A stretch of 64,000 nt of DNA. It comes from an uncultured Pelagibacteraceae bacterium. Lineage in GTDB: Bacteria; Pseudomonadota; Alphaproteobacteria; Pelagibacterales; Pelagibacteraceae. Position numbers and translations under genes: made by a program. Numbering within the stretch: the stretch's first letter is position 1; the number at the start of each line of letters is the position of its first letter. Below are positions 1 to 64,000 of this stretch, piece by piece. Where the stretch lies: positions 124,001 through 188,000 of the forward strand of contig CABZDR010000001.1 in NCBI GenBank assembly GCA_902524535.1. The letters run 5' to 3'. The notes beneath the pieces were generated by a model. It was not told the origin of the DNA. It made no database searches and saw only the letters and a list, made by a program, of their open reading frames with translations.

Positions 1-1
1 A

Positions 2-94
2 GATGATGTAAGAGAAATTAATTTTTTAAAAATAGAATTAAAAATAGTTAAAGAAGAAAAATTTATAAATTATATTAATGATAAACTTAACTAA
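2..94 (+). CDS. lpxK: C-terminal fragment, probably tetraacyldisaccharide 4'-kinase (LpxK)
   Basis: An open frame runs from the left edge to a TAA at 92-94 and encodes about 30 residues, so only the C-terminus is present. The segment ...FLKIELKIVKEEKFINYI resembles the last strand and helix of LpxK, the kinase that adds the 4'-phosphate to the lipid A precursor. The next gene, a LpxL-type acyltransferase, overlaps it by 17 bases, which fits a lipid A operon. The visible piece is too short for certainty, so the name rests on context and a weak motif. Confidence 0.5.
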   Translation, partial: DDVREINFLKIELKIVKEEKFINYINDKLN

Positions 95-950
95 AAAGAT
101 AAAGTATTTATTTCAATCTATAGCAATTTTATTTTTGTTTTTCGTATTTAAGTTATTAGGATTAAAAAACTCAAGATTATTTGCAAGTAAAATTTTTGTT
201 TTTTGTGGTCCCCTTTTTAGGTCAAATCTTAAAACTATAAACAATATCGAAATTGCATTTCCAAATACTGATGAAAATTTTAAAAAAAAGATTATTTATG
301 AAATGTGGTTAACTTACGGAAAAATCTTATCTGAGTATAATTATATTAAAGATTTTAGAGAGAAAGAACTTGAAAAGAATATTGAGGTAGAAGGTCAAAT
401 AGAATTAGAAAAAATTAAAACAAATAAACAACCAGTTATATTTATATCGGGACATTTTGATAATTTTGAGTTAATGGCAATGCATATTGAGAAATCAGGT
501 ATAGATCTTGCTGCAATTTATAGGCCTTTAAATAACCAATTTTTAAATCCAATAATGGAAAATATTAGAAAAAAATATATTTGTAAAAAACAAATAAAAA
601 AAGGAATTTCTGGTATGAGAGATTTATTAGAATATTTTAAATCAGGAACTTCTATTGCGCTAATGATAGATCAAAGAGTTTCTGAGGGAATTAAATCCAA
701 ATTTTTTGGTCAAGAAGCTTTAACAACTACGATACCTGCGCAATTTGTAAAAAAATTTAATTGCAAAATAGTACCGATCCACATTAAAAGAAATAAGGAC
801 AACAATTTTAGATTAAAAATTCTAAAACCTTTAAGTTTTTCTAATAATGACACCATTGAAACTATAACATTGGCTCTTAACTCCATTTTAGAAAAAATGA
901 TTATTGAAAATCCTGGACAATGGATATGGACACACAATAGATGGAAATAG
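78..950 (+). CDS. LpxL/HtrB-family lipid A biosynthesis acyltransferase
   Basis: This 290-residue protein belongs to the lysophospholipid acyltransferase superfamily that adds secondary acyl chains to Kdo-lipid A at the inner membrane. One N-terminal membrane segment lies at about residues 10-28. The catalytic HX4(D/E) motif is seen as H126-F-D-N-F-E131. The length matches LpxL/LpxM relatives (about 300 residues). It overlaps the probable lpxK fragment by 17 bases, so the two are probably translated from one message. Which acyl donor and position it uses cannot be told from the sequence. The family call is secure; the exact paralogue is not. Confidence 0.88.
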   Translation: MINLTKKIKYLFQSIAILFLFFVFKLLGLKNSRLFASKIFVFCGPLFRSNLKTINNIEIAFPNTDENFKKKIIYEMWLTYGKILSEYNYIKDFREKELEKNIEVEGQIELEKIKTNKQPVIFISGHFDNFELMAMHIEKSGIDLAAIYRPLNNQFLNPIMENIRKKYICKKQIKKGISGMRDLLEYFKSGTSIALMIDQRVSEGIKSKFFGQEALTTTIPAQFVKKFNCKIVPIHIKRNKDNNFRLKILKPLSFSNNDTIETITLALNSILEKMIIENPGQWIWTHNRWK

Positions 951-951
951 T

Positions 952-1143
952 TTAATCTTTTTTTTCCCTTTTCAAGGACGCCTCTTTATACGAAAAGTAA
1001 GGTTCCTGATCTTTGACATTCCAGTAGTTTAATTTTTCAAGAGGAATTTTTTTTCCTGAAATAGCGCAAATTACATGATCACCATCTTGAATCACTTCAA
1101 AATTATTTGGTAAATATTTTATTTTAGCTAATTTTTTAAACAT
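952..1143 (-). CDS. DUF2093 family small protein
   Basis: A 63-residue protein reading MFKKLAKIKYLPNNF, with the core ...DGDHVICAISGKKIPLEKLNYWNV, matches the alphaproteobacterial DUF2093 family, whose function is unknown. An upstream in-frame ATG would extend it to 1203, but that extension lies inside purD on the other strand and does not resemble the family, so the start at 1143 is chosen. The start then lies only 21 bases from the purD start on the opposite strand. DUF2093 genes are often found near purD and xseA in alphaproteobacteria, which supports the call. Confidence 0.8.
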   Translation of the reverse strand: MFKKLAKIKYLPNNFEVIQDGDHVICAISGKKIPLEKLNYWNVKDQEPYFSYKEASLKREKKD

Positions 1144-1164
1144 TTTTAGTTTATATATTAATAT

Positions 1165-2427
1165 ATGAAAGTTGGAATAATAGGAAGTGGAGGCAGAGAA
1201 CATGCTTTATGTGACTCTTTAAAAAAATCAAAAAAAGTCAAAAAAATTTACTGTTTTCCTGGAAATGCAGGTACGAAACAAATTGCTGAAAATATAGAAA
1301 TTGATTTAAGTAATTTTGAGAACTTAAAAAATTTTACTATTGATAAAAAAATTGATTTTCTAATTGTTGGTCCGGAAAGGCCACTGGTAGATGGAATTGT
1401 CGATTATTTAGAAAAATACAATATAAAGGTTTTTGGACCTAATAAATTTTCTTCACAGTTAGAGGGGTCAAAAATTTTTACTAAAAAACTCTGTCAAAAT
1501 TTTAATATACCAACAGCAAAATTTGGTATTTTTTTTAATGTCGAGGATGCAGAAAAATTTCTTAAAAAATGCAAGTATCCAATAGTAATAAAAGCAGACG
1601 GTTTAGCTGCAGGAAAAGGCGTTTATATTTCTGAAACTAATCATCAAGCTAAAATAGCTATTAAAGAAATTTTTAATGGAAAATTTGGCGAAGCAAAACA
1701 GTTACTAATTGAAGAATTTTTAAATGGTGAAGAAATGAGCTTTTTTATTATTTCGGATGGAAAAAATTATAAGCAGTTTGGAACAGCACAAGATCATAAG
1801 AGAGTACTTGAAGGAGATAAGGGTAAAAATACAGGCGGGATGGGAGCCTATTCTCCATCAAGATTGGAAAATAAAAATTTAAATAAAAAAATAATCGACA
1901 AAATCATAGAACCTACTTTAAGGGCTTTAAAGGAAGGAAATTCAACCTTTAAAGGATTTTTATATGCAGGTTTAATGATCACAAAAGGCGAGCCTTTCTT
2001 AATCGAATATAATGTTAGGATGGGTGATCCGGAGTGTCAAACTCTTTTGCCAAAACTTAAAACTGATTTTGGATTATTAATTAAGGCATGCATTGAGGAA
2101 AATCTAAAAAATACAAGTATCGAATGGCATAATGATAAAAGTCTTTGTATAGTAATGTGTTCAAAAGGGTACCCTGATAAATATAAAAATAACGTTGAAC
2201 TTAACTTGAATAATCTAAAATTAGGAAAGAGCGAGTTTTTATTCCATGCAGGAACAAAATTAATTGATGGAAAAACTTACTCTAATGGAGGCAGAGTTTT
2301 AAATATAGTTGTTAGATCTAATTTTTTTAAATCTGCCAGAGATAAAGCCTTAAGTCTTCTAACAAAATTGAATTGGGAAAATGGTTTTTATAGAAAAGAT
2401 ATAGGTCATAAAGTTGTTGATCAATGA
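1165..2427 (+). CDS. purD: Phosphoribosylamine-glycine ligase (GARS)
   Basis: PurD joins glycine to phosphoribosylamine with ATP in the second step of de novo purine synthesis in the cytoplasm. At 420 residues it is of normal bacterial length. The N-terminal signature GIIGSGGREHAL is at residues 4-15. The ATP-grasp lysine loop KADGLAAGKGV is at 143-153, NTGGMGAYS at 222-230, and the metal-binding segment EYNVRMGDPECQ at 281-292. The last four bases (ATGA) overlap the start of rsmD, so the two are probably translationally coupled. The start is close to that of the divergent DUF2093 gene. Confidence 0.97.
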   Translation: MKVGIIGSGGREHALCDSLKKSKKVKKIYCFPGNAGTKQIAENIEIDLSNFENLKNFTIDKKIDFLIVGPERPLVDGIVDYLEKYNIKVFGPNKFSSQLEGSKIFTKKLCQNFNIPTAKFGIFFNVEDAEKFLKKCKYPIVIKADGLAAGKGVYISETNHQAKIAIKEIFNGKFGEAKQLLIEEFLNGEEMSFFIISDGKNYKQFGTAQDHKRVLEGDKGKNTGGMGAYSPSRLENKNLNKKIIDKIIEPTLRALKEGNSTFKGFLYAGLMITKGEPFLIEYNVRMGDPECQTLLPKLKTDFGLLIKACIEENLKNTSIEWHNDKSLCIVMCSKGYPDKYKNNVELNLNNLKLGKSEFLFHAGTKLIDGKTYSNGGRVLNIVVRSNFFKSARDKALSLLTKLNWENGFYRKDIGHKVVDQ

Positions 2428-2984
2428 GGATTATTTCTGGAAAATTTAGAGGAAAAAAAATTAATCTTCCTAACGATAAAACTACAAGACCTTTAAGAGA
2501 TTTAGTTAAAGAAGCATTATTTAATGTAATTGAGCATTCAAATAAAATTAACATTGACTTAAAAAATTCTGTTATTTTGGATCTATTTTCAGGCTCAGGT
2601 TCGTTTGGTTTAGAGGCAATATCAAGGGGTGCAAAAAAATGTTTGTTTGTTGAGAATTATCCCAGCGCACTCTTATCATTAGATAAAAATATAAAAAGCC
2701 TCAAATGTCAGGAAAGTTCTCATCTTAATAAATTAGATTGTTTTAAATTTATTGAGAACATTCAAAATAATGAGTTAAAATTAGATATAATTTTTCTTGA
2801 TCCACCTTACAGAGAGGAAAGAATAAATTTTATAATTGAGGAAATTTTGAAAAAAAATATTCTTAATAAAAATGGAATAATCATAGTCCATAGACATAAA
2901 AAAGATAATATTAAACTTACTGAAAAATTAAATATTATAGATTTAAGGCTATATGGTATATCTAAAATAATATTTGCTAATTAA
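2424..2984 (+). CDS. rsmD: 16S rRNA (guanine(966)-N2)-methyltransferase RsmD
   Basis: RsmD methylates G966 of 16S rRNA on the 30S particle using SAM. This copy is 186 residues. It begins MRIISGKFRG, as typical for the family, has the SAM-binding loop LDLFSGSGSFG at about 52-62, and carries the catalytic DPPY motif at 126-129. It overlaps purD by four bases at its start and meets the convergent pgi gene at its stop with a four-base overlap. All key motifs of the family are intact. Confidence 0.93.
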   Translation: MRIISGKFRGKKINLPNDKTTRPLRDLVKEALFNVIEHSNKINIDLKNSVILDLFSGSGSFGLEAISRGAKKCLFVENYPSALLSLDKNIKSLKCQESSHLNKLDCFKFIENIQNNELKLDIIFLDPPYREERINFIIEEILKKNILNKNGIIIVHRHKKDNIKLTEKLNIIDLRLYGISKIIFAN

Positions 2985-4150
2985 ATATTCTTTAAAATTT
3001 TAAAGGTATTAACCTTAATTGACTCTACAGCAGGTTGATCATAAGGATTAATATTTAGTGCCTTTCCTAAAAGAATTGTTTCTAAAATAAAAAAAGCAAA
3101 TAATTCTCCCAGAGTTTTTTCATCTCTTTTTTTTATAATAAAACTTCTAAATGGTATTTTTTTTTTTAGAAAAACATTTTGAGTGGCCCTAAATTGAGAA
3201 TACAAAATATCAGACATTTTTTTATTTCTCAAATATTTATGTGAATCCAATAAAGAATTATTGTCGATTTTTTTTAAATTATTATCCATTACATAAAAAA
3301 AGGTAAAAAAATTTTTTTTAAAACCATCTAAATAGAGTTGCATCACACTATGATTATCTTTTGGAACTGGAGAGACAATTGGCAAAATACCTTTTGAAGA
3401 CTTTCCTAAACTTTCTGCAACTAATTGTTGATACCAATAAAAGAGATTATTCGAGTTTTCGTCGTAATTTAATATTATAGAATTGTTTTTTTTCTTTTGG
3501 TGGAATGAAAAAATTGATGATACGTTATAAGTCAGCATATTTATAAATTTATTACTTGAGATCAAATTATCTAGTCTTTTAAAATTATTTGGTTCAAGTC
3601 CCATAAAAAATGCTGGTATCATTCCTGTTTCGGATAAAACTGAATATCTTCCTCCAATAAAGTTGTTATGTTCTATTATTTCACTTTTAAGTTTTAAGGC
3701 AAGGTTTCTAAGATAACTGTTTTTATTTTCAGTTATGAATAAACAGTTTTTTTTTACTTTTTGATAATTCAAATTCGCTAGAGTCTCAAGAGTATTTCCA
3801 GATTTAGAAATAATTATATTGAATTGATTAATTTTATTATTCTTATTACGAGATAAATCAATGTTGTTTACAAATGAAAATTTTTTCCTAATTTTTCTAT
3901 TCAAGAAAGAATAGATAGCCTCAGCGCCTAAACTGGAACCTCCCATACCAAAAATTCTATAATGTTTGAATTTTTTATACTTTTTAATATTTTGAAATTC
4001 AAATTTATATTTATACTTTTTCGATAGACTTAAAAGTAGTTGATTATTTTTTTTTGAATAATTATCTAATAATTCATTTAAAATTTTTTTAATCTTAGAA
4101 TTATTTTTTTTTATACTAAAATTTTTAAATTCAATGTTAGATGAAAACAT
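2981..4150 (-). CDS. pgi: Glucose-6-phosphate isomerase
   Basis: PGI interconverts glucose 6-phosphate and fructose 6-phosphate. At 389 residues it is much shorter than the E. coli enzyme (549) but keeps the SIS-domain landmarks: GMGGSSLGAE at 68-77, the sugar-phosphate loop SKSGNTLET at 115-123, GGRYSVLSETG at 166-176, a histidine in DNHSVMQ near 267, and the C-terminal helix DQPAVESIKV with the active-site lysine near 380. It is the last gene of the minus-strand run from the HAD hydrolase through lspA and overlaps its upstream neighbour by one base. Its direction of use in this cell is not visible. Confidence 0.92.
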   Translation of the reverse strand: MFSSNIEFKNFSIKKNNSKIKKILNELLDNYSKKNNQLLLSLSKKYKYKFEFQNIKKYKKFKHYRIFGMGGSSLGAEAIYSFLNRKIRKKFSFVNNIDLSRNKNNKINQFNIIISKSGNTLETLANLNYQKVKKNCLFITENKNSYLRNLALKLKSEIIEHNNFIGGRYSVLSETGMIPAFFMGLEPNNFKRLDNLISSNKFINMLTYNVSSIFSFHQKKKNNSIILNYDENSNNLFYWYQQLVAESLGKSSKGILPIVSPVPKDNHSVMQLYLDGFKKNFFTFFYVMDNNLKKIDNNSLLDSHKYLRNKKMSDILYSQFRATQNVFLKKKIPFRSFIIKKRDEKTLGELFAFFILETILLGKALNINPYDQPAVESIKVNTFKILKNI

Positions 4151-4467
4151 TATTTATCTTTAAGCTGCTTCAAGACAAAATCCTCAGCAGAATCAGATTT
4201 TTCTGAATTAACACTTTGGGTTTTTTCTATATTAAGAATATTTTCAATGTTATTTGTTTCATCAATTGCACTTATTTCCTTCTCAAAAGTCTCTTCCTTA
4301 GGTTTTGGAAGTTCCATGAATTTTGGTGGCATTACTAGAGGATTCTTTTTTTTAACTAAAAACTCATCACTATTTTCGGATTTCCTACCACTCAAACCAT
4401 CTTTGATTGACTGACATGACGTAAAAAAAATAGAAAAAATTATCAGATAATAATTAATTTTATGCAT
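4150..4467 (-). CDS. DUF3035/BamF-like outer-membrane lipoprotein
   Basis: This 105-residue protein has a lipoprotein signal peptide with Cys18 following FFTS. The stretch DEFLVKKKNPLVMPPKFMELPKP matches the core of the DUF3035 family, which includes BamF, a lipoprotein subunit of the beta-barrel assembly machine described in Caulobacter. The remainder is acidic, low complexity and probably disordered. It overlaps lspA by eight bases and pgi by one. Location directly after the lipoprotein signal peptidase gene is typical of alphaproteobacteria. The role in the BAM complex is inferred from the family. Confidence 0.72.
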   Translation of the reverse strand: MHKINYYLIIFSIFFTSCQSIKDGLSGRKSENSDEFLVKKKNPLVMPPKFMELPKPKEETFEKEISAIDETNNIENILNIEKTQSVNSEKSDSAEDFVLKQLKDK

Positions 4468-4939
4468 TTATTTTATTTTTATTAAAAAATATTTCAACAA
4501 CAATAAGGCAAATAACACCTAAAGTAACAAATATATCAGCAATATTAAAAACAAACCAGTGAAAGTTAAATATATGAAAATCTATAAAATCTGGAACAGA
4601 TGAATATCTAATTCTATCGGTTAAATTTCCTAATGCTCCTCCAATTATCATAGAATAGAAATATGAGGATTGATCATGATTTCGAATTAAAAATAGCAAT
4701 ATCAAAATTACTACCACAATCAAAAATGTTATTGAATTGTAATATAAGTCATTTTCAAAACTTAATAGTCCAAATGCAATACCCTCATTCCAAATTAATT
4801 GAAGGTTCAAAAAACTAGTAAGGTAAATTGCCTCATTCTGAGATTTAAAAATATTTATGATATAATGCTTTGAAATTTGATCAGTTAGAAAAATCAAGAA
4901 AATTAGTAAAATTTTTATTAAAAAAATTTTTTTATTCAT
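4460..4939 (-). CDS. lspA: Lipoprotein signal peptidase (signal peptidase II)
   Basis: LspA cleaves the signal peptide of prolipoproteins after diacylglyceryl modification in the inner membrane. The 159 residues contain four hydrophobic segments. The conserved blocks are seen: a TDQ.SK motif near 19-24, WNEGIAFG near 50-57, GGALGNLTDR at about 100-109, and the two catalytic aspartates at about D117 (VPDFIDF) and D135 (FNIADIF). It overlaps ileS by one base and the downstream DUF3035 lipoprotein by eight. ileS-lspA is a classic bacterial pair. Confidence 0.95.
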   Translation of the reverse strand: MNKKIFLIKILLIFLIFLTDQISKHYIINIFKSQNEAIYLTSFLNLQLIWNEGIAFGLLSFENDLYYNSITFLIVVVILILLFLIRNHDQSSYFYSMIIGGALGNLTDRIRYSSVPDFIDFHIFNFHWFVFNIADIFVTLGVICLIVVEIFFNKNKINA

Positions 4940-7665
4940 TATTGAATATTACAATTTGGTCTGCTACATCCCTTCACACTTAATTTCCAACATATAGGAC
5001 ATTTTTTTCCAGGAGCTTTTGTGGTTAAAACTTTAATCTCTTTGTCTGAGCCTTGATTTATTTTTGCCGATGAAGTAATGCAAATTTCAGCAAAGTCAAC
5101 ATCTTTAAAATTTTCAAATAATTCTTGGCTCAATGTTATTTCTAAACTAGACTCTAAACTTGAACCAATCTCTTTGCTTGCTCTTTTTTCTTCAATACTC
5201 AAATTACAAAAATCTCTTATTTTGATAAGTTTAGACCACCTTTCACCTAATTTTTCGTTATGAAATTTTTTAGGAAAATTGATAAATTTTTGGAGATGAA
5301 TACTTTTTTTTGATTTTGATATAAGTTGATAAATTTCTTCAGTTGTGAATGACAAAATAGGCGCGAACCATTTAAGTAACGAATTTAAAATTATATTTAA
5401 TAATAATAGTGTAGATTTTCTTTTATCAGAGTTCTTAGGTTCACAATATAATGTGTCCTTTCTTATATCAAAATAAAATGCTGACAAATCTACAGTGCAA
5501 AAATTCAACAAATCCTTATAAAGATTATGAAAATTATAATTTTTAAAATTTTTTTCAAAATCTAAGTTTAATTTATATATCTTATGTAAAATAAATTGCT
5601 CCAATTCTGGTAATTTATTAACGTCAACTTTTTCTAATTCATTCTCATCAAATTTGTCATTTAAATTGCCTAATAGATATCTAAAGGTATTTCTTATTTT
5701 TCTATAAGACTCAGCATGCTGATCTAATATTGAATAGTCTATTCGAAGATCCTCAGCATAATTTGAGGAAGCAACCCAAATTCTAAGTATATCTGCGCCA
5801 TATTTTTTAAGAATATCCTCCGGGGAAATTACATTTCCCAAAGATTTTGACATTTTTAAACCTTTGCCATCAACTACAAAACCATGTGAAAGAATAGACT
5901 CAAAAGGTGCACGATCTCTAGTACCACAAGACTCTAAAAGAGACGAATGAAACCACCCCCTATGTTGATCAGAGCCCTCAAGATACATAGATGCAGGCCA
6001 CTTTAAATCTTTTCTTTTTTCCAATACAAATGAGTGTGTAGATCCACTATCAAACCATACCTCTACGATATCACTTAACTTTTCAAAATCTTCAGCTTTA
6101 TATTTTTTCCCGAGAAATTTTTGTGGATCATCCGAAAACCAACAATCAGATCCCTCTTTTTCATAAATTTTCGCAATATTATCAAAAACTTCATCATCAA
6201 TCAAAATTTCACCTGTCTTCTTATTAATAAAAATAGGTAATGGAACTCCCCATACTCTTTGTCTTGAAACACACCAGTCGGGTCTTGATTCAATCATCGA
6301 TTTTAATCTTTCTTTTCCTTTGCTAGGATAGAAGGTTGTTTCATCAATTGCTTTTAAAGCTTTATTTCTTAGCTTATGACTATCCATAGAAATAAACCAT
6401 TGAGGAGTTGCTCTGTGAACTAATGGTGCTTTGGACCTCCATGAATGAGGATAGGAATGAACAAGTTCACCGCTCGATAATAATTTTTTTTGTTCTTTTA
6501 ATTTTTCAATCACAATAGAATTAGATTTAAAAATATGTATACCTTCAAAAAGTGCTACATTTTTTGTATACCTTCCATCGCCATCAACTGTTTCAATTGC
6601 TTTAATTCCATTATTCATACACAAATTGAAATCGTCAGGTCCATGGCTTGGCGCACAATGAACAATTCCAGTACCTTGTTCTGTAGTAACAAAACGTGCT
6701 TCCAGCATAGGTATGTCATACTCATAACCAAGTTTTAAAAAAGGATGATTACATATTGTTCCTTTTAAATCTTTACCTTTAAAATTTTTTAATTTTTTGA
6801 AACTTTGAATCTTGGTATCTTTTACAACTGTATCTATTAATGCATCTGCAATAACAATTTTCCTATTTTTAAAGTCTCCATTGTCATTTACTTCAATTAA
6901 TAAATAATCTAGGCTTTCATTGTAAGCCAAGGCTTTGTTGGCTGGAATAGTCCATGGGGTAGTTGTCCAAATTACTATTTCACTATCTTTTAATTCTTTA
7001 ATATTTGATGATTTAACTGGAAAAGATGCATAGATAGTATCTGACCTATGATCTTGATACTCAACTTCTGCATCTGCTAAAGCTGTTTTTTCAACAGTGG
7101 ACCATAAAACAGGTTTGAAGCCTCTATACAAACTTCCTTCTTTTAAAAATTTACCTAGTTCTCTTACTATCTGAGCCTCAGCATCAAAACTCATTGTAGA
7201 GTAATAATTATCCCAATCTCCTACAACTCCTAACCTTTTAAATTGATCTTTATGAATTTCTATCCATTTTTCTGCAAAGGCTCTGCATTCTTTTCTAAAC
7301 TCAACGATTGGAACTTCATTTTTGTTTTTTTTATTCTTTTTGTATTGTTCTTCAATTTTCCATTCTATTGGTAATCCATGGCAATCCCATCCTGGAACAT
7401 AGACAGAGTCTTTTCCGTCCATTTGATGAAATCTCACAATTATATCTTTTAAAATTTTATTTAAAGCTGTTCCCATGTGTATATTGCCATTTGCATATGG
7501 AGGACCATCATGAAGAACAAATTTTTCTTCTCCTTTTCTCGATTTTCTTAATTCATCATAAAGATTTATGTTTTGCCAAAGTTTTAAAATTTCAGGTTCT
7601 CGTGTTGGCAAATTTGCTTTCATCGAAAAAGCAGTTTTAGGAAGATTTATTTGAGATTTGCTCAT
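4939..7665 (-). CDS. ileS: Isoleucyl-tRNA synthetase
   Basis: IleS charges tRNA-Ile. At 908 residues it is slightly shorter than E. coli IleS (938). The class I signature is present as HMGT (residues 63-66) within YANGNIHMGTALNK, and the KMSKS loop is at 604-608. The C-terminal tRNA-binding zinc motif is kept as CPIC...CSRPNC at the very end. A WDCHGLPIEWKIE block and an editing-domain segment beginning WTTTPWTIPANKAL are also visible. The gene sits between ribF (one-base gap) and lspA (one-base overlap). Confidence 0.98.
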   Translation of the reverse strand: MSKSQINLPKTAFSMKANLPTREPEILKLWQNINLYDELRKSRKGEEKFVLHDGPPYANGNIHMGTALNKILKDIIVRFHQMDGKDSVYVPGWDCHGLPIEWKIEEQYKKNKKNKNEVPIVEFRKECRAFAEKWIEIHKDQFKRLGVVGDWDNYYSTMSFDAEAQIVRELGKFLKEGSLYRGFKPVLWSTVEKTALADAEVEYQDHRSDTIYASFPVKSSNIKELKDSEIVIWTTTPWTIPANKALAYNESLDYLLIEVNDNGDFKNRKIVIADALIDTVVKDTKIQSFKKLKNFKGKDLKGTICNHPFLKLGYEYDIPMLEARFVTTEQGTGIVHCAPSHGPDDFNLCMNNGIKAIETVDGDGRYTKNVALFEGIHIFKSNSIVIEKLKEQKKLLSSGELVHSYPHSWRSKAPLVHRATPQWFISMDSHKLRNKALKAIDETTFYPSKGKERLKSMIESRPDWCVSRQRVWGVPLPIFINKKTGEILIDDEVFDNIAKIYEKEGSDCWFSDDPQKFLGKKYKAEDFEKLSDIVEVWFDSGSTHSFVLEKRKDLKWPASMYLEGSDQHRGWFHSSLLESCGTRDRAPFESILSHGFVVDGKGLKMSKSLGNVISPEDILKKYGADILRIWVASSNYAEDLRIDYSILDQHAESYRKIRNTFRYLLGNLNDKFDENELEKVDVNKLPELEQFILHKIYKLNLDFEKNFKNYNFHNLYKDLLNFCTVDLSAFYFDIRKDTLYCEPKNSDKRKSTLLLLNIILNSLLKWFAPILSFTTEEIYQLISKSKKSIHLQKFINFPKKFHNEKLGERWSKLIKIRDFCNLSIEEKRASKEIGSSLESSLEITLSQELFENFKDVDFAEICITSSAKINQGSDKEIKVLTTKAPGKKCPICWKLSVKGCSRPNCNIQ

Positions 7666-7666
7666 T

Positions 7667-8593
7667 TTATTTTTTTGCTGTTAATAAGTCAATTTTAATT
7701 TGTTTTCTAAGTTGGCCGACATCTTTAAATTTTTTTTCTTTTCTAATAAATTTTTTAAATTCTACTGATAAATACTTATTATAAAGATTTCCAGAAAAAT
7801 TAAATAAATGAACTTCCAATAATATTTTTTTTCCATTAAATGTTGGTCGATAGCCTAAATTTGCAATTCCTTTTATGTGATTATTTTTGCCATATCTTTT
7901 TGCTTGTACCGCATATACACCTGGGCAGGCTAAAATATAATCTTTAATATCAATATTTGCTGTTGGGAAACCGATTTTTTTTCCAAGCTGTCTTCCTTTT
8001 TGAACCTTTCCAACAATTGACCAATTTCTATTCAGAATTTTGTTGGCTTTTTCTAATTTTCCTTTTTGTAAAAGTTTTCTAACTAACGATGAAGACGCTA
8101 TTTTTCTATTGGTCAACAGTGGTTGTGGTTTAACTACCTTATAACCACATATTCTCTCAAATTTAATCAACTGTCTGACGTTACCTTCTCTCTTATTCCC
8201 AAATCTAAAATTATTACTTACAAAAATGAATTTTGGTTTTAACTTTTTACCTAATATTTCTTTAATGAAAGTTATTGATTTTATTTTTGAGAATTTTTGA
8301 TCAAACTTTTTTATTATCAAAAAATCTACATCAAGATTTTTGAGATTATCAATTTTTTGCTGTAAATTAGAGATTCTAAAATTATTTAAATTCTTATTAA
8401 AAAACATTTTTGGCATTGGTTCAAAAGTCAACACGCCAATTTTTGAGGAATATTTTTTTTTATATTTCTTAGCTAATGAGAATAATTTTTGATGTCCTTT
8501 GTGAACTCCGTCAAAATTTCCAATTAATATTATTGATTCTTTATATCTTGGGTTGATATTAAAATTTTTATATATTTCTTTTGATTTTACCAT
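7667..8593 (-). CDS. ribF: Bifunctional riboflavin kinase/FAD synthetase
   Basis: RibF makes FMN from riboflavin and then FAD. The 308 residues hold an N-terminal nucleotidyltransferase domain with GNFDGVHKGH at about 25-34, and a C-terminal riboflavin kinase domain with GFPTANI at about 208-214 and a late EVHLFNF segment. The order ribF-ileS-lspA is widespread in bacteria. It overlaps the upstream HAD gene by seven bases and is followed one base later by ileS, so it is part of the same transcript. Confidence 0.95.
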   Translation of the reverse strand: MVKSKEIYKNFNINPRYKESIILIGNFDGVHKGHQKLFSLAKKYKKKYSSKIGVLTFEPMPKMFFNKNLNNFRISNLQQKIDNLKNLDVDFLIIKKFDQKFSKIKSITFIKEILGKKLKPKFIFVSNNFRFGNKREGNVRQLIKFERICGYKVVKPQPLLTNRKIASSSLVRKLLQKGKLEKANKILNRNWSIVGKVQKGRQLGKKIGFPTANIDIKDYILACPGVYAVQAKRYGKNNHIKGIANLGYRPTFNGKKILLEVHLFNFSGNLYNKYLSVEFKKFIRKEKKFKDVGQLRKQIKIDLLTAKK

Positions 8594-9405
8594 TTCAATT
8601 CCGATTGAATATAATTACAAATTGCTTCGTAAGATTTTGCAACTTTTTCAATTCCTTTTTCTTTAATTTCATTCTTATGAATTCCATTCGAAATTATCAA
8701 AGAATCATAATTTAAAAGGTTTGCTCCTTTTATATCAGTATTTAAATTATCACCTATGGAAAGAATTTTTTTATTTTTGTTATCAATAGATTGATGATAA
8801 ACTTCAGGATAAGGTTTTCCAAAGTAAACGACTTCTCCACCCATTTTTTCAAAAATCATCGCAACAGAACCAGCACAAAATTCTCTTGTGTTTCCTCTAT
8901 CGACAATTAAATCGGGATTTGTACAAATCATTTTTTTTTTTATATTTTTTTCGAACAAATCTTTATAATAATTTAAGTCCTCATTGTGATCATCAAATAA
9001 TCCAGTGCATAAAATATATTCACTTTTTTCTATATTATCTAATTTCATTTTTTTAAAGTCTTTAAACAAATCAAAATCTCTTGGTGGACCCACGTGAAAG
9101 AAAGATTTATTTATTAAATTTTTATTTAAATAAATGAGAGCTGCCTCACCAGAGGTAAAAACATGATCTCTAATTTCTTTCTCCATACCTAGTTTTTCTA
9201 AAAAAGATTTAACTACATGATTAGGTCTGGGTGCATTTGTGAGTAAAATATAGTCCTTTCTTTTTTTATTGATTTCTTTGAGAGCTTTTATCGCTTCAAG
9301 ATGAAGAGTAACCCCATTATGAACCACCCCCCATAAGTCAACATAAAATAGCTGATAATTGTCTGCTATAGAACTTAGACCTTCTTTATCTAAATTTTTA
9401 GTCAT
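8587..9405 (-). CDS. HAD-superfamily class IIA hydrolase (TIGR01459-like)
   Basis: This 272-residue protein has the HAD nucleophile motif DLWGVVHNG at about 23-31 and a final acidic motif SIGDNLNTDIKGAN at about 216-229. LLTNAPRP near 54-61 serves as motif II. The subgroup (TIGR01459) is typical of alphaproteobacteria and is usually found upstream of ribF, as here; the substrate is unknown. Proximity to ribF suggests, but does not show, a flavin-related phosphatase role. It is the first gene of the minus-strand run and is divergent from groES. Confidence 0.85.
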   Translation of the reverse strand: MTKNLDKEGLSSIADNYQLFYVDLWGVVHNGVTLHLEAIKALKEINKKRKDYILLTNAPRPNHVVKSFLEKLGMEKEIRDHVFTSGEAALIYLNKNLINKSFFHVGPPRDFDLFKDFKKMKLDNIEKSEYILCTGLFDDHNEDLNYYKDLFEKNIKKKMICTNPDLIVDRGNTREFCAGSVAMIFEKMGGEVVYFGKPYPEVYHQSIDNKNKKILSIGDNLNTDIKGANLLNYDSLIISNGIHKNEIKEKGIEKVAKSYEAICNYIQSELKW

Positions 9406-9474
9406 GAAATTAATCTATAAACCATAAAACCCCCAAATTCCTTTATTTTTTAACAAACTAATTTTTAACTATAT

Positions 9475-9502
9475 CTTGAAATAGTATGGCCAATCTCTAT
9501 AT
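9475..9502 (+). promoter_or_regulatory. Heat-shock (RpoH-type) promoter for groESL
   Basis: CTTGAA at 9475-9480 is followed after 14 bases by CTCTATAT at 9495-9502, resembling the sigma-32 arrangement used in alphaproteobacteria. It lies about 27 bases upstream of the groES start. A good ribosome-binding site, AAGGAGAA, precedes the ATG. No CIRCE inverted repeat is present, so control by HrcA is not supported. Confidence 0.55.
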
Positions 9503-9528
9503 GAAGACCATATTAATAAGGAGAATTT

Positions 9529-9819
9529 ATGAAATTTAGACCGTTACACGATAGAGTTTTAATAGAAGTTTTAGATAGCAGCGAAAAAACTGCTGGTGGA
9601 ATAATCATACCTGATACAGCGCAGGAAAAACCTCAAGAAGGCAAAGTAGTTGCTGTTGGCGGTGGTGCAAAAACTGAAGACGGTAAAGCAATACCAATGG
9701 ATGTAAAAGTCGGAGATAAAGTTTTATTTGGCAAATGGTCAGGAACCGAAGTCAAAATTGATGGCAAGGAATACAGCATAATGAAAGAATCAGACATTAT
9801 GGGTATCTCTAGCAAATAA
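9529..9819 (+). CDS. groES: Co-chaperonin GroES (Hsp10)
   Basis: GroES caps the GroEL chamber in ATP-driven protein folding. It is 96 residues long, the usual length. It begins [13 protein letters not shown] and contains the mobile-loop segment [14 protein letters not shown] strong AAGGAG site sits upstream of the start. It is followed 23 bases later by groEL, which has its own AAAGGAG site, making a standard groESL operon. Confidence 0.98.
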
Positions 9820-9824
9820 TTTAA

Positions 9825-11504
<1,680 letters not shown>

Positions 11505-11556
11505 TACGTTTCCATTTAGAGAACACTCCAAATACATACACTAAACAAAATTAGAA

Positions 11557-11588
11557 CCCTCGGAACGAATGTTTCGGGGGTTTTTTTT
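11557..11588 (+). terminator. Rho-independent terminator after groEL
   Basis: A ten-base-pair stem, CCCTCGGAAC with GTTTCGGGGG (two G-U pairs) around a GAAT loop, is followed by eight T residues. It lies 53 bases after the groEL stop and ends the groESL transcript. The convergent FkbM-family gene ends at 11605. Confidence 0.9.
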
Positions 11589-11604
11589 AAATTTTGAAGT
11601 CTTC

Positions 11605-12450
11605 TTATTTTATTTTATCAAATATTTTTTTTAAAAATAAATTTGGTCTTATAATTAAAAGCACTAAATTTGAATATATAATTTTAAGGATTTTAAAACC
11701 TTTACCATTTTCATCTGTAGCATTTCTAATAAATCTTGGTACAGGTTGAAATAAAATGAAATTTTTCATTGTAGGAAACTTGAAAAGTTCTTTTTTTTGT
11801 ATTTTTTTGTTTTCAATAAAAAACATTTCACCAAAATTATTAAATCCAAAGCGAACAGGTTTTAATTTTTCAATCATTTCAAAAACCTCAACTTTTTTGT
11901 TTTGATTTTGATTAAAATCTTTTTCAATAAAAATTAAATTACATACTGTAAAATTTATTAATTCATAATTATTTTTAGATAAATGATTATTAATACTTAA
12001 ATAACTACTGCCATTACCTCCAATGTTATCCTCGCATTCTACATCAAAAGGTATGGTTGAATTATACTCAATTATTATAACTTTAGGTTTTACTAAGGTT
12101 AGTCTTTTTAATTCGGTTAAATCTTTGCCATCAATATCTATTGATAATACATCAATTTTATCAATATTATTTTCTTTGATTAAGTCATTTAGAGTATATT
12201 TTTCATCTATGAATTTATTTAAAACTTTAATTTTATTGTTATCTTTATAATTTTTTTTACAGTCTTCAAACCTAAGAGAATTACCTTCTATAAAAAAACC
12301 TGACCAATTATGATCAGCAAGTAATTTACAGTTTGAAAGATGAACTCCATCCCACGCTCCAAATTCTATAAAAACTCCATTTTTGATATTTTTTTTAAAG
12401 AATAAATCAATTACAATTTTATCTTCATTATTTTGAGCAAATGATTTCAC
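11605..12450 (-). CDS. FkbM-family methyltransferase
   Basis: A 281-residue protein with the SAM-binding loop VFIEFGAWDGVHLSN at about 26-40 and the FkbM-type acidic motif VLSIDIDGKDL at about 101-111. It starts MKSFAQNNEDKIVIDLFF, a common beginning for FkbM proteins encoded in surface-polysaccharide loci. Such enzymes O-methylate sugars or related small molecules; the substrate here is unknown. A short hydrophobic stretch near residues 255-268 may be membrane-associated. It shares a small pocket between groEL and typA with a second FkbM gene, suggesting accessory content. Confidence 0.78.
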   Translation of the reverse strand: MKSFAQNNEDKIVIDLFFKKNIKNGVFIEFGAWDGVHLSNCKLLADHNWSGFFIEGNSLRFEDCKKNYKDNNKIKVLNKFIDEKYTLNDLIKENNIDKIDVLSIDIDGKDLTELKRLTLVKPKVIIIEYNSTIPFDVECEDNIGGNGSSYLSINNHLSKNNYELINFTVCNLIFIEKDFNQNQNKKVEVFEMIEKLKPVRFGFNNFGEMFFIENKKIQKKELFKFPTMKNFILFQPVPRFIRNATDENGKGFKILKIIYSNLVLLIIRPNLFLKKIFDKIK

Positions 12451-12513
12451 TCTTAAAATATTATCATCTGTAAGACCAATTTTAAACTTTTATAAAGATT
12501 GCATATCAATTAT

Positions 12514-12632
12514 TCAATGAAGTCATCTTTTAACTTGCTTTTAAATTAGAGGGTTTTCTCAATGAAGTTTTCAATGAAGTTCTTAAATAAGTGAGTATTG
12601 GCGTACTAAGAATGCGAATGTAGGCGAATGTA
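12514..12632. repeat. Short direct repeats in an intergenic spacer
   Basis: The decamer TCAATGAAGT occurs three times, at 12514-12523, 12559-12568 and 12571-12580, the last two separated by two bases. A second unit, GCGAATGTA, occurs twice at 12614-12622 and 12624-12632. They lie in the 238-base spacer between the two FkbM genes. No gene, tRNA or convincing promoter is seen in this spacer apart from the terminator at 12664. Confidence 0.75.
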
Positions 12633-12663
12633 ACCCCTGTTATACTCAAAAAAAATTCAAAAA

Positions 12664-12690
12664 GGGCGGTTTTTACTGCCCTTTTTTTTT
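12664..12690. terminator. Terminator downstream of the second FkbM gene
   Basis: GGGCGGT and ACTGCCC form a seven-base-pair stem (one G-U) around a TTTT loop. On the plus strand it is followed by nine T residues. On the minus strand it is followed by TTTTTGAATTTTTTTT. It lies just past the stop codon of the minus-strand gene starting at 13390, so it most likely ends that transcript, and it could act in both directions. Confidence 0.78.
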
Positions 12691-13390
12691 ATTCCTTATC
12701 TTTTAAAATAAATTTATTAAAATACTTCAATTTTTTATGACTTACTAACCAAAGAAAATTAGATAAAAATCTATTCCAAATTATTTTTTTTTTTTTAAAT
12801 AAATAATCAAAATTTAGATGATCATAACCATAACCACAATATGAGTAACCATTCATATTTAGATGTTTTACTAAAATTTCTTTTTGTGATTTATTTAAAT
12901 GAAGATGTTCAATCGAAATATTTTCTATTTGAAATTTCAAAAGATCAATTTCCATCATAACCTCATAATCAATACCTTCAAGATCAATACTAAGATAATC
13001 AATCTTTTCACCCACATATTTTAAAAAAAATTCATTAATTCTTAAACCTTTTACTGTAAAGCTTTCAATTACTGAATTGGGATAATGTTTTCTAACGTGA
13101 TTTATATCAAGAGAACAAACTTGATAATGAGGCGCATCATCTTTTGTGAAAAAAAATTCACATAGATCAGTATTTTTGTGACTTATTGCAAAATTTAGAA
13201 TATTTACATTTTTAAAATTTTTGTAACATTCTTTCAATTTATTTAGATTTTTTATATTAGCTTCGATTACAAAGGCTTTGTCTTCTTTATTAATTTTTTT
13301 TTTAATTAATTCAGTAAAACCACATCTATAATTTGCTCTGGAGTCTAAATCCCCTGCCCCAGCACCTAGATGAACAAAAATCTTTTTCAA
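12689..13390 (-). CDS. FkbM-family methyltransferase (second copy, divergent)
   Basis: This 233-residue protein starts MKKIFVHLGAGAGDLD, whose glycine-rich segment at about 8-14 replaces the usual SAM-binding loop. It carries the FkbM acidic motif DYLSIDLEGIDYEV at about 131-144. FVIEANIKNLNKLKE at 40-54 resembles the ribose-binding region. It shares little visible sequence with the FkbM gene at 11605, so a recent tandem duplication is unlikely. The substrate is unknown; sugar or lipid O-methylation is a family-based guess. The terminator at 12664 follows directly. Confidence 0.72.
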   Translation of the reverse strand: MKKIFVHLGAGAGDLDSRANYRCGFTELIKKKINKEDKAFVIEANIKNLNKLKECYKNFKNVNILNFAISHKNTDLCEFFFTKDDAPHYQVCSLDINHVRKHYPNSVIESFTVKGLRINEFFLKYVGEKIDYLSIDLEGIDYEVMMEIDLLKFQIENISIEHLHLNKSQKEILVKHLNMNGYSYCGYGYDHLNFDYLFKKKKIIWNRFLSNFLWLVSHKKLKYFNKFILKDKE

Positions 13391-13430
13391 TTTTATTTAA
13401 TATTTATGCTTTAATTTGTATAGTCATTCT

Positions 13431-13547
13431 ATGTCAAAAAGATACAGTGGTAAATCATTCAAAGACTCGAGTGTTAAAAAAAAACCCAAATTAAGTTTTA
13501 AAGAAAAAAGAAAACTTAAACGCGAGAAGCGAAAAAATACAAATTAG
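13431..13547 (+). CDS. Small highly basic protein, unknown
   Basis: An ATG at 13431 opens a 38-codon frame ending at TAG 13545-13547. The peptide starts MSKRYSGKSFKDSS and ends in an almost wholly basic segment (KEKRKLKREKRKNTN). There is no clear ribosome-binding site. The composition resembles small ribosome- or nucleic-acid-associated proteins, but no family is recognised. It lies 85 bases upstream of typA, in the same direction. An AT-rich genome gives lysine codons easily, so the frame could be accidental; the regular Lys/Arg/Glu pattern argues mildly for a real gene. Confidence 0.42.
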   Translation: MSKRYSGKSFKDSSVKKKPKLSFKEKRKLKREKRKNTN

Positions 13548-13632
13548 ATTAAAAATACTTGATTTTTTCAAGCATTACATGAGTTTTTTTAAGTTTCCAA
13601 AAGCGATTAAATATGTATAAGAGCTCAAATTT

Positions 13633-15459
13633 ATGAATAATTCTATTCGAAACATCACGATTATCGCTCATGTAGACCATGGTAAGACAACTTTAATCGA
13701 TAATCTTATGAAACAAAGTGGATCCTTTAGAGAAAATGAGGTTGTAGATGAGAGATTACTAGACTCTGGGGAACTGGAGAAAGAGAGAGGAATAACAATA
13801 TTAGCTAAGCCTGCATCGATTAACTGGAAAAATTCAAGAATTAATATAATTGATACCCCAGGCCATAGAGATTTTGCTGCTGAAGTTGAAAGAGTACTTA
13901 GTATGGCAGATGGAGCCTTATTGCTTATAGATTCTGCTGAGGGCGTAATGCCACAAACAAAGTTTGTTTTAGCGAAAGCATTAAAACAGGGTTTAAAACC
14001 AATTGTTGTAATAAATAAACTCGATAAGTCAGATCAAAGAGCGGATGAAGTTTTAAATGAAACTTTTGATTTATTTGTAAGCTTAGATGCCAATGAAGAA
14101 CAGTTGGATTTTCCAGTTTTATACGCTAGCGGGAGATCTGGATGGGCCGATAAAGAAGTTGATGGTCCAAGAAAAAATCTTAATCCACTTCTAGATAAAA
14201 TTATACAACATGTTGAGCCTTCAAAATCAGATAAGTCAAAACCTTTCGCTATGTTATCTACTCTTCTTTATGCAGATAGTTTTTTAGGAAGAAGTTTAGT
14301 GGGTAGAATTTCTCAAGGAACTGCGAAAGCAAATCAACCAATTAAGGCGATCAACTTAAAAGGTCAAAAAGTTGATGAAGGTAGGTTAACTAAAATTTTT
14401 AGATACGAGGGAACCAAAAAAGTTCCAATCGAAGTTGGTGAGGCAGGAGATATTGTTGTGATTGCAGGTTTAGAAAAAGCTAGCGTTGCTGATACAATTT
14501 GTGATCTTGAGGTAAATGATCCTATTAAAGCTACTCCAATCGATCCACCAACCATGTCCATTACCATTACTGTAAACACGTCCCCTCTTGCAGGAACTGA
14601 GGGCAAAAAGCTTACAAGCACTCAGATAAGAGATAGGTTGATTCAAGAAGCACAGAATAATGTTGGAATTACTTTCACAGAAAATGAAGGTAACGACTCT
14701 TTTGTTGTAAGCGGACGAGGTGAATTGATGTTAGAAATTTTACTCACTCAAATGAGAAGAGAAGGTTTCGAAATGACTGTTAGTCCCCCAAAAGTTCTCT
14801 ATAAAAAAGATGAAAATGGTAACAAACTTGAGCCAATAGAAGAAATAACTATGGATCTAGATGAGGAACATTCATCAAAAATTATTGATTCGATGAATAG
14901 AAGAAAAGGCAAATTAGTAGAATTAAAAGATACTGGTAAAAATAAAAAAAGATTAATCTTTCATGCACCGACAAGAGGTTTAATGGGATATACAAGTCGG
15001 TTTCTAACACTTACAAAGGGTAATGGTGTAATTAATAGAATTTTTCATGCATATGGACCATTTGAGGGTGAAATGGAAGGCAGAAGAAATGGTGCACTTA
15101 TTTCAATGGAAAAAGGGAAAGCAGTCGCATTTGCAATATTTAATTTACAAGCTAGAGGAGAGATGTTTGTAACTCACAATGATCCTGTTTATCCAGGTAT
15201 GATTGTGGGATTATCTCCTAAGCCTGGAGATATGATTATTAATGTTATGAAGGGCAAAAAATTAACTAATATGAGAACACAAGGTACGGACGAAAATGTC
15301 GTTCTAACACCAGTAAGAAAAATGTCTATCGCTGAGCAATTAAGCATGTTAAATACTGATGAGGCTTTAGAAATCACTCCAGACTCTTGTAGATTAAGAA
15401 AAGCCATTCTTGATCCGCATGAAAGAAAGAGAAGTGAAAAATCAGGAGCTGCGGCTTAA
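13633..15459 (+). CDS. typA: Ribosome-associated GTPase TypA/BipA
   Basis: TypA/BipA is a translational GTPase of the EF-G family that helps ribosome assembly and stress adaptation. It has 608 residues, as usual. The GTPase motifs are IIAHVDHGKTT (10-20), the switch region with ERGITI, DTPGHRDF and NKLD. The C-terminal TypA-specific region ends with LDPHERKR. It meets the convergent YczE-like gene with a four-base stop overlap. Confidence 0.97.
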   Translation: MNNSIRNITIIAHVDHGKTTLIDNLMKQSGSFRENEVVDERLLDSGELEKERGITILAKPASINWKNSRINIIDTPGHRDFAAEVERVLSMADGALLLIDSAEGVMPQTKFVLAKALKQGLKPIVVINKLDKSDQRADEVLNETFDLFVSLDANEEQLDFPVLYASGRSGWADKEVDGPRKNLNPLLDKIIQHVEPSKSDKSKPFAMLSTLLYADSFLGRSLVGRISQGTAKANQPIKAINLKGQKVDEGRLTKIFRYEGTKKVPIEVGEAGDIVVIAGLEKASVADTICDLEVNDPIKATPIDPPTMSITITVNTSPLAGTEGKKLTSTQIRDRLIQEAQNNVGITFTENEGNDSFVVSGRGELMLEILLTQMRREGFEMTVSPPKVLYKKDENGNKLEPIEEITMDLDEEHSSKIIDSMNRRKGKLVELKDTGKNKKRLIFHAPTRGLMGYTSRFLTLTKGNGVINRIFHAYGPFEGEMEGRRNGALISMEKGKAVAFAIFNLQARGEMFVTHNDPVYPGMIVGLSPKPGDMIINVMKGKKLTNMRTQGTDENVVLTPVRKMSIAEQLSMLNTDEALEITPDSCRLRKAILDPHERKRSEKSGAAA

Positions 15460-16103
15460 TCGAAAATTTTATCAACTAAATACAGGCCTAAGGCAACACA
15501 AGGACCAATTCCAAAAGCAAATAATAAAGTTCCCACTCCCACAGTTCCACCTAAGTACCATCCAATACTAACAACAGAGATCTCTAAAAATGCCCTTACG
15601 GCAGCAACTGGTAAATTTGTTTTTTTTTGGAGACCGATCATTAAACCATCTCTTGGTCCAGCTCCAAGATTAGATATTAGATAAATACCACCACCAATCC
15701 CAACTGTTAGTACTGAAATTATTGCTAGAATGAGTTGATATAAGTAATTAGACGGGGTTGGAACAAATTTTATACAAAGATCTATCATCACTGCAATAAT
15801 GATTGCATTAAGTATTGTTCCCATCCCCGGTTTTTGACCAAGTGGTATCCACAAAATTAAAACTGCAACACTAATTAAAAATGTTATTGTTCCTATACTC
15901 AAGTTAACATTTAAAGAGATACCTTGGGCTAAAACACTCCATGGAGAAGCACCAGTAAAAGATACAATTAATAAACCTTCTCCAAGACCAAAAAACATTA
16001 AACCAAAACATAAAAAAAAGAATGTAGAGAATTTTGGTTTAAAATTATAAGGCTTATCTGAACTCCAATTAACCCTTGGTATTTTCTTAATTTTTAAAAA
16101 CAT
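15456..16103 (-). CDS. YczE/COG2364-family integral membrane protein
   Basis: A 215-residue protein with about five hydrophobic segments. Motifs of the YczE group include TGASPWSVLAQG near 50-61 and SNLGAGPRDGLMIGL near 146-160, a pseudo-repeat of G-A-(S/G)-P-(W/R). Members are uncharacterised membrane proteins; some are proposed transporters or accessory factors. It is a single gene convergent with typA and divergent from the periplasmic protein gene at 16154, 50 bases away. No function is assigned. Confidence 0.75.
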   Translation of the reverse strand: MFLKIKKIPRVNWSSDKPYNFKPKFSTFFFLCFGLMFFGLGEGLLIVSFTGASPWSVLAQGISLNVNLSIGTITFLISVAVLILWIPLGQKPGMGTILNAIIIAVMIDLCIKFVPTPSNYLYQLILAIISVLTVGIGGGIYLISNLGAGPRDGLMIGLQKKTNLPVAAVRAFLEISVVSIGWYLGGTVGVGTLLFAFGIGPCVALGLYLVDKIFD

Positions 16104-16153
16104 TTTAATAAGTTATTTCTATTCTTAATAAAGTCTATTAAACTAGTTGTTAA

Positions 16154-16834
16154 ATGAAAAAAATTATAGTCATTTTATTTCTTTTTATTTACCCAACAAA
16201 TTCAATCGCTCATATTGGACATTACATTAAATACAACAAAATTGAGATGGAGATTTTTCGAAATGGTGAACTTATTGGCTATAATCATTATTTTTTCAAC
16301 AGAAATGGATCAGAGACTATTGTTACCAATCAAATTAAATTTGTAGTTAAACTTTTGGGAGCAACAGTTTTCCAAGTTGAAGGTTATAGTGAGGAAAAAT
16401 ATTTCAAAGATCAATTAGTTTCTTATAATTCTAAAACTTTACAAAACGACAAAAAGAAGTTCGTTAATTTAATATTTAATAAAAAAAATAAAAAATTCGA
16501 TATTAAAGGCTCTTCATATAGTGGGGAAGCCTCAGCTGATAACGTGATTGGAAATTGGTGGAATCACAGAATTTTACAAGCGAGTTCTCAAATAAGTCCA
16601 ATCTCAGGGAGCATTAAGGATCAAGTGGTAACTTTTTTAGGTAAAGAAGAAATAGATCTTTATGGAAAAGTTTATGATGTTGATCATTTTACACTAAAGT
16701 CTAAAGACATGAGTATACCAAAAGATAAAAGGTTAGATTTTGATATTTGGTACGATCGTGAAAATTTGATGATATTAAAAGTATCCTATTCAAGAATGGG
16801 TAACTGGGAATATAAATTAAAAAATTTTAATTAA
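16154..16834 (+). CDS. Exported DUF6134-like protein
   Basis: A 226-residue protein with a hydrophobic N-terminal signal peptide (about residues 3-19, ending near SIAH). The mature part is predicted beta-rich, with phrases such as EIFRNGELIGYNHYFF and YDVDHFTLKSKD. A lipocalin- or DUF6134-like barrel seems likely. It probably acts in the periplasm. Function is unknown. It is convergent with the renalase-like gene, with one base between the stops. Confidence 0.6.
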   Translation: MKKIIVILFLFIYPTNSIAHIGHYIKYNKIEMEIFRNGELIGYNHYFFNRNGSETIVTNQIKFVVKLLGATVFQVEGYSEEKYFKDQLVSYNSKTLQNDKKKFVNLIFNKKNKKFDIKGSSYSGEASADNVIGNWWNHRILQASSQISPISGSIKDQVVTFLGKEEIDLYGKVYDVDHFTLKSKDMSIPKDKRLDFDIWYDRENLMILKVSYSRMGNWEYKLKNFN

Positions 16835-16835
16835 T

Positions 16836-17807
16836 TCATCTTGAGATTTTTTTAAATAAATCATGTGCACTTATCCATCCTGACTCTAATCTAGGTCCTA
16901 CAAACCAATCAGCACAAACACCCAATCTTTTCCTAGGATCCCAATAACTTTTAACTTTAAATGGTCTCGAATTTGAGGAGTATCTCCAACCGTGGTTAAG
17001 TGAATAATAAATTTTTGTTTTTTTAATATTTGAAAGTTTAAAAAATTTATCAATCATAATTTTTGAATTTTCTTTTTTGTTATTCTTGTTTTTATTAATC
17101 TTTTTATTTGCCCATTTAAATGTACTTTGAAGAGTCCATAAATCATATTTTGATTTAAACCTTTTTTTTGAGTTTTCATTTCCAGCCCACCCAAGAATCG
17201 GATCATCAAAAAGATAGCTACTATTTGAATTCTTACTTTTTTTTATTGCAATCATAGTTGTAATATTTGCATCCATTTTTATAGATTTACTTAAAAAAGA
17301 ATTATTAATAAATTTCTTAGAAAGTTTTTTTAATTGTGGGAAAGGACATGTCAAAATTAGGTTTTTAAAAGATCTCAATCTTCCATCGTCAAATAACAAA
17401 TACCAGAGTTGATTTTTATAATAGATTTTTTTTAATTCACTGTGGTAGTTGCAATTAATTTGCTTTAGTAAATATTTGCTAATATCATTGTTCGCATTTT
17501 TACCAATTATCTTCAAATGTTTTTTATCCTCTTTTTTTTTTGAATTAAGAAAAACGTGTTTGCCACTCCATACCTTTAAAATTCTTTTTTTTATTAAATC
17601 TTTTGTAAATTTTTTAAATTTCCTTGTTTTTGGTGAAATATACTGAGTGCCATGATCAAAACCTGTTTTGCCTTTTATTCTTTTAAAAGATGCACGACCC
17701 CCAGGGCCTCTTGCTTTGTCGAACAGAATTACTGAATATTTTTTATTTAGAAGATTTGCAATTGTGGATCCTGATATACCAGAGCCAATTATACAAAATT
17801 CACTCAT
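16836..17807 (-). CDS. Renalase-like FAD-dependent oxidoreductase
   Basis: The 323-residue protein starts with a Rossmann FAD loop, CIIGSGISGS at about 5-14, followed by an acidic strand end and KARGPGGRAS near 32-41. It closes with GVCADWFVGPRLESGWISA, typical of the COG3380/renalase group, where bacterial members oxidise aberrant dihydro-nicotinamide isomers. Its own substrate is not evident. It overlaps the tldE gene upstream by four bases, so the two are co-transcribed. Confidence 0.8.
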   Translation of the reverse strand: MSEFCIIGSGISGSTIANLLNKKYSVILFDKARGPGGRASFKRIKGKTGFDHGTQYISPKTRKFKKFTKDLIKKRILKVWSGKHVFLNSKKKEDKKHLKIIGKNANNDISKYLLKQINCNYHSELKKIYYKNQLWYLLFDDGRLRSFKNLILTCPFPQLKKLSKKFINNSFLSKSIKMDANITTMIAIKKSKNSNSSYLFDDPILGWAGNENSKKRFKSKYDLWTLQSTFKWANKKINKNKNNKKENSKIMIDKFFKLSNIKKTKIYYSLNHGWRYSSNSRPFKVKSYWDPRKRLGVCADWFVGPRLESGWISAHDLFKKISR

Positions 17808-19120
17808 TTACCAGCAACAACCATTCCCTCTATTAACATAGTTGGTGAATTAGTTGCATATTTAAACTCCAAATCATTTGCTAAGGTGATATTTTGAAAC
17901 ATGTCTTTAAAATTACCTGCTATGGTAATTTCATTTATTGGATATTTAAACTCACCATTTTCAACCAAAAACCCTGTTGCTCCAACTGAATAATCTCCAG
18001 TCACAATATTACTCCCATGTCCTATGGTTTCAGTAATATAGAGACTTTTTGAATTTGAATTCAATAAATCTTTAAAACTAGTATTTCCATTTTCAAAATA
18101 AAGATTACTAGTTCCTCCACATCTTCCATTAGATTTAAGATTTAATTTTTTTCCATTGTAAGTATCAATCAGATAATGTTTCAAAATTCCTTGATCCACT
18201 AATTTAAGTGTATCAGTCTTTACACCTTCGCTATCAAAATTTCTTGAGCCTAATCCTTTGAGTATATCAGGTTTGTCAAATATATTAATTTTATCTGAGA
18301 ATATTTTTTCATTAACTTTATCTTTTAGAAAAGAAGTTCCTCTTGATATTGCTGATGAAGAAATAGCGCTTGCAAAAGTACTTAATATTCCCTTAGATAT
18401 TCTTTTATCAAAAATTATAGCAACTTTTTCACTCCCGATTTTTTTTGGACTTAATTTTCTAATAGTTTGACTAGCAGCTAAATTTCCTAATTTCTCTGCA
18501 TCATCTAGATCTTTAAGAAAACATTTGCTAGTATATTCGTAATCTCTTTCCATGCTTTTTTCATCTTTTGCAACTGTTACACTTGATGCTGTAAATGAAG
18601 ATGTTTTGTAACCGTCACAAAAATCTTCACTATTAGCTAGAACAAAATTAGATTTATTTTGAGTAAAACTAGATTCAGTGTTGACGATTTTTTTATCGTT
18701 TGAAGCGGCGGCCTCTAATTTTTTTAGATAATCAATTTTTTGATCATTAGCTATATGGCTATCATCATAAAGATCTAAATCTCTAACTTCTTTTGCTAAT
18801 AAATCTTTGTCTGGTAAAGAATTGAATTCATCCTCAGGAGTATTTTTTGTAGTCTCTATACATTTTTCGATTAAAATATTTAAATTGTCATTGAGCAAAT
18901 TAGAAGATGATATTGATGATTTTTTTTTACCAATATAAGTCGTGATACTTATGCCCAGATCATCTGACCTGTTAGACTCATCTAATTTACTATTTCTAAA
19001 ATTAACAGTTTCAGAAACTGAATTTTTTACAACAACACTTGAGTCTGTTGCACCTAATTTCTTGGCTAAGCCTAAACAATATAATGCTTTTTTCTCTAAA
19101 AATTCTTGATCTTTAACCAT
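17804..19120 (-). CDS. tldE: TldE/PmbA subunit of the TldD-TldE protease
   Basis: TldE (PmbA) is the non-catalytic half of the TldD/TldE heterodimer, which trims unfolded or modified peptides such as microcin B17. The 438 residues begin with FLEKKALYCLGLAKKLGATDSSVVV and end with the family's NSPTMLIEGMVVAGK region. No HExxxH motif is present, as expected for TldE. It follows tldD directly with no gap. No RiPP precursor or modification enzyme is seen nearby, so a housekeeping role in peptide turnover is more likely. Confidence 0.92.
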   Translation of the reverse strand: MVKDQEFLEKKALYCLGLAKKLGATDSSVVVKNSVSETVNFRNSKLDESNRSDDLGISITTYIGKKKSSISSSNLLNDNLNILIEKCIETTKNTPEDEFNSLPDKDLLAKEVRDLDLYDDSHIANDQKIDYLKKLEAAASNDKKIVNTESSFTQNKSNFVLANSEDFCDGYKTSSFTASSVTVAKDEKSMERDYEYTSKCFLKDLDDAEKLGNLAASQTIRKLSPKKIGSEKVAIIFDKRISKGILSTFASAISSSAISRGTSFLKDKVNEKIFSDKINIFDKPDILKGLGSRNFDSEGVKTDTLKLVDQGILKHYLIDTYNGKKLNLKSNGRCGGTSNLYFENGNTSFKDLLNSNSKSLYITETIGHGSNIVTGDYSVGATGFLVENGEFKYPINEITIAGNFKDMFQNITLANDLEFKYATNSPTMLIEGMVVAGK

Positions 19121-20542
19121 TTAAAGTTTTGTACCACCCACGGTCATCGTATCGATTAATATTGATGGTTGCGCAACACCTACAGGTACACCTTGTCCTG
19201 CTTTACCACATGTCCCAATACCAGGGTCCATCATCATATCATTTCCTACCATGGAAACTTCTTTTAAAATTGAAGGACCATCACCAATTAACGTTGCACC
19301 TTTAATTGGCGATCCAATTTTACCGTCAACAATTTCATAAGCTTCAGTACAATTAAATACAAATTTTCCAGATGTAATATCAACTTGTCCACCACCAAAA
19401 CTAACTGCGAAAATACCTTTGTCGACAGCTTTAATCATTTCTTCTTGAGTCTGCTTACCGCTTAACATCATAGTATTTCTCATTCTTGGTAGAACTATAT
19501 GTCTATAGTTTTCTCTTCTTCCACTTCCAGTAGATCTTGTTTTCATCAAACGTGCGTTCAGTCTGTCTTGCATAAAATTTTTTAAAATTCCATTTTCAAT
19601 TAAAACCGTTTTTTCTGTTGGTGTTCCCTCATCGTCAATAGTAAGACTACCTCTTCTATTATCAATGGTACCATCATCAATAATTGTAACTCCTTCACTT
19701 GCAACTTTTTGGCCCATTAGATCATGAAATGCTGAAGTTTTCTTTCTATTAAAATCTCCCTCTAAACCATGACCAACAGCCTCATGAATTAATATTGCTG
19801 GCCATCCAGGTCCTAGAACAACCTTCATTTCACCTGCTGGCGCAGGTTTGCTCTCCAAATTCACTGATGCTATTCTTAAAGCCTCATCACAAACACTCTT
19901 CCAATTTTCATCTTTTAAATATGAGTCGTAAGATTGTCTTCCACCAACACCGTATACACCTGTTTCTTTTCTTCCATTTTTCTCAAGCATAACTGATACG
20001 TTAAATCTTATCAAGGGTCGAACATCTGACAAAGTCTCTCCACCACATCTAATTATTTCAACAGACTTTTGCTCTCCCAAAAAATTAGCTGTAACTTGTT
20101 TAACTTTGTCACCTTTAGATCGTAAATAATCATTTACATCATTCAATATTTTAATTTTTTCATTAAGAGATTTTTGCTCAATCGGATTAATATTGTCATA
20201 ATACTTTTTATTTGATTTAGGAATTTCATGATTATAAGTACCTTTAGTAGATTTTAATGTAGACTTTAAATTCTCTGAAGATTGTTTTAAAGAGTTCTTG
20301 GAAATTTCATTAGAGTGAGAATAAGCCACTACTTCATCAGATATAGCTCTAAAACCAAATCCTAAATCTGAATTATAATTTGAATTTTTGATTTTGTTAT
20401 CGTCTAATAATATTGATTCAGATTTCGAATTTTCTAAATATAATTCACCATCATCACATTTTCGCAAAGTGTCTGAAATAATACTTTCAGCCTCTTTTCT
20501 AGATAGGTCAGATTTTTCGAAGAAATTACTCATAAAATACAT
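19121..20542 (-). CDS. tldD: TldD metalloprotease
   Basis: TldD is the catalytic subunit of the TldD/TldE zinc protease. It has 473 residues and shows the metal motif HEAVGH at about 253-258 within AILIHEAVGHGLEGD. The C-terminal segments GTCGKAGQGVPVGV and PSILIDTMTVGGTKL are intact. The start could be at 20542 or three codons later at 20533; neither has a strong ribosome-binding site. Its stop abuts the tldE start. Confidence 0.95.
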   Translation of the reverse strand: MYFMSNFFEKSDLSRKEAESIISDTLRKCDDGELYLENSKSESILLDDNKIKNSNYNSDLGFGFRAISDEVVAYSHSNEISKNSLKQSSENLKSTLKSTKGTYNHEIPKSNKKYYDNINPIEQKSLNEKIKILNDVNDYLRSKGDKVKQVTANFLGEQKSVEIIRCGGETLSDVRPLIRFNVSVMLEKNGRKETGVYGVGGRQSYDSYLKDENWKSVCDEALRIASVNLESKPAPAGEMKVVLGPGWPAILIHEAVGHGLEGDFNRKKTSAFHDLMGQKVASEGVTIIDDGTIDNRRGSLTIDDEGTPTEKTVLIENGILKNFMQDRLNARLMKTRSTGSGRRENYRHIVLPRMRNTMMLSGKQTQEEMIKAVDKGIFAVSFGGGQVDITSGKFVFNCTEAYEIVDGKIGSPIKGATLIGDGPSILKEVSMVGNDMMMDPGIGTCGKAGQGVPVGVAQPSILIDTMTVGGTKL

Positions 20543-20630
20543 TATTAAATAGATTGTTTCATAGAATTTTCAACTAGAGTATTTTACGCATGTACATTTA
20601 TAAGACAAATCAGTATTAAATCCTATTATT

Positions 20631-20984
20631 ATGAAAGTTTATTTTAATAATTCATGTAAAATTTGTAAGGCTGAAATTGATCTTTATAAAAAGGAAAAAA
20701 TAGACGAAATTAATTGGGTTGATATTACAAACAATGAGTTAGCCGAAAAAGAAACCTCTAAAGATAGCAAGCAGCTTTTAAGAAGACTTCATGTAAAAGA
20801 TGGTGATAATGTTTTAGGAGGCGCAAAAGCATTTTTATTGTTATGGAAAAAAATGCCAAAATATAGATTTCTTTATAATTTTTTTAAGTTACCAATAATT
20901 TACAATATATTTTCTGTAGTATATGAAATAGTAGCTTTTTTTCTTTATATTAAGAATAGAAAACAATTAAAAAAAACTAACTAA
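20631..20984 (+). CDS. DCC-family (DUF393) thiol-disulfide oxidoreductase-like protein
   Basis: The 117-residue protein starts MKVYFNNSCKICKAEIDLY, an N-terminal strand followed by a C-x-x-C pair (Cys9 and Cys12), as in the DUF393/DCC group with a thioredoxin-like fold. The usual DGxCxxC is altered to NSCKIC. Residues after GGAKAFLLLWKKMPKYRFLY match the later part of the family. A hydrophobic stretch lies near 95-107. The function of the family is unproven. It converges on the small membrane protein gene with an eight-base overlap. Confidence 0.8.
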   Translation: MKVYFNNSCKICKAEIDLYKKEKIDEINWVDITNNELAEKETSKDSKQLLRRLHVKDGDNVLGGAKAFLLLWKKMPKYRFLYNFFKLPIIYNIFSVVYEIVAFFLYIKNRKQLKKTN

Positions 20985-21270
20985 AGAAAAATAATAAAAA
21001 TTTACTTAATAAAGACATAGAGGCTATAAACATTACTAAAACTATAGAATACATTAATAATACAATATTATTTTTTTTTCTTCTAAGTCTCACAAAATCT
21101 TTATCATCTAAATCTGACACATCTCTTTCTCCGATGACAGGATAATCATAAGTAAATCTCCATGTGCTATCACCAAGTCTTGGATCTAAGTTATTTAAAT
21201 AAGTTATCCAAGCTATGATGTATCTAAAGACTAAATATAAAATTACAAAAAAAATAGACCCTAAAATCAT
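20977..21270 (-). CDS. Small two-helix membrane protein, unknown
   Basis: A 97-residue protein with an N-terminal membrane helix (about 3-22) and a C-terminal one (about 70-95), separated by a polar region with WRFTYDYPVIGERDVSDLDDKDFVRLRRKK. No family is recognised. It lies 30 bases downstream of the lysine-rich coiled-coil gene on the same strand, so the two may form a transcription unit. Coding status is supported by its sensible hydrophobic pattern and position between genes. Confidence 0.65.
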   Translation of the reverse strand: MILGSIFFVILYLVFRYIIAWITYLNNLDPRLGDSTWRFTYDYPVIGERDVSDLDDKDFVRLRRKKNNIVLLMYSIVLVMFIASMSLLSKFLLFFFS

Positions 21271-21300
21271 AAGATATAATACCTAATTAAATCTTATTAT

Positions 21301-22491
21301 TTAATTATTATTTTTGGCTCTTTTTCTAGCAATGAGTTGTGTTAAAGAGTCTACCATGGTGTCTGAGGCTTTAAAAATATCCACATTTCTAAACTCGTGG
21401 GAAAGATTTTTTTCTGGATTTGTTTTATCTTCTATGACAATTCCCTCATCCGGAGAATTATTTTTAATATAAATCAATAGTAACCATTCATCGTCTGATG
21501 ACTCGTCCCATTTTATAAAAACTTCTCCAGTTTCAAATCTTCTATCTATACATCGAAAAATTGACATATCTCGTGTAATATATCTTTTATTTAGTTGAAA
21601 TACTAAACTGCTTGCACTTCGATAAAAACTTTCAAGTGCAAATTCAATTTTTTGTCTCGCTAAAGTATATTCCTTTTCTTTTTCTAATAAAGTTTCTCTA
21701 TCTTCGTCACCTTGAAGTTTGACTCCTAGCGCTTCAACTCTCTCTTTGATTTTTTGATCTCGCAGTAATCTGTATTTTTCTTTAAGTTTGTCAATTCTTT
21801 CTTGTAATCCAGAATAATCTTCTCTTTTTTCTTTTAACGAAATTTTCTCAAGTTTTTCTAATTCCTTGACCTCTCTTATTCTAAATTTTTCAATTTGTTT
21901 ATCTAATCTTAATTGTTTTAAAAATTGTTTTTGTTTTTCTGCTTGTTCTATCCTCAAAAGTGCTTGTTCTTTTCTTAAAAATAATTTTATATCTTTAGTC
22001 CTTTGTCTTTCTAATCTTTCTTCTTCTTTAAGTGTTTGTTCTTTCAACTTTAATCTTAAAATTTCCTCGTCTTTTTTTCTTTTTGCTTCTTCTATTTTTT
22101 CCCTTCTTTCTTTTTCAATTTTTTCTATCTTAATTCTTCTTTTTTCATCGGTTTTTAATATCTTATAACTGGAAATAGTCTCTGAAATTCTATCAAAAAA
22201 ACCTTGAATATATTTTTCTAAATTTAAATTAAATTTAAAATTAAACTGGGGCTTGAGAGATAATTGAAATTTAACTAATTTTAAGATTAAGCTATCTTTT
22301 TGTTTTTTTTTTACTCGTGATCGATAATTTAATTTTTTAAATTTAATTGTTTTCTTTTTTTTGATAAATTTTGTTTTTTTCTTTTTTTTTGTATTTTTTT
22401 TTATTTTATTTACTTTTCTTTTAACTTTATTAACTTTATTTTTTTTCTTAATTTTTGTTTTTTTTTTTGATTTTTTATGCTTTTTTTTCAT
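21301..22491 (-). CDS. Lysine-rich coiled-coil protein with C-terminal domain, unknown
   Basis: This 396-residue protein has three visible parts. Residues 1-60 are nearly all Lys with a few Asn, Val and Thr. Residues 110-285 form a long charged coiled coil rich in Glu, Lys, Arg and Leu. Residues 290-385 look globular (ITRDMSIFRCIDRRFETGEVFIKWDES...). There is no signal peptide or membrane helix, so it is probably cytoplasmic, perhaps binding nucleic acid or anionic surfaces through its tail. No homologous family is recognised. The structured C-terminus makes a chance frame improbable. Confidence 0.7.
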   Translation of the reverse strand: MKKKHKKSKKKTKIKKKNKVNKVKRKVNKIKKNTKKKKKTKFIKKKKTIKFKKLNYRSRVKKKQKDSLILKLVKFQLSLKPQFNFKFNLNLEKYIQGFFDRISETISSYKILKTDEKRRIKIEKIEKERREKIEEAKRKKDEEILRLKLKEQTLKEEERLERQRTKDIKLFLRKEQALLRIEQAEKQKQFLKQLRLDKQIEKFRIREVKELEKLEKISLKEKREDYSGLQERIDKLKEKYRLLRDQKIKERVEALGVKLQGDEDRETLLEKEKEYTLARQKIEFALESFYRSASSLVFQLNKRYITRDMSIFRCIDRRFETGEVFIKWDESSDDEWLLLIYIKNNSPDEGIVIEDKTNPEKNLSHEFRNVDIFKASDTMVDSLTQLIARKRAKNNN

Positions 22492-22520
22492 TATTAAAGA
22501 AACCTAATTCTATCAATAAT

Positions 22521-23708
22521 TTATTGATAAATATAGTCTCTAGTAACAGGAGTTGATTGATAATTTTTCGTAAGTTGAAATTGATATACAACTTGATCAC
22601 CCCATTTAAATGCCATTTCACAACCTGTTAAGTAAAACTCCCACATCCTAAAAAATTTTTCATCAAACATTTGTGTGATCTTTTGTTTGTTTTTAATACA
22701 ATTTTCTTTCCAATGTCTTAATGTGTGAGAGTAATGAAGTCTTAGAACCTCTATATCTGTAACGATAAGGCCCGCTTTTTCAATTGGGTTGGTAACTTCA
22801 CTTAAACTCGGTGTATACCCACCAGGAAAAATATATTTTGTTATCCAAGGATGTGGGTCTCGAGGAGGATCAACAGATCCGATGGTATGTATCAATGAAA
22901 CACCATCATCTTTTAATAAATTTTCAATTTGATTAAAAAATTTTTTATAAAATTTTCTTCCTACATGCTCAAACATTCCAACACTTACTATTCTATCAAA
23001 TTTTTCTTTAAGTTCTCTATAATCCATCAATCTAAATTTTACTTGATTTTCTAAATTCATTTCCTTTGATTTTTTTTCACAAAAATTAAATTGATTTTCT
23101 GATAAAGTAATTCCGGTAACCTCACAACTTGCACTTTTTGCTATATCAAATGCTAATGAACCCCAACCACAACCTATGTCTAAAACTTTTTGATTTTTTT
23201 TAATATTTAATTTTTTTATAATATGTTGAATTTTATTATTTTGAGCAACTTCTAAACTATCAGTCTCTTTTTTGAAATAAGCACATGAATATTGTCTCTT
23301 TGGATCTAGAAATAAATCATATAAATCATCAGAAATATCATAATGGTGGGAAACATTCATTTTAGATTTTTTAATAAAATTAAAATTTGTTAAGTATCTG
23401 TAAGATCCTCTAAGTCTATTTATTATGTAACTAAAAAAATTCAAAGGCCCTCTTCCGAAATTCATTAATGCTAAATCTAAAAAATCACTTAAATTTCCAT
23501 TTTCTATAATCAAATCTCCTTCTGTGTATGCCTCACCAAAATATAAGTCGGGATGTAACAAAAGTTTATAATGAAGCTTTTTATTCAAAAGTTTTATTTT
23601 CATAGGCTGTTCTCCAGGATTGCCTATTATATAATCTTTCGAGTCAGCATCAGTTAAGATGAAACCACCTTTTTTAAAAATTTTATTTAAGAAACTTGCA
23701 AGATACAT
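22521..23708 (-). CDS. cfa: Cyclopropane-fatty-acyl-phospholipid synthase
   Basis: Cfa methylates unsaturated acyl chains of membrane phospholipids with SAM. It has 395 residues. HHYDISDDLYDLFLDPKRQYSCAYF is the typical substrate-domain start, VLDIGCGWGS the SAM-binding loop, and SVGMFEHVG the conserved catalytic region. FPGGYTPSL near 280 also matches. It is one base downstream of the DapA-like gene, in the same orientation, so the two are likely co-transcribed. Confidence 0.93.
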   Translation of the reverse strand: MYLASFLNKIFKKGGFILTDADSKDYIIGNPGEQPMKIKLLNKKLHYKLLLHPDLYFGEAYTEGDLIIENGNLSDFLDLALMNFGRGPLNFFSYIINRLRGSYRYLTNFNFIKKSKMNVSHHYDISDDLYDLFLDPKRQYSCAYFKKETDSLEVAQNNKIQHIIKKLNIKKNQKVLDIGCGWGSLAFDIAKSASCEVTGITLSENQFNFCEKKSKEMNLENQVKFRLMDYRELKEKFDRIVSVGMFEHVGRKFYKKFFNQIENLLKDDGVSLIHTIGSVDPPRDPHPWITKYIFPGGYTPSLSEVTNPIEKAGLIVTDIEVLRLHYSHTLRHWKENCIKNKQKITQMFDEKFFRMWEFYLTGCEMAFKWGDQVVYQFQLTKNYQSTPVTRDYIYQ

Positions 23709-23709
23709 T

Positions 23710-24594
23710 TTATGCTGCGAGAGGTGGTTTATTCGTAAAATTTAAATTTTTCAAAGCTTCAATTAAATTTTTTTGATCACTTTGATTTAAGATACTTAAG
23801 GGTGGTAGAACATTTTTATAAATTTCATTTTCTTGAGAACAAAAAGTATGTAAACCTGAAATCAAATTATATTTATCAAAAATAGCTCTTACCTCACATA
23901 ATTTTTTATTATTTAATTGTTTTGCACCTGAAAAAAAATCATCATAAACTTTTCTTGAAAGGGCTGCTGTTACATTACACGTAGCTGTTATTATACCCGA
24001 ACATCCCAATTCTAAACCTTTTAATAATTTAAGTTCAGAACCAGGAAAGATAGAAAAATTTTTTAATTTTAAATTTTCATATAAGTTATAAGAACTATCT
24101 TTAACCCCTACGATTTGATCAGGAAACCTTTTAACAAGCTCATTGACACATTTGATGCTAAATTTGTATCCAGATAATTTCTCAAAATTGTAAAGAATAA
24201 TTTTACATTCAGGAACGGCCTCTATAATTTTTTTGTAAAACTCCATGACCTCAGTATCACCGTATTTATAATAGGCTGGTGGCATTATTAAAAATTTGTC
24301 GAAATTTAAAGAGCTCGCAATTTTAATTAAGTTAATAGTTTCACCAAGGGAATTTAAACCAGTACCAATTAGGTGTTTGTCTTTATATTTGCTCTTTGAG
24401 AGTTTATTTAATAAGTTGATTTTTTCTGAAATTGAAATTAATTGTGCTTGTCCGGTACTACCAAATATTGCTGTTCCATGACAACCTTGATCAATAAGGC
24501 TTTCCGCATGATTGATTGTTTTTTCGATATTAAGACTTAAATCTGGATTGATAACAGACATTGTAGCAGCAAAAATTCCACTTATTTTTGTCAT
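23710..24594 (-). CDS. DapA/N-acetylneuraminate lyase-superfamily aldolase
   Basis: The 294-residue protein is a class I aldolase barrel. FGSTGQAQLIS takes the place of the canonical GTTGE loop, ILYNFEKLSG carries the catalytic tyrosine, and VGVKDSSYN holds the Schiff-base lysine. The arginine after the tyrosine that binds the second carboxylate in true dihydrodipicolinate synthase (in a PSRTG-like segment) is not seen. It is therefore probably not the lysine-pathway enzyme; a 2-keto acid aldolase or lyase is more likely. It is divergent from the GT9 glycosyltransferase gene, 49 bases away. Confidence 0.8.
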   Translation of the reverse strand: MTKISGIFAATMSVINPDLSLNIEKTINHAESLIDQGCHGTAIFGSTGQAQLISISEKINLLNKLSKSKYKDKHLIGTGLNSLGETINLIKIASSLNFDKFLIMPPAYYKYGDTEVMEFYKKIIEAVPECKIILYNFEKLSGYKFSIKCVNELVKRFPDQIVGVKDSSYNLYENLKLKNFSIFPGSELKLLKGLELGCSGIITATCNVTAALSRKVYDDFFSGAKQLNNKKLCEVRAIFDKYNLISGLHTFCSQENEIYKNVLPPLSILNQSDQKNLIEALKNLNFTNKPPLAA

Positions 24595-24643
24595 AATAAA
24601 ATTTTATGTAAAAAGTATAGTTATAAAAGTTTATAAATACCAT

Positions 24644-25606
24644 ATGAAAATATTAGCAGTACAAAGTAGAAAAGGTATTGGTGATAATATTATTTTTTTA
24701 CCCTTTATTAAGGCATTATCTAACAAATTCAATTCGCCTATAAGTTTACTTGTTAAAAAAAATTCTAAAGCTGATCAATATTTATATCAAACAAGTTATA
24801 TTGACAAAATAATCTTTTTAGAAAGGGATAACGAAATCAAAAATAAACACGATGGTCTTTTAGGAAGTTTAAATTTAATTAAAGATATTAAAAAATTTAA
24901 TTTTGATAAAATTATCATTTTTAATTCATCTCTAAGATACAATTTAATTGCAAAATTTTCAGGGATTAAAGAAGTGTTTCAATATCCTTTATTCCAAAAA
25001 AAACAACAACACATAACTGAAACTCCGAAAAAATTTATAAAAGAAAAATTTGAATTAACGGTTAAAGATGATCCAGAGATAGAAATAGATGATATGATAA
25101 CTCAAGAAATGATTGAAAAATTTCAAATTGATAAAAAAGAAATTAATATCCTTTTAGGAATAGGGGGCTCTGGTCCAACTAAAAGAATTCCTGCTAATAC
25201 TTTTATTAAAGTGATTGATAAAATATCAAAAATAAAAAATTGTAAATTTTTTCTTGCAACAGGAAAAAACGAAGAAGAGCAAGTTATTTTACGTGATATT
25301 TTAAGCTCAGAATTTAGTGGTCTTTGTAAACCATTAGACGATTTTTCACTCAGAGAAATAATGCCATTAATAAAAAATTGCAACTTATCAATCTGCAATG
25401 ACACTAGTTTTAGTCATTTATCTGCAGCACTTGGTGTAAAGACTATAACTTTAATGGCAGACACACCATTAATTTATGGTAATTATAGCTCGAAGATGTT
25501 TCCAATAATCCCTGATGGAGAAGAGACAGTCTCACATAATACTTTGGGTAAAGAAAAAATTAGTTCTCAAAAAATATTTGATAAATTTATAGAAATTATC
25601 AATTAA
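24644..25606 (+). CDS. GT9-family (heptosyltransferase-like) glycosyltransferase
   Basis: With the start at MKILAVQSRKGIGDNI, the protein has 320 residues; a longer frame from 24512 would run into the divergent neighbour and add an unlikely N-terminus. Family 9 glycosyltransferases (RfaF/WaaF type) transfer heptose or related sugars to lipopolysaccharide core. The signs are the GIGDNIIFLPFIKAL opening, LLGIGGSGPTKRIP in the middle, and CNDTSFSHLSAALGVKTITL near the C-terminus. The acceptor and sugar are unknown. It converges on the J-protein gene with a four-base overlap. Confidence 0.8.
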   Translation: MKILAVQSRKGIGDNIIFLPFIKALSNKFNSPISLLVKKNSKADQYLYQTSYIDKIIFLERDNEIKNKHDGLLGSLNLIKDIKKFNFDKIIIFNSSLRYNLIAKFSGIKEVFQYPLFQKKQQHITETPKKFIKEKFELTVKDDPEIEIDDMITQEMIEKFQIDKKEINILLGIGGSGPTKRIPANTFIKVIDKISKIKNCKFFLATGKNEEEQVILRDILSSEFSGLCKPLDDFSLREIMPLIKNCNLSICNDTSFSHLSAALGVKTITLMADTPLIYGNYSSKMFPIIPDGEETVSHNTLGKEKISSQKIFDKFIEIIN

Positions 25607-26106
25607 GAAATATCTTTTAATACAATATCTTTTGCCTCATTTACTATTGAAGATAATCGAGAAGTTTCTGGTGAAACGTCAGGGTGGATTTTTTTTTGTA
25701 TTTTAACATAAGCTTTGTTTACATCTTCTTTTGTGATTTTTTTATTCATATCTAAATTTAAAATTTTATATGCTTCTGAAACTGAGATAGATGAGACATT
25801 ATTTGAATTTGATTGATTAAATGAAAATCTTCCAGATCTTCTTAAAGTTTGAATTAATCTAAAGAGCGATATTATTTGAAAAATAGACATTCCCTTTAAT
25901 TTTAAAAGCGCCAAACTAGCTAGCGTAAGGGGTAAAGTTAATAAAAATTTGCCACCGATAGCAAATAAAACTGATAGAATTATTAATCCAATAATTATCA
26001 AAAACCTTAAGGTTTTTGATATTTTTTTAGACGAAATATTGGTGATAAATTTCAACAGAAAATAAAAAATAGTCAATATTAATACTGTATAAATTATTAT
26101 ATTCAT
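25603..26106 (-). CDS. Membrane-anchored J-domain protein (TIM14/DnaJ-like)
   Basis: The 167-residue protein has an N-terminal helix (about 2-20), further hydrophobic segments at about 33-51 and 54-70, and a C-terminal J domain with HPD at 141-143 in KKIHPDVSPE. The arrangement resembles alphaproteobacterial relatives of mitochondrial Pam18/TIM14. Such proteins stimulate DnaK near the membrane. An AAGGA site lies upstream of the ATG. The start lies only 16 bases from the divergent oligopeptidase start. Confidence 0.85.
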   Translation of the reverse strand: MNIIIYTVLILTIFYFLLKFITNISSKKISKTLRFLIIIGLIILSVLFAIGGKFLLTLPLTLASLALLKLKGMSIFQIISLFRLIQTLRRSGRFSFNQSNSNNVSSISVSEAYKILNLDMNKKITKEDVNKAYVKIQKKIHPDVSPETSRLSSIVNEAKDIVLKDIS

Positions 26107-26122
26107 ATAATCCTTCTCGACT

Positions 26123-28198
26123 ATGAAAATACCACATCTTAGAAAAAAACCAGAAATAAAATCTTGTCACAACACTACATGGGAAGACAATTATAGCTGG
26201 ATACATCAAAAAAATATTTTAGAGGTTTTAAAAGACAAAAATAAATTAGATCCTGAGGTTAAAAGATATTTAAAAGAAGAAAATGAGTACACTAATCATC
26301 ATCTAAAAGACACAAAGGATTATCAAGAAAAATTATTTGATGAAATTAAAGCACGAATTAAACTCGATGATGAGTCTTTGCCTTTTAAAGATCATACCTT
26401 CGAATACTGGACAAAGACAACTTCTGAAGGAAATTACTCTATTAAATTAAGAAAAAAAATAGGTACAAATGAAATTGAGGAAATATGGAACGGAGATAAA
26501 GAAAAAGAAAAATTAGGTGTAGAATATTTTGGTATTGGAGATCTTGAGGTAAGTCATAATGATAAATATTTAGCTTACTCTCTTGATATTAAAGGATCAG
26601 AGTACTTTTCAATATTTATCAGAGAGATTGCTAACAATAAAATAATCTCTAAAGAAATCACCGACACATCCGGAAGCATACTTTTTAGCCTGGATAACAA
26701 ATATATTTTTTACTCAAAATTGGACAAAAATCACAGAGCAAGAAAAATTTTTAGACACGAGATAGGAAATTTTAAAAATACCGATGAACTAATTTTTGAA
26801 GAAAAAAGTGATGCTTTTACAGTTGGAATAGCCTTAAGTTCAGATGAAAAATACTATTTTATCTCAACTTCTGACCACAATACTTCAGAACAATATTTCT
26901 TCAAAGCTGATGAAAAAAAACCTAAACCAAAACTGATAAAAAAAAGAAAAAAGGGTATTTTATACTCTGTTAATTCTTGGGATAATAAATTTTATAATCA
27001 TACGAATGAAGAGGCAGAAGATTTTAAAATAGAAATTTCAGAAAGTCTTGATAATCAAAAATGGAAATCTTTTATAAAACCAAAAAATGAGGTTTTAATT
27101 GGAAGCTGCATCTTTTTAAAAAATTGGATAATTCGATCTGAAACATCTAACGCGTTAGATAGATTATTCGTAAGACATATATCAAAAGAGTCAGAGGAAG
27201 AATTAATTATTTCAGATGAAAAAGTTTGTGTTCCAAATATTTCTTTACGGCAAAAGGATAGAGATACTGATGAAATTTATATTGGTTACTCTAGCCCAAA
27301 AACTCCGTCGCGAGTTTACTTATATAATCTTTCAAAAAAAACTAAAAAATTGGTTAAAGAGCAGATAATTCCCTCAGGACATAATCCTAACGATTACGTT
27401 GTTGAAAGAATTGAATTTGAGTCTCATGATGGAAGATTAGTGCCTCTTACTATAACCAGGCATAAAAAAACTAAGCTAGATGGATCAGCTAATTTATTAC
27501 TATACGGATATGGTTCTTATGGAAATTCAATGAGTCCAAGTTTTTCCTCAACACGATTAAGTTTAATAGATAGAGATATAATTTGGGCAACTGCACATAT
27601 AAGAGGTGGCATGGAAAAAGGTATGAAATGGTGGAAAGAAGGAAAGCTTACTAATAAAAAAAATACTTTTGAAGATTATATATTTGCAGCAAAATACTTA
27701 ATTAAAAATAAATATTCTGGTCAAGGAAAAATAATTGGTATGGGTGGATCTGCTGGAGGATTATTGATGGGTGCAGTGGTTAATCAAGCTCCAGAATTAT
27801 TTCTAGGAATTATAATGGCAGTTCCTTTTGTTGACTCTTTAACTACTAATTTAGATCATTCTTTACCTTTAACAATTGGAGAATTTGATGAATTTGGAAA
27901 CGCAAAAGATAACAAAGAACATTTTGATTATATATTTTCATATGCTCCTTATAACAATATTAAAAAAATGGATTATCCTCACATTTTAATCACGACAAGT
28001 TTAAGTGATAATAGAGTATTATTTGATGAACCAACAAAGTTTACTGCAAAACTCAGAGATTTTAAAACTGACAATAATTTATTACTTCTAAAAACAGAAA
28101 TGAGCGCGGGTCATGGTGGTAAATCTGGAAGAGATGGTGCTATAGAGGAAATTGCATTGGATTATGCATTCGCATTAAAGATATCAAAAAAAATTTGA
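26123..28198 (+). CDS. ptrB: Oligopeptidase B (prolyl oligopeptidase family)
   Basis: Oligopeptidase B cleaves short peptides after basic residues in the cytoplasm. The 691 residues comprise an N-terminal propeller and a C-terminal alpha/beta hydrolase domain. The nucleophile is Ser543 in MGGSAGGLL; the Asp lies in SLSDNRVLFDEP and the His in AGHGGKSG. LLYGYGSYG and IRGGMEKGMKWW are classic family blocks. The N-terminus (HLRKKP...WEDNYSW) is as expected, so the start is firm although no ribosome-binding site is evident. Confidence 0.94.
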   Translation: MKIPHLRKKPEIKSCHNTTWEDNYSWIHQKNILEVLKDKNKLDPEVKRYLKEENEYTNHHLKDTKDYQEKLFDEIKARIKLDDESLPFKDHTFEYWTKTTSEGNYSIKLRKKIGTNEIEEIWNGDKEKEKLGVEYFGIGDLEVSHNDKYLAYSLDIKGSEYFSIFIREIANNKIISKEITDTSGSILFSLDNKYIFYSKLDKNHRARKIFRHEIGNFKNTDELIFEEKSDAFTVGIALSSDEKYYFISTSDHNTSEQYFFKADEKKPKPKLIKKRKKGILYSVNSWDNKFYNHTNEEAEDFKIEISESLDNQKWKSFIKPKNEVLIGSCIFLKNWIIRSETSNALDRLFVRHISKESEEELIISDEKVCVPNISLRQKDRDTDEIYIGYSSPKTPSRVYLYNLSKKTKKLVKEQIIPSGHNPNDYVVERIEFESHDGRLVPLTITRHKKTKLDGSANLLLYGYGSYGNSMSPSFSSTRLSLIDRDIIWATAHIRGGMEKGMKWWKEGKLTNKKNTFEDYIFAAKYLIKNKYSGQGKIIGMGGSAGGLLMGAVVNQAPELFLGIIMAVPFVDSLTTNLDHSLPLTIGEFDEFGNAKDNKEHFDYIFSYAPYNNIKKMDYPHILITTSLSDNRVLFDEPTKFTAKLRDFKTDNNLLLLKTEMSAGHGGKSGRDGAIEEIALDYAFALKISKKI

Positions 28199-28207
28199 TA
28201 ATCTGGC

Positions 28208-28237
28208 CTTGAAAAAAAATAATTAGTAACCAAATAA
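28208..28237 (+). promoter_or_regulatory. Heat-shock (RpoH-type) promoter for hsp20
   Basis: CTTGAA at 28208-28213 is followed after 16 bases by CCAAATAA at 28230-28237. The -35 matches the one seen ahead of groES. A start of transcription near 28243 would put the whole hairpin region at 28243-28297 in the leader. The -10 is a weak match, so confidence is moderate. Confidence 0.45.
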
Positions 28238-28242
28238 GTTTA

Positions 28243-28297
28243 GTAAGTCGCCTGATGGGGCTTACATAAATTAACTTGCTTAATATAAGGAGGAAAA
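28243..28297 (+). promoter_or_regulatory. ROSE-like RNA thermometer in the hsp20 leader
   Basis: Two hairpins precede the start codon. The first pairs GTAAGTC (28243-28249) with GGCTTAC (28259-28265). The second pairs CTTGCTT (28275-28281) with AAGGAGG (28287-28293) around an AATAT loop. The second stem hides the ribosome-binding site and contains the TTGCT/AGGAG arrangement with an internal G28278-G28290 pair, the hallmark of ROSE thermometers in alpha- and gammaproteobacterial small heat-shock gene leaders. Melting with heat would free the site for translation. Structure is deduced by eye. Confidence 0.68.
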
Positions 28298-28744
28298 ATG
28301 ACAAGTAAGGACTTATCTATATTTAATTCTCTTAGGCCCTTTTCTATTGGTTTTGATGATATGTTCGACCAATTTGAAAATATGCTAGGGAATGGTGCTT
28401 TGACTATGCAGTCAAACTACCCACCATATAACATCAGAAAAACTGGAAAGGATAATTATGCTATAGAATTAGCTTTAGCTGGTTTTAACAAAAAAGATGT
28501 TGAGGTTGAGTTTGAGGATAATTTATTAACAGTAAGAACAAAACAGGTTAATAAATCTGAGGACAATAACACAGATGGTGAGATCATTCATAAAGGTATT
28601 TCTCAAAGACAATTTGCGCGATCATTTACTATTGCTGATGATGTAAAAGTTAATGGTGCTGAACTTAAAGATGGTCTTTTGACAATATCTTGTGAAAGAA
28701 TTGTTCCAGAGCATAAGAAGAAAAAACTTATTGATATCAAATAA
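28298..28744 (+). CDS. Hsp20/alpha-crystallin small heat-shock protein
   Basis: Small heat-shock proteins hold unfolding clients for refolding by DnaK or GroEL. The 148 residues include an IbpA-like N-terminus (LRPFSIGFDDMFDQFENML) and an alpha-crystallin domain at about 40-135, with YAIELALAGFNKKDVEVE and NGAELKDGLLTISCERIVPE. A strong AAGGAGG site is present but predicted to be sequestered by a ROSE-like hairpin. A perfect terminator hairpin follows. The gene is probably a single-gene transcript under both transcriptional and RNA-level heat control. Confidence 0.95.
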   Translation: MTSKDLSIFNSLRPFSIGFDDMFDQFENMLGNGALTMQSNYPPYNIRKTGKDNYAIELALAGFNKKDVEVEFEDNLLTVRTKQVNKSEDNNTDGEIIHKGISQRQFARSFTIADDVKVNGAELKDGLLTISCERIVPEHKKKKLIDIK

Positions 28745-28754
28745 ATAGACCTTG

Positions 28755-28787
28755 CTTGCGGAGATAACTTCTCCGCAAGTAATTTTT
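28755..28787 (+). terminator. Rho-independent terminator after hsp20
   Basis: CTTGCGGAGA and TCTCCGCAAG form a perfect ten-base-pair stem around a five-base loop, followed by TAATTTTT. It lies ten bases after the hsp20 stop. It also abuts the end of the convergent lipoprotein gene and may serve both strands. Confidence 0.92.
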
Positions 28788-29091
28788 AAAAACATCCATT
28801 AGAAACAAATCCAATTACAATAGAATTAGAATTTATTTCAAATCTTCTCTCACATGGTATCCCGTACTTTTTAGTATTATATACTAAAATTAAATTCCCT
28901 TTTTCGTTTTTAAAATCTTCACTAGGAGCACCTAATTCCATTTTTAGTAAACCGGATGTTTTGCCAATGTATTTAGTTAATTTTTGATTTTCTTTTTCAA
29001 CAATCTCATCAGTTTTATTTTTAATAGTCTGACAGGCTGAGATAGTAAAAGACAAAACTAAAATTAAAATTATAGGTTTGAGATTTCTCAT
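28786..29091 (-). CDS. Small lipoprotein with BamE/SmpA-like fold (unassigned)
   Basis: The 101-residue protein begins with a lipoprotein signal peptide ending LSFTISAC, with the acylated cysteine near residue 20. A following LLKMELGAPSEDF...LILVYNTKKYGIPCERRFEI segment resembles the SmpA/OmlA (BamE)-type domain found in several small outer-membrane lipoproteins. It is shorter than typical BamE and could be an unrelated alphaproteobacterial lipoprotein. Two further cysteines near the C-terminus might form a disulfide in the periplasm. Its stop overlaps the hsp20 terminator region. Confidence 0.65.
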   Translation of the reverse strand: MRNLKPIILILVLSFTISACQTIKNKTDEIVEKENQKLTKYIGKTSGLLKMELGAPSEDFKNEKGNLILVYNTKKYGIPCERRFEINSNSIVIGFVSNGCF

Positions 29092-29218
29092 TTAAACATG
29101 ATAACAAGTAGGACAAACTATAAATATAAACTTCTTAGTTGTATTGTGTGAATAAGATAATAATTTACCGGGAATTTTTAGCGAGAATCAAATAATTAGA
29201 ACGAATATAGGAGGAAAA

Positions 29219-30529
29219 ATGTTAGATAAATATTTTAATTATAAAAAACATAAAACGAATTTTAAAACAGAAGTAATTGCTGGAGTTACAACTTTTTTAA
29301 CTATGGCATACATAATGTTTTTAAATCCTTTCATACTATCAGGAGAATTTGCCGGTCCAGAAAAGGGTTTTTTTGATTTTGGTGCAGTCTTTACTGCTAC
29401 TATTGTGGCTACCGCTCTCGCGTGTTTCATAATGGCCTTTTACGGTAAAACTTGGCCAATTGGTTTAGCCCCAGGAATGGGAATTAATGCTTTTGTTGCA
29501 TTTGGTGTAGTTGCAGGTATGGGTTACACTCCTCAAGCAGCTTTAGGAGCTGTTTTGGTTGCAGGTGTTCTATTTTTGATTATTTCTTTAACGCCAATAC
29601 GAGCATGGTTAATTAATTCTATCCCAAGAAGTTTAAAATTAGGAATTGGAGCTGGAATTGGTTTGTTTTTAGCAATTATTGGTCTTGAAATAATGGGAGT
29701 AGTTGCAGACCATCCTGTTACATTAGTCACTCTGGGAGATATAAAAAATCCACTTATCATTTTAGGATGTCTTGCATTTGTATCAATGATTGTGATGGAA
29801 AAACTTAATATTAAAGGAAATATTATTATTGGTATCATAGTCTTTAGCATTATTGCTTGGGCTTCTGGTCTTGCAAAATTCAACGGTGTAGTTGGAAGCA
29901 TACCGCCAATGACTTACCTAATGGATTTTGATTTAACTGCAGCATTTACTGCTGGAATGTCTACGGTTATATTTACTTTATTATTTATAGACTTTTTTGA
30001 TACGGCTGGAACTCTAACATCAGTTGCCAATGTTGCAGGTAAAGTTGATAAAAAAGGGAAGGTCCAAGATATTGAAAAAGCGATGATGTCAGATAGTGTT
30101 GGAACTGTAGCAGGTGCATTGATGGGTACTACCACAGTTACAAGTTATGTAGAGTCTGGAGCAGGAGTAAAAGCTGGCGGCAGAACTGGAATGACTTCCT
30201 TAGTGATAGGACTTTTATTTTTAGCTTGTTTATTTCTTTCTCCTTTAGCTACAAGCCTTCCTAAAGAGATTGATGGCGCAGCCCTACTATATGTTGCAGT
30301 TTTATTTGTTAGAAATATCACTGACATAGAGTGGGACGATATTGCTGAATCAGCTCCAGCAGTTTTAGCCATGATATCAATGCCTTTGACATATAGTATA
30401 AGTAATGGAATTGCTTTAGCATTTATTTCTTATGCTTTAATCAAAATATTTACTGGTAAATTTTCAACAACTTCACCAGCAATTTGGGTTATTGCTATCT
30501 TAAGCTTCATAAGTTTTATTGTAGCTTAA
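29219..30529 (+). CDS. NCS2-family purine permease (AzgA/PbuG type)
   Basis: This 436-residue inner-membrane transporter starts NFKTEVIAGVTTFLTMAYIMFLNP, the signature of the AzgA/PbuG/PbuO branch that imports adenine, guanine and hypoxanthine with protons. About 12 hydrophobic segments are seen. Internal blocks include GLAPGMGINAF and DFFDTAGTLTSVA, both highly conserved. A strong TAGGAGGAAAA site precedes the ATG. It shares a terminator with the convergent purine phosphoribosyltransferase, which would use the imported base. Confidence 0.93.
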   Translation: MLDKYFNYKKHKTNFKTEVIAGVTTFLTMAYIMFLNPFILSGEFAGPEKGFFDFGAVFTATIVATALACFIMAFYGKTWPIGLAPGMGINAFVAFGVVAGMGYTPQAALGAVLVAGVLFLIISLTPIRAWLINSIPRSLKLGIGAGIGLFLAIIGLEIMGVVADHPVTLVTLGDIKNPLIILGCLAFVSMIVMEKLNIKGNIIIGIIVFSIIAWASGLAKFNGVVGSIPPMTYLMDFDLTAAFTAGMSTVIFTLLFIDFFDTAGTLTSVANVAGKVDKKGKVQDIEKAMMSDSVGTVAGALMGTTTVTSYVESGAGVKAGGRTGMTSLVIGLLFLACLFLSPLATSLPKEIDGAALLYVAVLFVRNITDIEWDDIAESAPAVLAMISMPLTYSISNGIALAFISYALIKIFTGKFSTTSPAIWVIAILSFISFIVA

Positions 30530-30540
30530 AGATTTTAAAA

Positions 30541-30567
30541 AAAGGGCTAGTTTTACCTAGCCCTTTT
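30541..30567. terminator. Shared bidirectional terminator
   Basis: GGGCTAG and CTAGCCC form a seven-base-pair stem around TTTTAC, extended by A-T pairs, with T runs on both sides when read from either strand. It sits between the purine permease stop and the end of the convergent phosphoribosyltransferase, whose stop codon is inside the right arm. Confidence 0.9.
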
Positions 30568-31084
30568 TATTTTTTTCTATAATTTTTTTTATAGATATTT
30601 CTTCATAGTGCTCTGTTGGTTGAACAATCCAAGGATCAGAGTTCAATTTTATAGGACAAAAATCTGGTTCAAATGTTGATGATTTTTTTTTCCACAAACA
30701 CGCTGTTTTTACCTCTTTTATAAAGTCTTTTGTTGGTCCATAGTTTTTTAACCATTCAATACTTTTATTAAGCGTTAATCCTGTGTCAGATAAATCGTCA
30801 ATTAAGAGTACTCGTTTAAAATCCTTATTATTTGCTAAAGAGCTTATTTCCCTTGCAAACATTAATTCTCCTTGCTTATCTTCAGTGCCTTTTCCAGAGT
30901 AACTTTGAATTACTATATAAGCTATTGGTAACTTTAAAATTCGTGACAAGATATCTATGATTGGTGCAGCACCTCTCATTATTCCAACAAGTACTGTTGG
31001 TTTATAATTTTGATGTATAAGTATTGCTAATTTTTCAACAATCTTGTTATATTCTTCAAAAGTGACTATTAATTTATTTGTCAT
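30557..31084 (-). CDS. Purine phosphoribosyltransferase (xanthine/hypoxanthine-type)
   Basis: A type I phosphoribosyltransferase of 175 residues, with the PRPP-binding motif VLLIDDLSDTGLTL at about 92-105 and VGIMRGAAPIIDIL near the N-terminus. It probably converts a purine base and PRPP to the nucleotide (XPRT/HPRT group, similar to short archaeal and alphaproteobacterial homologues). Which base is preferred is not shown. The neighbouring purine permease supports salvage as its role. Its 3' end overlaps the shared terminator. Confidence 0.85.
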   Translation of the reverse strand: MTNKLIVTFEEYNKIVEKLAILIHQNYKPTVLVGIMRGAAPIIDILSRILKLPIAYIVIQSYSGKGTEDKQGELMFAREISSLANNKDFKRVLLIDDLSDTGLTLNKSIEWLKNYGPTKDFIKEVKTACLWKKKSSTFEPDFCPIKLNSDPWIVQPTEHYEEISIKKIIEKNKKG

Positions 31085-31126
31085 TAAAATTTGGTATCAC
31101 AAAAAAAAAATTAAAAAAGGAGAATT

Positions 31127-31414
31127 ATGAAGGGTTATTGGGTTTGTATATATGAAAAAATCAATAATTTAGAAAAACTTAAGGAGTATGCAGTTAGAGC
31201 TAAGCCAGCTATAGAGAAATTTTCTGGTAAATTCCTAGTTAGAGGTGGAAAAAATAGAACTAATGATGGAGTTGAGTCGCCCAGAACTGTTGTGGTTGAG
31301 TTTCCTAATTATGATACTGCGTTAAAGTGCTACGACTCAAAAGACTATCAAGAAGCTCATAATATTTTAAAAGGTCATGTCGTAAGACATCATCAGCTTG
31401 TCGAGGGTAATTAA
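31127..31414 (+). CDS. DUF1330 family protein
   Basis: This 95-residue protein begins MKGYWVCIYEKINNLEKLKEY and contains KFLVRGGKNR and PRTVVVEFPNYDTALKCYDS, matching DUF1330, a ferredoxin-like dimeric alpha+beta barrel fold of unknown function. A strong AAAGGAGAAT site stands just upstream of the ATG, so it is probably well translated. It lies divergent from the phosphoribosyltransferase and overlaps the 3' end of the convergent alkA by four bases. Confidence 0.9.
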   Translation: MKGYWVCIYEKINNLEKLKEYAVRAKPAIEKFSGKFLVRGGKNRTNDGVESPRTVVVEFPNYDTALKCYDSKDYQEAHNILKGHVVRHHQLVEGN

Positions 31415-32046
31415 TACTGTATCGGCTCTGGATCAATACTACGCCAAAGATACCATGTTGCGACCGAACAATATGGTGAAAACCTTTTATTCAATAAATT
31501 GATAAATGAATCTGGTGGTAAATAATTCTTATTATAATTTTTTGAGATTGCTCTTAATAAGCCTATGTCTTGTATTGGCCAAATGTTTGGTCTGTTGTAA
31601 GTAAATAATAATATCATCTCAGCCGACCACCTACCAATTTGTTTTAATTTAGAAAGATAAATTATCGCCTCTTCATCATTCATGCTGACAATAAGTTTTG
31701 GGTCAAAGCTATTATCTAATATTTGTCTAGATAAGCTTTTTATTCCATTAACTTTTTGTTTACTTAATCCACAACTTTTTAATTGAATTGAGGACAATTT
31801 TTTAACTGTTTTTGCGTTGATTTTGTTCTTACATTTTTTTTTAAATTTTAAAAAGACTGAATTTGCAGCTGCTACACTTATTTGCTGTCCAATTATACTC
31901 TTGCATAATGAAAAGAAAATATCTCGTCTAGATGTTAATATTATCTCTGTAGGGCTTTCATATCTTTTGATTAATTTTGCCATAACTTTATCTTTTTGGG
32001 ATAAATACCTTTTTGCTTTATTCCAATATTTAGGAATATTAGTCAT
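31411..32046 (-). CDS. alkA: DNA-3-methyladenine glycosylase II (AlkA-like)
   Basis: A 211-residue HhH-GPD base-excision glycosylase that removes alkylated bases from DNA. ISVAAANSVFLKF and the helix-hairpin-helix IYLSKLKQIGRWSAEMILLF are followed by the catalytic aspartate in NIWPIQDIGLLRAI. It is the short form (no N-terminal AlkA domain) common in alphaproteobacteria. It overlaps the EamA exporter gene upstream by eight bases. Confidence 0.9.
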   Translation of the reverse strand: MTNIPKYWNKAKRYLSQKDKVMAKLIKRYESPTEIILTSRRDIFFSLCKSIIGQQISVAAANSVFLKFKKKCKNKINAKTVKKLSSIQLKSCGLSKQKVNGIKSLSRQILDNSFDPKLIVSMNDEEAIIYLSKLKQIGRWSAEMILLFTYNRPNIWPIQDIGLLRAISKNYNKNYLPPDSFINLLNKRFSPYCSVATWYLWRSIDPEPIQY

Positions 32047-32923
32047 TTAAAGGCTCAGGGGTAATAACTTTCTTTTTGTAAATCTCTCTTCTAAAAATTA
32101 TTAATGTTGAAATTATTACTAAGAAAGCTCCAAAAAGTGTTTTGATCGTTGGAATTTCATCCCAAATTAAATAGCCAAAAATTATTGCAAAAACTAACGC
32201 TAAGTATTTAAGCGGAGTAACAAGTGAGACTTCTGAGTATTTGTAAGACTGACTTAACCACAAATTTGCAACTCCTCCAAAAATTCCAACAAAAGATAAT
32301 AAAATCAAATGATTAAAACTTGGCATAACCCACCCATGTGGAATAGTGAAAAAACTTAATATCATAATTGATAGAGAAAAATAAAAAGAAATTAACCATA
32401 CTGGTTCAGTTGAGGAGAGTTGTCTGATTGTTATTGCTACATAAGAAAGTCCTAAACAAAAAATTATTGGAAAAATATAATAAATATTTAACTCACTTAG
32501 TCCCGGTTCTGTAATAATCAAAATTCCAATGAAGCCTATAATCACTGCTAGCCATCTAAAAATACCAACTTTTTCACTCAATAAAAAAATTGAGAAGATT
32601 GTAGTAAATATCGGTGCTGCAAAAGATATACTTACAACTGTTGCTAAAGGTAATTCTCGCAATGCAATAAATATTGATACTAGAGCAATTAATCCAGAAG
32701 TGCATCTTAGCAAATGTAAACCTGGTCTCTTAGTCTGATAAAAATTATGGAGCCTTTCCTTTGGAATAATAAAAAAATAAAAAATTATTCCAAAAAAGCC
32801 TCTAAAAAACAATACTTGCCCAATTGGATAATCAACAGACCATTTGACTATAATATCCATTAAAGAAAAGGCACAAATGGACATAAACATGTACAAAAAA
32901 CCCAATTGATTTTTACTAAGCAT
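32039..32923 (-). CDS. EamA-family (DMT) exporter
   Basis: The 294-residue protein has about ten membrane helices made of two EamA repeats. The first repeat ends with an AAPIFTTIFSIFLLSEKVG block and the second with FAIIFGYLIWDEIPTIKTLFGAFLVI. The family exports metabolites or amino acids; substrate is unknown. It is co-transcribed with alkA through an eight-base overlap and is divergent from msrA, 35 bases away. Confidence 0.9.
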   Translation of the reverse strand: MLSKNQLGFLYMFMSICAFSLMDIIVKWSVDYPIGQVLFFRGFFGIIFYFFIIPKERLHNFYQTKRPGLHLLRCTSGLIALVSIFIALRELPLATVVSISFAAPIFTTIFSIFLLSEKVGIFRWLAVIIGFIGILIITEPGLSELNIYYIFPIIFCLGLSYVAITIRQLSSTEPVWLISFYFSLSIMILSFFTIPHGWVMPSFNHLILLSFVGIFGGVANLWLSQSYKYSEVSLVTPLKYLALVFAIIFGYLIWDEIPTIKTLFGAFLVIISTLIIFRREIYKKKVITPEPLND

Positions 32924-32958
32924 ATGAATAATTTGTAAATTAATTTATTTGATAATCA

Positions 32959-33402
32959 ATGGAAATAGCAGTTTTAGCATTAGGATGTTTTTGGGGACCA
33001 GAAATTAAATTTAGTAAAATCGATGGAATTATCAAAACTGAGGTTGGTTATTGTGGTGGCGATAGCCCTACAACTACTTATAAAGAAGTATGCACAGGTA
33101 ACACAAACCATGCTGAAGTTGTCAAACTTGATTTTGATGAAAAAATAATAAGCTATGAAAAGATTTTGAAAATTTTTTTTCAAATCCATGATCCAACTAC
33201 TTTAAACTCTCAAGGGCCAGATTTTGGTACACAATACAGAAGTGAGATTTTTTACTTAAATGATAAGCAAAAAATTATAGCTGAAGAAGTGTTGAAAGAT
33301 ACAAATGAAAGATTATCAGGGAAAGTTGTTACAAAAATTTCTTTACTTAAGAATTACTGTACAGCTGAGGAATACCATCAAAAATATTTAGAAAAAAGAT
33401 AA
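32959..33402 (+). CDS. msrA: Peptide-methionine (S)-S-oxide reductase MsrA
   Basis: MsrA reduces methionine-S-sulfoxide in oxidised proteins or free methionine. The 147 residues contain the active-site GCFWG with Cys10, EVGYCGG near 29-35, the HAEVVKLDFD block, and YFxIHDPTT as FFQIHDPTTLNSQGPD. The gene is short but within family range. A further cysteine lies in NYCTAEEYHQKYL near the C-terminus and may resolve the disulfide. It is followed two bases later by sseA. Confidence 0.93.
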   Translation: MEIAVLALGCFWGPEIKFSKIDGIIKTEVGYCGGDSPTTTYKEVCTGNTNHAEVVKLDFDEKIISYEKILKIFFQIHDPTTLNSQGPDFGTQYRSEIFYLNDKQKIIAEEVLKDTNERLSGKVVTKISLLKNYCTAEEYHQKYLEKR

Positions 33403-33403
33403 A

Positions 33404-34219
33404 ATGTCTCTGGTAGAAACTGACTGGCTAGATCAAAATCTTAATGACGTCAAAGTAATTGATTGTTCATGGCATATGCCCCAAACTAAAAGAGTTGGTT
33501 TCGAAGAATACAAAAAAGTGCATATTCCAAATGCAATTTTTTTTGATCTAGATAAAAATTCAAAAAAAAATACTAGCTTACCTCATATGTTAGTAGAAAA
33601 AACAGACTGGGAAGAAATAGTATCTAAAATGGGAATTAAAAATGATGATAAAATCATCATTTACGATAACTCTGATGTTATTAGCTCATGTAGATGTTGG
33701 TTTAATTTTATTTATTTTGGACACAACTCTGAAATGGTCCATGTGTTAAATGGGGGATTAAAAAAATGGATAAAAGAAAAAAGAAAAATTACTGAGGATT
33801 TAAAGAAAATTGAAATAAGTGAATACAAAGGATCAGAAAATAAAGAATTGATAAAAAATATGATAATGATTGATCAAAATATAGATACGCAAGAATTCAA
33901 AGTAATTGATGCAAGAAGCAGAGAAAGATTTGAAGGAAAAATACCAGAGCCAAGAAAGGGTTTGCGAAGTGGTAATATAAAGAATTCTTGGTGTTTGCCT
34001 TTTAATGAATGTTTAAATGATGACAAAACTTTCAAAAACAAAAAAGATCTTCAAATGATTTTTGATGCTTATATAAAAAATAGTCAAGAAACAGAGATTG
34101 TTTTCTCATGTGGATCTGGTGTTACTGCATGTGTTTTGGCACTAGCTTATTCTTTAATAAATGATAAATATCGTCCATGTATTTACGATGGCTCTTGGGC
34201 TGAATATGGAAAAATTTAA
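33404..34219 (+). CDS. sseA: 3-mercaptopyruvate/thiosulfate sulfurtransferase
   Basis: The 271-residue enzyme has two rhodanese domains. The N-terminal one is inactive-like; the C-terminal one carries the catalytic Cys236 in FSCGSGVTACVLAL, a loop typical of mercaptopyruvate sulfurtransferases (CGSGVTA). The VIDARSRERFEG and IPEPRKGLRSGNI blocks precede it. It moves sulfur from 3-mercaptopyruvate to thiol acceptors. It is next to msrA and upstream of the RND genes in one direction. Confidence 0.92.
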   Translation: MSLVETDWLDQNLNDVKVIDCSWHMPQTKRVGFEEYKKVHIPNAIFFDLDKNSKKNTSLPHMLVEKTDWEEIVSKMGIKNDDKIIIYDNSDVISSCRCWFNFIYFGHNSEMVHVLNGGLKKWIKEKRKITEDLKKIEISEYKGSENKELIKNMIMIDQNIDTQEFKVIDARSRERFEGKIPEPRKGLRSGNIKNSWCLPFNECLNDDKTFKNKKDLQMIFDAYIKNSQETEIVFSCGSGVTACVLALAYSLINDKYRPCIYDGSWAEYGKI

Positions 34220-34225
34220 ACGAAT

Positions 34226-35095
34226 ATGAAAAGATCTACAAAAATTATTTCTATTATATCAATATTTTTTTTAATTATAGCAAGTGTGATAATTGCGAGA
34301 GCAATGATTGGTAGCCACTTCAAAAAAAAATTCAGCAAACAACCACCCCCGGGAATAATAGTTACCGAGGTAAAAAAACATGAATTTTCTGAAAAAATAG
34401 AAACTTTTGGGACTGCTGTTTCAAAAAGATCTAAAACTTTTAAAATTAAGAAAGAAGATCTATATGAGGATTTGAAATTCAAAGATTTTGTAAAAGAGGG
34501 TGATATTTTAATAAAGCTTAAAAGTGGAAATATCTTAGCTCCTTTTGATGGTGTACTAGGATATACTGGCTTAACTGAAGATATACTTGTTTCTGACAAT
34601 ATATTCATAATAACACTAGACGATAACTCAACAATCTATTCAGATATAAAAATTCCTGAAAATTATTCTGCATCTATTCAAAAAGAGTTGCCTGTAGATG
34701 TGAGGATTTCAAGTTATAAAGATAAAATTTTTCAAGGTGAAATAGATTTTGTCTCAAGCAGAATAAATGCAGATACAAGAAGTTTATTATGTAGAATTAA
34801 AGTAAAAAATGAAAATTTAGAATTAATTTCAGGATCTTTATTAGAAGTGAGTATTAAATTTAATTTAAGAAATTCTGTAGGAGTGCCAGATACGAGTATT
34901 ATGGTAGAAGGTGATAAATCATTTGTCTATAAGATTTCAGACAAAAATATTGCAAATAAAATAAATGTCACTACAGGGATAAGATCTAATAAAAATATTG
35001 AAATTATCTCTGGGTTAAATGAAGGGGACATTATAGTGGCCGAAGGTCTAAAAAAAGTTCGACCTAAAGGGAAAATTAAACCTATAATCAAATAA
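34226..35095 (+). CDS. RND efflux periplasmic adaptor, reduced form
   Basis: A 289-residue membrane-fusion protein with one N-terminal membrane anchor (about 7-27). The lipoyl half-motifs are joined directly: VKEGDILIKL is followed a few residues later by GNILAPFDGVLGYTG, with no coiled-coil hairpin between them. Later beta-barrel and membrane-proximal segments (NADTRSLLCRIKV, VPDTSIMVEGD) are present. It is adjacent to the RND pump, whose ATG follows the stop immediately. The missing hairpin is unusual because that part normally contacts the outer-membrane channel; Borrelia BesA is a known example of the same reduction. Confidence 0.88.
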   Translation: MKRSTKIISIISIFFLIIASVIIARAMIGSHFKKKFSKQPPPGIIVTEVKKHEFSEKIETFGTAVSKRSKTFKIKKEDLYEDLKFKDFVKEGDILIKLKSGNILAPFDGVLGYTGLTEDILVSDNIFIITLDDNSTIYSDIKIPENYSASIQKELPVDVRISSYKDKIFQGEIDFVSSRINADTRSLLCRIKVKNENLELISGSLLEVSIKFNLRNSVGVPDTSIMVEGDKSFVYKISDKNIANKINVTTGIRSNKNIEIISGLNEGDIIVAEGLKKVRPKGKIKPIIK

Positions 35096-38000
35096 ATGTT
35101 CATCACTGAATTAAGCATTAAAAGACCAACAGTATCCTGGGTAATGTCTCTAATTTTAATTATTTTTGGTTTATTCGTTTTTTGGAAATTACCTGTTAGA
35201 GAGCTACCAAGTGGTATTCAGCCACCAGTTGTTCAGGTACAAGTTGATTACAAATCTGCTTCAGCTTCTATTGTTGATCAAGAGATAACTCAAGTAGTAG
35301 AAGATGTCATCGGCGGTGCAGAAGGTATAAAAAATATTGACTCTAAATCAGAGAATGGAAGAAGCACTATAAACATTGAATTTGATACAAGCATAGATTT
35401 AGATAATGCTGCGAATGATATTAGAGAGCGTGTAGCAAGAATTACTGACAATCTTCCCTCTGAGTCTAATCCTCCCCAAATATTGAAAAGAGCAGCGGGC
35501 TTTACAACAACAATGTGGTTATCTTTGTCATCATCAACTTGGAGCGATTTAGAACTAGGAGATTATGCTGAGCGTTTTTTAATAGACCAATTTTCTAGTG
35601 TAAAAAATGTTGGGAGAATAAGAGTTGGAGGATTAAGAGAGCTGAGTATAAGAGTATGGGTTGATCCAATTAAATTAGCAGCAAATGACCTGACTATACA
35701 AGAAGTTGAAATCGCATTACGTGGGGAAAATATAAGTCTACCAGCCGGAACGCTAGAAGCAGATAATATTGATCTTACTTTAAATTTAGATAAATCTTAC
35801 AACGATATTGAGTCCATTAAACAATTACCTATAAAAAAAAATGACAACAAGGTTATTTTATTATCAGATGTTGCAAATATAGAATTCGGCCCAGTTTCAG
35901 AAAAAACTCTTTTTAAAGCTCAAACAAGAGATCAAATAAATTTAAAGACTGTTGGAATAGGTATTTATGCAAAAAGTGGGGCTTCCACAGTTGAACTTTC
36001 AAAAAATATTAAAAAAAAAATCATTGAGGTTAAAAAGTCTTTGCCTGAAGAACTAGATTTAAGAGTCTCTTTTAATAGGGCAAATTATGTTGAAGCGGCC
36101 ATTGAAGAAGTTTACAAAACTCTCATAATTGCTTTTGTTTTAGTTGTATTAATAATTTACTTATTCTTAGGAAGCCTAAAAGCGGTAGTGGTACCTGCCA
36201 TTGCTTTACCTGTTAGTTTAATAGCCTCATTTTTAGGACTTTATATATTTGGACTATCAATAAATATTTTTGTTCTCTTAAGTTTTATCCTGGCAATAGG
36301 CATTATTACTGACGACTCGGTGATTATGACAGATGCAATATACAGAAGGATAGAAAACGGAGAAACACCTTTAGTGGCAGCATATAGAGGTTCTAAACAA
36401 ATTTCATTTGCGATAGTAGCCACAACTTTAATTTTGGTAGCTGTTTTTTTACCTCTGATTTTTATAGAGGGTATAACAGGAACGTTGTTTAAAGAAACTG
36501 CCATCGCATTGTCTTTTTCAATTATTATATCCTCTTTCGTAGCACTGACCTTATCACCAATGCTTGCAAGTAAATTTTTAAACAAGAAAAAATCTAAGAA
36601 AATTTTTGTTCAAAAATTTGATAAAATCTTTTCTAGTTTTTCTAATTTTTATGAGGATTCATTAGAAGTTGTTATAAATAAAGCTAAATCAGTTGGTGTT
36701 TTTATAATATTCATAATGATCACATCAGCGTTATTATTTAATTTTTCAAAGAAAGAATTGTTGCCTATGGAAGACCGTGGAGCTTACTTAATTATTGGAG
36801 CAACTGATGAGGGAAGTTCATTTGAGTATACTCAAGAGCAAGCTCAAAAGGTTGAGGCAAGGTTGCTTCCGCTCCTCCAAGCTGAGAATAGTCCATATTC
36901 AAGATTTATAATGAGAGTTCCAGGTTTTGGAAATTCTGCGAATTCATATAATAGTTTTATAATTATTGCTCTCCTCGATGATTGGAAAAAAAGGGAAAAA
37001 AGTCAGCAAGTTGTCCTTAGAGAAGCAATTGGAAAAATTGTAACTTTACCACAGGCTTTAGCATTCCCTATATCGCCTCAATCAATACGAGTATCCAACT
37101 ACAACAAACCTGTTCAGATGGTAATCTATGGAAATACTTATGATGAATTAGAGTTAATACAAAAAAAAATAATTAGAGCACTCAGATCTAATAAAAATTT
37201 ATCAAGAGTTGAGTCAGATTACAATCGGAATAAACCTGAAGTAAAATTAATTGTAAATAAAAATAAAGCTAAAGATCTAGGAGTTTCAACTAAAACAATA
37301 GGTGAAACGCTTGAGACTTTATACGGTGGCAAAAAGATCACAACCTTTAATAAATTAGGCAAAGAATACCCAATAATTGTTCAGCAATACATATCTGATA
37401 GGAGAAACAAAGATGGAATTTCTAAAATATTTGTGCGTTCTGAAACAAACACAAAACTGATTTCAATGGCAAATCTTATAAGTTTTAAGAATGAAGGAAC
37501 TGCTAAACAACTGGCTCGATATAATCGACAAAGAGCAGTGACTATCTCGGCAAACATAAATGAAGGCTATACTTTAACTGAAGCAATAAATTTCTTTGAA
37601 AATGTAATGTCCGATATAGCCCCAAAAAATCAAATTACTTGGAAGGGAAAATCTGAGGAAATTAAGGAAACGAGTAATGAATTATTTATGATATTTGCTT
37701 TAGCCTTACTGACTGCTTATTTAGTAATGGCTGCAACATTCAACTCTTTTATACATCCATTTATAATAATACTGACTGTCCCATTGGCTATTTTTGGAGG
37801 ATTAGTATTTATTCTTTTTTTAAATAGTTCAGTGAATATTTTTTCTCAAATCGCTTTGATCATACTAATAGGCATTTCAACAAAAAATAGTATTTTAATT
37901 GTCGATTATGCTAATCAAATAAGAGCAACAGGAAAAAATATTATTTCAGCAGTTAAAGAAGCGTGTTTAATAAGATTTAGACCTATAATAATGACATCAT

Positions 38001-38224
38001 TAAGTACAATGATCGCGATGTTACCTTTAGTTATAGGAAATATTGGCCCAGGTGCTGGGGAAGGTTCGAGATTAGCAGTAGGTTCAACAATCTTAGGAGG
38101 AATGATAATTTCAACATTTTTTACTTTATATGTTACACCAACAATGTATCTAGCATTAGCTAAAAATACCAAAAGAATTGACTCGGTTGATTTAGAGCTA
38201 AGGAGAGAATTGTTTAAAAAATAA
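35096..38224 (+). CDS. RND-family efflux transporter permease (AcrB/HAE1 type)
   Basis: The 1042-residue proton-driven pump has the standard 12-helix layout with two large periplasmic loops. Proton-relay residues are present: the Asp-Asp pair in IITDDSVIM in the fourth helix and the lysine in ISTKNSILIVDYA in the tenth. The N-terminus (MFITELSIKRPTVSWVMSLIL) is typical. It is coded directly after its adaptor; no outer-membrane TolC-like gene lies nearby. Substrates cannot be predicted. It overlaps the convergent lipoprotein gene by eleven bases. Confidence 0.95.
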   Translation: MFITELSIKRPTVSWVMSLILIIFGLFVFWKLPVRELPSGIQPPVVQVQVDYKSASASIVDQEITQVVEDVIGGAEGIKNIDSKSENGRSTINIEFDTSIDLDNAANDIRERVARITDNLPSESNPPQILKRAAGFTTTMWLSLSSSTWSDLELGDYAERFLIDQFSSVKNVGRIRVGGLRELSIRVWVDPIKLAANDLTIQEVEIALRGENISLPAGTLEADNIDLTLNLDKSYNDIESIKQLPIKKNDNKVILLSDVANIEFGPVSEKTLFKAQTRDQINLKTVGIGIYAKSGASTVELSKNIKKKIIEVKKSLPEELDLRVSFNRANYVEAAIEEVYKTLIIAFVLVVLIIYLFLGSLKAVVVPAIALPVSLIASFLGLYIFGLSINIFVLLSFILAIGIITDDSVIMTDAIYRRIENGETPLVAAYRGSKQISFAIVATTLILVAVFLPLIFIEGITGTLFKETAIALSFSIIISSFVALTLSPMLASKFLNKKKSKKIFVQKFDKIFSSFSNFYEDSLEVVINKAKSVGVFIIFIMITSALLFNFSKKELLPMEDRGAYLIIGATDEGSSFEYTQEQAQKVEARLLPLLQAENSPYSRFIMRVPGFGNSANSYNSFIIIALLDDWKKREKSQQVVLREAIGKIVTLPQALAFPISPQSIRVSNYNKPVQMVIYGNTYDELELIQKKIIRALRSNKNLSRVESDYNRNKPEVKLIVNKNKAKDLGVSTKTIGETLETLYGGKKITTFNKLGKEYPIIVQQYISDRRNKDGISKIFVRSETNTKLISMANLISFKNEGTAKQLARYNRQRAVTISANINEGYTLTEAINFFENVMSDIAPKNQITWKGKSEEIKETSNELFMIFALALLTAYLVMAATFNSFIHPFIIILTVPLAIFGGLVFILFLNSSVNIFSQIALIILIGISTKNSILIVDYANQIRATGKNIISAVKEACLIRFRPIIMTSLSTMIAMLPLVIGNIGPGAGEGSRLAVGSTILGGMIISTFFTLYVTPTMYLALAKNTKRIDSVDLELRRELFKK

Positions 38225-38813
38225 TATATTTATTCTTATTAAGATTATTTTTACATCCAGACAGTTGTTTTTTATAAATATTAGACTGTTTCTCTACTTT
38301 TTTGGCTAATTTAATCACTTTTTTATTTTTTTTATAATATTTATAATTTCCCCATCCCTCATGATAAGCAAGATACTGTCTAAATGCATCTTTTTTTGAA
38401 ATTTTGAGAATATTTTCAGTTTTACTTGTATACCATCCAATAAAATCAACACTGTCCTTAAATCTCGCTCTTGTTGCAAATTTATTTCCTGTTTCTTTTT
38501 TATACTGTTCCCATGTCCCTCTAACTGCCTGTGAATATCCAAATGAGCTTGAGGGTCTTTTAAAAGGTATTACTTTAAAAATTTTTTGTCTTGGAGGCTT
38601 AGCTAACCAGTCAAAATCGGACTCCATTTTAATTATTGCTAATTGAATATATATCGGTGTACCCCATTCTCTTTCTACCTTTTTGGTATGTTTGTACCAG
38701 AGATATCTTTCATTAAAAATAGAACAGCTATTAGCTGTATTATTAGGTATTGATGAGCATCCAGTTAGTAAAAATATAATTAAGATTAATAATTTATTTT
38801 TTAAAATAACCAT
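38214..38813 (-). CDS. Lipoprotein with lysozyme-like (SLT-type) domain
   Basis: A 199-residue protein with a lipoprotein signal ending LIIFLLTGC (Cys near 19). The domain has IKMESDFDWLA (a candidate catalytic glutamate) and SSFGYSQAVRGTWEQYKKETG, which resemble the ES and GxxQ segments of soluble lytic transglycosylases. The C-terminus is basic and lysine rich. It probably acts on peptidoglycan at the outer membrane. The next gene, VanZ-like, overlaps by 20 bases. Confidence 0.78.
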   Translation of the reverse strand: MVILKNKLLILIIFLLTGCSSIPNNTANSCSIFNERYLWYKHTKKVEREWGTPIYIQLAIIKMESDFDWLAKPPRQKIFKVIPFKRPSSSFGYSQAVRGTWEQYKKETGNKFATRARFKDSVDFIGWYTSKTENILKISKKDAFRQYLAYHEGWGNYKYYKKNKKVIKLAKKVEKQSNIYKKQLSGCKNNLNKNKYIIF

Positions 38814-39189
38814 ATTTCTTTATAAGAATATTACTTATAATTACAATAAAGACACCTAATAAATTTCCTAATAAATCTGACCACTCAAAGCTTCTCTCTG
38901 GAATAATTAAATGAAATGTTTCTAAGATAATCGAAAGAAGAATTAGATAAATTGCTAACAATCTAATATGTTTTTTTTTTATAAAGCTTAAAAAACCTAT
39001 TATTGAAATTAGAGTAAAGACATAAAAGTGATTCGAGGATATAAAAAAATCTGGTGTTAGTTGTGGTTGAATATTTTTATTATCATATATAATTATCCCC
39101 AATAAACTTCCAGGAAAAAGATACAAAAATATCAAAATAACGTTTAAAAAATAAAAAATTATTTTAAATTTGGAAAAAAAATTAGTCAT
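38794..39189 (-). CDS. VanZ-like membrane protein
   Basis: The 131-residue protein has four hydrophobic segments and the segment ILETFHLIIPERSFEWSDLLGNLLGV near 86-111, which fits the E..(Q/H)...P.R..(E/D)W.D...N..G signature of VanZ-like proteins. Function is unknown outside glycopeptide-resistance loci; wall-related roles are often proposed. It starts a short unit with the SLT-like lipoprotein, overlapping by 20 bases. The context with a peptidoglycan-acting lipoprotein fits that idea. Confidence 0.65.
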   Translation of the reverse strand: MTNFFSKFKIIFYFLNVILIFLYLFPGSLLGIIIYDNKNIQPQLTPDFFISSNHFYVFTLISIIGFLSFIKKKHIRLLAIYLILLSIILETFHLIIPERSFEWSDLLGNLLGVFIVIISNILIKKYGYFKK

Positions 39190-39234
39190 TTAATTATATA
39201 GTTTTATTTATAAATATATTTTAAAAATAACAAC

Positions 39235-39948
39235 ATGAGTTTTTTAATACTAGTAAGACATGGTCAAAGTGTTTGGAATCTTGAAAATAGATTTACTGGC
39301 TGGGTAGATGTTGACCTTACTAAAAATGGAATGTTAGAGGCTGAAAAAGCAGGTTTTTTAATTAAAAATAAAAATATTAAAATTGATAAATATTTTTCAT
39401 CTCTACAGTTAAGAGCAAATAATACTTTAAAGATAATACAAAAAATTTTAAATGATGAACATGATTTCCCTAAAGCGTGGCAACTAAATGAAAGACATTA
39501 TGGAGCCTTAACTGGTCTTAATAAAATAGATATGGCTCAAAAAATTGGTGAAGATAAAATATTTGAGTTTCGAAGATCCTGGGACACAAAACCTGAACCA
39601 CTAGATAAAAAAAGCCCTTATCATCCATTTAATATTGAAACTTACAAAAATATACCAAAAGAAATAATTCCAGACACCGAGTCACTGAAAGATACATATG
39701 AAAGGGTTCTCAAATACTTTCATGACGAAATTGAAAAAATACTTTTAAATAAGAATGTATTAGTTTCAGCTCATGGCAATTCAATAAGAGCATTATGTAA
39801 GTATTTATTTAAACTAGATAGTTCTCAAATCTCTAAGTTAGAAATACCAACAGGGAATCCTCTCATAATAGAGTTCGATGATAAATTCAAAATAAAAAAT
39901 TGTGAGTACTTAGATAAAGAAAGATCTAAAGATCTTCTAATTTTCTAA
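39235..39948 (+). CDS. gpmA: 2,3-bisphosphoglycerate-dependent phosphoglycerate mutase
   Basis: GpmA interconverts 3- and 2-phosphoglycerate in lower glycolysis. The 237 residues have the phosphohistidine loop LVRHGQSVWN with His9, NRFTGWVDVDLTKNG, and the second catalytic region VSAHGNSIRAL. NERHYGALTG is also present. It is convergent with the murU gene with a 23-base overlap at the 3' ends. Confidence 0.96.
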   Translation: MSFLILVRHGQSVWNLENRFTGWVDVDLTKNGMLEAEKAGFLIKNKNIKIDKYFSSLQLRANNTLKIIQKILNDEHDFPKAWQLNERHYGALTGLNKIDMAQKIGEDKIFEFRRSWDTKPEPLDKKSPYHPFNIETYKNIPKEIIPDTESLKDTYERVLKYFHDEIEKILLNKNVLVSAHGNSIRALCKYLFKLDSSQISKLEIPTGNPLIIEFDDKFKIKNCEYLDKERSKDLLIF

Positions 39949-40615
39949 AAGTTTCTAAATTTGTTAGATGATAAAATTGATGAAAACTTTCAAAACCATT
40001 TAATTCATTATTTTTCATCAATTCATTCCAAATTTCAGTTACAGAGAAATTTTTAACTTCATATTTATTAAATAAATTTTTATTTAAAATTTGGCAACCA
40101 ATATAAATAAAGTTTGTTGTATCTTCTCTGTATATTAAATTATCTTTAAGATTAAAATCACCTGAGAGATTTTTATCAAAACTCAGTGTCTTATTGGTAA
40201 GTAGAAGAGCGTTGTTAAGCTTATTTGAAAAATAAAAATTCTGCATTTTAATAATTTCTTCATGATAGGTCTTATTCCATAGAGTGTCAGGATTAAAAAT
40301 GATGAAATCCTCATCAGAAGATTTTTTCATCATATTTAATATCCCACCACCTGTATCTAAAATTTCTTTACCATCTTCAACTATCTGAATTTCGATTTGA
40401 AAATTTTTTTTTTTAATAAAGCTAATTATTTGATCACTTAAATGAAATGTATTTAAAAAAATTTTTTTAATACCAAGTTTAATAACTAAGTTAATACAGT
40501 TTTCCAATAATGTAACATTATTAAGTTCAAGGAGTGGTTTTGGAATTTTTTCTGTCAATGGATTTAACCTCTTACCAAAACCTGCACACAGTATTAGAGC
40601 TGTTCTAATTTGCAT
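39926..40615 (-). CDS. murU: N-acetylmuramate-1-phosphate uridylyltransferase-like nucleotidyltransferase
   Basis: A 229-residue sugar nucleotidyltransferase starting MQIRTALILCAGFGKRLNPLTEKIPKPLLEL, the pyrophosphorylase signature. Similar short enzymes next to an aminoglycoside-phosphotransferase-fold kinase are MurU, which makes UDP-MurNAc from MurNAc-1-phosphate in the recycling route of Pseudomonas and Caulobacter. Here the kinase gene overlaps by 11 bases, supporting the pair. A mannose-1-phosphate role is the main alternative. Confidence 0.82.
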   Translation of the reverse strand: MQIRTALILCAGFGKRLNPLTEKIPKPLLELNNVTLLENCINLVIKLGIKKIFLNTFHLSDQIISFIKKKNFQIEIQIVEDGKEILDTGGGILNMMKKSSDEDFIIFNPDTLWNKTYHEEIIKMQNFYFSNKLNNALLLTNKTLSFDKNLSGDFNLKDNLIYREDTTNFIYIGCQILNKNLFNKYEVKNFSVTEIWNELMKNNELNGFESFHQFYHLTNLETFRKLEDL

Positions 40616-41558
40616 TTAATTCTTTTTTAAAATTTTGATTTAAAAGTTTTTTTAATTCTGAAAAAATTTGATTATTAATTCTAATACGAATTAACTCCCA
40701 AGCTCTAGGAATTAATTTTGAATAACCCTTTTTGCCATCTCTTATTCTAAGACGAGTAAATATTCCAATAATTTTGAGATTTCTCATAACTGATAAAATA
40801 TCAAAATCGTTTTTAAATTTTGATTTATTTAAATTATGTTGTCTATCAATATAATATTTGTAAATTTTATTTTTGAATGTAACTGGAGTTTTCAATCTTA
40901 CATCATCTATTAAAGAAGCTAAATCATATGCTTTATTTCCAATCAGAGCGTCCTGGCTATCTATTACTCCAATTCGATTATTTACTAACATTAAATTGGA
41001 TATATGAAAATCTCTATGAACAAAAACGTTATTTTTTAATTGGAGGTTGGAGATTAATTTTTTAGTTATTCTTTTAAAATTCTTATTAAATTCATCTCTG
41101 TTTTTTTTTATTAGTTTTTTTTTAGTATACCAGTCACAAAATAACTGAGCTTCTTTTAAAAGAATTAATTTATCATATTTTGGTATTATATATTTTTTCT
41201 TTTTAAAATCTTTAATACCTTTATTTTTTATAGATTGTATTTGCATCAAAGTTTTTAATATTTTCTTAAAATATCTAATTTTATTATTTTTTTTTTTTAA
41301 TAAAATTTTAAAAATTGTATTATCACCGAAATCTTGAATTTCTATATAACCCTTTTTATAGTTTTCCTTGTATAAATTTGGAGCTAGTATTTTGTTTTTA
41401 TTTAAAATTTTATTAATTGCGTCATACACAATCAAATTTTTAAATTTTTCTTTCTTTGCAAAAACTACGATAGAACTTTTATTTTTGATTTTATTTCGAA
41501 AAAACTTTCTAAAAGATGCATCTCCTTCGATTGGTTTTAAATTTTGAAACTTATACAT
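40605..41558 (-). CDS. amgK: Sugar kinase of the aminoglycoside phosphotransferase fold (AmgK-like)
   Basis: The 317-residue protein has the APH kinase layout: NVFVHRDFHISNLMLVNNRIGVIDSQDALIGNKAYDLASLIDD includes the catalytic HRDFHxxN loop and the metal-binding DxQD. AmgK phosphorylates N-acetylmuramate or N-acetylglucosamine at C1. Position between tsaE and murU is typical in alphaproteobacteria and supports the specific call. The N-terminus is lysine rich, as is common in this genome. Confidence 0.82.
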   Translation of the reverse strand: MYKFQNLKPIEGDASFRKFFRNKIKNKSSIVVFAKKEKFKNLIVYDAINKILNKNKILAPNLYKENYKKGYIEIQDFGDNTIFKILLKKKNNKIRYFKKILKTLMQIQSIKNKGIKDFKKKKYIIPKYDKLILLKEAQLFCDWYTKKKLIKKNRDEFNKNFKRITKKLISNLQLKNNVFVHRDFHISNLMLVNNRIGVIDSQDALIGNKAYDLASLIDDVRLKTPVTFKNKIYKYYIDRQHNLNKSKFKNDFDILSVMRNLKIIGIFTRLRIRDGKKGYSKLIPRAWELIRIRINNQIFSELKKLLNQNFKKELNAN

Positions 41559-41569
41559 TCGATTTATGT

Positions 41570-42022
41570 CTAATTAAGACCCTTAACTTGAACTGTTCTT
41601 ATTTGATAATCATTCTCATATGTAAAAGTCAATTCTATCAGATTTTTTGGTTTTTCTTGAATTAATTGTGGCCATTCGATTAAAGTGATTGATCTAGAAC
41701 TATCATCAAATAAACCTAAATTTTTTACTTCATTTACAGATTTAAGTCTAAATAGATCATAATGATTTATTTTTATCTGCTTAATTTGATACTCGTTCAA
41801 TATATTAAAAGTAGGACTGGTTACCTCAGATGGTTCTAATTTGTTTTTCTTTTCAATAATGTTAATCAAATATTTTACAAATGTGGTCTTACCTACACCT
41901 ATCTCACCGTATAAGAAAATTATATCTCCAACTTTAATTTTTGATGAAAGAGTATCAGCAAATTCTTTTGTTATATTTTCTGAGTTTAACTTTATTTTTG
42001 TGCTCTTAGTAGCGGTAAGCAT
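41570..42022 (-). CDS. tsaE: tRNA threonylcarbamoyladenosine biosynthesis ATPase TsaE
   Basis: TsaE is the ATPase that assists TsaB/TsaD in making t6A37 on tRNAs. With the ATG at 42022 the protein has 150 residues, with Walker [10 protein letters not shown] at about 39-47, a PTFNILNEY segment, and the NHYDLFRL motif. A longer frame from 42052 would overlap ahcY by 47 bases; the 42022 start overlaps by only 17 and matches the family's N-terminus, so it is preferred. It lies within the ahcY to amgK run. Confidence 0.88.
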
Positions 42023-43292
42023 CTGGTTTATAAGGGCCTTCAACCTTAACACTAATATAATCTGCCTGATCCTTTGATAATTTAGTCAACTTTGCACCTA
42101 CCTTTTTAAGATGTAATGTGGCAACTTTCTCATCCAAGTGTTTTGGCAATACATAAACTTTTTTTTCGTAATTTTTAGAATTATTCCATAATTCGATTTG
42201 TGCAATAACTTGATTTGTAAATGAGGCGCTCATAACAAAGCTAGGGTGTCCTGTTGCACAACCTAAATTTACTAACCTGCCCTCTGCAAGTAAAATTATT
42301 CTTTTTTTGCTTGGTAAAGTTATTTCGTGTACTTGAGGTTTAATTTCATCCCATTTATAGTTTTTAAGTGCATCAACCTGTATCTCATTATCAAAATGTC
42401 CAATATTACATAAAATAGCCCGATCTTTCATTTCTCTCATGTGATCAGCTGTAACGATATCTTTATTGCCAGTTGCAGTTACAACAATATCTGCTTCACT
42501 TATCATATCGTCCATCGTCACTACTTCATATCCTTCCATAGCTGCTTGTAATGCACATATTGGATCTGTTTCTGTAATCATTACTCTTGCACCTGATTGT
42601 CTTAAAGATGCTGCACTGCCTTTTCCAACATCTCCAAAGCCTGCTACAATTGCTACTTTTCCTGACATCATTACATCTGTAGCTCGTTTAATTCCATCAA
42701 CTAAACTCTCTCTACATCCGTATAAATTATCAAATTTTGATTTTGTAACAGAGTCATTAACATTAATTGCAGGCACTAACAAAGTTTTCTCCTTTTCCAT
42801 TTTTTTTAGCGCTAATACACCGGTGGTGGTCTCTTCAGATAAACCTTTCACATCTTTCATTAAGTCTTTATATTCTTTATGCATTAAAGCTGTTAGATCT
42901 CCTCCATCATCTAGAATCATGTTTGGTTTCCAATCCTTTTTACCTTCGATAGTTTGTTTAACGCACCACCAATATTCGTCCTCTGTTTCGCCTTTCCATG
43001 CATATACTGGTATTCCAGCTTTTGCTATTGCTGCTGCTGCGTGGTCTTGGGTTGAGAAAATATTACAAGATGACCATCTCACCTCAGCTCCAAGATGAAC
43101 TAATGTTTCGATTAACACTGCTGTTTGTATTGTCATATGAAGACAGCCAACAATTTTTGCTCCTTTAAGAGGATGCTTTCCAAGATACTCTTCCCTCAAA
43201 GCCATCAATCCAGGCATTTCACTTTCAGCTATTGAAATTTCTTTACGTCCAAATTCTGCTTGAGATAAATCTTTTACTTTGAAATCTTCCAT
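42006..43292 (-). CDS. ahcY: Adenosylhomocysteinase
   Basis: AhcY hydrolyses S-adenosylhomocysteine to adenosine and homocysteine, using bound NAD, and so relieves product inhibition of methyltransferases. It has 428 residues, near the human length of 432. [39 protein letters not shown] (NAD loop), [10 protein letters not shown] and the final [12 protein letters not shown] are all present. It sits 45 bases downstream of chvG and overlaps tsaE. Confidence 0.98.
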
Positions 43293-43337
43293 GAAAGATC
43301 TTCTAGCAATAAAGAATTAATTAATCAATAGAACTCT

Positions 43338-44879
43338 TTAAACTTTAGGGAACTCTATTTCAATTTTTGCTCCTTTTTGATCAGTTCTATTGGAAGCTTT
43401 AATTGTAGCATTATGCAAATCCACTAAATTTTTTACTATATTCAAACCTAATCCAGAATGTTGTCCAAATTTATCAGGCCTATTACTATAAAATCTATTG
43501 AAAATCTTTTTTGTATCTTTTTCTATAAAACCTTTACCTTCGTCAAGTATATTCACAACCACATTGTCTTTGTCTGATTTAAATATTTTTACTAAAACTT
43601 CTTTATTATCCTCACTAAAAGATACTGCGTTATCCAAAAGATTTGCTATCATCTGCTCAATTCTATTCTCAATTCCATTAATCAGATAATTTTTTTTTTG
43701 ATCATTTTTATAAGAAATTTTTATTCCTCTCTTTAATTCATAAAGATTATTAAAATCATCTACAACAGATTTTATAATCGGTTCAATATCAATTTTTTTA
43801 ATATTCTCCTTACTAAGTGCAACTTCATCCTTTAATATTTGAGAGTAATCAGTGATTAATCTCTCAATTCTTTGAACATCATGACTTAGTATGTCGATCA
43901 ATTTAATCCTTTGAGCAATGTCATTCGTGTCATGTAGAATTTCTGAAGCACTTTTTAAAGATGCAAGTGGATTTCTTATTTCATGGACCAGATCTGTAGA
44001 AAAATTTTCAGCATGTCTTATTCTTTTTTGTAGTTCAAGTGTCATGTCATCTAAAGAACTAGACAATAAACCAAGCTCATCATTTCTCAGTTTTAAATTG
44101 TCTATATTTGTTGTTTTTTGTTTTTTATCTTTAATTGTTTTTGTATAACTAACTAGATTTTTAATTGGTTTTAAAAAATATCTATTCAAAACAAAAGAAA
44201 AAATTAATATTACTATACCTACAGCAATAGCAGTTCTAATGATAAAAGTTTTTCTCTCATCAATTGCTGCTTTTATATCATTAGCATTTTCGGTTATAGC
44301 TAAATAACCAATATTTTTACCATTTTGCATTACATTTTTGATAGTAATTAATTTGAATTTATTAAATTCTTCTTGAGTGAATGTAAATGGAATCCCAAAA
44401 TCCTTTGAGGTAGAATAATTTAACAATACATCATTTAAAGAAACTGTTTTTTTTTTTCCAATATCAATATTTTTCTTTTCTACTATTTCTTTTGATTTCT
44501 TCTCGTTTAAAGTTTCTAATTCTATAATATCAAGTCTCGAAGAAAATGATCTAGGATCCAGATCTAATGTATCTGTGTCACCGACTAAATTTAAATTATT
44601 GTCAAAAAATATTACTCTATCAAGATTCTGAAATAAAAATCTTGTAGACAATAAAAATCGTCTAATATCTTCCTCAACAAAATTAACATTTAGTCTTGTT
44701 AAATTACTAATTGTATTATTAATCACTTCAATGTGATTAGAAGATTTTTTTTTTATCAGGTTTGGTTGCACATTTTTTATATAAATAAATGTAAATAATC
44801 CAATAATTGTAAAAAAAATTAAATTAATAAATAGAAATTTTTTTAGGATAGATAAATCTTTAAGTATTTTGTTGAACAT
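43338..44879 (-). CDS. chvG: ChvG/ExoS-like sensor histidine kinase
   Basis: The 513-residue protein has two membrane helices (about 15-34 and 212-231) flanking a periplasmic sensing region with DNNLNLVGDTDTLDLDPRSFSSR, typical of ChvG. A HAMP region follows, then the phosphorylated His299 in LVHEIRNPLASL, and ATP-binding boxes including ANLLDNAVSF and GLGLNIVKNLV. It overlaps the partner response-regulator gene by one base. ChvG responds to acidity or envelope stress in rhizobia; the signal here is unknown. Confidence 0.88.
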   Translation of the reverse strand: MFNKILKDLSILKKFLFINLIFFTIIGLFTFIYIKNVQPNLIKKKSSNHIEVINNTISNLTRLNVNFVEEDIRRFLLSTRFLFQNLDRVIFFDNNLNLVGDTDTLDLDPRSFSSRLDIIELETLNEKKSKEIVEKKNIDIGKKKTVSLNDVLLNYSTSKDFGIPFTFTQEEFNKFKLITIKNVMQNGKNIGYLAITENANDIKAAIDERKTFIIRTAIAVGIVILIFSFVLNRYFLKPIKNLVSYTKTIKDKKQKTTNIDNLKLRNDELGLLSSSLDDMTLELQKRIRHAENFSTDLVHEIRNPLASLKSASEILHDTNDIAQRIKLIDILSHDVQRIERLITDYSQILKDEVALSKENIKKIDIEPIIKSVVDDFNNLYELKRGIKISYKNDQKKNYLINGIENRIEQMIANLLDNAVSFSEDNKEVLVKIFKSDKDNVVVNILDEGKGFIEKDTKKIFNRFYSNRPDKFGQHSGLGLNIVKNLVDLHNATIKASNRTDQKGAKIEIEFPKV

Positions 44880-45586
44880 CAGCTAACATTCCACCTATAA
44901 CCACTCCCATATCTTGTTTCAATAGCTGAAAATTCAGGATCAACCTTTTTAAATTTTTTTCTAATTCTTTTTACGTGACTATCGATTGTTCTATCTTCAA
45001 TATCTGTATCTTCCCTATAGGCTATGTCCATCAATTGTCCTCTCTCTTTGATAATTCCAGGTCTTTTAGCCAATTCTTTGACTAACAAAAATTCAGTGGT
45101 TGTTAATTTATCTGGTAACTGTTTACCATTCCATTCACATTCAAGTTGAGATGGATCCAACTTTAGTTTTCCATGAGATATAATACTTTTATTTTCTTCA
45201 ATGGTGTCCTTGCTATCTTTCTTTCTAAGTTGAACTCTTATTCTCTCAATGAGCACTTTAATAGAAAAACCTCCTGATTTTTTTACAAAATCATCAGCAC
45301 CCAATTTTAATCCAAGTAACTCATCAATTTCGTCATCCTTGGATGTTAGAAAAATTACTGGTAAAGAGGTTTTTTTTCTTAATTTTTTTAGTAACTCTTC
45401 ACCATCCATTTTAGGCATCTTAATATCAACTATTGCAAGATCAGGGGGTGTTCTTGTTAGACCTATTAGCGCACTTTCACCATCAATATATGTCTGAACT
45501 TTAAATCCTTCTTTTTCCAACGCAATACTTAAACTTGTCAAAATATTACGATCATCATCTATTAATGCGATTACTTGTTTATGCAT
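44879..45586 (-). CDS. chvI: ChvI-like OmpR-family response regulator
   Basis: The 235 residues contain a receiver domain with the acidic pair in IALIDDDRNIL, phosphoacceptor Asp54 in AIVDIKMPKMDG, and a conserved TSKDDE. The C-terminal winged-helix part carries TTTEFLLVKELAKRPGIIKER and SHVKRIRKKF...RYGSGYRW. It is paired with the ChvG-like kinase. The pair lies beside ahcY, a conserved alphaproteobacterial arrangement. Confidence 0.9.
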   Translation of the reverse strand: MHKQVIALIDDDRNILTSLSIALEKEGFKVQTYIDGESALIGLTRTPPDLAIVDIKMPKMDGEELLKKLRKKTSLPVIFLTSKDDEIDELLGLKLGADDFVKKSGGFSIKVLIERIRVQLRKKDSKDTIEENKSIISHGKLKLDPSQLECEWNGKQLPDKLTTTEFLLVKELAKRPGIIKERGQLMDIAYREDTDIEDRTIDSHVKRIRKKFKKVDPEFSAIETRYGSGYRWNVS

Positions 45587-45636
45587 AGCGCAGTATAAAA
45601 ATACTAAATTGTTCTAATTTGGGCAATCAAATTTAA

Positions 45637-48411
45637 TTAATGAAGTTCACCCCAATTATCACCTATATTCAAATCTACAGTTAATGGTATTGAAAATGAG
45701 TGGTGTTCGCTTTTAACTACGCTAGACATTTCTTCGATTATAATTTTGCTGATTCTTTTCACTTCTTCTTTAGAAGTTTCAAAAATAAGCTCATCATGAA
45801 TTTGAAGTAACATTTTCGTTTTTTTATTTTTTTGCTCTTTAAGTCTTTTGTCAAGCCTGATCATCGCCAATCTCATAATTTCAGACGCAGATCCTTGAAT
45901 TGGAGCATTTATGGCGGCACGTTCTTGGAAGTTTCTAACATTATAGTTTTTGTCATTGATGTTTATGAAATGAGATTTTCTTCCAAAGATATTATTCACA
46001 TAACCACTTTTTCTACAAAATTTGATTGTTTTATCCATATATGATTTTATTTCTGGAAACTTAGCAAAATATGCATTCAAAAATTCCTCAGCGTCTTGGT
46101 TAGATACGTTTATTTGTTTGGCTAACCCATATTGAGAGATACCGTAAATAATACCAAAGTTTATTGCTTTTGCTTTTCTTCTTTGATCTTCATTAACTTT
46201 ATTGATACCAATATTAAATATCTGGCTAGCTGTTAAAGAATGAATATCCTCGTTATTTCTAAAAGCTTTTTTTAATTCTTTAACATCAGCTAAATCAGCT
46301 AAAATTCTCATTTCAATTTGATTATAATCTGCTGAAATTAATGAGAGACCCTTTTCTGCAATGAATGCTTTCCTAATATCCTTGCCGTCCTCAGACTTTA
46401 TGGGAATATTCTGTAAATTTGGATCACTTGAAGCTAGTCTTCCTGTTGTAGTCGCTGCCAGTAAAAAGGAGGTATGTATTCTTTTAGTTTTTGAATTAAT
46501 ATGCTCTGGAAGAGTGTCCGAATAAGTATTCTTTAATTTTGAGATTTGCCTCCAATCTAAAACTAATTGTGGAAACTTATGGCCTTTAAAAGCTAAATCT
46601 TCTAATACTGATGCACTAGTTGCAAAGCTTCCTTTTTTGGTTTTTTTTAAGTCTGAAATCTTAAGATCATTATACAAAATCTCACCAAGCTGTTTTGGAG
46701 ATGCAATATTAAATTCTTTTTTTGATATTTTATAAACTTCACGTTGAATTTTTTCAATTTTTTTCCCAAATTTTGAAGACAGAGTCTTAAGAAAATCATT
46801 GTCAATTTTAATACCTTCTATTTCCATATCAGCTAAAATTTTTATCATTGGTTTTTCAAATGTTTCGTAAATATTGATCATTTTCTCGTCTTTCAAACTT
46901 TTATTAAATTTTTTATATAATCTAAAAGTAACATCAGCGTCTTCTGCTGCATAGTCTTTGGCCTTTTCTAAATCAACAAAACTAAAATTAATTTCTTTTT
47001 TTCCAGTACCAACTAAGTCTTTAAATGCTATCGGTTTATGATTTAAATGAATTTCGGATAAAGTATCCATATTGTGTCTATTTTTACCAGAGTCTAACAC
47101 GTACGACATAAGCATGGTATCCTCCATAGATGTAATCTTAATACCGTGTTTAAATAGAACAATGAAATCAAACTTAATATTTTGCCCTATTTTTTTTATA
47201 CTCGGGTCTTCGAGCAAAGGTTTAAGTTTTTTTAATGTTTGATCTTTATCAATATTTTTTTTTGATTTATGCCCTAGAGGAATATAGCAAGCTTTACCAA
47301 TTTTAGAACTAAGTGAAATTCCAATAAGATCTGCTTGATGAGGATCTAGGGAACTTGTTTCTGTATCTACCGCCACTTCTCCAGCTTCCTCAGCCTCTTT
47401 AATCCAGCTGTCGATTTCGTCAAGATTTGTTATTAAATAATATTTTTTTCTATCGATAACTTTTTGTTTTTTGTCAGTTTTAACAATATCTTTTTCTGAG
47501 GTAAGTTTCGGTTCACCATAAGCTGAAATTGCTGAGCTTAGCAATCTATTAAACTCCATTTCTCTTAAAAATTTATAAAGTTTATCTTTATCGATTTCCT
47601 TTAATTGAAACTCTGTTAAAGACCTGTCTACAGGAGCATCATTTTTTAAAGTAACTAATTTCTTACTAATTAATGCTTTGTCTTTATTCTCAATAATTGT
47701 TTCTCTTCTTTTATTCTGCTTAATTTCATTAGCAGATTTTAAAAGTGTTTCTAAATTTCCATATTTATTTATCAATTCTGCTGCTGTTTTTACTCCTATA
47801 CCAGGTACACCGGGAACATTATCACTGCTGTCTCCAGCTAAAGCCTGAACATCAATTACTTTTGAAGAGTCTACTCCAAACTTTTTTTGTACATCTTCAT
47901 CAGAAATAAATCTATTTTTCATCGGATCATAAATTCGGACATTTTTTTTGAATAATTGCATTAAATCCTTATCTGAAGATACAATTGTAACATTTGCACC
48001 TTTTTTTAAAATTTGGTCTACATAGGTTGCAATAAGGTCATCTGCTTCATAGTTGGCGAGCTCGACTGAAGGTAGATTAAATGCCAAAACAGATTTTCTA
48101 ATGTATTCAAATTGTGGAGCTAAATCGTCTGGTGCTTCAGATCGGTTCGCTTTATAGTCACGGTAAATTTCATTTCTAAAAGTTTTTCTTGCTGAGTCAA
48201 AAATAACTGCAAAGTGTGTGGGCTTTTGTTTATTTTGATTTGATTTAGAGTCTTCTAATAATTTAAATAACATGCTGCAAAATCCACTTACAGCACCGGT
48301 TGGTAGTCCATCACTTTTACGTGTTAAAGGTGGTAGAGCATAATAAGCCCTAAAAATATAACCTGAGCCATCAATCAGATAAAAATGATCAGATTTTTGA
48401 ATTTTATTCAT
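45637..48411 (-). CDS. polA: DNA polymerase I
   Basis: PolA fills gaps and removes primers. The 924 residues have three parts: an N-terminal 5' nuclease (LIDGSGYIFRAYYALPPLTR, SSDKDLMQL, GIGVKTAAELI), a middle 3'-5' exonuclease domain with the D-x-E pair in VAVDTETSSLD, and a family A polymerase with SADYNQIEMRILA, RRKAKAINFGIIYG and LLQIHDELIFE. All three appear intact. It is 50 bases upstream of chvI on the same strand. Confidence 0.98.
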   Translation of the reverse strand: MNKIQKSDHFYLIDGSGYIFRAYYALPPLTRKSDGLPTGAVSGFCSMLFKLLEDSKSNQNKQKPTHFAVIFDSARKTFRNEIYRDYKANRSEAPDDLAPQFEYIRKSVLAFNLPSVELANYEADDLIATYVDQILKKGANVTIVSSDKDLMQLFKKNVRIYDPMKNRFISDEDVQKKFGVDSSKVIDVQALAGDSSDNVPGVPGIGVKTAAELINKYGNLETLLKSANEIKQNKRRETIIENKDKALISKKLVTLKNDAPVDRSLTEFQLKEIDKDKLYKFLREMEFNRLLSSAISAYGEPKLTSEKDIVKTDKKQKVIDRKKYYLITNLDEIDSWIKEAEEAGEVAVDTETSSLDPHQADLIGISLSSKIGKACYIPLGHKSKKNIDKDQTLKKLKPLLEDPSIKKIGQNIKFDFIVLFKHGIKITSMEDTMLMSYVLDSGKNRHNMDTLSEIHLNHKPIAFKDLVGTGKKEINFSFVDLEKAKDYAAEDADVTFRLYKKFNKSLKDEKMINIYETFEKPMIKILADMEIEGIKIDNDFLKTLSSKFGKKIEKIQREVYKISKKEFNIASPKQLGEILYNDLKISDLKKTKKGSFATSASVLEDLAFKGHKFPQLVLDWRQISKLKNTYSDTLPEHINSKTKRIHTSFLLAATTTGRLASSDPNLQNIPIKSEDGKDIRKAFIAEKGLSLISADYNQIEMRILADLADVKELKKAFRNNEDIHSLTASQIFNIGINKVNEDQRRKAKAINFGIIYGISQYGLAKQINVSNQDAEEFLNAYFAKFPEIKSYMDKTIKFCRKSGYVNNIFGRKSHFININDKNYNVRNFQERAAINAPIQGSASEIMRLAMIRLDKRLKEQKNKKTKMLLQIHDELIFETSKEEVKRISKIIIEEMSSVVKSEHHSFSIPLTVDLNIGDNWGELH

Positions 48412-48457
48412 TATAAATAAATATAGATTATGTATTGAAATAAGAGTATTATTTTTT

Positions 48458-49009
48458 ATGGACCTTATAAAGCAAAATACTCACACACAAATAATTAAAT
48501 CAGTAATTGTAATTTTTTTTGGTTCAGTAATGCTCGCAATCTCTGCAAAAATTAAAATACCTTTTTATCCAGTGCCTATGACAATGCAAACCTTTATGGT
48601 TTTATTTTTAGGTGTCTGCTTTGGATACAAAATCGCAATTTCTACAGCTGGATTATATTTACTAGAGGGTGTTCTAGGATTGCCAGTTTTTTCTAATTCT
48701 CCTGAAAGAGGTGTGGGTTTAGTTTATTTCACTGGCCCTACTATGGGCTACCTTATAGGATTCATCTTTGCTAGTTTTTTAGCTTCGTTTGTTAAAATCA
48801 AAGATAATTATTTTATTATTTTTATTAAGTTAGTAGTAGCAGTTTCAATAATTTATATCTTAGGGGTGTTATGGCTAGGAACTCTAATAGGTTGGGATAA
48901 ACCTATTTTTCAATTAGGAGTAAAGCCATTTTTATTAGCAGAATTATTTAAGATTGTTTTGCTTACAGTCATTTCCAAGTACGTTTTAAAATTTAGAAAA
49001 TTTATTTAG
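48458..49009 (+). CDS. bioY: Biotin transporter BioY (S component)
   Basis: The 183-residue protein has about six hydrophobic segments, with KIPFYPVPMTMQTFMVLFLG and AGLYLLEGVLGLPVFS, hallmarks of the BioY substrate-binding subunit of ECF transporters. No EcfA/EcfT genes are nearby, so it may act alone or with shared partners. It may support biotin uptake; whether the cell makes biotin is not visible in this window. Its 3' end overlaps the convergent regA by eight bases. Confidence 0.93.
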   Translation: MDLIKQNTHTQIIKSVIVIFFGSVMLAISAKIKIPFYPVPMTMQTFMVLFLGVCFGYKIAISTAGLYLLEGVLGLPVFSNSPERGVGLVYFTGPTMGYLIGFIFASFLASFVKIKDNYFIIFIKLVVAVSIIYILGVLWLGTLIGWDKPIFQLGVKPFLLAELFKIVLLTVISKYVLKFRKFI

Positions 49010-49592
49010 GGGATCTTTTTGAAAGAATTCTTTGAAGAGTTCTCCTATGCATTTTTAATCTTCTAGCTGTTTCGGATACGTTCCTATTGCACAATTCAAA
49101 CACTCTGTGAATATGCTCCCATTTTACCCTGTCTGCTGACATTGGATTTTCTGGTGGAGCCGCTTTTTTTGATGGATCAGCTAACAAAGCTTTTTCAACA
49201 TCGTCGGCATCTGCTGGTTTTGCTAAATAATCAATCGCCCCCTCTTTAATAGCAGCTACTGCTGTTGGTATATTTCCGTAACCAGTTAACATTATAATTC
49301 TACTTGAAGAATTAGTATTCTGGATTTCTTTAACTACCTCTAATCCATTTCCATCTCCCAACCTAAGATCTACAACCGCAAACCCTGGTTTTTTAGATCT
49401 GACTGAATCTATGCCTTTTTTTACACCTTCAGCTTGAATAACCTCAAAACCCTTCTTTTCCATGGCTCGTGCTAACCTTTCTCTGAAAGGATTATCATCA
49501 TCAACAATAAGTAAGGATTTATTGTCGAAATCAGCTAAATTTTGTAATGGTGCCTCATTTTTCATGGGATACATATGGATATTTTTTTCCAC
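49002..49592 (-). CDS. regA: RegA/ActR/PrrA-type redox response regulator
   Basis: The 196-residue protein has a receiver domain with phosphoacceptor Asp75 in FAVVDLRLGDGNG, followed by a proline-rich linker (KKAAPPENPMSADRVKWEHI) and a Fis-type helix-turn-helix with NVSETARRLKMHRRTLQRIL. This is the pattern of RegA/PrrA/ActR, global regulators of respiration and carbon or nitrogen metabolism in alphaproteobacteria. No RegB kinase gene is present in this window. The N-terminus has other possible ATGs at residues 7 and 10. Confidence 0.92.
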   Translation of the reverse strand: MEKNIHMYPMKNEAPLQNLADFDNKSLLIVDDDNPFRERLARAMEKKGFEVIQAEGVKKGIDSVRSKKPGFAVVDLRLGDGNGLEVVKEIQNTNSSSRIIMLTGYGNIPTAVAAIKEGAIDYLAKPADADDVEKALLADPSKKAAPPENPMSADRVKWEHIHRVFELCNRNVSETARRLKMHRRTLQRILSKRSPK

Positions 49593-49710
49593 AATTCAAT
49601 AGGCCATTATTTGCTTTACATTAATTAACTAATGAATTAATTGCTGCAATTACTAAAGTTTTTTAAATAAAAAGACTTTTTTTATTAAATTTTTTTAGGG
49701 GGCATTTTAG

Positions 49711-50895
49711 ATGCAAAAATTTAAGTCGGTTGAAGAATTAGTTGCTCAACTGAAACCTGATAAGCCAGTCTATTGTATAAGAAAGAATTCTATTCTTTCA
49801 GCTTCTAAGTACTTTCAAAAAAACTTTCCAGGTAAAATATTATATGCTGTAAAAACAAACCCTCATAAAGAAGTCATTAAAACTCTTATTGAAAGTGGAA
49901 TAAATCAATTCGATGTTGCCTCAATAGAGGAAATAAAAGCTGTCAGAAAATTTAGTCACTCAGCTAAATGTTCCTATATGCACACAATAAAAAGTAAAAA
50001 CAGCATATTCGATGCATATTTTAAATATGGGATAAAGACATTCGCTTTAGATACCAAAGATGAACTTATTAAAATTATGAAAAACACAAATAATGCTAAA
50101 GATCTTGAATTATTTGTTAGAGTGGCTGTGTCAAATGAACACGCTGAAATAGATTTATCTAAAAAATTTGGTGCCTTAAATTCTGAAGCAGTAGGATTAT
50201 TAAGATTAGTAAAGCAGTACGCAAAAAAAATTGGGTTAAGTTTTCATGTTGGATCTCAATGTATGCATCCTATTTCTTATCACAAGGGCATCAGTGAAAT
50301 TGGGAATATAATTAAAAAAACTAAAATAATTCCTGATTACATTAATGTCGGAGGCGGTTTTCCTACAATATACCCTGACTTAATTCCACAATCCCTAGAT
50401 AATTATCTAAAAGAAATTAAAAAAAGTTTAGAAAATTTAAAATTAAATAATAAAACAGAAATTATTTGTGAACCTGGAAGAGCACTAGTTGCAGAAAGTG
50501 GTTCCACAATAGTTAGAGTTAATCTAAAAAAGAAACAAAAGCTTTATATAAATGACGGAACATATGGAACACTTTTTGACGCTGGAACCCCAAATATAGT
50601 TTTTCCATCTAAAATGATTAAAGATAACTCTAGTAAAATTATTTCAAAAAAATTGACTGCATTCGATTTTTATGGGCCTACTTGTGACAGTATGGATTAT
50701 ATGAAAGGTCCTTTTTTACTTCCAAATAATATTAAAGAAAATGATTATATTGAACTTGGGCAACTAGGGGCTTACGGATTAACCTTTAGAACACAATTTA
50801 ATGGATTTTTTTCAGACGAAATTTATGAAGTAGAGGACCAACCAATTATGACGCTTTATGATAGAGATGTTAATAAAGCTATATTGGTTGCTTAA
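49711..50895 (+). CDS. Ornithine decarboxylase-like PLP enzyme (group IV)
   Basis: The 394-residue fold-III decarboxylase has Lys48 of AVKTNP for PLP, HVGSQ near 179-183, GGGFP near 214-218, EPGR at 254-257, and the catalytic Cys325 in GPTCDSMD. This sequence pattern fits ornithine/lysine decarboxylases that make putrescine or cadaverine, rather than diaminopimelate decarboxylase. It is the first gene of a polyamine operon; the stop and the next start are one base apart in overlap (ATGTCA...). Confidence 0.9.
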   Translation: MQKFKSVEELVAQLKPDKPVYCIRKNSILSASKYFQKNFPGKILYAVKTNPHKEVIKTLIESGINQFDVASIEEIKAVRKFSHSAKCSYMHTIKSKNSIFDAYFKYGIKTFALDTKDELIKIMKNTNNAKDLELFVRVAVSNEHAEIDLSKKFGALNSEAVGLLRLVKQYAKKIGLSFHVGSQCMHPISYHKGISEIGNIIKKTKIIPDYINVGGGFPTIYPDLIPQSLDNYLKEIKKSLENLKLNNKTEIICEPGRALVAESGSTIVRVNLKKKQKLYINDGTYGTLFDAGTPNIVFPSKMIKDNSSKIISKKLTAFDFYGPTCDSMDYMKGPFLLPNNIKENDYIELGQLGAYGLTFRTQFNGFFSDEIYEVEDQPIMTLYDRDVNKAILVA

Positions 50896-51938
50896 TGTCA
50901 GAAGATAAAAAATTTGGTCATAACAGTAAAAAAGATTTTTTAAAAAATCCGGTTCAACACATTGATATAACTTCCTTTGACTCACAAAAAATTATAGCCT
51001 CAATGGAAAAAATGTCTTTTGTTTCAAGAGAGACCGCTAATGCCGCTAAAATATATAATCAAATGATAAAAGATAAAGATTGTACAATTTTTTTAACATT
51101 AGCAGGCTCTACCTCTGCAGCGGGATGCATGCATATCTACAGAGATATGGTAAAATATAATATGGTAGATGCGATTGTTGCAACTGGAGCATCAATAATT
51201 GATATGGACTTTTTTGAAGCATTAGGATTTAAACATTATCAAGGTTCTCAATTTCAAGAAGACACCGAGCTGAGAAAAAATTATATTGATAGAATATATG
51301 ACACATACATTGATGAAGATGAATTACAAATTTGTGATAAAAAGATTTGCGAAATAGCTGATGGATTAGATCCTAGAAATTATACATCAAGAGAGTTTAT
51401 TCATGAAATGGGCAAATATCTTAAAAAAAATTCTATCAAAAAAAACTCATTGATTGAAACTGCTTTTGATCATAACGTGCCCATTTTTTGTCCAGCCTTT
51501 ACTGATTCTAGTGCTGGTTTTGGTTTGGTAATTCATCAAGAAAAAAATCCTAAAAAACACATCACAATAGACTCGATAAGGGAATTTAGAGAATTAACTG
51601 AAATAAAAATTAAATCAAAAAGTTCGGGTTTGTTTATGGTTGGTGGTGGTGTGCCAAAAAACTTTATTCAGGATACAGTTATATGTGCAGAACTTTTAGG
51701 TAAAGAAGTTGAAATGCACAAATATGCAGTCCAAATTACTGTTGCAGATTCAAGAGATGGTGCTTGTAGTAGTTCAACTTTGAAAGAAGCTAGTTCCTGG
51801 GGTAAAGTCGATGTTACAAAAGAGCAAATGGTCTTTGCAGAGGCAACAAGTGTATTACCTTTAATTGCAAGTGATGCTTATCACAAAGGTGCATGGAAGA
51901 ATAGAGACAGAAAAAACTTTACGAAAATTTTTGGATAA
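50895..51938 (+). CDS. Deoxyhypusine synthase-family protein (probable homospermidine synthase)
   Basis: The 347 residues match the deoxyhypusine synthase fold: FLTLAGSTSAAGCMH, VDAIVATGASIIDMD, PIFCPAFTDSSAGFG, and MVGGGVPKN. The lysine that forms the enzyme-imine intermediate is kept as Lys304 in SSWGKVD. Bacteria have no eIF5A to modify, and some bacterial family members make homospermidine from putrescine. Position after an ornithine decarboxylase-like gene supports polyamine synthesis. Confidence 0.88.
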   Translation: MSEDKKFGHNSKKDFLKNPVQHIDITSFDSQKIIASMEKMSFVSRETANAAKIYNQMIKDKDCTIFLTLAGSTSAAGCMHIYRDMVKYNMVDAIVATGASIIDMDFFEALGFKHYQGSQFQEDTELRKNYIDRIYDTYIDEDELQICDKKICEIADGLDPRNYTSREFIHEMGKYLKKNSIKKNSLIETAFDHNVPIFCPAFTDSSAGFGLVIHQEKNPKKHITIDSIREFRELTEIKIKSKSSGLFMVGGGVPKNFIQDTVICAELLGKEVEMHKYAVQITVADSRDGACSSSTLKEASSWGKVDVTKEQMVFAEATSVLPLIASDAYHKGAWKNRDRKNFTKIFG

Positions 51939-52824
51939 AACCTTGCAGTATCTTTCAAATAAAAAAGGATTTCTAGGGATAGATAATAAATTTAATTTTA
52001 AGGAAAAAGTTGTAGTAGTTCCTTTCGGTTTAGAAAAAACCGTAAGTTATGGCGGCGGAACCAAAAATGGTCCAAAAGAAATAATTAAAGCATCACATCA
52101 AGTTGAATTATACGATGAGGAGTTAAATTGTGAACCTTTTAAAAAAATTGGAATAAAAACTTTAAAATTTTTTAAAATTGATAAAAATATCAAAAAAGCC
52201 TTAAAAAAAATAGCAGATATAAACAAGAAATTATTAAGAAAAAAACTTTTTCCCATGACACTTGGTGGAGAACACTCAATTACGTCAGGATGTATTGTTC
52301 CATTTGTAAAAAAATATAAAAAAATATGTATTTTACATTTCGATGCTCATACTGATTTAAGAGAAAATTATAATGGGGAAAAATTTTCACACGCATCAGC
52401 TATGAGAAGATGTTTAGATTTTAAAAATGTATCGATAATTTCATTTGGAATTAGAAATATATCTCAGGAAGAGATACCATTTTTAAAAAAGAACAAGTCT
52501 AGGATTAATATTTTTTGGGCAAAAGATAAGGCAAAGTGGGATTTTAAAAAATTTAAAAGGCTTATAAAAAATAAAACTGTTTATCTAACTTTCGATGTTG
52601 ATGGTTTAGACTCAAGTATTATGCCTGCAACTGGAACTCCTGAGCCCGGTGGCTTATTATGGGACGAAGCATTAAACATTATAAAAATTGCCACAAAAAA
52701 TTCAAATATTGTTGGAGCTGATGTTAATGAACTTGCACCGATAAAAGGATTCAATTCCTACAATTTTTTAGTTGCTAAATTAGTTTATAAAATTTTATCT
52801 TTGAAATTCCTGTCAAAAAATTAA
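51931..52824 (+). CDS. speB: Ureohydrolase (agmatinase/arginase family)
   Basis: The binuclear manganese ligands are seen in GGEHSITSG, HFDAHTDLRENYNG and TFDVDGLDSSIMPATGTPEPGG. Agmatinase, which makes putrescine and urea, is the most likely role given the polyamine operon. An ATG-based frame would start at 51865, deep inside the preceding gene, with an unlikely N-terminus; a TTG at 51931 (eight-base overlap) gives a 297-residue protein and is preferred, though a TTG at 51943 is possible. No arginine decarboxylase is seen here. Confidence 0.82.
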   Translation: MDKTLQYLSNKKGFLGIDNKFNFKEKVVVVPFGLEKTVSYGGGTKNGPKEIIKASHQVELYDEELNCEPFKKIGIKTLKFFKIDKNIKKALKKIADINKKLLRKKLFPMTLGGEHSITSGCIVPFVKKYKKICILHFDAHTDLRENYNGEKFSHASAMRRCLDFKNVSIISFGIRNISQEEIPFLKKNKSRINIFWAKDKAKWDFKKFKRLIKNKTVYLTFDVDGLDSSIMPATGTPEPGGLLWDEALNIIKIATKNSNIVGADVNELAPIKGFNSYNFLVAKLVYKILSLKFLSKN

Positions 52825-53369
52825 ACTGGCTTAAGTGTTTTTAATAACAATCTGAATGGAATTAACATTAGCAATGCTACAAAAATTTTTACACTTAAAT
52901 CTCCCAAAGACAAGGTGACCCAAGGAACACCTGTTCCATAAAAAGAAATTGAAAAAAATATAAATGTATCAACTGTTGAACCTATCAATGATGAAGTTAG
53001 AGGTGCAACAAACCATTTCTTTTGCCTTAATTTATCAAAAATTTGAACATCTAACAATTGTGCAAATAAAAATGCCGTACCCGATCCAATGGCAATTCTT
53101 ATTGATATTAAATCTGTGAAATTTGTTGAAAATAAAAGCGTAAAACTAATACCAATTGCAAAACCAATATAAACTATTTTTCTAGCGACTACCTTGCCAA
53201 ATGATCTATTGGCTAAATCTGTTATCAAAAAAGCAATAGGGTAGCTAAATGCTCCATAAGTTAAAATTTCATTTAAACCATAATAATTAATGGGAAACTG
53301 TACCAGATAATTGGAGGCTAATACAACAACTCCCATTAAAAATGAGAGTATTAAAAATATTCTTTTCAT
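52821..53369 (-). CDS. VUT-family (YhhQ-like) queuosine-precursor transporter
   Basis: The 182-residue protein has about six hydrophobic segments. AFSYPIAFLITDLANRSFGK near 40-59 and FLFAQLLDVQIFDKLRQKKWFVAPLTSSLIGSTVDTFIFF match the YhhQ/VUT family. Members import queuine precursors such as preQ0 in E. coli. This supports tRNA queuosine modification by salvage. It is overlapped by one base with rpmB. Confidence 0.9.
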   Translation of the reverse strand: MKRIFLILSFLMGVVVLASNYLVQFPINYYGLNEILTYGAFSYPIAFLITDLANRSFGKVVARKIVYIGFAIGISFTLLFSTNFTDLISIRIAIGSGTAFLFAQLLDVQIFDKLRQKKWFVAPLTSSLIGSTVDTFIFFSISFYGTGVPWVTLSLGDLSVKIFVALLMLIPFRLLLKTLKPV

Positions 53370-53683
53370 TAACTGGTTCTAGATTGAACTTGTTTTTTTT
53401 GAAATGGAAATTTAATAAGCAAATTTTTTTTCAATTTTTTTAATCTTGGTGATAGGTTTTTATTTTTAACAGTTTTAAGAAACTCATCAAAACTCCCTTT
53501 TTTGTCAACAGATCTTACACCTGCATTACTAACCGTGAGTTTCATGCTCCTTTTTAAAAGTTCACTAGTAAACTTAACTTTTTTTAAATTAGGTAAAAAC
53601 CTTCTTTTTGTCTTATTATTTGCGTGACTTACATTGTGACCTTTAAGAGGGATTTTACCAGTGAGTTCACATTTTTTTGACAT
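53369..53683 (-). CDS. rpmB: Ribosomal protein bL28
   Basis: bL28 is a component of the 50S subunit. The 104 residues open with [29 protein letters not shown], the highly conserved N-terminal core. The C-terminal part is an extended basic segment usual in alphaproteobacteria. It is followed immediately by the VUT transporter gene (one-base overlap); 52 bases separate it from pyrD upstream. Confidence 0.97.
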
Positions 53684-53735
53684 AATTACAACGAGTATAT
53701 AAAGAGAGATTTCTAAAGCGTCAAGTTTATATATT

Positions 53736-54788
53736 TTAGGAAATTGTTTTTTTTCCTACTATTTCATTAAAGTGCTTAACACCGTCTTTTAACATCAATT
53801 CCTTTAGCTCTTTTTTAATTAAGTTCACAATATTAGGTCCTCTGTAAACCATCCCTGTATAAAGTTGGATATAACTTGCTCCGGCCAAAAACTTCTTATA
53901 AGCACTTATTCCTGAGTCCACTCCCCCAACTCCAATTATTTTAATTTTTTTACCTATAATTTCATAAAATTTTTCAATCAATTTTGTTGATTTTTCCTCT
54001 ATCGGTTTTCCTGAAAGGCCACCTTTTTGATGTTTTTGAATGTCATTTAGTTCATCTCTAGTTGAGTCTGAGGTATTGGATAAAATTACTGCTTCTATAT
54101 TATTTTTTAAAAGAACATCAGATATTTTAGGTATTTCTTGATCCTTTATGTCGGGCGAAACCTTAACAACAATTGGAATATTCGAATTAAGTGCTGTTTT
54201 TTCATGGTTAATAATTTTTAGTAATTCATTCAACTTATTTTGATCATGAAAATTTCTAAGCTCATCTGTATTGGGAGATGAAATGTTAATTGTAATATAA
54301 TCAGCAATTCTGTGAAAGGCTTTTAAACATTCGATATAGTCGTTGTGTCTATCATTTGTATCTTTATTAGGACCAATATTAATTCCAAGTAAGCCGATCT
54401 GTTTGTTTGATAAAATCCTATCAGCAATATTTTTTGCACCTAAGTTATTAAAACCTAATCTATTTATTAAGGCTTCATCCTCTACTAGTCTAAAAACTCT
54501 AGGTTTAGGATTGCCATATTGTTTTAGAGGGGTAACAGTGCCAGCTTCTACAAAACCAAATCCAAGCTTAAATAATGAATTATAAACTTCGGCATTTTTA
54601 TCAAATCCAGCTGCTACTCCAATCGGATTAGCTATATCTTTATTGAATAATTTGGTTTTGAATAAATCATTATCTTTATTTGTGTCTAAAATATTTGGAA
54701 CAAAATTTAATTTTAATGATTTTATTGCTAAACTATGCGCTATCTCTGGATCTAGTTTAAAAATTAAAGATCTTAAATTTGAAAACAT
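53736..54788 (-). CDS. pyrD: Dihydroorotate dehydrogenase, class 2
   Basis: PyrD oxidises dihydroorotate to orotate with quinone at the inner membrane, in pyrimidine synthesis. The 350 residues include [14 protein letters not shown] as [42 protein letters not shown], and the FMN phosphate-binding GVGGVDSG. The N-terminal region ([22 protein letters not shown]) is the class 2 membrane-associating extension. It overlaps lysS by one base. Confidence 0.97.
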
Positions 54789-56350
54789 TATTTAATTCTA
54801 TTTATTATAAGATCTTTTGTTTCTTTAACACCAAAAAAACTTATAAAAAAACCCATTCGAGGACCATTTTCATCTCCGAATACAACTTCATAAATCAATT
54901 TAAACCAATCTCTTAAATTTTCTGAGTATCCATTATCTTTTCCAGCTGAATAAATTAATGTTTGGATCTCTTCTGGAGACATTTTATCGCTACATCCGTC
55001 AAGTGTTTTGATTAATACCTCTAAAGCCTTTTTTTCTTTTTGATTAGGTGTTTTATATTTCTTTTTAGTTTTAATTATATCGTTAAAATATTTTATTGCA
55101 TATCCTACTAAATCATCAAAAATAGGATGTTCTTTTTCAAAAATATTTTCCTTATATCTTTTAACAAATTTCCACAAAAGTTCTTTATTATTAGCATTAC
55201 TAGTTTCAACGAGGTTTAATAACATCGAAAAAGTCATAATCATTTTTTCTTTAGGAACTTTTCCATTGTGAACATGCCAAACTGGATTCATCAATAATTT
55301 AAGTTCATCTTGAGTTTTAGCCTTTTCTATAAAATCGAGATATTCATCAACAGCTTTTGGAACTATTTCATTGTAAAGTTTTTTTGCTCTTTTTGGATTT
55401 TGATACATATAGAGTGATAAGCTCTCTGGAGAGGCATAATCTAACCATTGTTCTATTGTAATTCCATTACCTTTTGATTTAGAGATTTTCTCACCTTTTT
55501 CATCTAGAAAAAGTTCATAAGCAAAACCTGATGGGTTTTTTTTTCCAATTAGTTTAATTATCTTACTAGATAAAATTGCACTCTCTATTAAATCTTTTCC
55601 ATACATTTCAAAATCTACATCGAGAGCATACCATCTCATTGCCCAGTCAACCTTCCATTGTAATTTACAATGGCCATCTAAAATACTGGATGCTAAATCT
55701 TTACCATTATTATCAAATACTATTTCTGATTTTTCTTTATTTATTTCTTTCACTGGAATTTCTAAAACGTGATGCGTATCTGGACAAATCGGTAAAAATG
55801 GACTGTATGTTTTTTGTCGTTCCTTTCCAAGAGTAGGTAAAATAATATTCATAATCTCCTCATAATTTTCTAAAATGATTTCTAGAGTTGGATTAAAAAA
55901 ACCTGATTTATAGAGTTTAGTAGAGCTTTTAAAATCGTATTTAAAATTGAAACTATCTAAAAAACTTTTTAACTTTTCATTATTATGTTCACCGAAACTA
56001 TCATATTTATTAAAAGGGTCTGGGACTTGTGTTAAAGGTTTATGAAGATTTTTTTCTAAAGTTTCTTTATTTGGCACATTATCTGGCACTTTTCTAAGAC
56101 CATCCATATCATCTGAAAATGTGATTATCTCTGTTGGTAAATCAGTCAAATGTTTTAAAGCATTGACTAACATTGATGTTCTTGCAACTTCACCGAAAGT
56201 TCCAATGTGCGGAAGCCCACTTGGTCCATATCCTGTTTGTAGAGTAATTTTTCCTTTTTTTTCAATAATAGACTTTCTCTCTCTAAGCATTTTTTTTGCT
56301 TCAACAAACGGCCAAGCACTAGTTTTATCTAAATTTTCTTTTTTAATCAT
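54788..56350 (-). CDS. lysS: Lysyl-tRNA synthetase, class I
   Basis: Class I LysRS, as used by many archaea and alphaproteobacteria, charges tRNA-Lys. It has 520 residues. The HIGH motif is HIGT at about 48-51 in GPSGLPHIGTFG, and the KMSKS motif appears as KISKS at 288-292. It is a class I and not a class II enzyme. It overlaps pyrD by one base downstream and is divergent from trkH, 88 bases away. Confidence 0.96.
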   Translation of the reverse strand: MIKKENLDKTSAWPFVEAKKMLRERKSIIEKKGKITLQTGYGPSGLPHIGTFGEVARTSMLVNALKHLTDLPTEIITFSDDMDGLRKVPDNVPNKETLEKNLHKPLTQVPDPFNKYDSFGEHNNEKLKSFLDSFNFKYDFKSSTKLYKSGFFNPTLEIILENYEEIMNIILPTLGKERQKTYSPFLPICPDTHHVLEIPVKEINKEKSEIVFDNNGKDLASSILDGHCKLQWKVDWAMRWYALDVDFEMYGKDLIESAILSSKIIKLIGKKNPSGFAYELFLDEKGEKISKSKGNGITIEQWLDYASPESLSLYMYQNPKRAKKLYNEIVPKAVDEYLDFIEKAKTQDELKLLMNPVWHVHNGKVPKEKMIMTFSMLLNLVETSNANNKELLWKFVKRYKENIFEKEHPIFDDLVGYAIKYFNDIIKTKKKYKTPNQKEKKALEVLIKTLDGCSDKMSPEEIQTLIYSAGKDNGYSENLRDWFKLIYEVVFGDENGPRMGFFISFFGVKETKDLIINRIK

Positions 56351-56438
56351 GAATAATTCAAATATAATCTAAAATTAATGGTTAAGTTTATTCTTATAGA
56401 GTTGAAATTTATTTACCATAAAATAATCTCTTTTCAAA

Positions 56439-57878
56439 ATGTCTAATTATAAAACAGTTTTTTTTACTTTAGGGATATTACAGATAATTCTTGGAATTTT
56501 TATGTTCATTCCAATTATGGCTCAATTTTTTTACCAAGAAATAGACTCGTCTTTTTTTGGTGCCTCTATAGTAACAATTATTTTTGGTACATTATTTTTC
56601 CTATCAAATCTAGATCATGAAAATAAATTGAATTTACAACAAGCCTTTTTATTGACTGCCTTATCTTGGCTAAGTGTTGCTATTTTTGGTTCTTTACCCT
56701 TTTTTTTCTCAAATTTAGATTTCTCATTTACCAACGCTTTTTTTGAGAGTATGTCTGGTATTACTACCACTGGTTCAACTGTTATTGAGAATTTAGAATA
56801 CATGCCAAAAAGTATTCTTTTGTGGAGAGCAATACTTCAATGGTTAGGTGGCATAGGTATAATTATAATGGCAATAACGCTTATGCCCATAATGAATGTG
56901 GGTGGTATGCAATTGTTTAAAATTTCAAGTAACGATTCTTCTGAAAAAGTGCTTCCTAAATCAAAAGAAATTGCTGTGAGGTTAATTTATATCTATTCAG
57001 CTCTAACAACGATGTGTGCATTAACTTATTACGGATTCGGTATGAATCTTTTCGATAGTATAACCCACTCAATGACTACTTTAGCTACTGGCGGATTTTC
57101 GAATTACAATGAGTCAATCGGTTTTTTTGATAGTCTGGCTATTGAAATTTCAGCCATGTTTTTTATCATTTTAGGTAGCTTACCATTTATTTCATATATT
57201 AAATTTATTAATGGAAATAGAGATATTTTTTTTTCAGATACTCAAATAAAAACTTTTTTTAAAGTAATATTCATAAGTATTATAATTTTGTCGATTTATC
57301 TAATTTTTGACAGTCCAGAATCTTATAACATTCGTTCAATATTCTTTAATGTTATATCTATTCTTACCGGAACCGGTTACGTCAATGCACAATTTGATAA
57401 CTGGGGAGGTTTTTCGTTATTGGTATTCTTGTCTTTAATGTTTATAGGCGGATGTGCAGGATCAACAACTTGTGGTGTAAAAATTTTTAGATTTCAGATA
57501 TTATATCTATTTATAGCAAATCAACTAAAAAAGATAATTTATCCCAAGGGAGTATTCATTGTAAAGTATAACCAAAGTTCAATTGATGAAAAATTTATCT
57601 CATCTATAATTTCGTTTATATTTTTTTACTTTGTAATTTTCCTCATTTTAACTGCTTTACTCTCTTTAACTGGTTTAGACTTTGTTACTGCAATTTCTGG
57701 AGCTGCAACATCAATTTCTAATGTTGGACCAGGGCTTGGTTCAGAGATAGGTCCAAATGGTAATTTTTCATCTTTACCTGATCTATCCAAATGGATCTTA
57801 TCATTAGGTATGATTCTAGGAAGATTGGAATTATTTGCAATATTAGTTTTATTTTTACCATCTTTTTGGAGAAATTAA
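56439..57878 (+). CDS. trkH: TrkH-family potassium uptake protein
   Basis: The 479-residue membrane protein has the four pore repeats of TrkH/KtrB. The P-loops are visible in SMSGITTTGSTV, ATGGFSNY, SILTGTGYVN and AATSISNVGPGLG. It is the pore subunit of a potassium uptake system that normally partners with TrkA, whose gene is not in this window. The gene is followed by ampG with an ATG overlapping the stop (TAATG). Confidence 0.95.
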   Translation: MSNYKTVFFTLGILQIILGIFMFIPIMAQFFYQEIDSSFFGASIVTIIFGTLFFLSNLDHENKLNLQQAFLLTALSWLSVAIFGSLPFFFSNLDFSFTNAFFESMSGITTTGSTVIENLEYMPKSILLWRAILQWLGGIGIIIMAITLMPIMNVGGMQLFKISSNDSSEKVLPKSKEIAVRLIYIYSALTTMCALTYYGFGMNLFDSITHSMTTLATGGFSNYNESIGFFDSLAIEISAMFFIILGSLPFISYIKFINGNRDIFFSDTQIKTFFKVIFISIIILSIYLIFDSPESYNIRSIFFNVISILTGTGYVNAQFDNWGGFSLLVFLSLMFIGGCAGSTTCGVKIFRFQILYLFIANQLKKIIYPKGVFIVKYNQSSIDEKFISSIISFIFFYFVIFLILTALLSLTGLDFVTAISGAATSISNVGPGLGSEIGPNGNFSSLPDLSKWILSLGMILGRLELFAILVLFLPSFWRN

Positions 57879-59257
57879 TGATGATAGAATTTAAAAAACA
57901 GTCTTTTTCAGAAACTTTCTCCATTTACTTTGATCGGAGAATGTTGAAAATTTTATTATTAGGCGCAATTTCAGGTTTCCCTTGGGTATTAATTGGAAGC
58001 AGCCTTAGCTTGTGGTTAAAGGAAGATGGGCTTAGTAGATCAACAATAGGATGGGCAGGCTTAATTTTTGGAGTTTATGCGTTTAATTATTTGTGGGCAC
58101 CTTTAATAGATAGAATACAAATACCTTTTTTAACAAAAAAAATTGGTCATAGAAGAGGATGGATAATATTTATGCAAATTATTATTTTATTTTCACTTAT
58201 TCTATGGAGTATTTCTAATCCAGCACTAAATCTAGCTTTTGTAATTTCTGTAGGATTAATAATTGCAGTTGCATCCGCCACACAAGACATAACTGTAGAT
58301 GCTTTAAGAATTGAGCAAATTGGAGAAAATGAGGGGAAGTCAATGGCTGCTGGTGCAGCAATGGCTGTAGTGGGTTGGTGGAGCGGCTATAAACTTGGAG
58401 GTGTAATCTCTTTATTTTCTGCTGAATTTTTGCAGAACAAAGGATTTGAAAATTATTGGCAGTTAACATTTTTAATTTTAGGAATCTTAATTATTTTAAT
58501 GAATGTTGGTTTAATGTTCATAAATGAAACTGGTGGTAAGGAAAGACGAACTAAACAAAAAGAAAATGATAAATTAATTTCAAATCGACTCGGAAGTGAA
58601 AATCTTTTTTCACAATTTTTTATATGGATTGGTGGAACCATAAGTGGCCCTATAATTAGTTTTTTTAAAAAAAATGGGTTTTCTATTGCAATCGGAATTC
58701 TTGGTTTTGTTTTTTTATTCAAAGTAGGTGAAGCTTTTCTTGGAAGAATGTCGATAATTTTTTATAAAGAAATTGGTTTCAGCAAATCTGATATCGCTAT
58801 TTATTCAAAAACCTTAGGATGGATAACAACAGTAGTATTCACACTTTTAGGAGGATTGTTTGTTATTAGATCTGGGGTTTTGAAAGCAATGTTTGTGGCA
58901 GGAATTATAATGGCAAGTACCAATATTCTATTTAGTGTTCTAGCCTGGTCTGAAAAATCAGAAATCTTATTTGCTTTTGCTGTCATTTTTGATGACATTG
59001 CTGCTGCGTTTGCAACTGTTGCTTTTGTTGCTTTTATTTCTCTTTTAGTAGACAGAACTTATACTGCAACTCAGTATGCCTTATTGGCATCAATTGGCAC
59101 AGCAGGAAGAACAACACTGGCTTCTTCATCGGGAGCACTTGTAGACTGGTTAAATGGTGACTGGGGTGTATTTTTTATATTAACAGCATTAATGGTAATT
59201 CCATCTCTTATTATATTGTGGATAATGAAAAATAAACTTAAACTTAGTGAAAAATAA
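57878..59257 (+). CDS. ampG: AmpG-like muropeptide permease (MFS)
   Basis: From the ATG at 57878 the protein has 459 residues; a longer frame from 57791 overlaps trkH for nearly 90 bases and adds no expected sequence. A GGAG site stands seven bases before 57878. The sequence GAISGFPWVLIGSSLSLWLKEDG, RRGWIIFMQ and ASATQDITVDALRIE match AmpG, which imports anhydromuropeptides released from the wall. The following gene encodes an NlpC/P60 peptidase, supporting a wall-recycling role. Confidence 0.88.
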   Translation: MMIEFKKQSFSETFSIYFDRRMLKILLLGAISGFPWVLIGSSLSLWLKEDGLSRSTIGWAGLIFGVYAFNYLWAPLIDRIQIPFLTKKIGHRRGWIIFMQIIILFSLILWSISNPALNLAFVISVGLIIAVASATQDITVDALRIEQIGENEGKSMAAGAAMAVVGWWSGYKLGGVISLFSAEFLQNKGFENYWQLTFLILGILIILMNVGLMFINETGGKERRTKQKENDKLISNRLGSENLFSQFFIWIGGTISGPIISFFKKNGFSIAIGILGFVFLFKVGEAFLGRMSIIFYKEIGFSKSDIAIYSKTLGWITTVVFTLLGGLFVIRSGVLKAMFVAGIIMASTNILFSVLAWSEKSEILFAFAVIFDDIAAAFATVAFVAFISLLVDRTYTATQYALLASIGTAGRTTLASSSGALVDWLNGDWGVFFILTALMVIPSLIILWIMKNKLKLSEK

Positions 59258-59984
59258 TTTTTTTAATAAATCGATAGGAAATATAAATTCACGACCTTTT
59301 TTAAATTCGGAGGTGACATCTCAAATTCTATATGGAGAAAAATTTAAAATTTTATCAAAAAATAAAGGCTGGGTAAAAATTATAACTAGATACGATAATT
59401 ATACTGGTTTTATTAAGAGTCATAAATTTCTTAAAAAATTTAAACCAACAAATAAAGTTTATAAACTTAAATCAAGAATATTCAGAAAAAAAGGTAATAA
59501 ATTTTTTCAAACAAAAAATTTTTTGTATTTCGGCTCAGGGATTTCGGTTACTAATAAAAGTAAAGAATTTTTTGAATTTGAAAATAATAAATGGATAAAA
59601 ATTTGTGACACAAAAAAGATTAATCATTCGGAAAAAAACTTTATAAAAGTTCTAAAATTGTTTTTAAATGTCAAGTATTTGTGGGGTGGAAAATCATCTG
59701 AGGGTATTGATTGTTCTGCATTAATACAAATCTTCTTTTATTATAATAGAATTTTTTTTCCTAGAGACTCAATAGATCAATTAAAATATTTTAGAAAAAT
59801 TTCCAATAGAAAGAATTTTAAAAAAAAAATTATTTTTTGGAAAGGACATGTTGCATATTGCTTAAATAAAGAAAACCTAATACATGCTTACGGTCCAAAA
59901 AAAAAAGTTTTGATAATGAACATAAAAAAAACTATCAATAAGATATTTAAAGATACAAAACTAAAACCAATACAAATTAAATAA
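59247..59984 (+). CDS. NlpC/P60 peptidoglycan peptidase with SH3-like region
   Basis: The 245-residue protein has SH3-like segments in the first 125 residues and a C-terminal NlpC/P60 domain, with catalytic Cys156 in GIDCSALIQ, His201 in GHVAYC and His213 in HAYG. These enzymes cut D-Glu-DAP bonds in muropeptides. No signal peptide is seen, so it is probably cytoplasmic and acts on imported fragments. It overlaps ampG by 11 bases and adjoins the TPR-sulfotransferase gene. Confidence 0.86.
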   Translation: MKNNFFNKSIGNINSRPFLNSEVTSQILYGEKFKILSKNKGWVKIITRYDNYTGFIKSHKFLKKFKPTNKVYKLKSRIFRKKGNKFFQTKNFLYFGSGISVTNKSKEFFEFENNKWIKICDTKKINHSEKNFIKVLKLFLNVKYLWGGKSSEGIDCSALIQIFFYYNRIFFPRDSIDQLKYFRKISNRKNFKKKIIFWKGHVAYCLNKENLIHAYGPKKKVLIMNIKKTINKIFKDTKLKPIQIK

Positions 59985-61531
59985 TGCTTACTGATATAGA
60001 ATTGCAAAAAAAAGTTGAAATTTTGACTAACAAACTAAAATTAGGGATGTTTAACGAGGTTATAGATGAAACAAAACTTTTACTTAAAAAAAGAAAACAT
60101 CAGGTGCTTTTCAATTTATTAAGCCTTTCTTATCAAAGTTTAGGTCAAAATGATAAATCTATAGAAATAATGGAGATAGCTTTAAGGGCCAATTCCAAAA
60201 ATCCTCATTTTTTAAATAATATTGGCCTATCACATTTTAGATTGAGTAATTTTAAAGAGGCAGAAAATTATTTTAAAAGAGGTTTAGTTGAGGCACCAAA
60301 ACATATAAGTATTTTAAATAATTTAGGAAATCTCAAAAGTTATCTTAACTTAAATAAGTCAGCTATCGAGTATTTTAATAAAATTTTAAAAATTAATGAT
60401 AAATTAATCGAACCATATTATAATTTAGCAATTAACTATGAGGCTTTAGGAAAGTTTGAAAAATCTTCAGAGTGCCTAAAAAAAATTTTAGAGTTAAATC
60501 CAAAATTTACAGATGCTGATAGAATGTTATCAATAATGACAAAATATTCAAATAACCATCCACATTATTTCAATATTAAAGACAAATTAGAAAATATTAA
60601 ATTAAATGAAATGCAAAAATCTCATTTGTATTTTGCACTGGGAAAATATTTTGAAGATAATAATGATTATGAGAAATCATTCAAAAATTACTCATATGCA
60701 AACAAAATAATTAAAAAAAAAACAAATTATAAAATTCAAAAAGAAAAAAATGACTTCGCCAAAATTAAAGATTTTAATTACGAAAATTTAAATATCCCAA
60801 ACATAGAAAGCTCTAGAAAATTAATTTTTATCGTCGGAATGCCCAGATCTGGAACTTCATTAGTTGAACAAATTTTATCTTCTCATCAGGAGGTATTTGG
60901 AGGAGGTGAATTGCCTTTTTTGGAAACAGAAGTAAGAAAGCTTTTTCAAAAATTTGAAAAAAATAATCAATCAAATATGAAAGAAATTCATAATTTAATT
61001 ATAGATTGTAAAGAAAAGTATCTAGATAGAATTTCAAATTACAATATCTCATCCAAGATCTTTACTGACAAAGCTCCTCTGAATTTCAGATTTATTGGTT
61101 TTATTAAATATATTTTTCCCAACGCAAAAATAATAAATTGTAAAAGAGACCCTATGGATATAGCTTGGTCGAATTTTAAAAATTATTTTTCAAATTCTAT
61201 GCCATTTACAAATGACCTAGAAGATATCGCTCAATTTTATAAATTATACGAGGAACTTATGATTTTTTTTCGAAAAAAATTTCCTGAAATTATTTATGAT
61301 ATTGAATACTCAAAACTTGTCGAAAATACTGAAGTCGAAATTAAGGAATTATTAAATTTTTGTGAATTAAAATGGGATAACAAATGTTTAAGCCATCACA
61401 AAAATGAAAGGGCAATTAAAACAGCAAGTTCAACGCAAGCAAGAAAACCAATTTATAAAACAGCTGTAAAATCCTCTGACCGTTACAAAGATTATCTTAA
61501 AGATATTAAATCAATTATTGAGACTAATTAA
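59984..61531 (+). CDS. TPR-repeat sulfotransferase
   Basis: The 515-residue protein is a fusion of an N-terminal TPR solenoid (about 1-190; repeats such as HFLNNIGLSHFRLSNFKEAE) and a C-terminal sulfotransferase domain. The PAPS-binding loop is GMPRSGTS at 285-292, and INCKRDPMDIAWSNF near 385-400 matches the 3'-phosphate site. The acceptor is unknown; related TPR-sulfotransferases act on polysaccharides or proteins. The gene closes the trkH-ampG-NlpC run. Confidence 0.88.
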   Translation: MLTDIELQKKVEILTNKLKLGMFNEVIDETKLLLKKRKHQVLFNLLSLSYQSLGQNDKSIEIMEIALRANSKNPHFLNNIGLSHFRLSNFKEAENYFKRGLVEAPKHISILNNLGNLKSYLNLNKSAIEYFNKILKINDKLIEPYYNLAINYEALGKFEKSSECLKKILELNPKFTDADRMLSIMTKYSNNHPHYFNIKDKLENIKLNEMQKSHLYFALGKYFEDNNDYEKSFKNYSYANKIIKKKTNYKIQKEKNDFAKIKDFNYENLNIPNIESSRKLIFIVGMPRSGTSLVEQILSSHQEVFGGGELPFLETEVRKLFQKFEKNNQSNMKEIHNLIIDCKEKYLDRISNYNISSKIFTDKAPLNFRFIGFIKYIFPNAKIINCKRDPMDIAWSNFKNYFSNSMPFTNDLEDIAQFYKLYEELMIFFRKKFPEIIYDIEYSKLVENTEVEIKELLNFCELKWDNKCLSHHKNERAIKTASSTQARKPIYKTAVKSSDRYKDYLKDIKSIIETN

Positions 61532-62423
61532 ATCGCCCAAAATCAGGTTTATTGATATCTTGTTTTAATTTTATTATTTGGGATCTAACTTTTTTTGCTT
61601 TAATGAGTTTATTAATAATTGATTTATTTTTCTTTAATTGAATATCCTTTTTAAAATCTTTTAGATTCTTTACAAAAATATCAATCGTTTTAGATATATT
61701 ATGACTATTGTCAAAAAAAATATCTCTCCACATAATTTCATTAGATGCCGCAATTCTTGAAAAATCTCTTAAGCCTCCAGCGCTATATTTGATAAGATCT
61801 AATTTTATTTTTTTTTCATAGTCTTTTGCTGATTTAACTAAATTATAAGCTATCAAATGAGGTAAATGACTTGTAATTGAGAAAATTTGATCATGTCTTT
61901 CAGAGGTCATTAAAACCGTTTTTGAACCAGCTTTTCTCCAAAAGGAGGTTAAAAATCTCAGATGTTTAGGATTTGTTTTTTTATCTTTGATCAAAACACA
62001 CCATTTATCAACAAACATATTCTCTTTGCCATGCTCTGGTCCACTCACTTCAGACCCTGCTATAGGGTGACTTTGAATCCAATTAATCCCATTCTTTAAA
62101 AATTTCTTAATGATTTTTGATGACTCTATTTTTGCGGAGCCAATATCCGTTATAATTGTTTTTGGAGATATAAATTTATTTATTTTTAAAATAAGTTTTT
62201 TATATTCACTCATAGGTGTGCAAAAAATAATCATATCTGAATTTGATACACCATCTTTGAGTGATTTAGGAATTTTGACTGGCAATTTTAATTTTTTAAT
62301 TTTTACAATATTCGATTTAGATTTTTCGTAAATAAAAATTTTTTTTGCTAATTTTTTTTTTGCAATTCTTCTAACTAAAGAAGATCCTAGTAAACCACAA
62401 CCGATAATAAATACCTTTTTCAT
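61524..62423 (-). CDS. tyrA: Prephenate dehydrogenase
   Basis: TyrA oxidatively decarboxylates prephenate (or arogenate) in tyrosine synthesis. The 299 residues start with the NAD loop FIIGCGLLGSSLVRRI, followed by ITDIGSAK near 91-98, HPIAGSEVSGPEHG, and SHLPHLIAYNLV. It overlaps the hisC gene by four bases. The C-terminal Lys-rich tail is of normal short length. It lacks a fused chorismate mutase domain. Confidence 0.93.
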   Translation of the reverse strand: MKKVFIIGCGLLGSSLVRRIAKKKLAKKIFIYEKSKSNIVKIKKLKLPVKIPKSLKDGVSNSDMIIFCTPMSEYKKLILKINKFISPKTIITDIGSAKIESSKIIKKFLKNGINWIQSHPIAGSEVSGPEHGKENMFVDKWCVLIKDKKTNPKHLRFLTSFWRKAGSKTVLMTSERHDQIFSITSHLPHLIAYNLVKSAKDYEKKIKLDLIKYSAGGLRDFSRIAASNEIMWRDIFFDNSHNISKTIDIFVKNLKDFKKDIQLKKNKSIINKLIKAKKVRSQIIKLKQDINKPDFGRFN

Positions 62424-63505
62424 TTCTTGAATATATTTTCAGTTGTTTTCATAAATCGTAAATTTTCTTTTTTTGATCCAATAGTCAATCTCAACATATT
62501 TTTTATCTTATAGCTATTCTCTGTAGATCGTAATATTATTCCAGTGTCTTTTAATTTTTCATAAAAGTATTTAGCATTAATTTTACATTTATCAAAATTC
62601 AATAACAAAAAATTAGCAGAGACTTTATTAGAGCTAATTTTGTATTTATTTAAAAAATGTTTTAGTTTTGTTGCATAAAAAAAATTATGATTAACTGATC
62701 GTGTTATAAATTTATTATCTTTAAGTGACTCTACAGCAGCTTTTTGGGCAACCTCATTTACATTAAATGGGGGCTTTATGACGTTTAAAGCTTTAATAAT
62801 TTTTTTTGATCCATGACCCCACCCTATTCTTAAAGATGATAGCCCATAAATTTTTGAGAACGTCCTTAATATAAAAACATTTTGCTTATTTCTAAATAAA
62901 TCTAGACCAGATTTATAATCTTTATTTTTCATATATTCTGCATATGCATCATCAATAACTAATAAAATATTTTTTCTTAGTTTTTTTCTTAATTCAATTA
63001 ATTCTAACTTTGATAAATAAGTGCCAGTTGGATTATTTGGATTAGCTAAAAAAACAATTTTTGTTTTTTTGGTAACTTTTTTAATTATTTCTGGAACAGA
63101 AACTTTAAAGTTTTTTTCTTTTGAAAAAATAACATTGGCACCGACTATTTTTGCATAAATTCTATACATCAAAAAACTAAATTTTGGAACAATTACCTCA
63201 TCTTTTGGTTTTAAAATAAGCTGACATAGCATTTGAATTACTTCATCAGAACCTGCTCCACAAATAATTTTTTCTTTATCGCAATTAAATTTTTTAGAAA
63301 TTTGATTCCTTAATATGTCAGACTTACCATCTGGGTATCTAAATAGTTTTAGGTTTTTTGGTGATAGAATCTTTTTTACTCTAGTACTCACACCAAGTGC
63401 AGACTCATTAGCAGAAAGTTTTATAATTTCTTTAAAATTTCTGATACTTGATTTACCAGGCTCATAAGCTTCAATATTGAATTTTTTAAATTTTATAGTT
63501 GTCAT
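62420..63505 (-). CDS. hisC: Histidinol-phosphate/aromatic aminotransferase
   Basis: This fold-type I PLP enzyme has 361 residues. The catalytic lysine is Lys218 in RTFSKIYGLSSLRIGW, and FLANPNNPTGTYLS near 152-165 and VIDDAYAEY near 183-191 are standard for HisC. Position next to tyrA suggests it may also make phenylalanine and tyrosine. The gene is divergent from metX, 192 bases away, in the arrangement seen in many alphaproteobacteria. Confidence 0.92.
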   Translation of the reverse strand: MTTIKFKKFNIEAYEPGKSSIRNFKEIIKLSANESALGVSTRVKKILSPKNLKLFRYPDGKSDILRNQISKKFNCDKEKIICGAGSDEVIQMLCQLILKPKDEVIVPKFSFLMYRIYAKIVGANVIFSKEKNFKVSVPEIIKKVTKKTKIVFLANPNNPTGTYLSKLELIELRKKLRKNILLVIDDAYAEYMKNKDYKSGLDLFRNKQNVFILRTFSKIYGLSSLRIGWGHGSKKIIKALNVIKPPFNVNEVAQKAAVESLKDNKFITRSVNHNFFYATKLKHFLNKYKISSNKVSANFLLLNFDKCKINAKYFYEKLKDTGIILRSTENSYKIKNMLRLTIGSKKENLRFMKTTENIFKK

Positions 63506-63579
63506 GTTTTAAATTTAAGCCCCTTTATAAATAAAATAACAATTTTTTATATAGTATTAGTTAAAATATTTTTTTAAAA

Positions 63580-63608
63580 TTGACATACTAATTAAGTTCT
63601 TGTACAAA
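63580..63608 (+). promoter_or_regulatory. Sigma-70-type promoter for metX
   Basis: TTGACA at 63580-63585 is followed by a 17-base spacer and TACAAA at 63603-63608. The -35 is a perfect consensus; the -10 matches 4 of 6. Transcription would start near 63614, almost exactly where the SAM-II riboswitch begins. Confidence 0.65.
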
Positions 63609-63612
63609 AACA

Positions 63613-63665
63613 TCGCGCTGATTTACCTGAATTGCGAGCGCTTTAAAAAAACCGCTAAAAAAGTT
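63613..63665 (+). promoter_or_regulatory. SAM-II riboswitch ahead of metX
   Basis: The sequence contains GCGCT (63615-63619) pairing with AGCGC (63637-63641), a TGATTTACC loop, and a downstream GCTAAAAAAG segment at about 63654-63663, which match the compact SAM-II pseudoknot known from marine alphaproteobacterial metX leaders. Binding SAM would fold the pseudoknot and repress translation of metX. The recognition is from memory of the consensus; a covariance-model search would confirm it. Confidence 0.88.
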
Positions 63666-63697
63666 TTTTTCTCACAATTCAATTTTCAGCTTTTATT

Positions 63698-64000
63698 ATG
63701 GATATTAAACAAAATATAAAAACGTTGATTGTTGAAAAACCGCTCAAATTAGATTGTGGTCAGACAATTAATAATTTTCCGTTAGCATATGAAACTTATG
63801 GTTCACTAAATCATGAAAAAGATAATGCGATTTTGGTATTTCATGCTTTAACTGGTGATCAATTTGTAACAGGTATAAATCCAGTGACCAAAAAGGACGG
63901 TTGGTGGTCTTACGCAGTAGGCTCGGGTAAGTCGATAGATACAGATAAATATTTTGTAATCTGTGCAAATGTAATTGGTGGATGTATGGGGTCTTTTGGG
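63698..64000 (+). CDS. metX: Homoserine O-acetyltransferase (N-terminal part)
   Basis: The frame starts at ATG 63698 and runs off the window after 101 codons. It reads [57 protein letters not shown], the N-terminal half of the alpha/beta hydrolase MetX, which activates homoserine for methionine synthesis. The nucleophile serine is beyond the edge. The upstream SAM-II riboswitch is the usual regulator of this gene in this lineage. Confidence 0.94.

Follow-up and report, generated by a model that had tools for sequence, protein, structure and literature searches.

A probable ROSE-like RNA thermometer in the leader of the SAR11 hsp20 gene, with related leaders in other Alphaproteobacteria and in marine phages

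Few cell types in the ocean are as abundant as SAR11 bacteria, which possess very few regulators. The window analysed here, a stretch of 64,000 nucleotides, is part of a Pelagibacteraceae (SAR11) genome of about 1.1 Mb and contains hsp20, a gene for an IbpA-type small heat shock protein that aligns with E. coli IbpA at 41% identity. A prolyl oligopeptidase gene (26123-28198) lies upstream, and the gap of 99 bases between the two genes holds a promoter and both hairpins of the hsp20 leader. Since an intrinsic terminator follows the gene, hsp20 is probably transcribed alone, as a one-gene transcript. The features of the locus are as follows.

28208-28214, + strand: -35 element CTTGAAA of an RpoH-type promoter, recognised from its sequence.
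28230-28235, + strand: -10 element CCAAAT (CCATAT in relatives), recognised from conservation across leaders.
28243-28265, + strand: hairpin I, GTAAGTC-[G]-CC-TGAT-GG-GGCTTAC, nine pairs, with G28250 bulged out; the transcript probably begins here.
28275-28293, + strand: hairpin II, putatively of ROSE type, in which the anti-SD strand CUUGCUU (28275-28281) pairs with AAGGAGG (28287-28293).
28287-28293, + strand: Shine-Dalgarno sequence (SD) AAGGAGG, predicted to be masked by hairpin II; AAGGAG is found in 154/154 leaders of the family, with 9-13 nt from GG to ATG.
28298-28744, + strand: hsp20, IbpA-type small heat shock protein of 148 aa (Pfam PF00011, E = 1.6e-17).
28301-28309, + strand: codons 2-4, ACA-AGT-AAG, frozen at the nucleotide level, with AAGUAAG (28303-28309) as a possible alternative partner, by complementarity, of the anti-SD CUUGCUU.
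28752-28782, + strand: intrinsic terminator downstream of hsp20, a 13-bp stem followed by TTTTT (1 found, 0.2 expected).

The leader comprises 55 nt, runs up to the ATG at 28298 and folds with an energy of -15.1 kcal/mol (z = -3.16; 4 of 200 shuffled sequences were equally good). A sequence-only reading of the window had proposed that it acts as a ROSE-type RNA thermometer, on the strength of a pairing between CTTGCTT and AAGGAGG at the hsp20 start with G28278 facing G28290. This pairing is exact in the sequence: 28275 pairs with 28293, 28276 with 28292 (U.G), 28277 with 28291, 28279 with 28289, 28280 with 28288 and 28281 with 28287, and G28278 stands opposite G28290 in the helix as drawn, a pair whose geometry is not visible from sequence. 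Retention of this mismatch among relatives had been anticipated, and the two G are indeed always kept in related leaders. The second, upstream hairpin of that reading is likewise present, at 28243-28265, and covaries in relatives.

Taken as a single sequence, the masking of the SD is unexceptional, 33% of the 45 SD-led genes in the same genome being masked as much at 15 C, and the computed SD pairing in the window shifts only modestly with temperature, from 0.68 at 4 C to 0.35 at 42 C. The local stability of the hairpin is exceptional, with only one of the 45 genes equally stable. In many relatives, ViennaRNA favours other registers or pairing with codons 2-4. UYGCU followed by an SD occurs at 20 sites in the genome, and the full context is found at hsp20 only; two of the other sites, one of them at a nuoK-like gene, precede inferred starts by chance, lack that context and were rejected. 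The unremarkable accessibility of the SD in silico would fit a constitutive leader, in which hairpin I stabilises the mRNA and hairpin II sets a low, fixed rate of translation. We consider such a leader highly improbable, given that the invariance of UYGCU, the position of the G-G mismatch, the small heat shock context, the RpoH promoter and the independent occurrence of the element before hsp20 in bacteria and phages all favour regulated control. Because single-sequence masking is unremarkable, the evidence for a regulated leader rests on the comparison among relatives, and it is this comparison that raises the element above chance.

Two genome collections, contributing 80 loci and 100 stretches respectively, supplied the leaders; once identical ones were removed, 154 distinct leaders remained for Pelagibacteraceae and 16 for a second family of the same order. 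The TTGCT/AGGAG pairing, whose absence from relatives had been named beforehand as grounds for giving up the thermometer, is kept in all 154 distinct related leaders. The pentamer before the SD reads UUGCU in 151 of them and UCGCU in 3, and UCGCU in 16/16 leaders of the second family; it varies only at the U/C position, the one that is also free in known ROSE elements (PMC3669281). When changes are mapped on a tree of 148 hsp20 genes, computed from coding sequence with the leader excluded, the six anti-SD positions C-U-U-G-C-U show none, compared with 2-21 at neighbouring positions. Covariation had been expected in both stems, and this expectation was borne out in one of them. Hairpin II, which we counted by motif (MAFFT shifts it by one base in some rows), is nearly invariant within the family and hence yields little covariation signal. 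In hairpin I the signal is strong: a plain MAFFT alignment of 87 leaders has 96.9% of cells paired and 7 of 9 pairs varying on both sides, the covariation score of this alignment is equalled by none of 500 shuffles, and sliding the partner strand by one column reduces the pairing to 49-56%. A motif-anchored count on all 154 leaders agrees with this pairing, and on the coding-sequence tree pairs 3-21 and 4-20 have undergone at least 26 and at least 34 state changes, respectively. An unpaired G follows the seventh pair of hairpin I in 154/154 leaders, and the sequence of the hairpin (YGCC...GGG) is conserved more than pairing requires.

The hsp20 leaders of the second family, which contain UUAAUCGCUUAAGGAGGAUUAA and two more upstream hairpins, have a different ROSE-like layout, and the loci tested there match no Rfam model at E ≤ 1.

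The promoter that had been claimed ahead of the gene, described as RpoH-like, is conserved with fixed spacing in a genome that encodes RpoH itself (362 bits, against a cut-off of 323). TTGAA is present in 150/154 leaders, one of the four exceptions ending at a contig edge, and the spacing from -35 to -10 is identical in 141 of the 148 leaders in which it is fully measurable. Among these 148, the -10 element is CCATAT in 93 and matches it at 5/6 positions in 24 more; in 126 it sits 7 nt upstream of hairpin I, and those 7 nt are hypervariable. Elements of the form CTTGAAA, 11-16 nt, CCCATNT together with the cognate sigma factor characterise a sigma-32 (RpoH) promoter, and both are found here. 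The conserved promoter and its fixed spacing predict a transcript that begins with hairpin I, at its 5' base, and speak against a start downstream of 28275. On this sequence evidence, the notion of two layers of control, one by the RpoH promoter and the other by the RNA, appears well founded.

Placing the leader among known families gave a more graded outcome. The Rfam ROSE models to which the sequence-only reading had pointed, RF00435 and RF01832, have no match at E ≤ 10 in 28050-28400. The best of 4227 Rfam models in the leader is ROSE_3 (RF02523), at 27.0 bits (E = 0.0011), and the leader is the top site of this model in the genome (27 bits versus 12.7 for the next). The ROSE_3 gathering score of 43 bits is not reached, the best relative attaining 35 bits, and across 197 genomes of the order three match at E ≤ 0.05, none above the cut-off; E. 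coli ibpA, the positive control, is matched by ROSE_2 with 100 bits. Three features of the ROSE-like class are found: the element sits in the 5' UTR of a gene for a small heat shock protein, U(U/C)GCU faces the SD in the 3'-proximal hairpin, and a stable hairpin lies upstream. Judged by these features, the SAR11 element belongs with the ROSE-like leaders but falls outside the ROSE families that Rfam currently defines. The signature, architecture and gene context of the proposed ROSE-type thermometer thus held, the Rfam cut-offs were missed, and the sensing of temperature would be a function deduced from these features.

A covariance model, R1, was built only from Pelagibacteraceae hsp20 leaders and then applied blind. 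In its own genome it finds one strong site, at 75.4 bits; the other matches, the best at 21.1 bits, were rejected. Across 385 genomes of the class, searched at E ≤ 0.01, R1 matches 11 sites outside the order, of which 8 lie directly before hsp20 in other families of Alphaproteobacteria, each with U(U/C)GCU. The other three were rejected: L282 falls in a coding stretch, L283 is a weak site that lacks UYGCU and precedes dnaK, and L281 (1509-1540) is a terminator-like hairpin that has the same core (GGCGGTCGCCTAATGGGGCCGCC, then a T-run) and is unrelated to hsp20. Nothing convincing outside the order emerged from a phylum-wide sample, where the sole match (G973) was not before hsp20, lacked UYGCU and was rejected.

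The same leader was also met in viruses. A pattern scan of viral contigs found it before divergent hsp20 genes on three phage contigs, a fourth pattern match (L285) being unrelated. Starting from three phage proteins and from the SAR11 protein, we then retrieved viral hsp20 loci, and R1 matches directly upstream of hsp20 at E ≤ 0.01 in 59/80, 44/78 and 60/87 loci, or 163/245 in all. UYGCU precedes the SD in 146/157 distinct viral hsp20 leaders, compared with 5/317 other viral SD-led genes, and is split into UUGCU (63) and UCGCU (84). In the register anchored on YGCC...GG, hairpin I of 112 distinct viral leaders shows 90% pairing in its six outer positions, with all four Watson-Crick pairs at most positions, against 29-48% in slid registers and 52% (maximum 58%) with permuted arms. 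Every one of the 12 cultured phages sampled has the element before hsp20, with E from 1e-5 to 0.027, weakest in HTVC115P and P-RSM1: the Pelagibacter phages HTVC008M, Mosig, HTVC103P and HTVC115P, and the cyanophages S-PM2, P-SSM4, Syn33, S-ShM2, P-TIM40, S-CAM22, S-CRM01 and P-RSM1. No Rfam model detects the viral copies tested. The element is consequently not special to the SAR11 clade; other Alphaproteobacteria and phages carry it too. Phage promoters look late-like or sigma-70-like (TTGAC), with the late-like TATAAATA in 48/157 viral leaders, and CTTGAAA was not found at -80 to -36 of viral hsp20; HTVC008M has CTTGAAA farther upstream together with the late-like TATAAATA. We found no earlier report of ROSE-like thermometers in phages in a literature search covering few subscription journals, and as far as this search reaches, the phage hsp20 leaders would be the first ROSE-like thermometers in viruses.

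One group of viral loci (L470-L477, L522, L523, L529, L533 and L534) has a variant with UGUCU in place of UYGCU and with outer pairs UUAAC/GUUAA around the SD.

Taken together, we consider it likely, judging from sequence and its conservation, that the SAR11 hsp20 leader is a short two-hairpin ROSE-like RNA thermometer. As we infer its operation, transcription would begin at the RpoH-type promoter, at the foot of hairpin I, and at ordinary sea temperature hairpin II would pair U(U/C)GCU with the SD in an imperfect helix, G opposite G, masking the SD in the cell and keeping the ribosome off. Warming would open this weak helix so that hsp20 is translated, and hairpin I would remain folded, protecting or positioning the leader. 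RpoH would then set the amount of mRNA, and the RNA would set whether that mRNA is read. Together with hsp20, this element would have moved into pelagiphages and cyanophages, whose copies have promoters that look phage-type and not RpoH-type. An energy of about -5 to -6 kcal/mol has been cited as the level at which hairpins of this kind hinder initiation (Krajewski et al. 2013, PMC3669281); in our calculations hairpin II crosses -5 kcal/mol at 28.5 C for the window and around 20 C for most relatives, values that would fit the temperatures of the sea.

The conservation of hairpin I beyond what pairing requires, and of the leader in phages under non-heat-shock promoters, would also be accounted for if Hsp20 repressed its own synthesis. 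Free Hsp20 oligomers would bind the leader, with the bulged G of hairpin I in the binding site, and block translation, until unfolded proteins titrate Hsp20 away; the signal would be protein aggregation and not temperature acting on the RNA. In E. coli IbpA, R93 is needed for mRNA binding and self-repression and Y34 provides an aromatic residue, both being absent from IbpB, and the authors suggest that this self-repression is conserved in alphaproteobacteria (PMC10474464). SAR11 Hsp20 has the equivalent Arg and Tyr, and the R93 equivalent is R in 107/108 motif-matched viral Hsp20s; in E. coli these residues are necessary, which does not imply that they are sufficient. Beyond gammaproteobacteria the argument would proceed by analogy, the Arg and Tyr may be kept for the structure of the chaperone, and self-repression alone does not explain the exact U(U/C)GCU form of the anti-SD strand. 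We regard it as improbable in place of the thermometer, of which it is the chief rival or partner, since the two may act jointly.

The first codons of hsp20 merit attention of their own. Codons 2-4 are identical in 143/146 distinct coding sequences from four genera, with AGT and AAG being minority codons (background use 0.20 and 0.13), and on the tree they show 0-1 synonymous changes versus 7-26 at amino-acid-conserved degenerate codons among codons 5-31. Pairing of AAGUAAG with the anti-SD is kept in two of the three exceptions, and the 7-bp complementarity is preserved in both anti-SD types, ACUUGCUU and CCUUGCUA. In folding calculations the resulting helix competes with the SD hairpin and, at 37 C, gives the window transcript its minimum-energy fold, with a share that depends on the species and on crude energy rules. 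One could speculate about a two-state switch that includes coding sequence, in which the anti-SD alternates between the SD, giving the closed state, and AAGUAAG in codons 2-4. Pairing with these codons would leave the SD unpaired in a loop, making the opening more switch-like, or would constitute a second closed state. Complementarity of 7 bp is, however, not rare, since 24/336 genes reach it with this anti-SD and it arises in 1.7-3.8% of cases under synonymous resampling. The starts of neighbouring genes also change slowly, with a weaker slowing, the pairing is absent outside the main genera, and in one genus a C beside the anti-SD can pair with the SD in a shifted register. A coupling of the bases beside the anti-SD (A0/U7 vs C0/A7), considered as proof of the codons 2-4 helix, was dropped because the C can be accounted for by the shifted SD register (CCUU x AAGG) as well. 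The freezing of codons 2-4 is a fact, and the switch is a hypothesis, one we judge doubtful.

At its boldest, the thermometer could be extended to a mobile thermometer-plus-chaperone module common to marine Alphaproteobacteria, pelagiphages and cyanophages, in which the bulged G docks Hsp20 and the SAR11 anti-SD toggles between the SD and codons 2-4; this combination is tentative, and we think it rather unlikely as a whole.

Part of the above may have been anticipated for SAR11. The sequence-only reading had known of no description in this clade. In 2019, 47 intergenic regions of SAR11 strain HIMB5 were reported, including 'a possible RNA thermometer' whose gene the main text does not name (PMC6429828), and this candidate may well be the element described here. 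An earlier survey of P. ubique makes no mention of hsp20 or thermometers (PMC2704228). If true, a thermometer on the only hsp20 detected in SAR11 would be a direct link from seawater temperature to protein-quality control, and a mobile module, if true, would mean that viruses bring their own temperature- or aggregation-gated chaperone switch. The phage carriers include cyanophages long used as models, and their leaders offer a simple way to ask whether temperature or damage to proteins during infection sets the timing of chaperone synthesis in such viruses. For Rfam, the hsp20 leaders would constitute a new family.

Classical rhizobial ROSE elements carry an anti-SD signature before the same gene class. 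The SAR11 leader is alike in signature and gene class (PMC3669281) and unlike in architecture, the rhizobial elements having three to four hairpins and their model, RF00435, finding no match here. With the ROSE element of E. coli ibpA (ROSE_2, RF01832) it shares a last hairpin in which UCGCU faces AGGAG and a preceding hairpin with an unpaired G on the 5' side, whereas RF01832 does not match the SAR11 leader, nor does the SAR11 model match the ibpA leader. In the ibpA-ibpB intergenic region of E. coli, the SAR11 model has a weak match (13.2 bits, E 0.29) just upstream of ibpB (L284, 1402-1458, minus strand). In the ROSE_3 consensus, too, the first hairpin contains this unpaired G with CC after it. 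A single unpaired 5'-side G in the hairpin preceding the sensor is thus invariant in SAR11 (28250) and common to E. coli ROSE_2 and the ROSE_3 consensus; we met no description of this shared feature in the literature, and it is possible that the G makes a protein or tertiary contact. The self-repression of IbpA concerns the same gene family, with the key Arg and Tyr conserved in SAR11, and differs from a thermometer in that its mechanism is the binding of a protein to the leader (PMC10474464).

Closest in design are the short two-hairpin ROSE-like thermometers of Pseudomonas ibpA, which were tested experimentally and in which the ROSE signature is likewise U(U/C)GCU (Krajewski et al. 2013, PMC3669281). 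There, too, an IbpA-type small heat shock gene under a sigma-32 promoter is preceded by a stable first hairpin and a short second one that pairs U(U/C)GCU with the SD. The SAR11 leader differs in being AU-rich, and elements of its type also occur in phages. For 37 C, the computed energy of its hairpin II is about -3.6 kcal/mol for the window and about -2.7 kcal/mol for most relatives, compared with -4.1 to -7.6 kcal/mol reported for the Pseudomonas hairpins (PMC3669281), and this weaker helix would suit cooler water.

Follow-up and report, generated by a model that had tools for sequence, protein, structure and literature searches.

The joint between the alpha-helical hairpin of the periplasmic adaptor and the TolC-type channel is regarded as the core of tripartite pump assembly. 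Passages of three papers place a Val-Gly element at the channel tips, and its glycines, in contact with the adaptor hairpin (PMC5404916, PMC6447562, PMC4069162). For MexAB-OprM, excerpts of one of these report that no complex formed once the corresponding glycines, G199 and G407, had been replaced by alanine, and that MexA L100 lies near the Val that follows each tip Gly of OprM (PMC6447562). The Val before the Gly is not indispensable, since MdsC pairs with a hairpin adaptor despite turns of the sequence Thr-Gly-Asn and Glu-Gly-Val, according to a passage of another (PMC4069162).

The only solved exception to this joint that we found in the literature is BesA, described in 2013. That paper, by Greene et al., notes similar sequences in Borrelia, Treponema and Spirochaeta and rarely in proteobacteria such as Legionella; it gives the length of the AcrA hairpin as 47 Å, proposes a closer approach of channel and pump in BesABC, and leaves room for a further protein that provides the hairpin or closes the joint in the case of BesA (PMC3807786). 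BesA does not occur in the main text of a 2026 adaptor review (PMC13328181), and no publication on hairpin-less SAR11 adaptors was found in the open-licence PMC literature. While a hairpin-less adaptor architecture is known, its fixation in Pelagibacteraceae (SAR11) as the usual sole adaptor, combined with a changed TolC tip, appears to be new.

The adaptor locus and the extent of the missing hairpin

The window (the whole stretch of 64,000 nucleotides analysed here) comes from a SAR11 genome of 1.11 Mb in 7 contigs and carries an adaptor gene that adjoins its own RND permease gene without a gap. The features of the locus are as follows.

32959..33402, + strand: peptide methionine sulfoxide reductase gene (msrA; Pfam PMSR), which opens an apparent four-gene run
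33404..34219, + strand: rhodanese-like protein (Pfam Rhodanese), ending 6 bases before the adaptor start
34226..35095, + strand: RND periplasmic adaptor (membrane-fusion protein) without alpha-hairpin, 289 aa (profiles, alignment, AlphaFold2 model)
34232..34330, + strand: N-terminal helix of the adaptor, residues 3-35 (model secondary structure and sequence), the presumed inner-membrane anchor
34490..34561, + strand: stretch VKEGDILIKLKSGNILAPFDGVLG from one lipoyl half to the other, spanning residues 89-112; its 24 aa compare with 85 aa in the aligned outgroup adaptors (alignments)
34520..34528, + strand: K99-G101 turn, in place of the 60-61 residue hairpin of relatives (model and alignment)
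35096..38224, + strand: RND permease, 1042 aa (Pfam ACR_tran), beginning right after the adaptor stop codon

The four genes follow one another on the same strand, separated by 1, 6 and 0 bases in the list of open reading frames. By eye in such lists, 18 of 19 other SAR11 stretches have a rhodanese gene immediately before the adaptor gene, and 16 of the 19 have msrA there as well; a link of the pump to sulfur or oxidative stress would be a guess from these neighbours. Converging on the end of the permease gene is a Transglycosylase SLT_4 gene with a lipoprotein-like start (38214-38813, − strand), and SLT_4-like genes occupy the same place in many of the SAR11 stretches read. The adaptor matches TIGR01730 (RND_mfp) with 136.4 bits against a cut-off of 94.9, the match starting at profile position 130, and also matches Pfam HlyD_D23 and HlyD_3. 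Its sequence has no N-terminal cysteine or lipobox.

The earlier note had described the two halves of the lipoyl motif as joined almost directly, and the sequence bears this out: VKEGDILIKL (residues 89-98) and NILAPFDGVLG (residues 102-112) are only three residues (KSG) apart. From VKEGD to GVLG the stretch measured 24-25 aa in all 21 Pelagibacteraceae adaptors aligned, from eight genera (truncated adaptors at L138-L140 were left out of the counts), and the same short junction was seen by eye in a ninth SAR11 genus (L131). In contrast, it measured 85 aa in 26/26 adaptors encoded beside the closest non-SAR11 alphaproteobacterial permeases, which are 39-43% identical to the window permease, and again 85 aa in 28/28 when the top non-SAR11 loci were taken from 398 genomes drawn across Pseudomonadota; the non-SAR11 rows listed from that draw have open frames of at least 344 aa. 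Hence 60-61 residues are absent from the SAR11 adaptor relative to these proteins. The alpha-helical hairpin with RLS motif that marks canonical four-domain adaptors of the AcrA/MexA type is missing, 24 aa standing where they have 85. An RND adaptor without its hairpin, as the earlier note had proposed, is what these alignments show.

We also searched 385 genomes of the class with a profile of the SAR11 junction, which could miss unrelated hairpin-less adaptors elsewhere in the class. It matched in 38 genomes at E ≤ 1e-5, and the full direct junction was confined to the five SAR11 genomes in the draw plus G550. Among the 24 other aligned loci, some of them again from genomes of earlier sets, 23 had 85 aa and one had 99 aa. 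The G550 locus (L176, contig C23) has SAR11-like adaptor and permease genes in a genome of another family; because it shows SAR11 gene order and 27% GC, we read it as probably misbinned SAR11 DNA.

Of 397 genomes in the order, 340 contain a sequence relative of the adaptor; 11 of the 340 are weak matches in the order's other family (f2), as at L141 and L143 (E 1.6e-5 and 1.4e-4). Completeness is 83-94% in the 15 Pelagibacteraceae genomes listed as lacking one. In the permease tree, 20 SAR11 rows (one fewer than the adaptors, as G158 with its split permease frame was left out) lie on one side of a fully supported branch. We take this to reflect a single hairpin loss on the SAR11 stem, the exact branch not being fixed, since f2 has no close match to the system.

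A sequencing deletion had been named in the earlier note as one way in which the missing hairpin could prove spurious. It is ruled out by the constancy of the short junction across SAR11, with the same length class in 21/21 adaptors and no insertion in 38 aligned SAR11 adaptor rows (289 columns) from many assemblies. The structure prediction suggested in the same place agrees. AlphaFold2 run on the 38 SAR11 rows gave two good and three poor models of five (mean pLDDT 76, pTM 0.55); strands E94-98 and E101-104 are predicted to flank the junction with no helix between them, and no hairpin is predicted. With Foldseek, TMexC was the first match and BesA chains took ranks 2-7 (4kku_C, E 1.1e-12), while VIA-align put BesA first with Z 13.8 over 218-225 residues, a tie with TMexC and CusB at 13.4. 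The predicted fold is therefore best described as a hairpin-less RND adaptor, and the order among adaptors is not to be over-read.

Permease and TolC partners in SAR11 genomes

The permease keeps D406, D407, K930 and R962, which align with the AcrB proton-relay positions, and the same D, D, K and R are aligned in 20/20 SAR11 permeases. Comparison of 20 SAR11 with 26 outgroup rows revealed no SAR11-wide insertion in the aligned docking regions, and a compensating insertion there was rejected as an explanation. A local insertion of five to six residues is present at permease residues 279-283 (DQINL, window 35930-35944); it is shared by most g1 rows and by g6, g7 and g9, and is not found in other SAR11 rows or in the 26 outgroup rows.

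One full permease (PF00873) was found at the adaptor-pump locus in 21 of 26 SAR11 genomes, the exceptions being G158 (split frame), G300, G132 and G159 (partial) and G139 (none). In G158 (L269:2560-5666), a single-contig genome with an intact adaptor, the permease frame is split into 519 and 580 aa. A TolC-type channel (PF02321) was present in 26/26 Pelagibacteraceae genomes, as a single copy in 25 and as two in G011. The earlier note had found no channel gene nearby, which holds for the stretch around the adaptor gene; the same genome does have a TolC gene, at the start of contig C1, where the contig edge cuts it off. In the SAR11 genomes searched, tolC lies away from the pump genes except in G388 (L256:4585-7105, contig C8), where it is divergent from the adaptor-permease pair at a distance of ~350 bases and msrA and rhodanese are not upstream.

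Adaptor profiles, which can miss divergent members, gave few other candidates. With PF13437, no adaptor besides the hairpin-less one exceeded the cut-off in 18/20 SAR11 genomes (G001 and G054 each had one sub-cut-off match), the exceptions being G011 and G333, while each of five f2 genomes had 1-6 matches. The type I secretion adaptor profile TIGR01843 exceeded its cut-off in none of the 20 SAR11 genomes, nine of which had weak partial matches of at most 24.5 bits, and four of the five f2 genomes were positive. In the genome of the window, two weak TIGR01730 matches (L002, L003) were rejected as further adaptors, being by eye lipoyl domains like those of dehydrogenase complexes. The extra frames of G011 (C1:893743-921280) are adaptor-like and accompany a second outer-membrane factor (657 aa frame) in an apparent export island. 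G333, one of the 21 genomes with a full permease at the locus, also has a hairpin-bearing adaptor with an AcrB-like permease among genes unlike those of SAR11 (L273, C12:99500-108000), on the same contig as the SAR11 locus; this second RND system is probably a chimera or contaminant and was set aside. Taken at face value, these profile counts would leave TolC in most SAR11 genomes with no partner other than the hairpin-less pump.

We compared the TolC tips of 22 SAR11 genomes out of the 26 with a match (the TolC of the window's own genome is truncated, its first tip reading R-G, and no TolC locus entered for G158, G159 and G388), of seven f2 TolCs and of an outgroup of 30. The outgroup consisted of the best match from each of 30 genomes, out of 33/34 genomes with a match; the adaptor was measured in 22 of these genomes and in two more as part of further sets, and an outgroup TolC may have a partner other than the pump by which its genome was chosen. 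In SAR11 TolC the counterparts of E. coli V146-G147 and V364-G365, by alignment, are R173-G174 and S379-G380. The residue before the Gly at tip 1 was R (12), K (7), N (2) or S (1) in SAR11, V (6) or A (1) in f2, and V (25), L (4) or Q (1) in the outgroup; at tip 2 it was S (16), T (4), A (1) or N (1) in SAR11, V (7) in f2, and V (26) or L (4) in the outgroup. Val or Leu before the Gly is thus gone at both tips in 22/22 SAR11 TolCs, against its presence in 29/30 (tip 1) and 30/30 (tip 2) outgroup sequences, while the Gly itself is kept in 21/22 and 22/22 SAR11 sequences, respectively. Tip 2 is one residue longer in 15/22 SAR11 TolCs and in 0/37 others. In the TolC tree, SAR11 groups with f2 against the outgroup set (SH-aLRT 97, midpoint root); because f2 kept Val, the tip change most likely occurred on the SAR11 stem, as far as this tree and alignment indicate.

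Ranked by conservation, the top three non-overlapping windows of 15 residues in SAR11 TolC all fall at the tips. Entropy of the two tip segments was 0.85 and 0.80 in SAR11 versus 0.62 and 0.64 in the outgroup, and for whole TolC 1.55 versus 1.84. The higher tip entropy despite less varied SAR11 rows is compatible with a new contact but also with a degree of relaxation, which is possible at the SAR11 tips on these values.

Other features of TolC were considered as marks of hairpin loss or compensation for it and rejected. Longer helices do not compensate, as the landmark spans equal the outgroup values, save for 1-3 fewer residues before tip 1 (11/22) and the extra tip-2 residue (15/22). Shortening of the C-terminus is not specific, the seven f2 TolCs also being short (4 residues; SAR11 2-23). 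Nor is the absence of Asp at the second gate (the D374 equivalent, where 22/22 SAR11 TolCs have Q, N, T or S), since six of seven f2 TolCs lack it as well. At the gate positions equivalent to D153, R367, Y362 and T152, SAR11 TolCs have Asp in 22/22, Arg in 21 and Lys in one, Tyr in 22/22, and a varying residue (S12, T6, A4), respectively. The Tyr at the Y362 position (L167 and others) stands against mostly Ala (19) and a single Tyr in the 30 outgroup sequences.

How the pump might reach TolC

We lean, by a little, towards a three-part pump that works with the genome's TolC, in which the altered TolC tips, instead of a hairpin joint, contact the adaptor lipoyl ring and/or the pump funnel. The adaptor ring would sit on the RND pump; the TolC tips, changed at both Val-Gly turns, would seat on the lipoyl ring and/or the RND funnel; this tip contact would drive TolC opening; and TolC and pump would come closer together, as a passage of Greene et al. 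proposed for BesABC (PMC3807786). The last step follows from the dimensions: with the AcrA hairpin of 47 Å missing and neither TolC nor pump lengthened, TolC and pump would need to approach each other. TolC helices of outgroup length and a permease with no SAR11-wide insertion mean that nothing visibly fills the space of the hairpin. We infer that adaptor, RND and TolC form one complex with the tips as the new contact. The fuller claim is held more tentatively, a little short of probable: that Pelagibacteraceae have a tripartite pump with no tip-to-tip hairpin docking, arisen independently of that in Borrelia, and that TolC, usually the only one in the genome, has acquired through co-evolution tip turns of a new kind, which dock directly on the lipoyl ring or the RND funnel. 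Since all SAR11 data represent one lineage, there is a single coincidence of hairpin loss with tip change and no repeated pattern. The earlier note had offered direct barrel contact with the outer-membrane channel or a pump working without a channel. The option that keeps TolC is favoured by the presence of TolC in 26/26 genomes and the lack of another adaptor over the cut-off in 18/20; contact through the barrel itself is hypothetical.

A two-part pump is the next candidate, unlikely in our judgement but deserving of weight. Here the adaptor and RND would move substrates, or lipids, only into the periplasm, and TolC would serve something else, for example an exporter with an unrecognised adaptor. 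The hairpin being the usual grip on TolC, its loss with no compensating insertion in pump or TolC is what such a pump would show; tolC and the pump genes are not neighbours, either in the window or in the other SAR11 loci read (G388 excepted), and the tip segments are somewhat less conserved than those of the outgroup. However, a TolC-type channel is retained throughout these small genomes, hardly any of which have another adaptor and none a type I secretion adaptor above the cut-offs (18/20 and 20/20 negative), and the tips remain the most conserved part of SAR11 TolC, which implies a partner. Distinctly improbable is an additional protein acting in trans to provide the hairpin or close the joint. 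Such a protein would overcome the problem of length, and an extra protein on TolC pumps does exist (YbjP entries in the Foldseek listing); against it, the 6 bases before the adaptor and none before the pump leave no room for a small hairpin gene, and the four neighbours scanned, at this locus only, match or approach known families. A decaying gene or an assembly or sequencing artefact, for which the reduced state of SAR11 genomes and the split permease frame of G158 might speak, is already contradicted by the invariant junction (21/21 adaptors, 38 rows, many assemblies) and the proton-relay positions kept in 20/20 permeases, and can practically be dismissed.

SAR11 are among the most abundant marine bacteria, and this abundance would make the hairpin-free exception widespread. 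SAR11 also offers natural sequence variation and genomes that as a rule encode a single adaptor and a single TolC, and the TolC positions equivalent to E. coli V146 and V364 make hairpin-free TolC recruitment directly testable.

Comparison with known systems

By single-sequence search the best solved-structure match of the SAR11 adaptor is MexJ (PDB 20yy), which ranks second by profile. MexJ has 347 aa in the PDB entry, and the aligned relatives of the SAR11 adaptor carry the hairpin in their 85 aa stretch. Within the same order of bacteria, f2 has an RND cluster (L141, L143) made up of TolC, a regulator-like frame, an adaptor and two RND permeases; this adaptor, of 357 aa and hairpin-bearing by eye, is encoded near a TolC and two permeases and matches the SAR11 adaptor only weakly.

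The nearest architecture is BesA of the Borrelia burgdorferi BesABC system (PDB 4KKS, 4KKT, 4KKU). As in the SAR11 adaptor, a short loop replaces the hairpin while lipoyl, barrel and membrane-proximal domains are there, the SAR11 side of this likeness coming from fold matches, model and alignment. BesA, which the earlier note had cited as the precedent, is thus apt as a mechanism and an architecture but does not look like a close relative by sequence: when solved structures were searched with the SAR11 adaptor profile, the matches at E ≤ 1 included chains with a hairpin but no entry for BesA. With the nearest sequence relatives carrying hairpins and BesA unmatched, the losses in SAR11 and Borrelia look independent on sequence grounds. 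The two systems also differ in detail. BesA is described as carrying a lipidation site and besC as part of its operon (PMC3807786), whereas the SAR11 adaptor begins with a helix and lacks a lipobox, and SAR11 tolC lies elsewhere in the genome; of the loci read, G388 alone has it as a divergent neighbour. BesC has disrupted gates and a truncated C-terminus according to a passage of a review (PMC4446572), in contrast to SAR11 TolC, which keeps the equivalents of D153 and R367.
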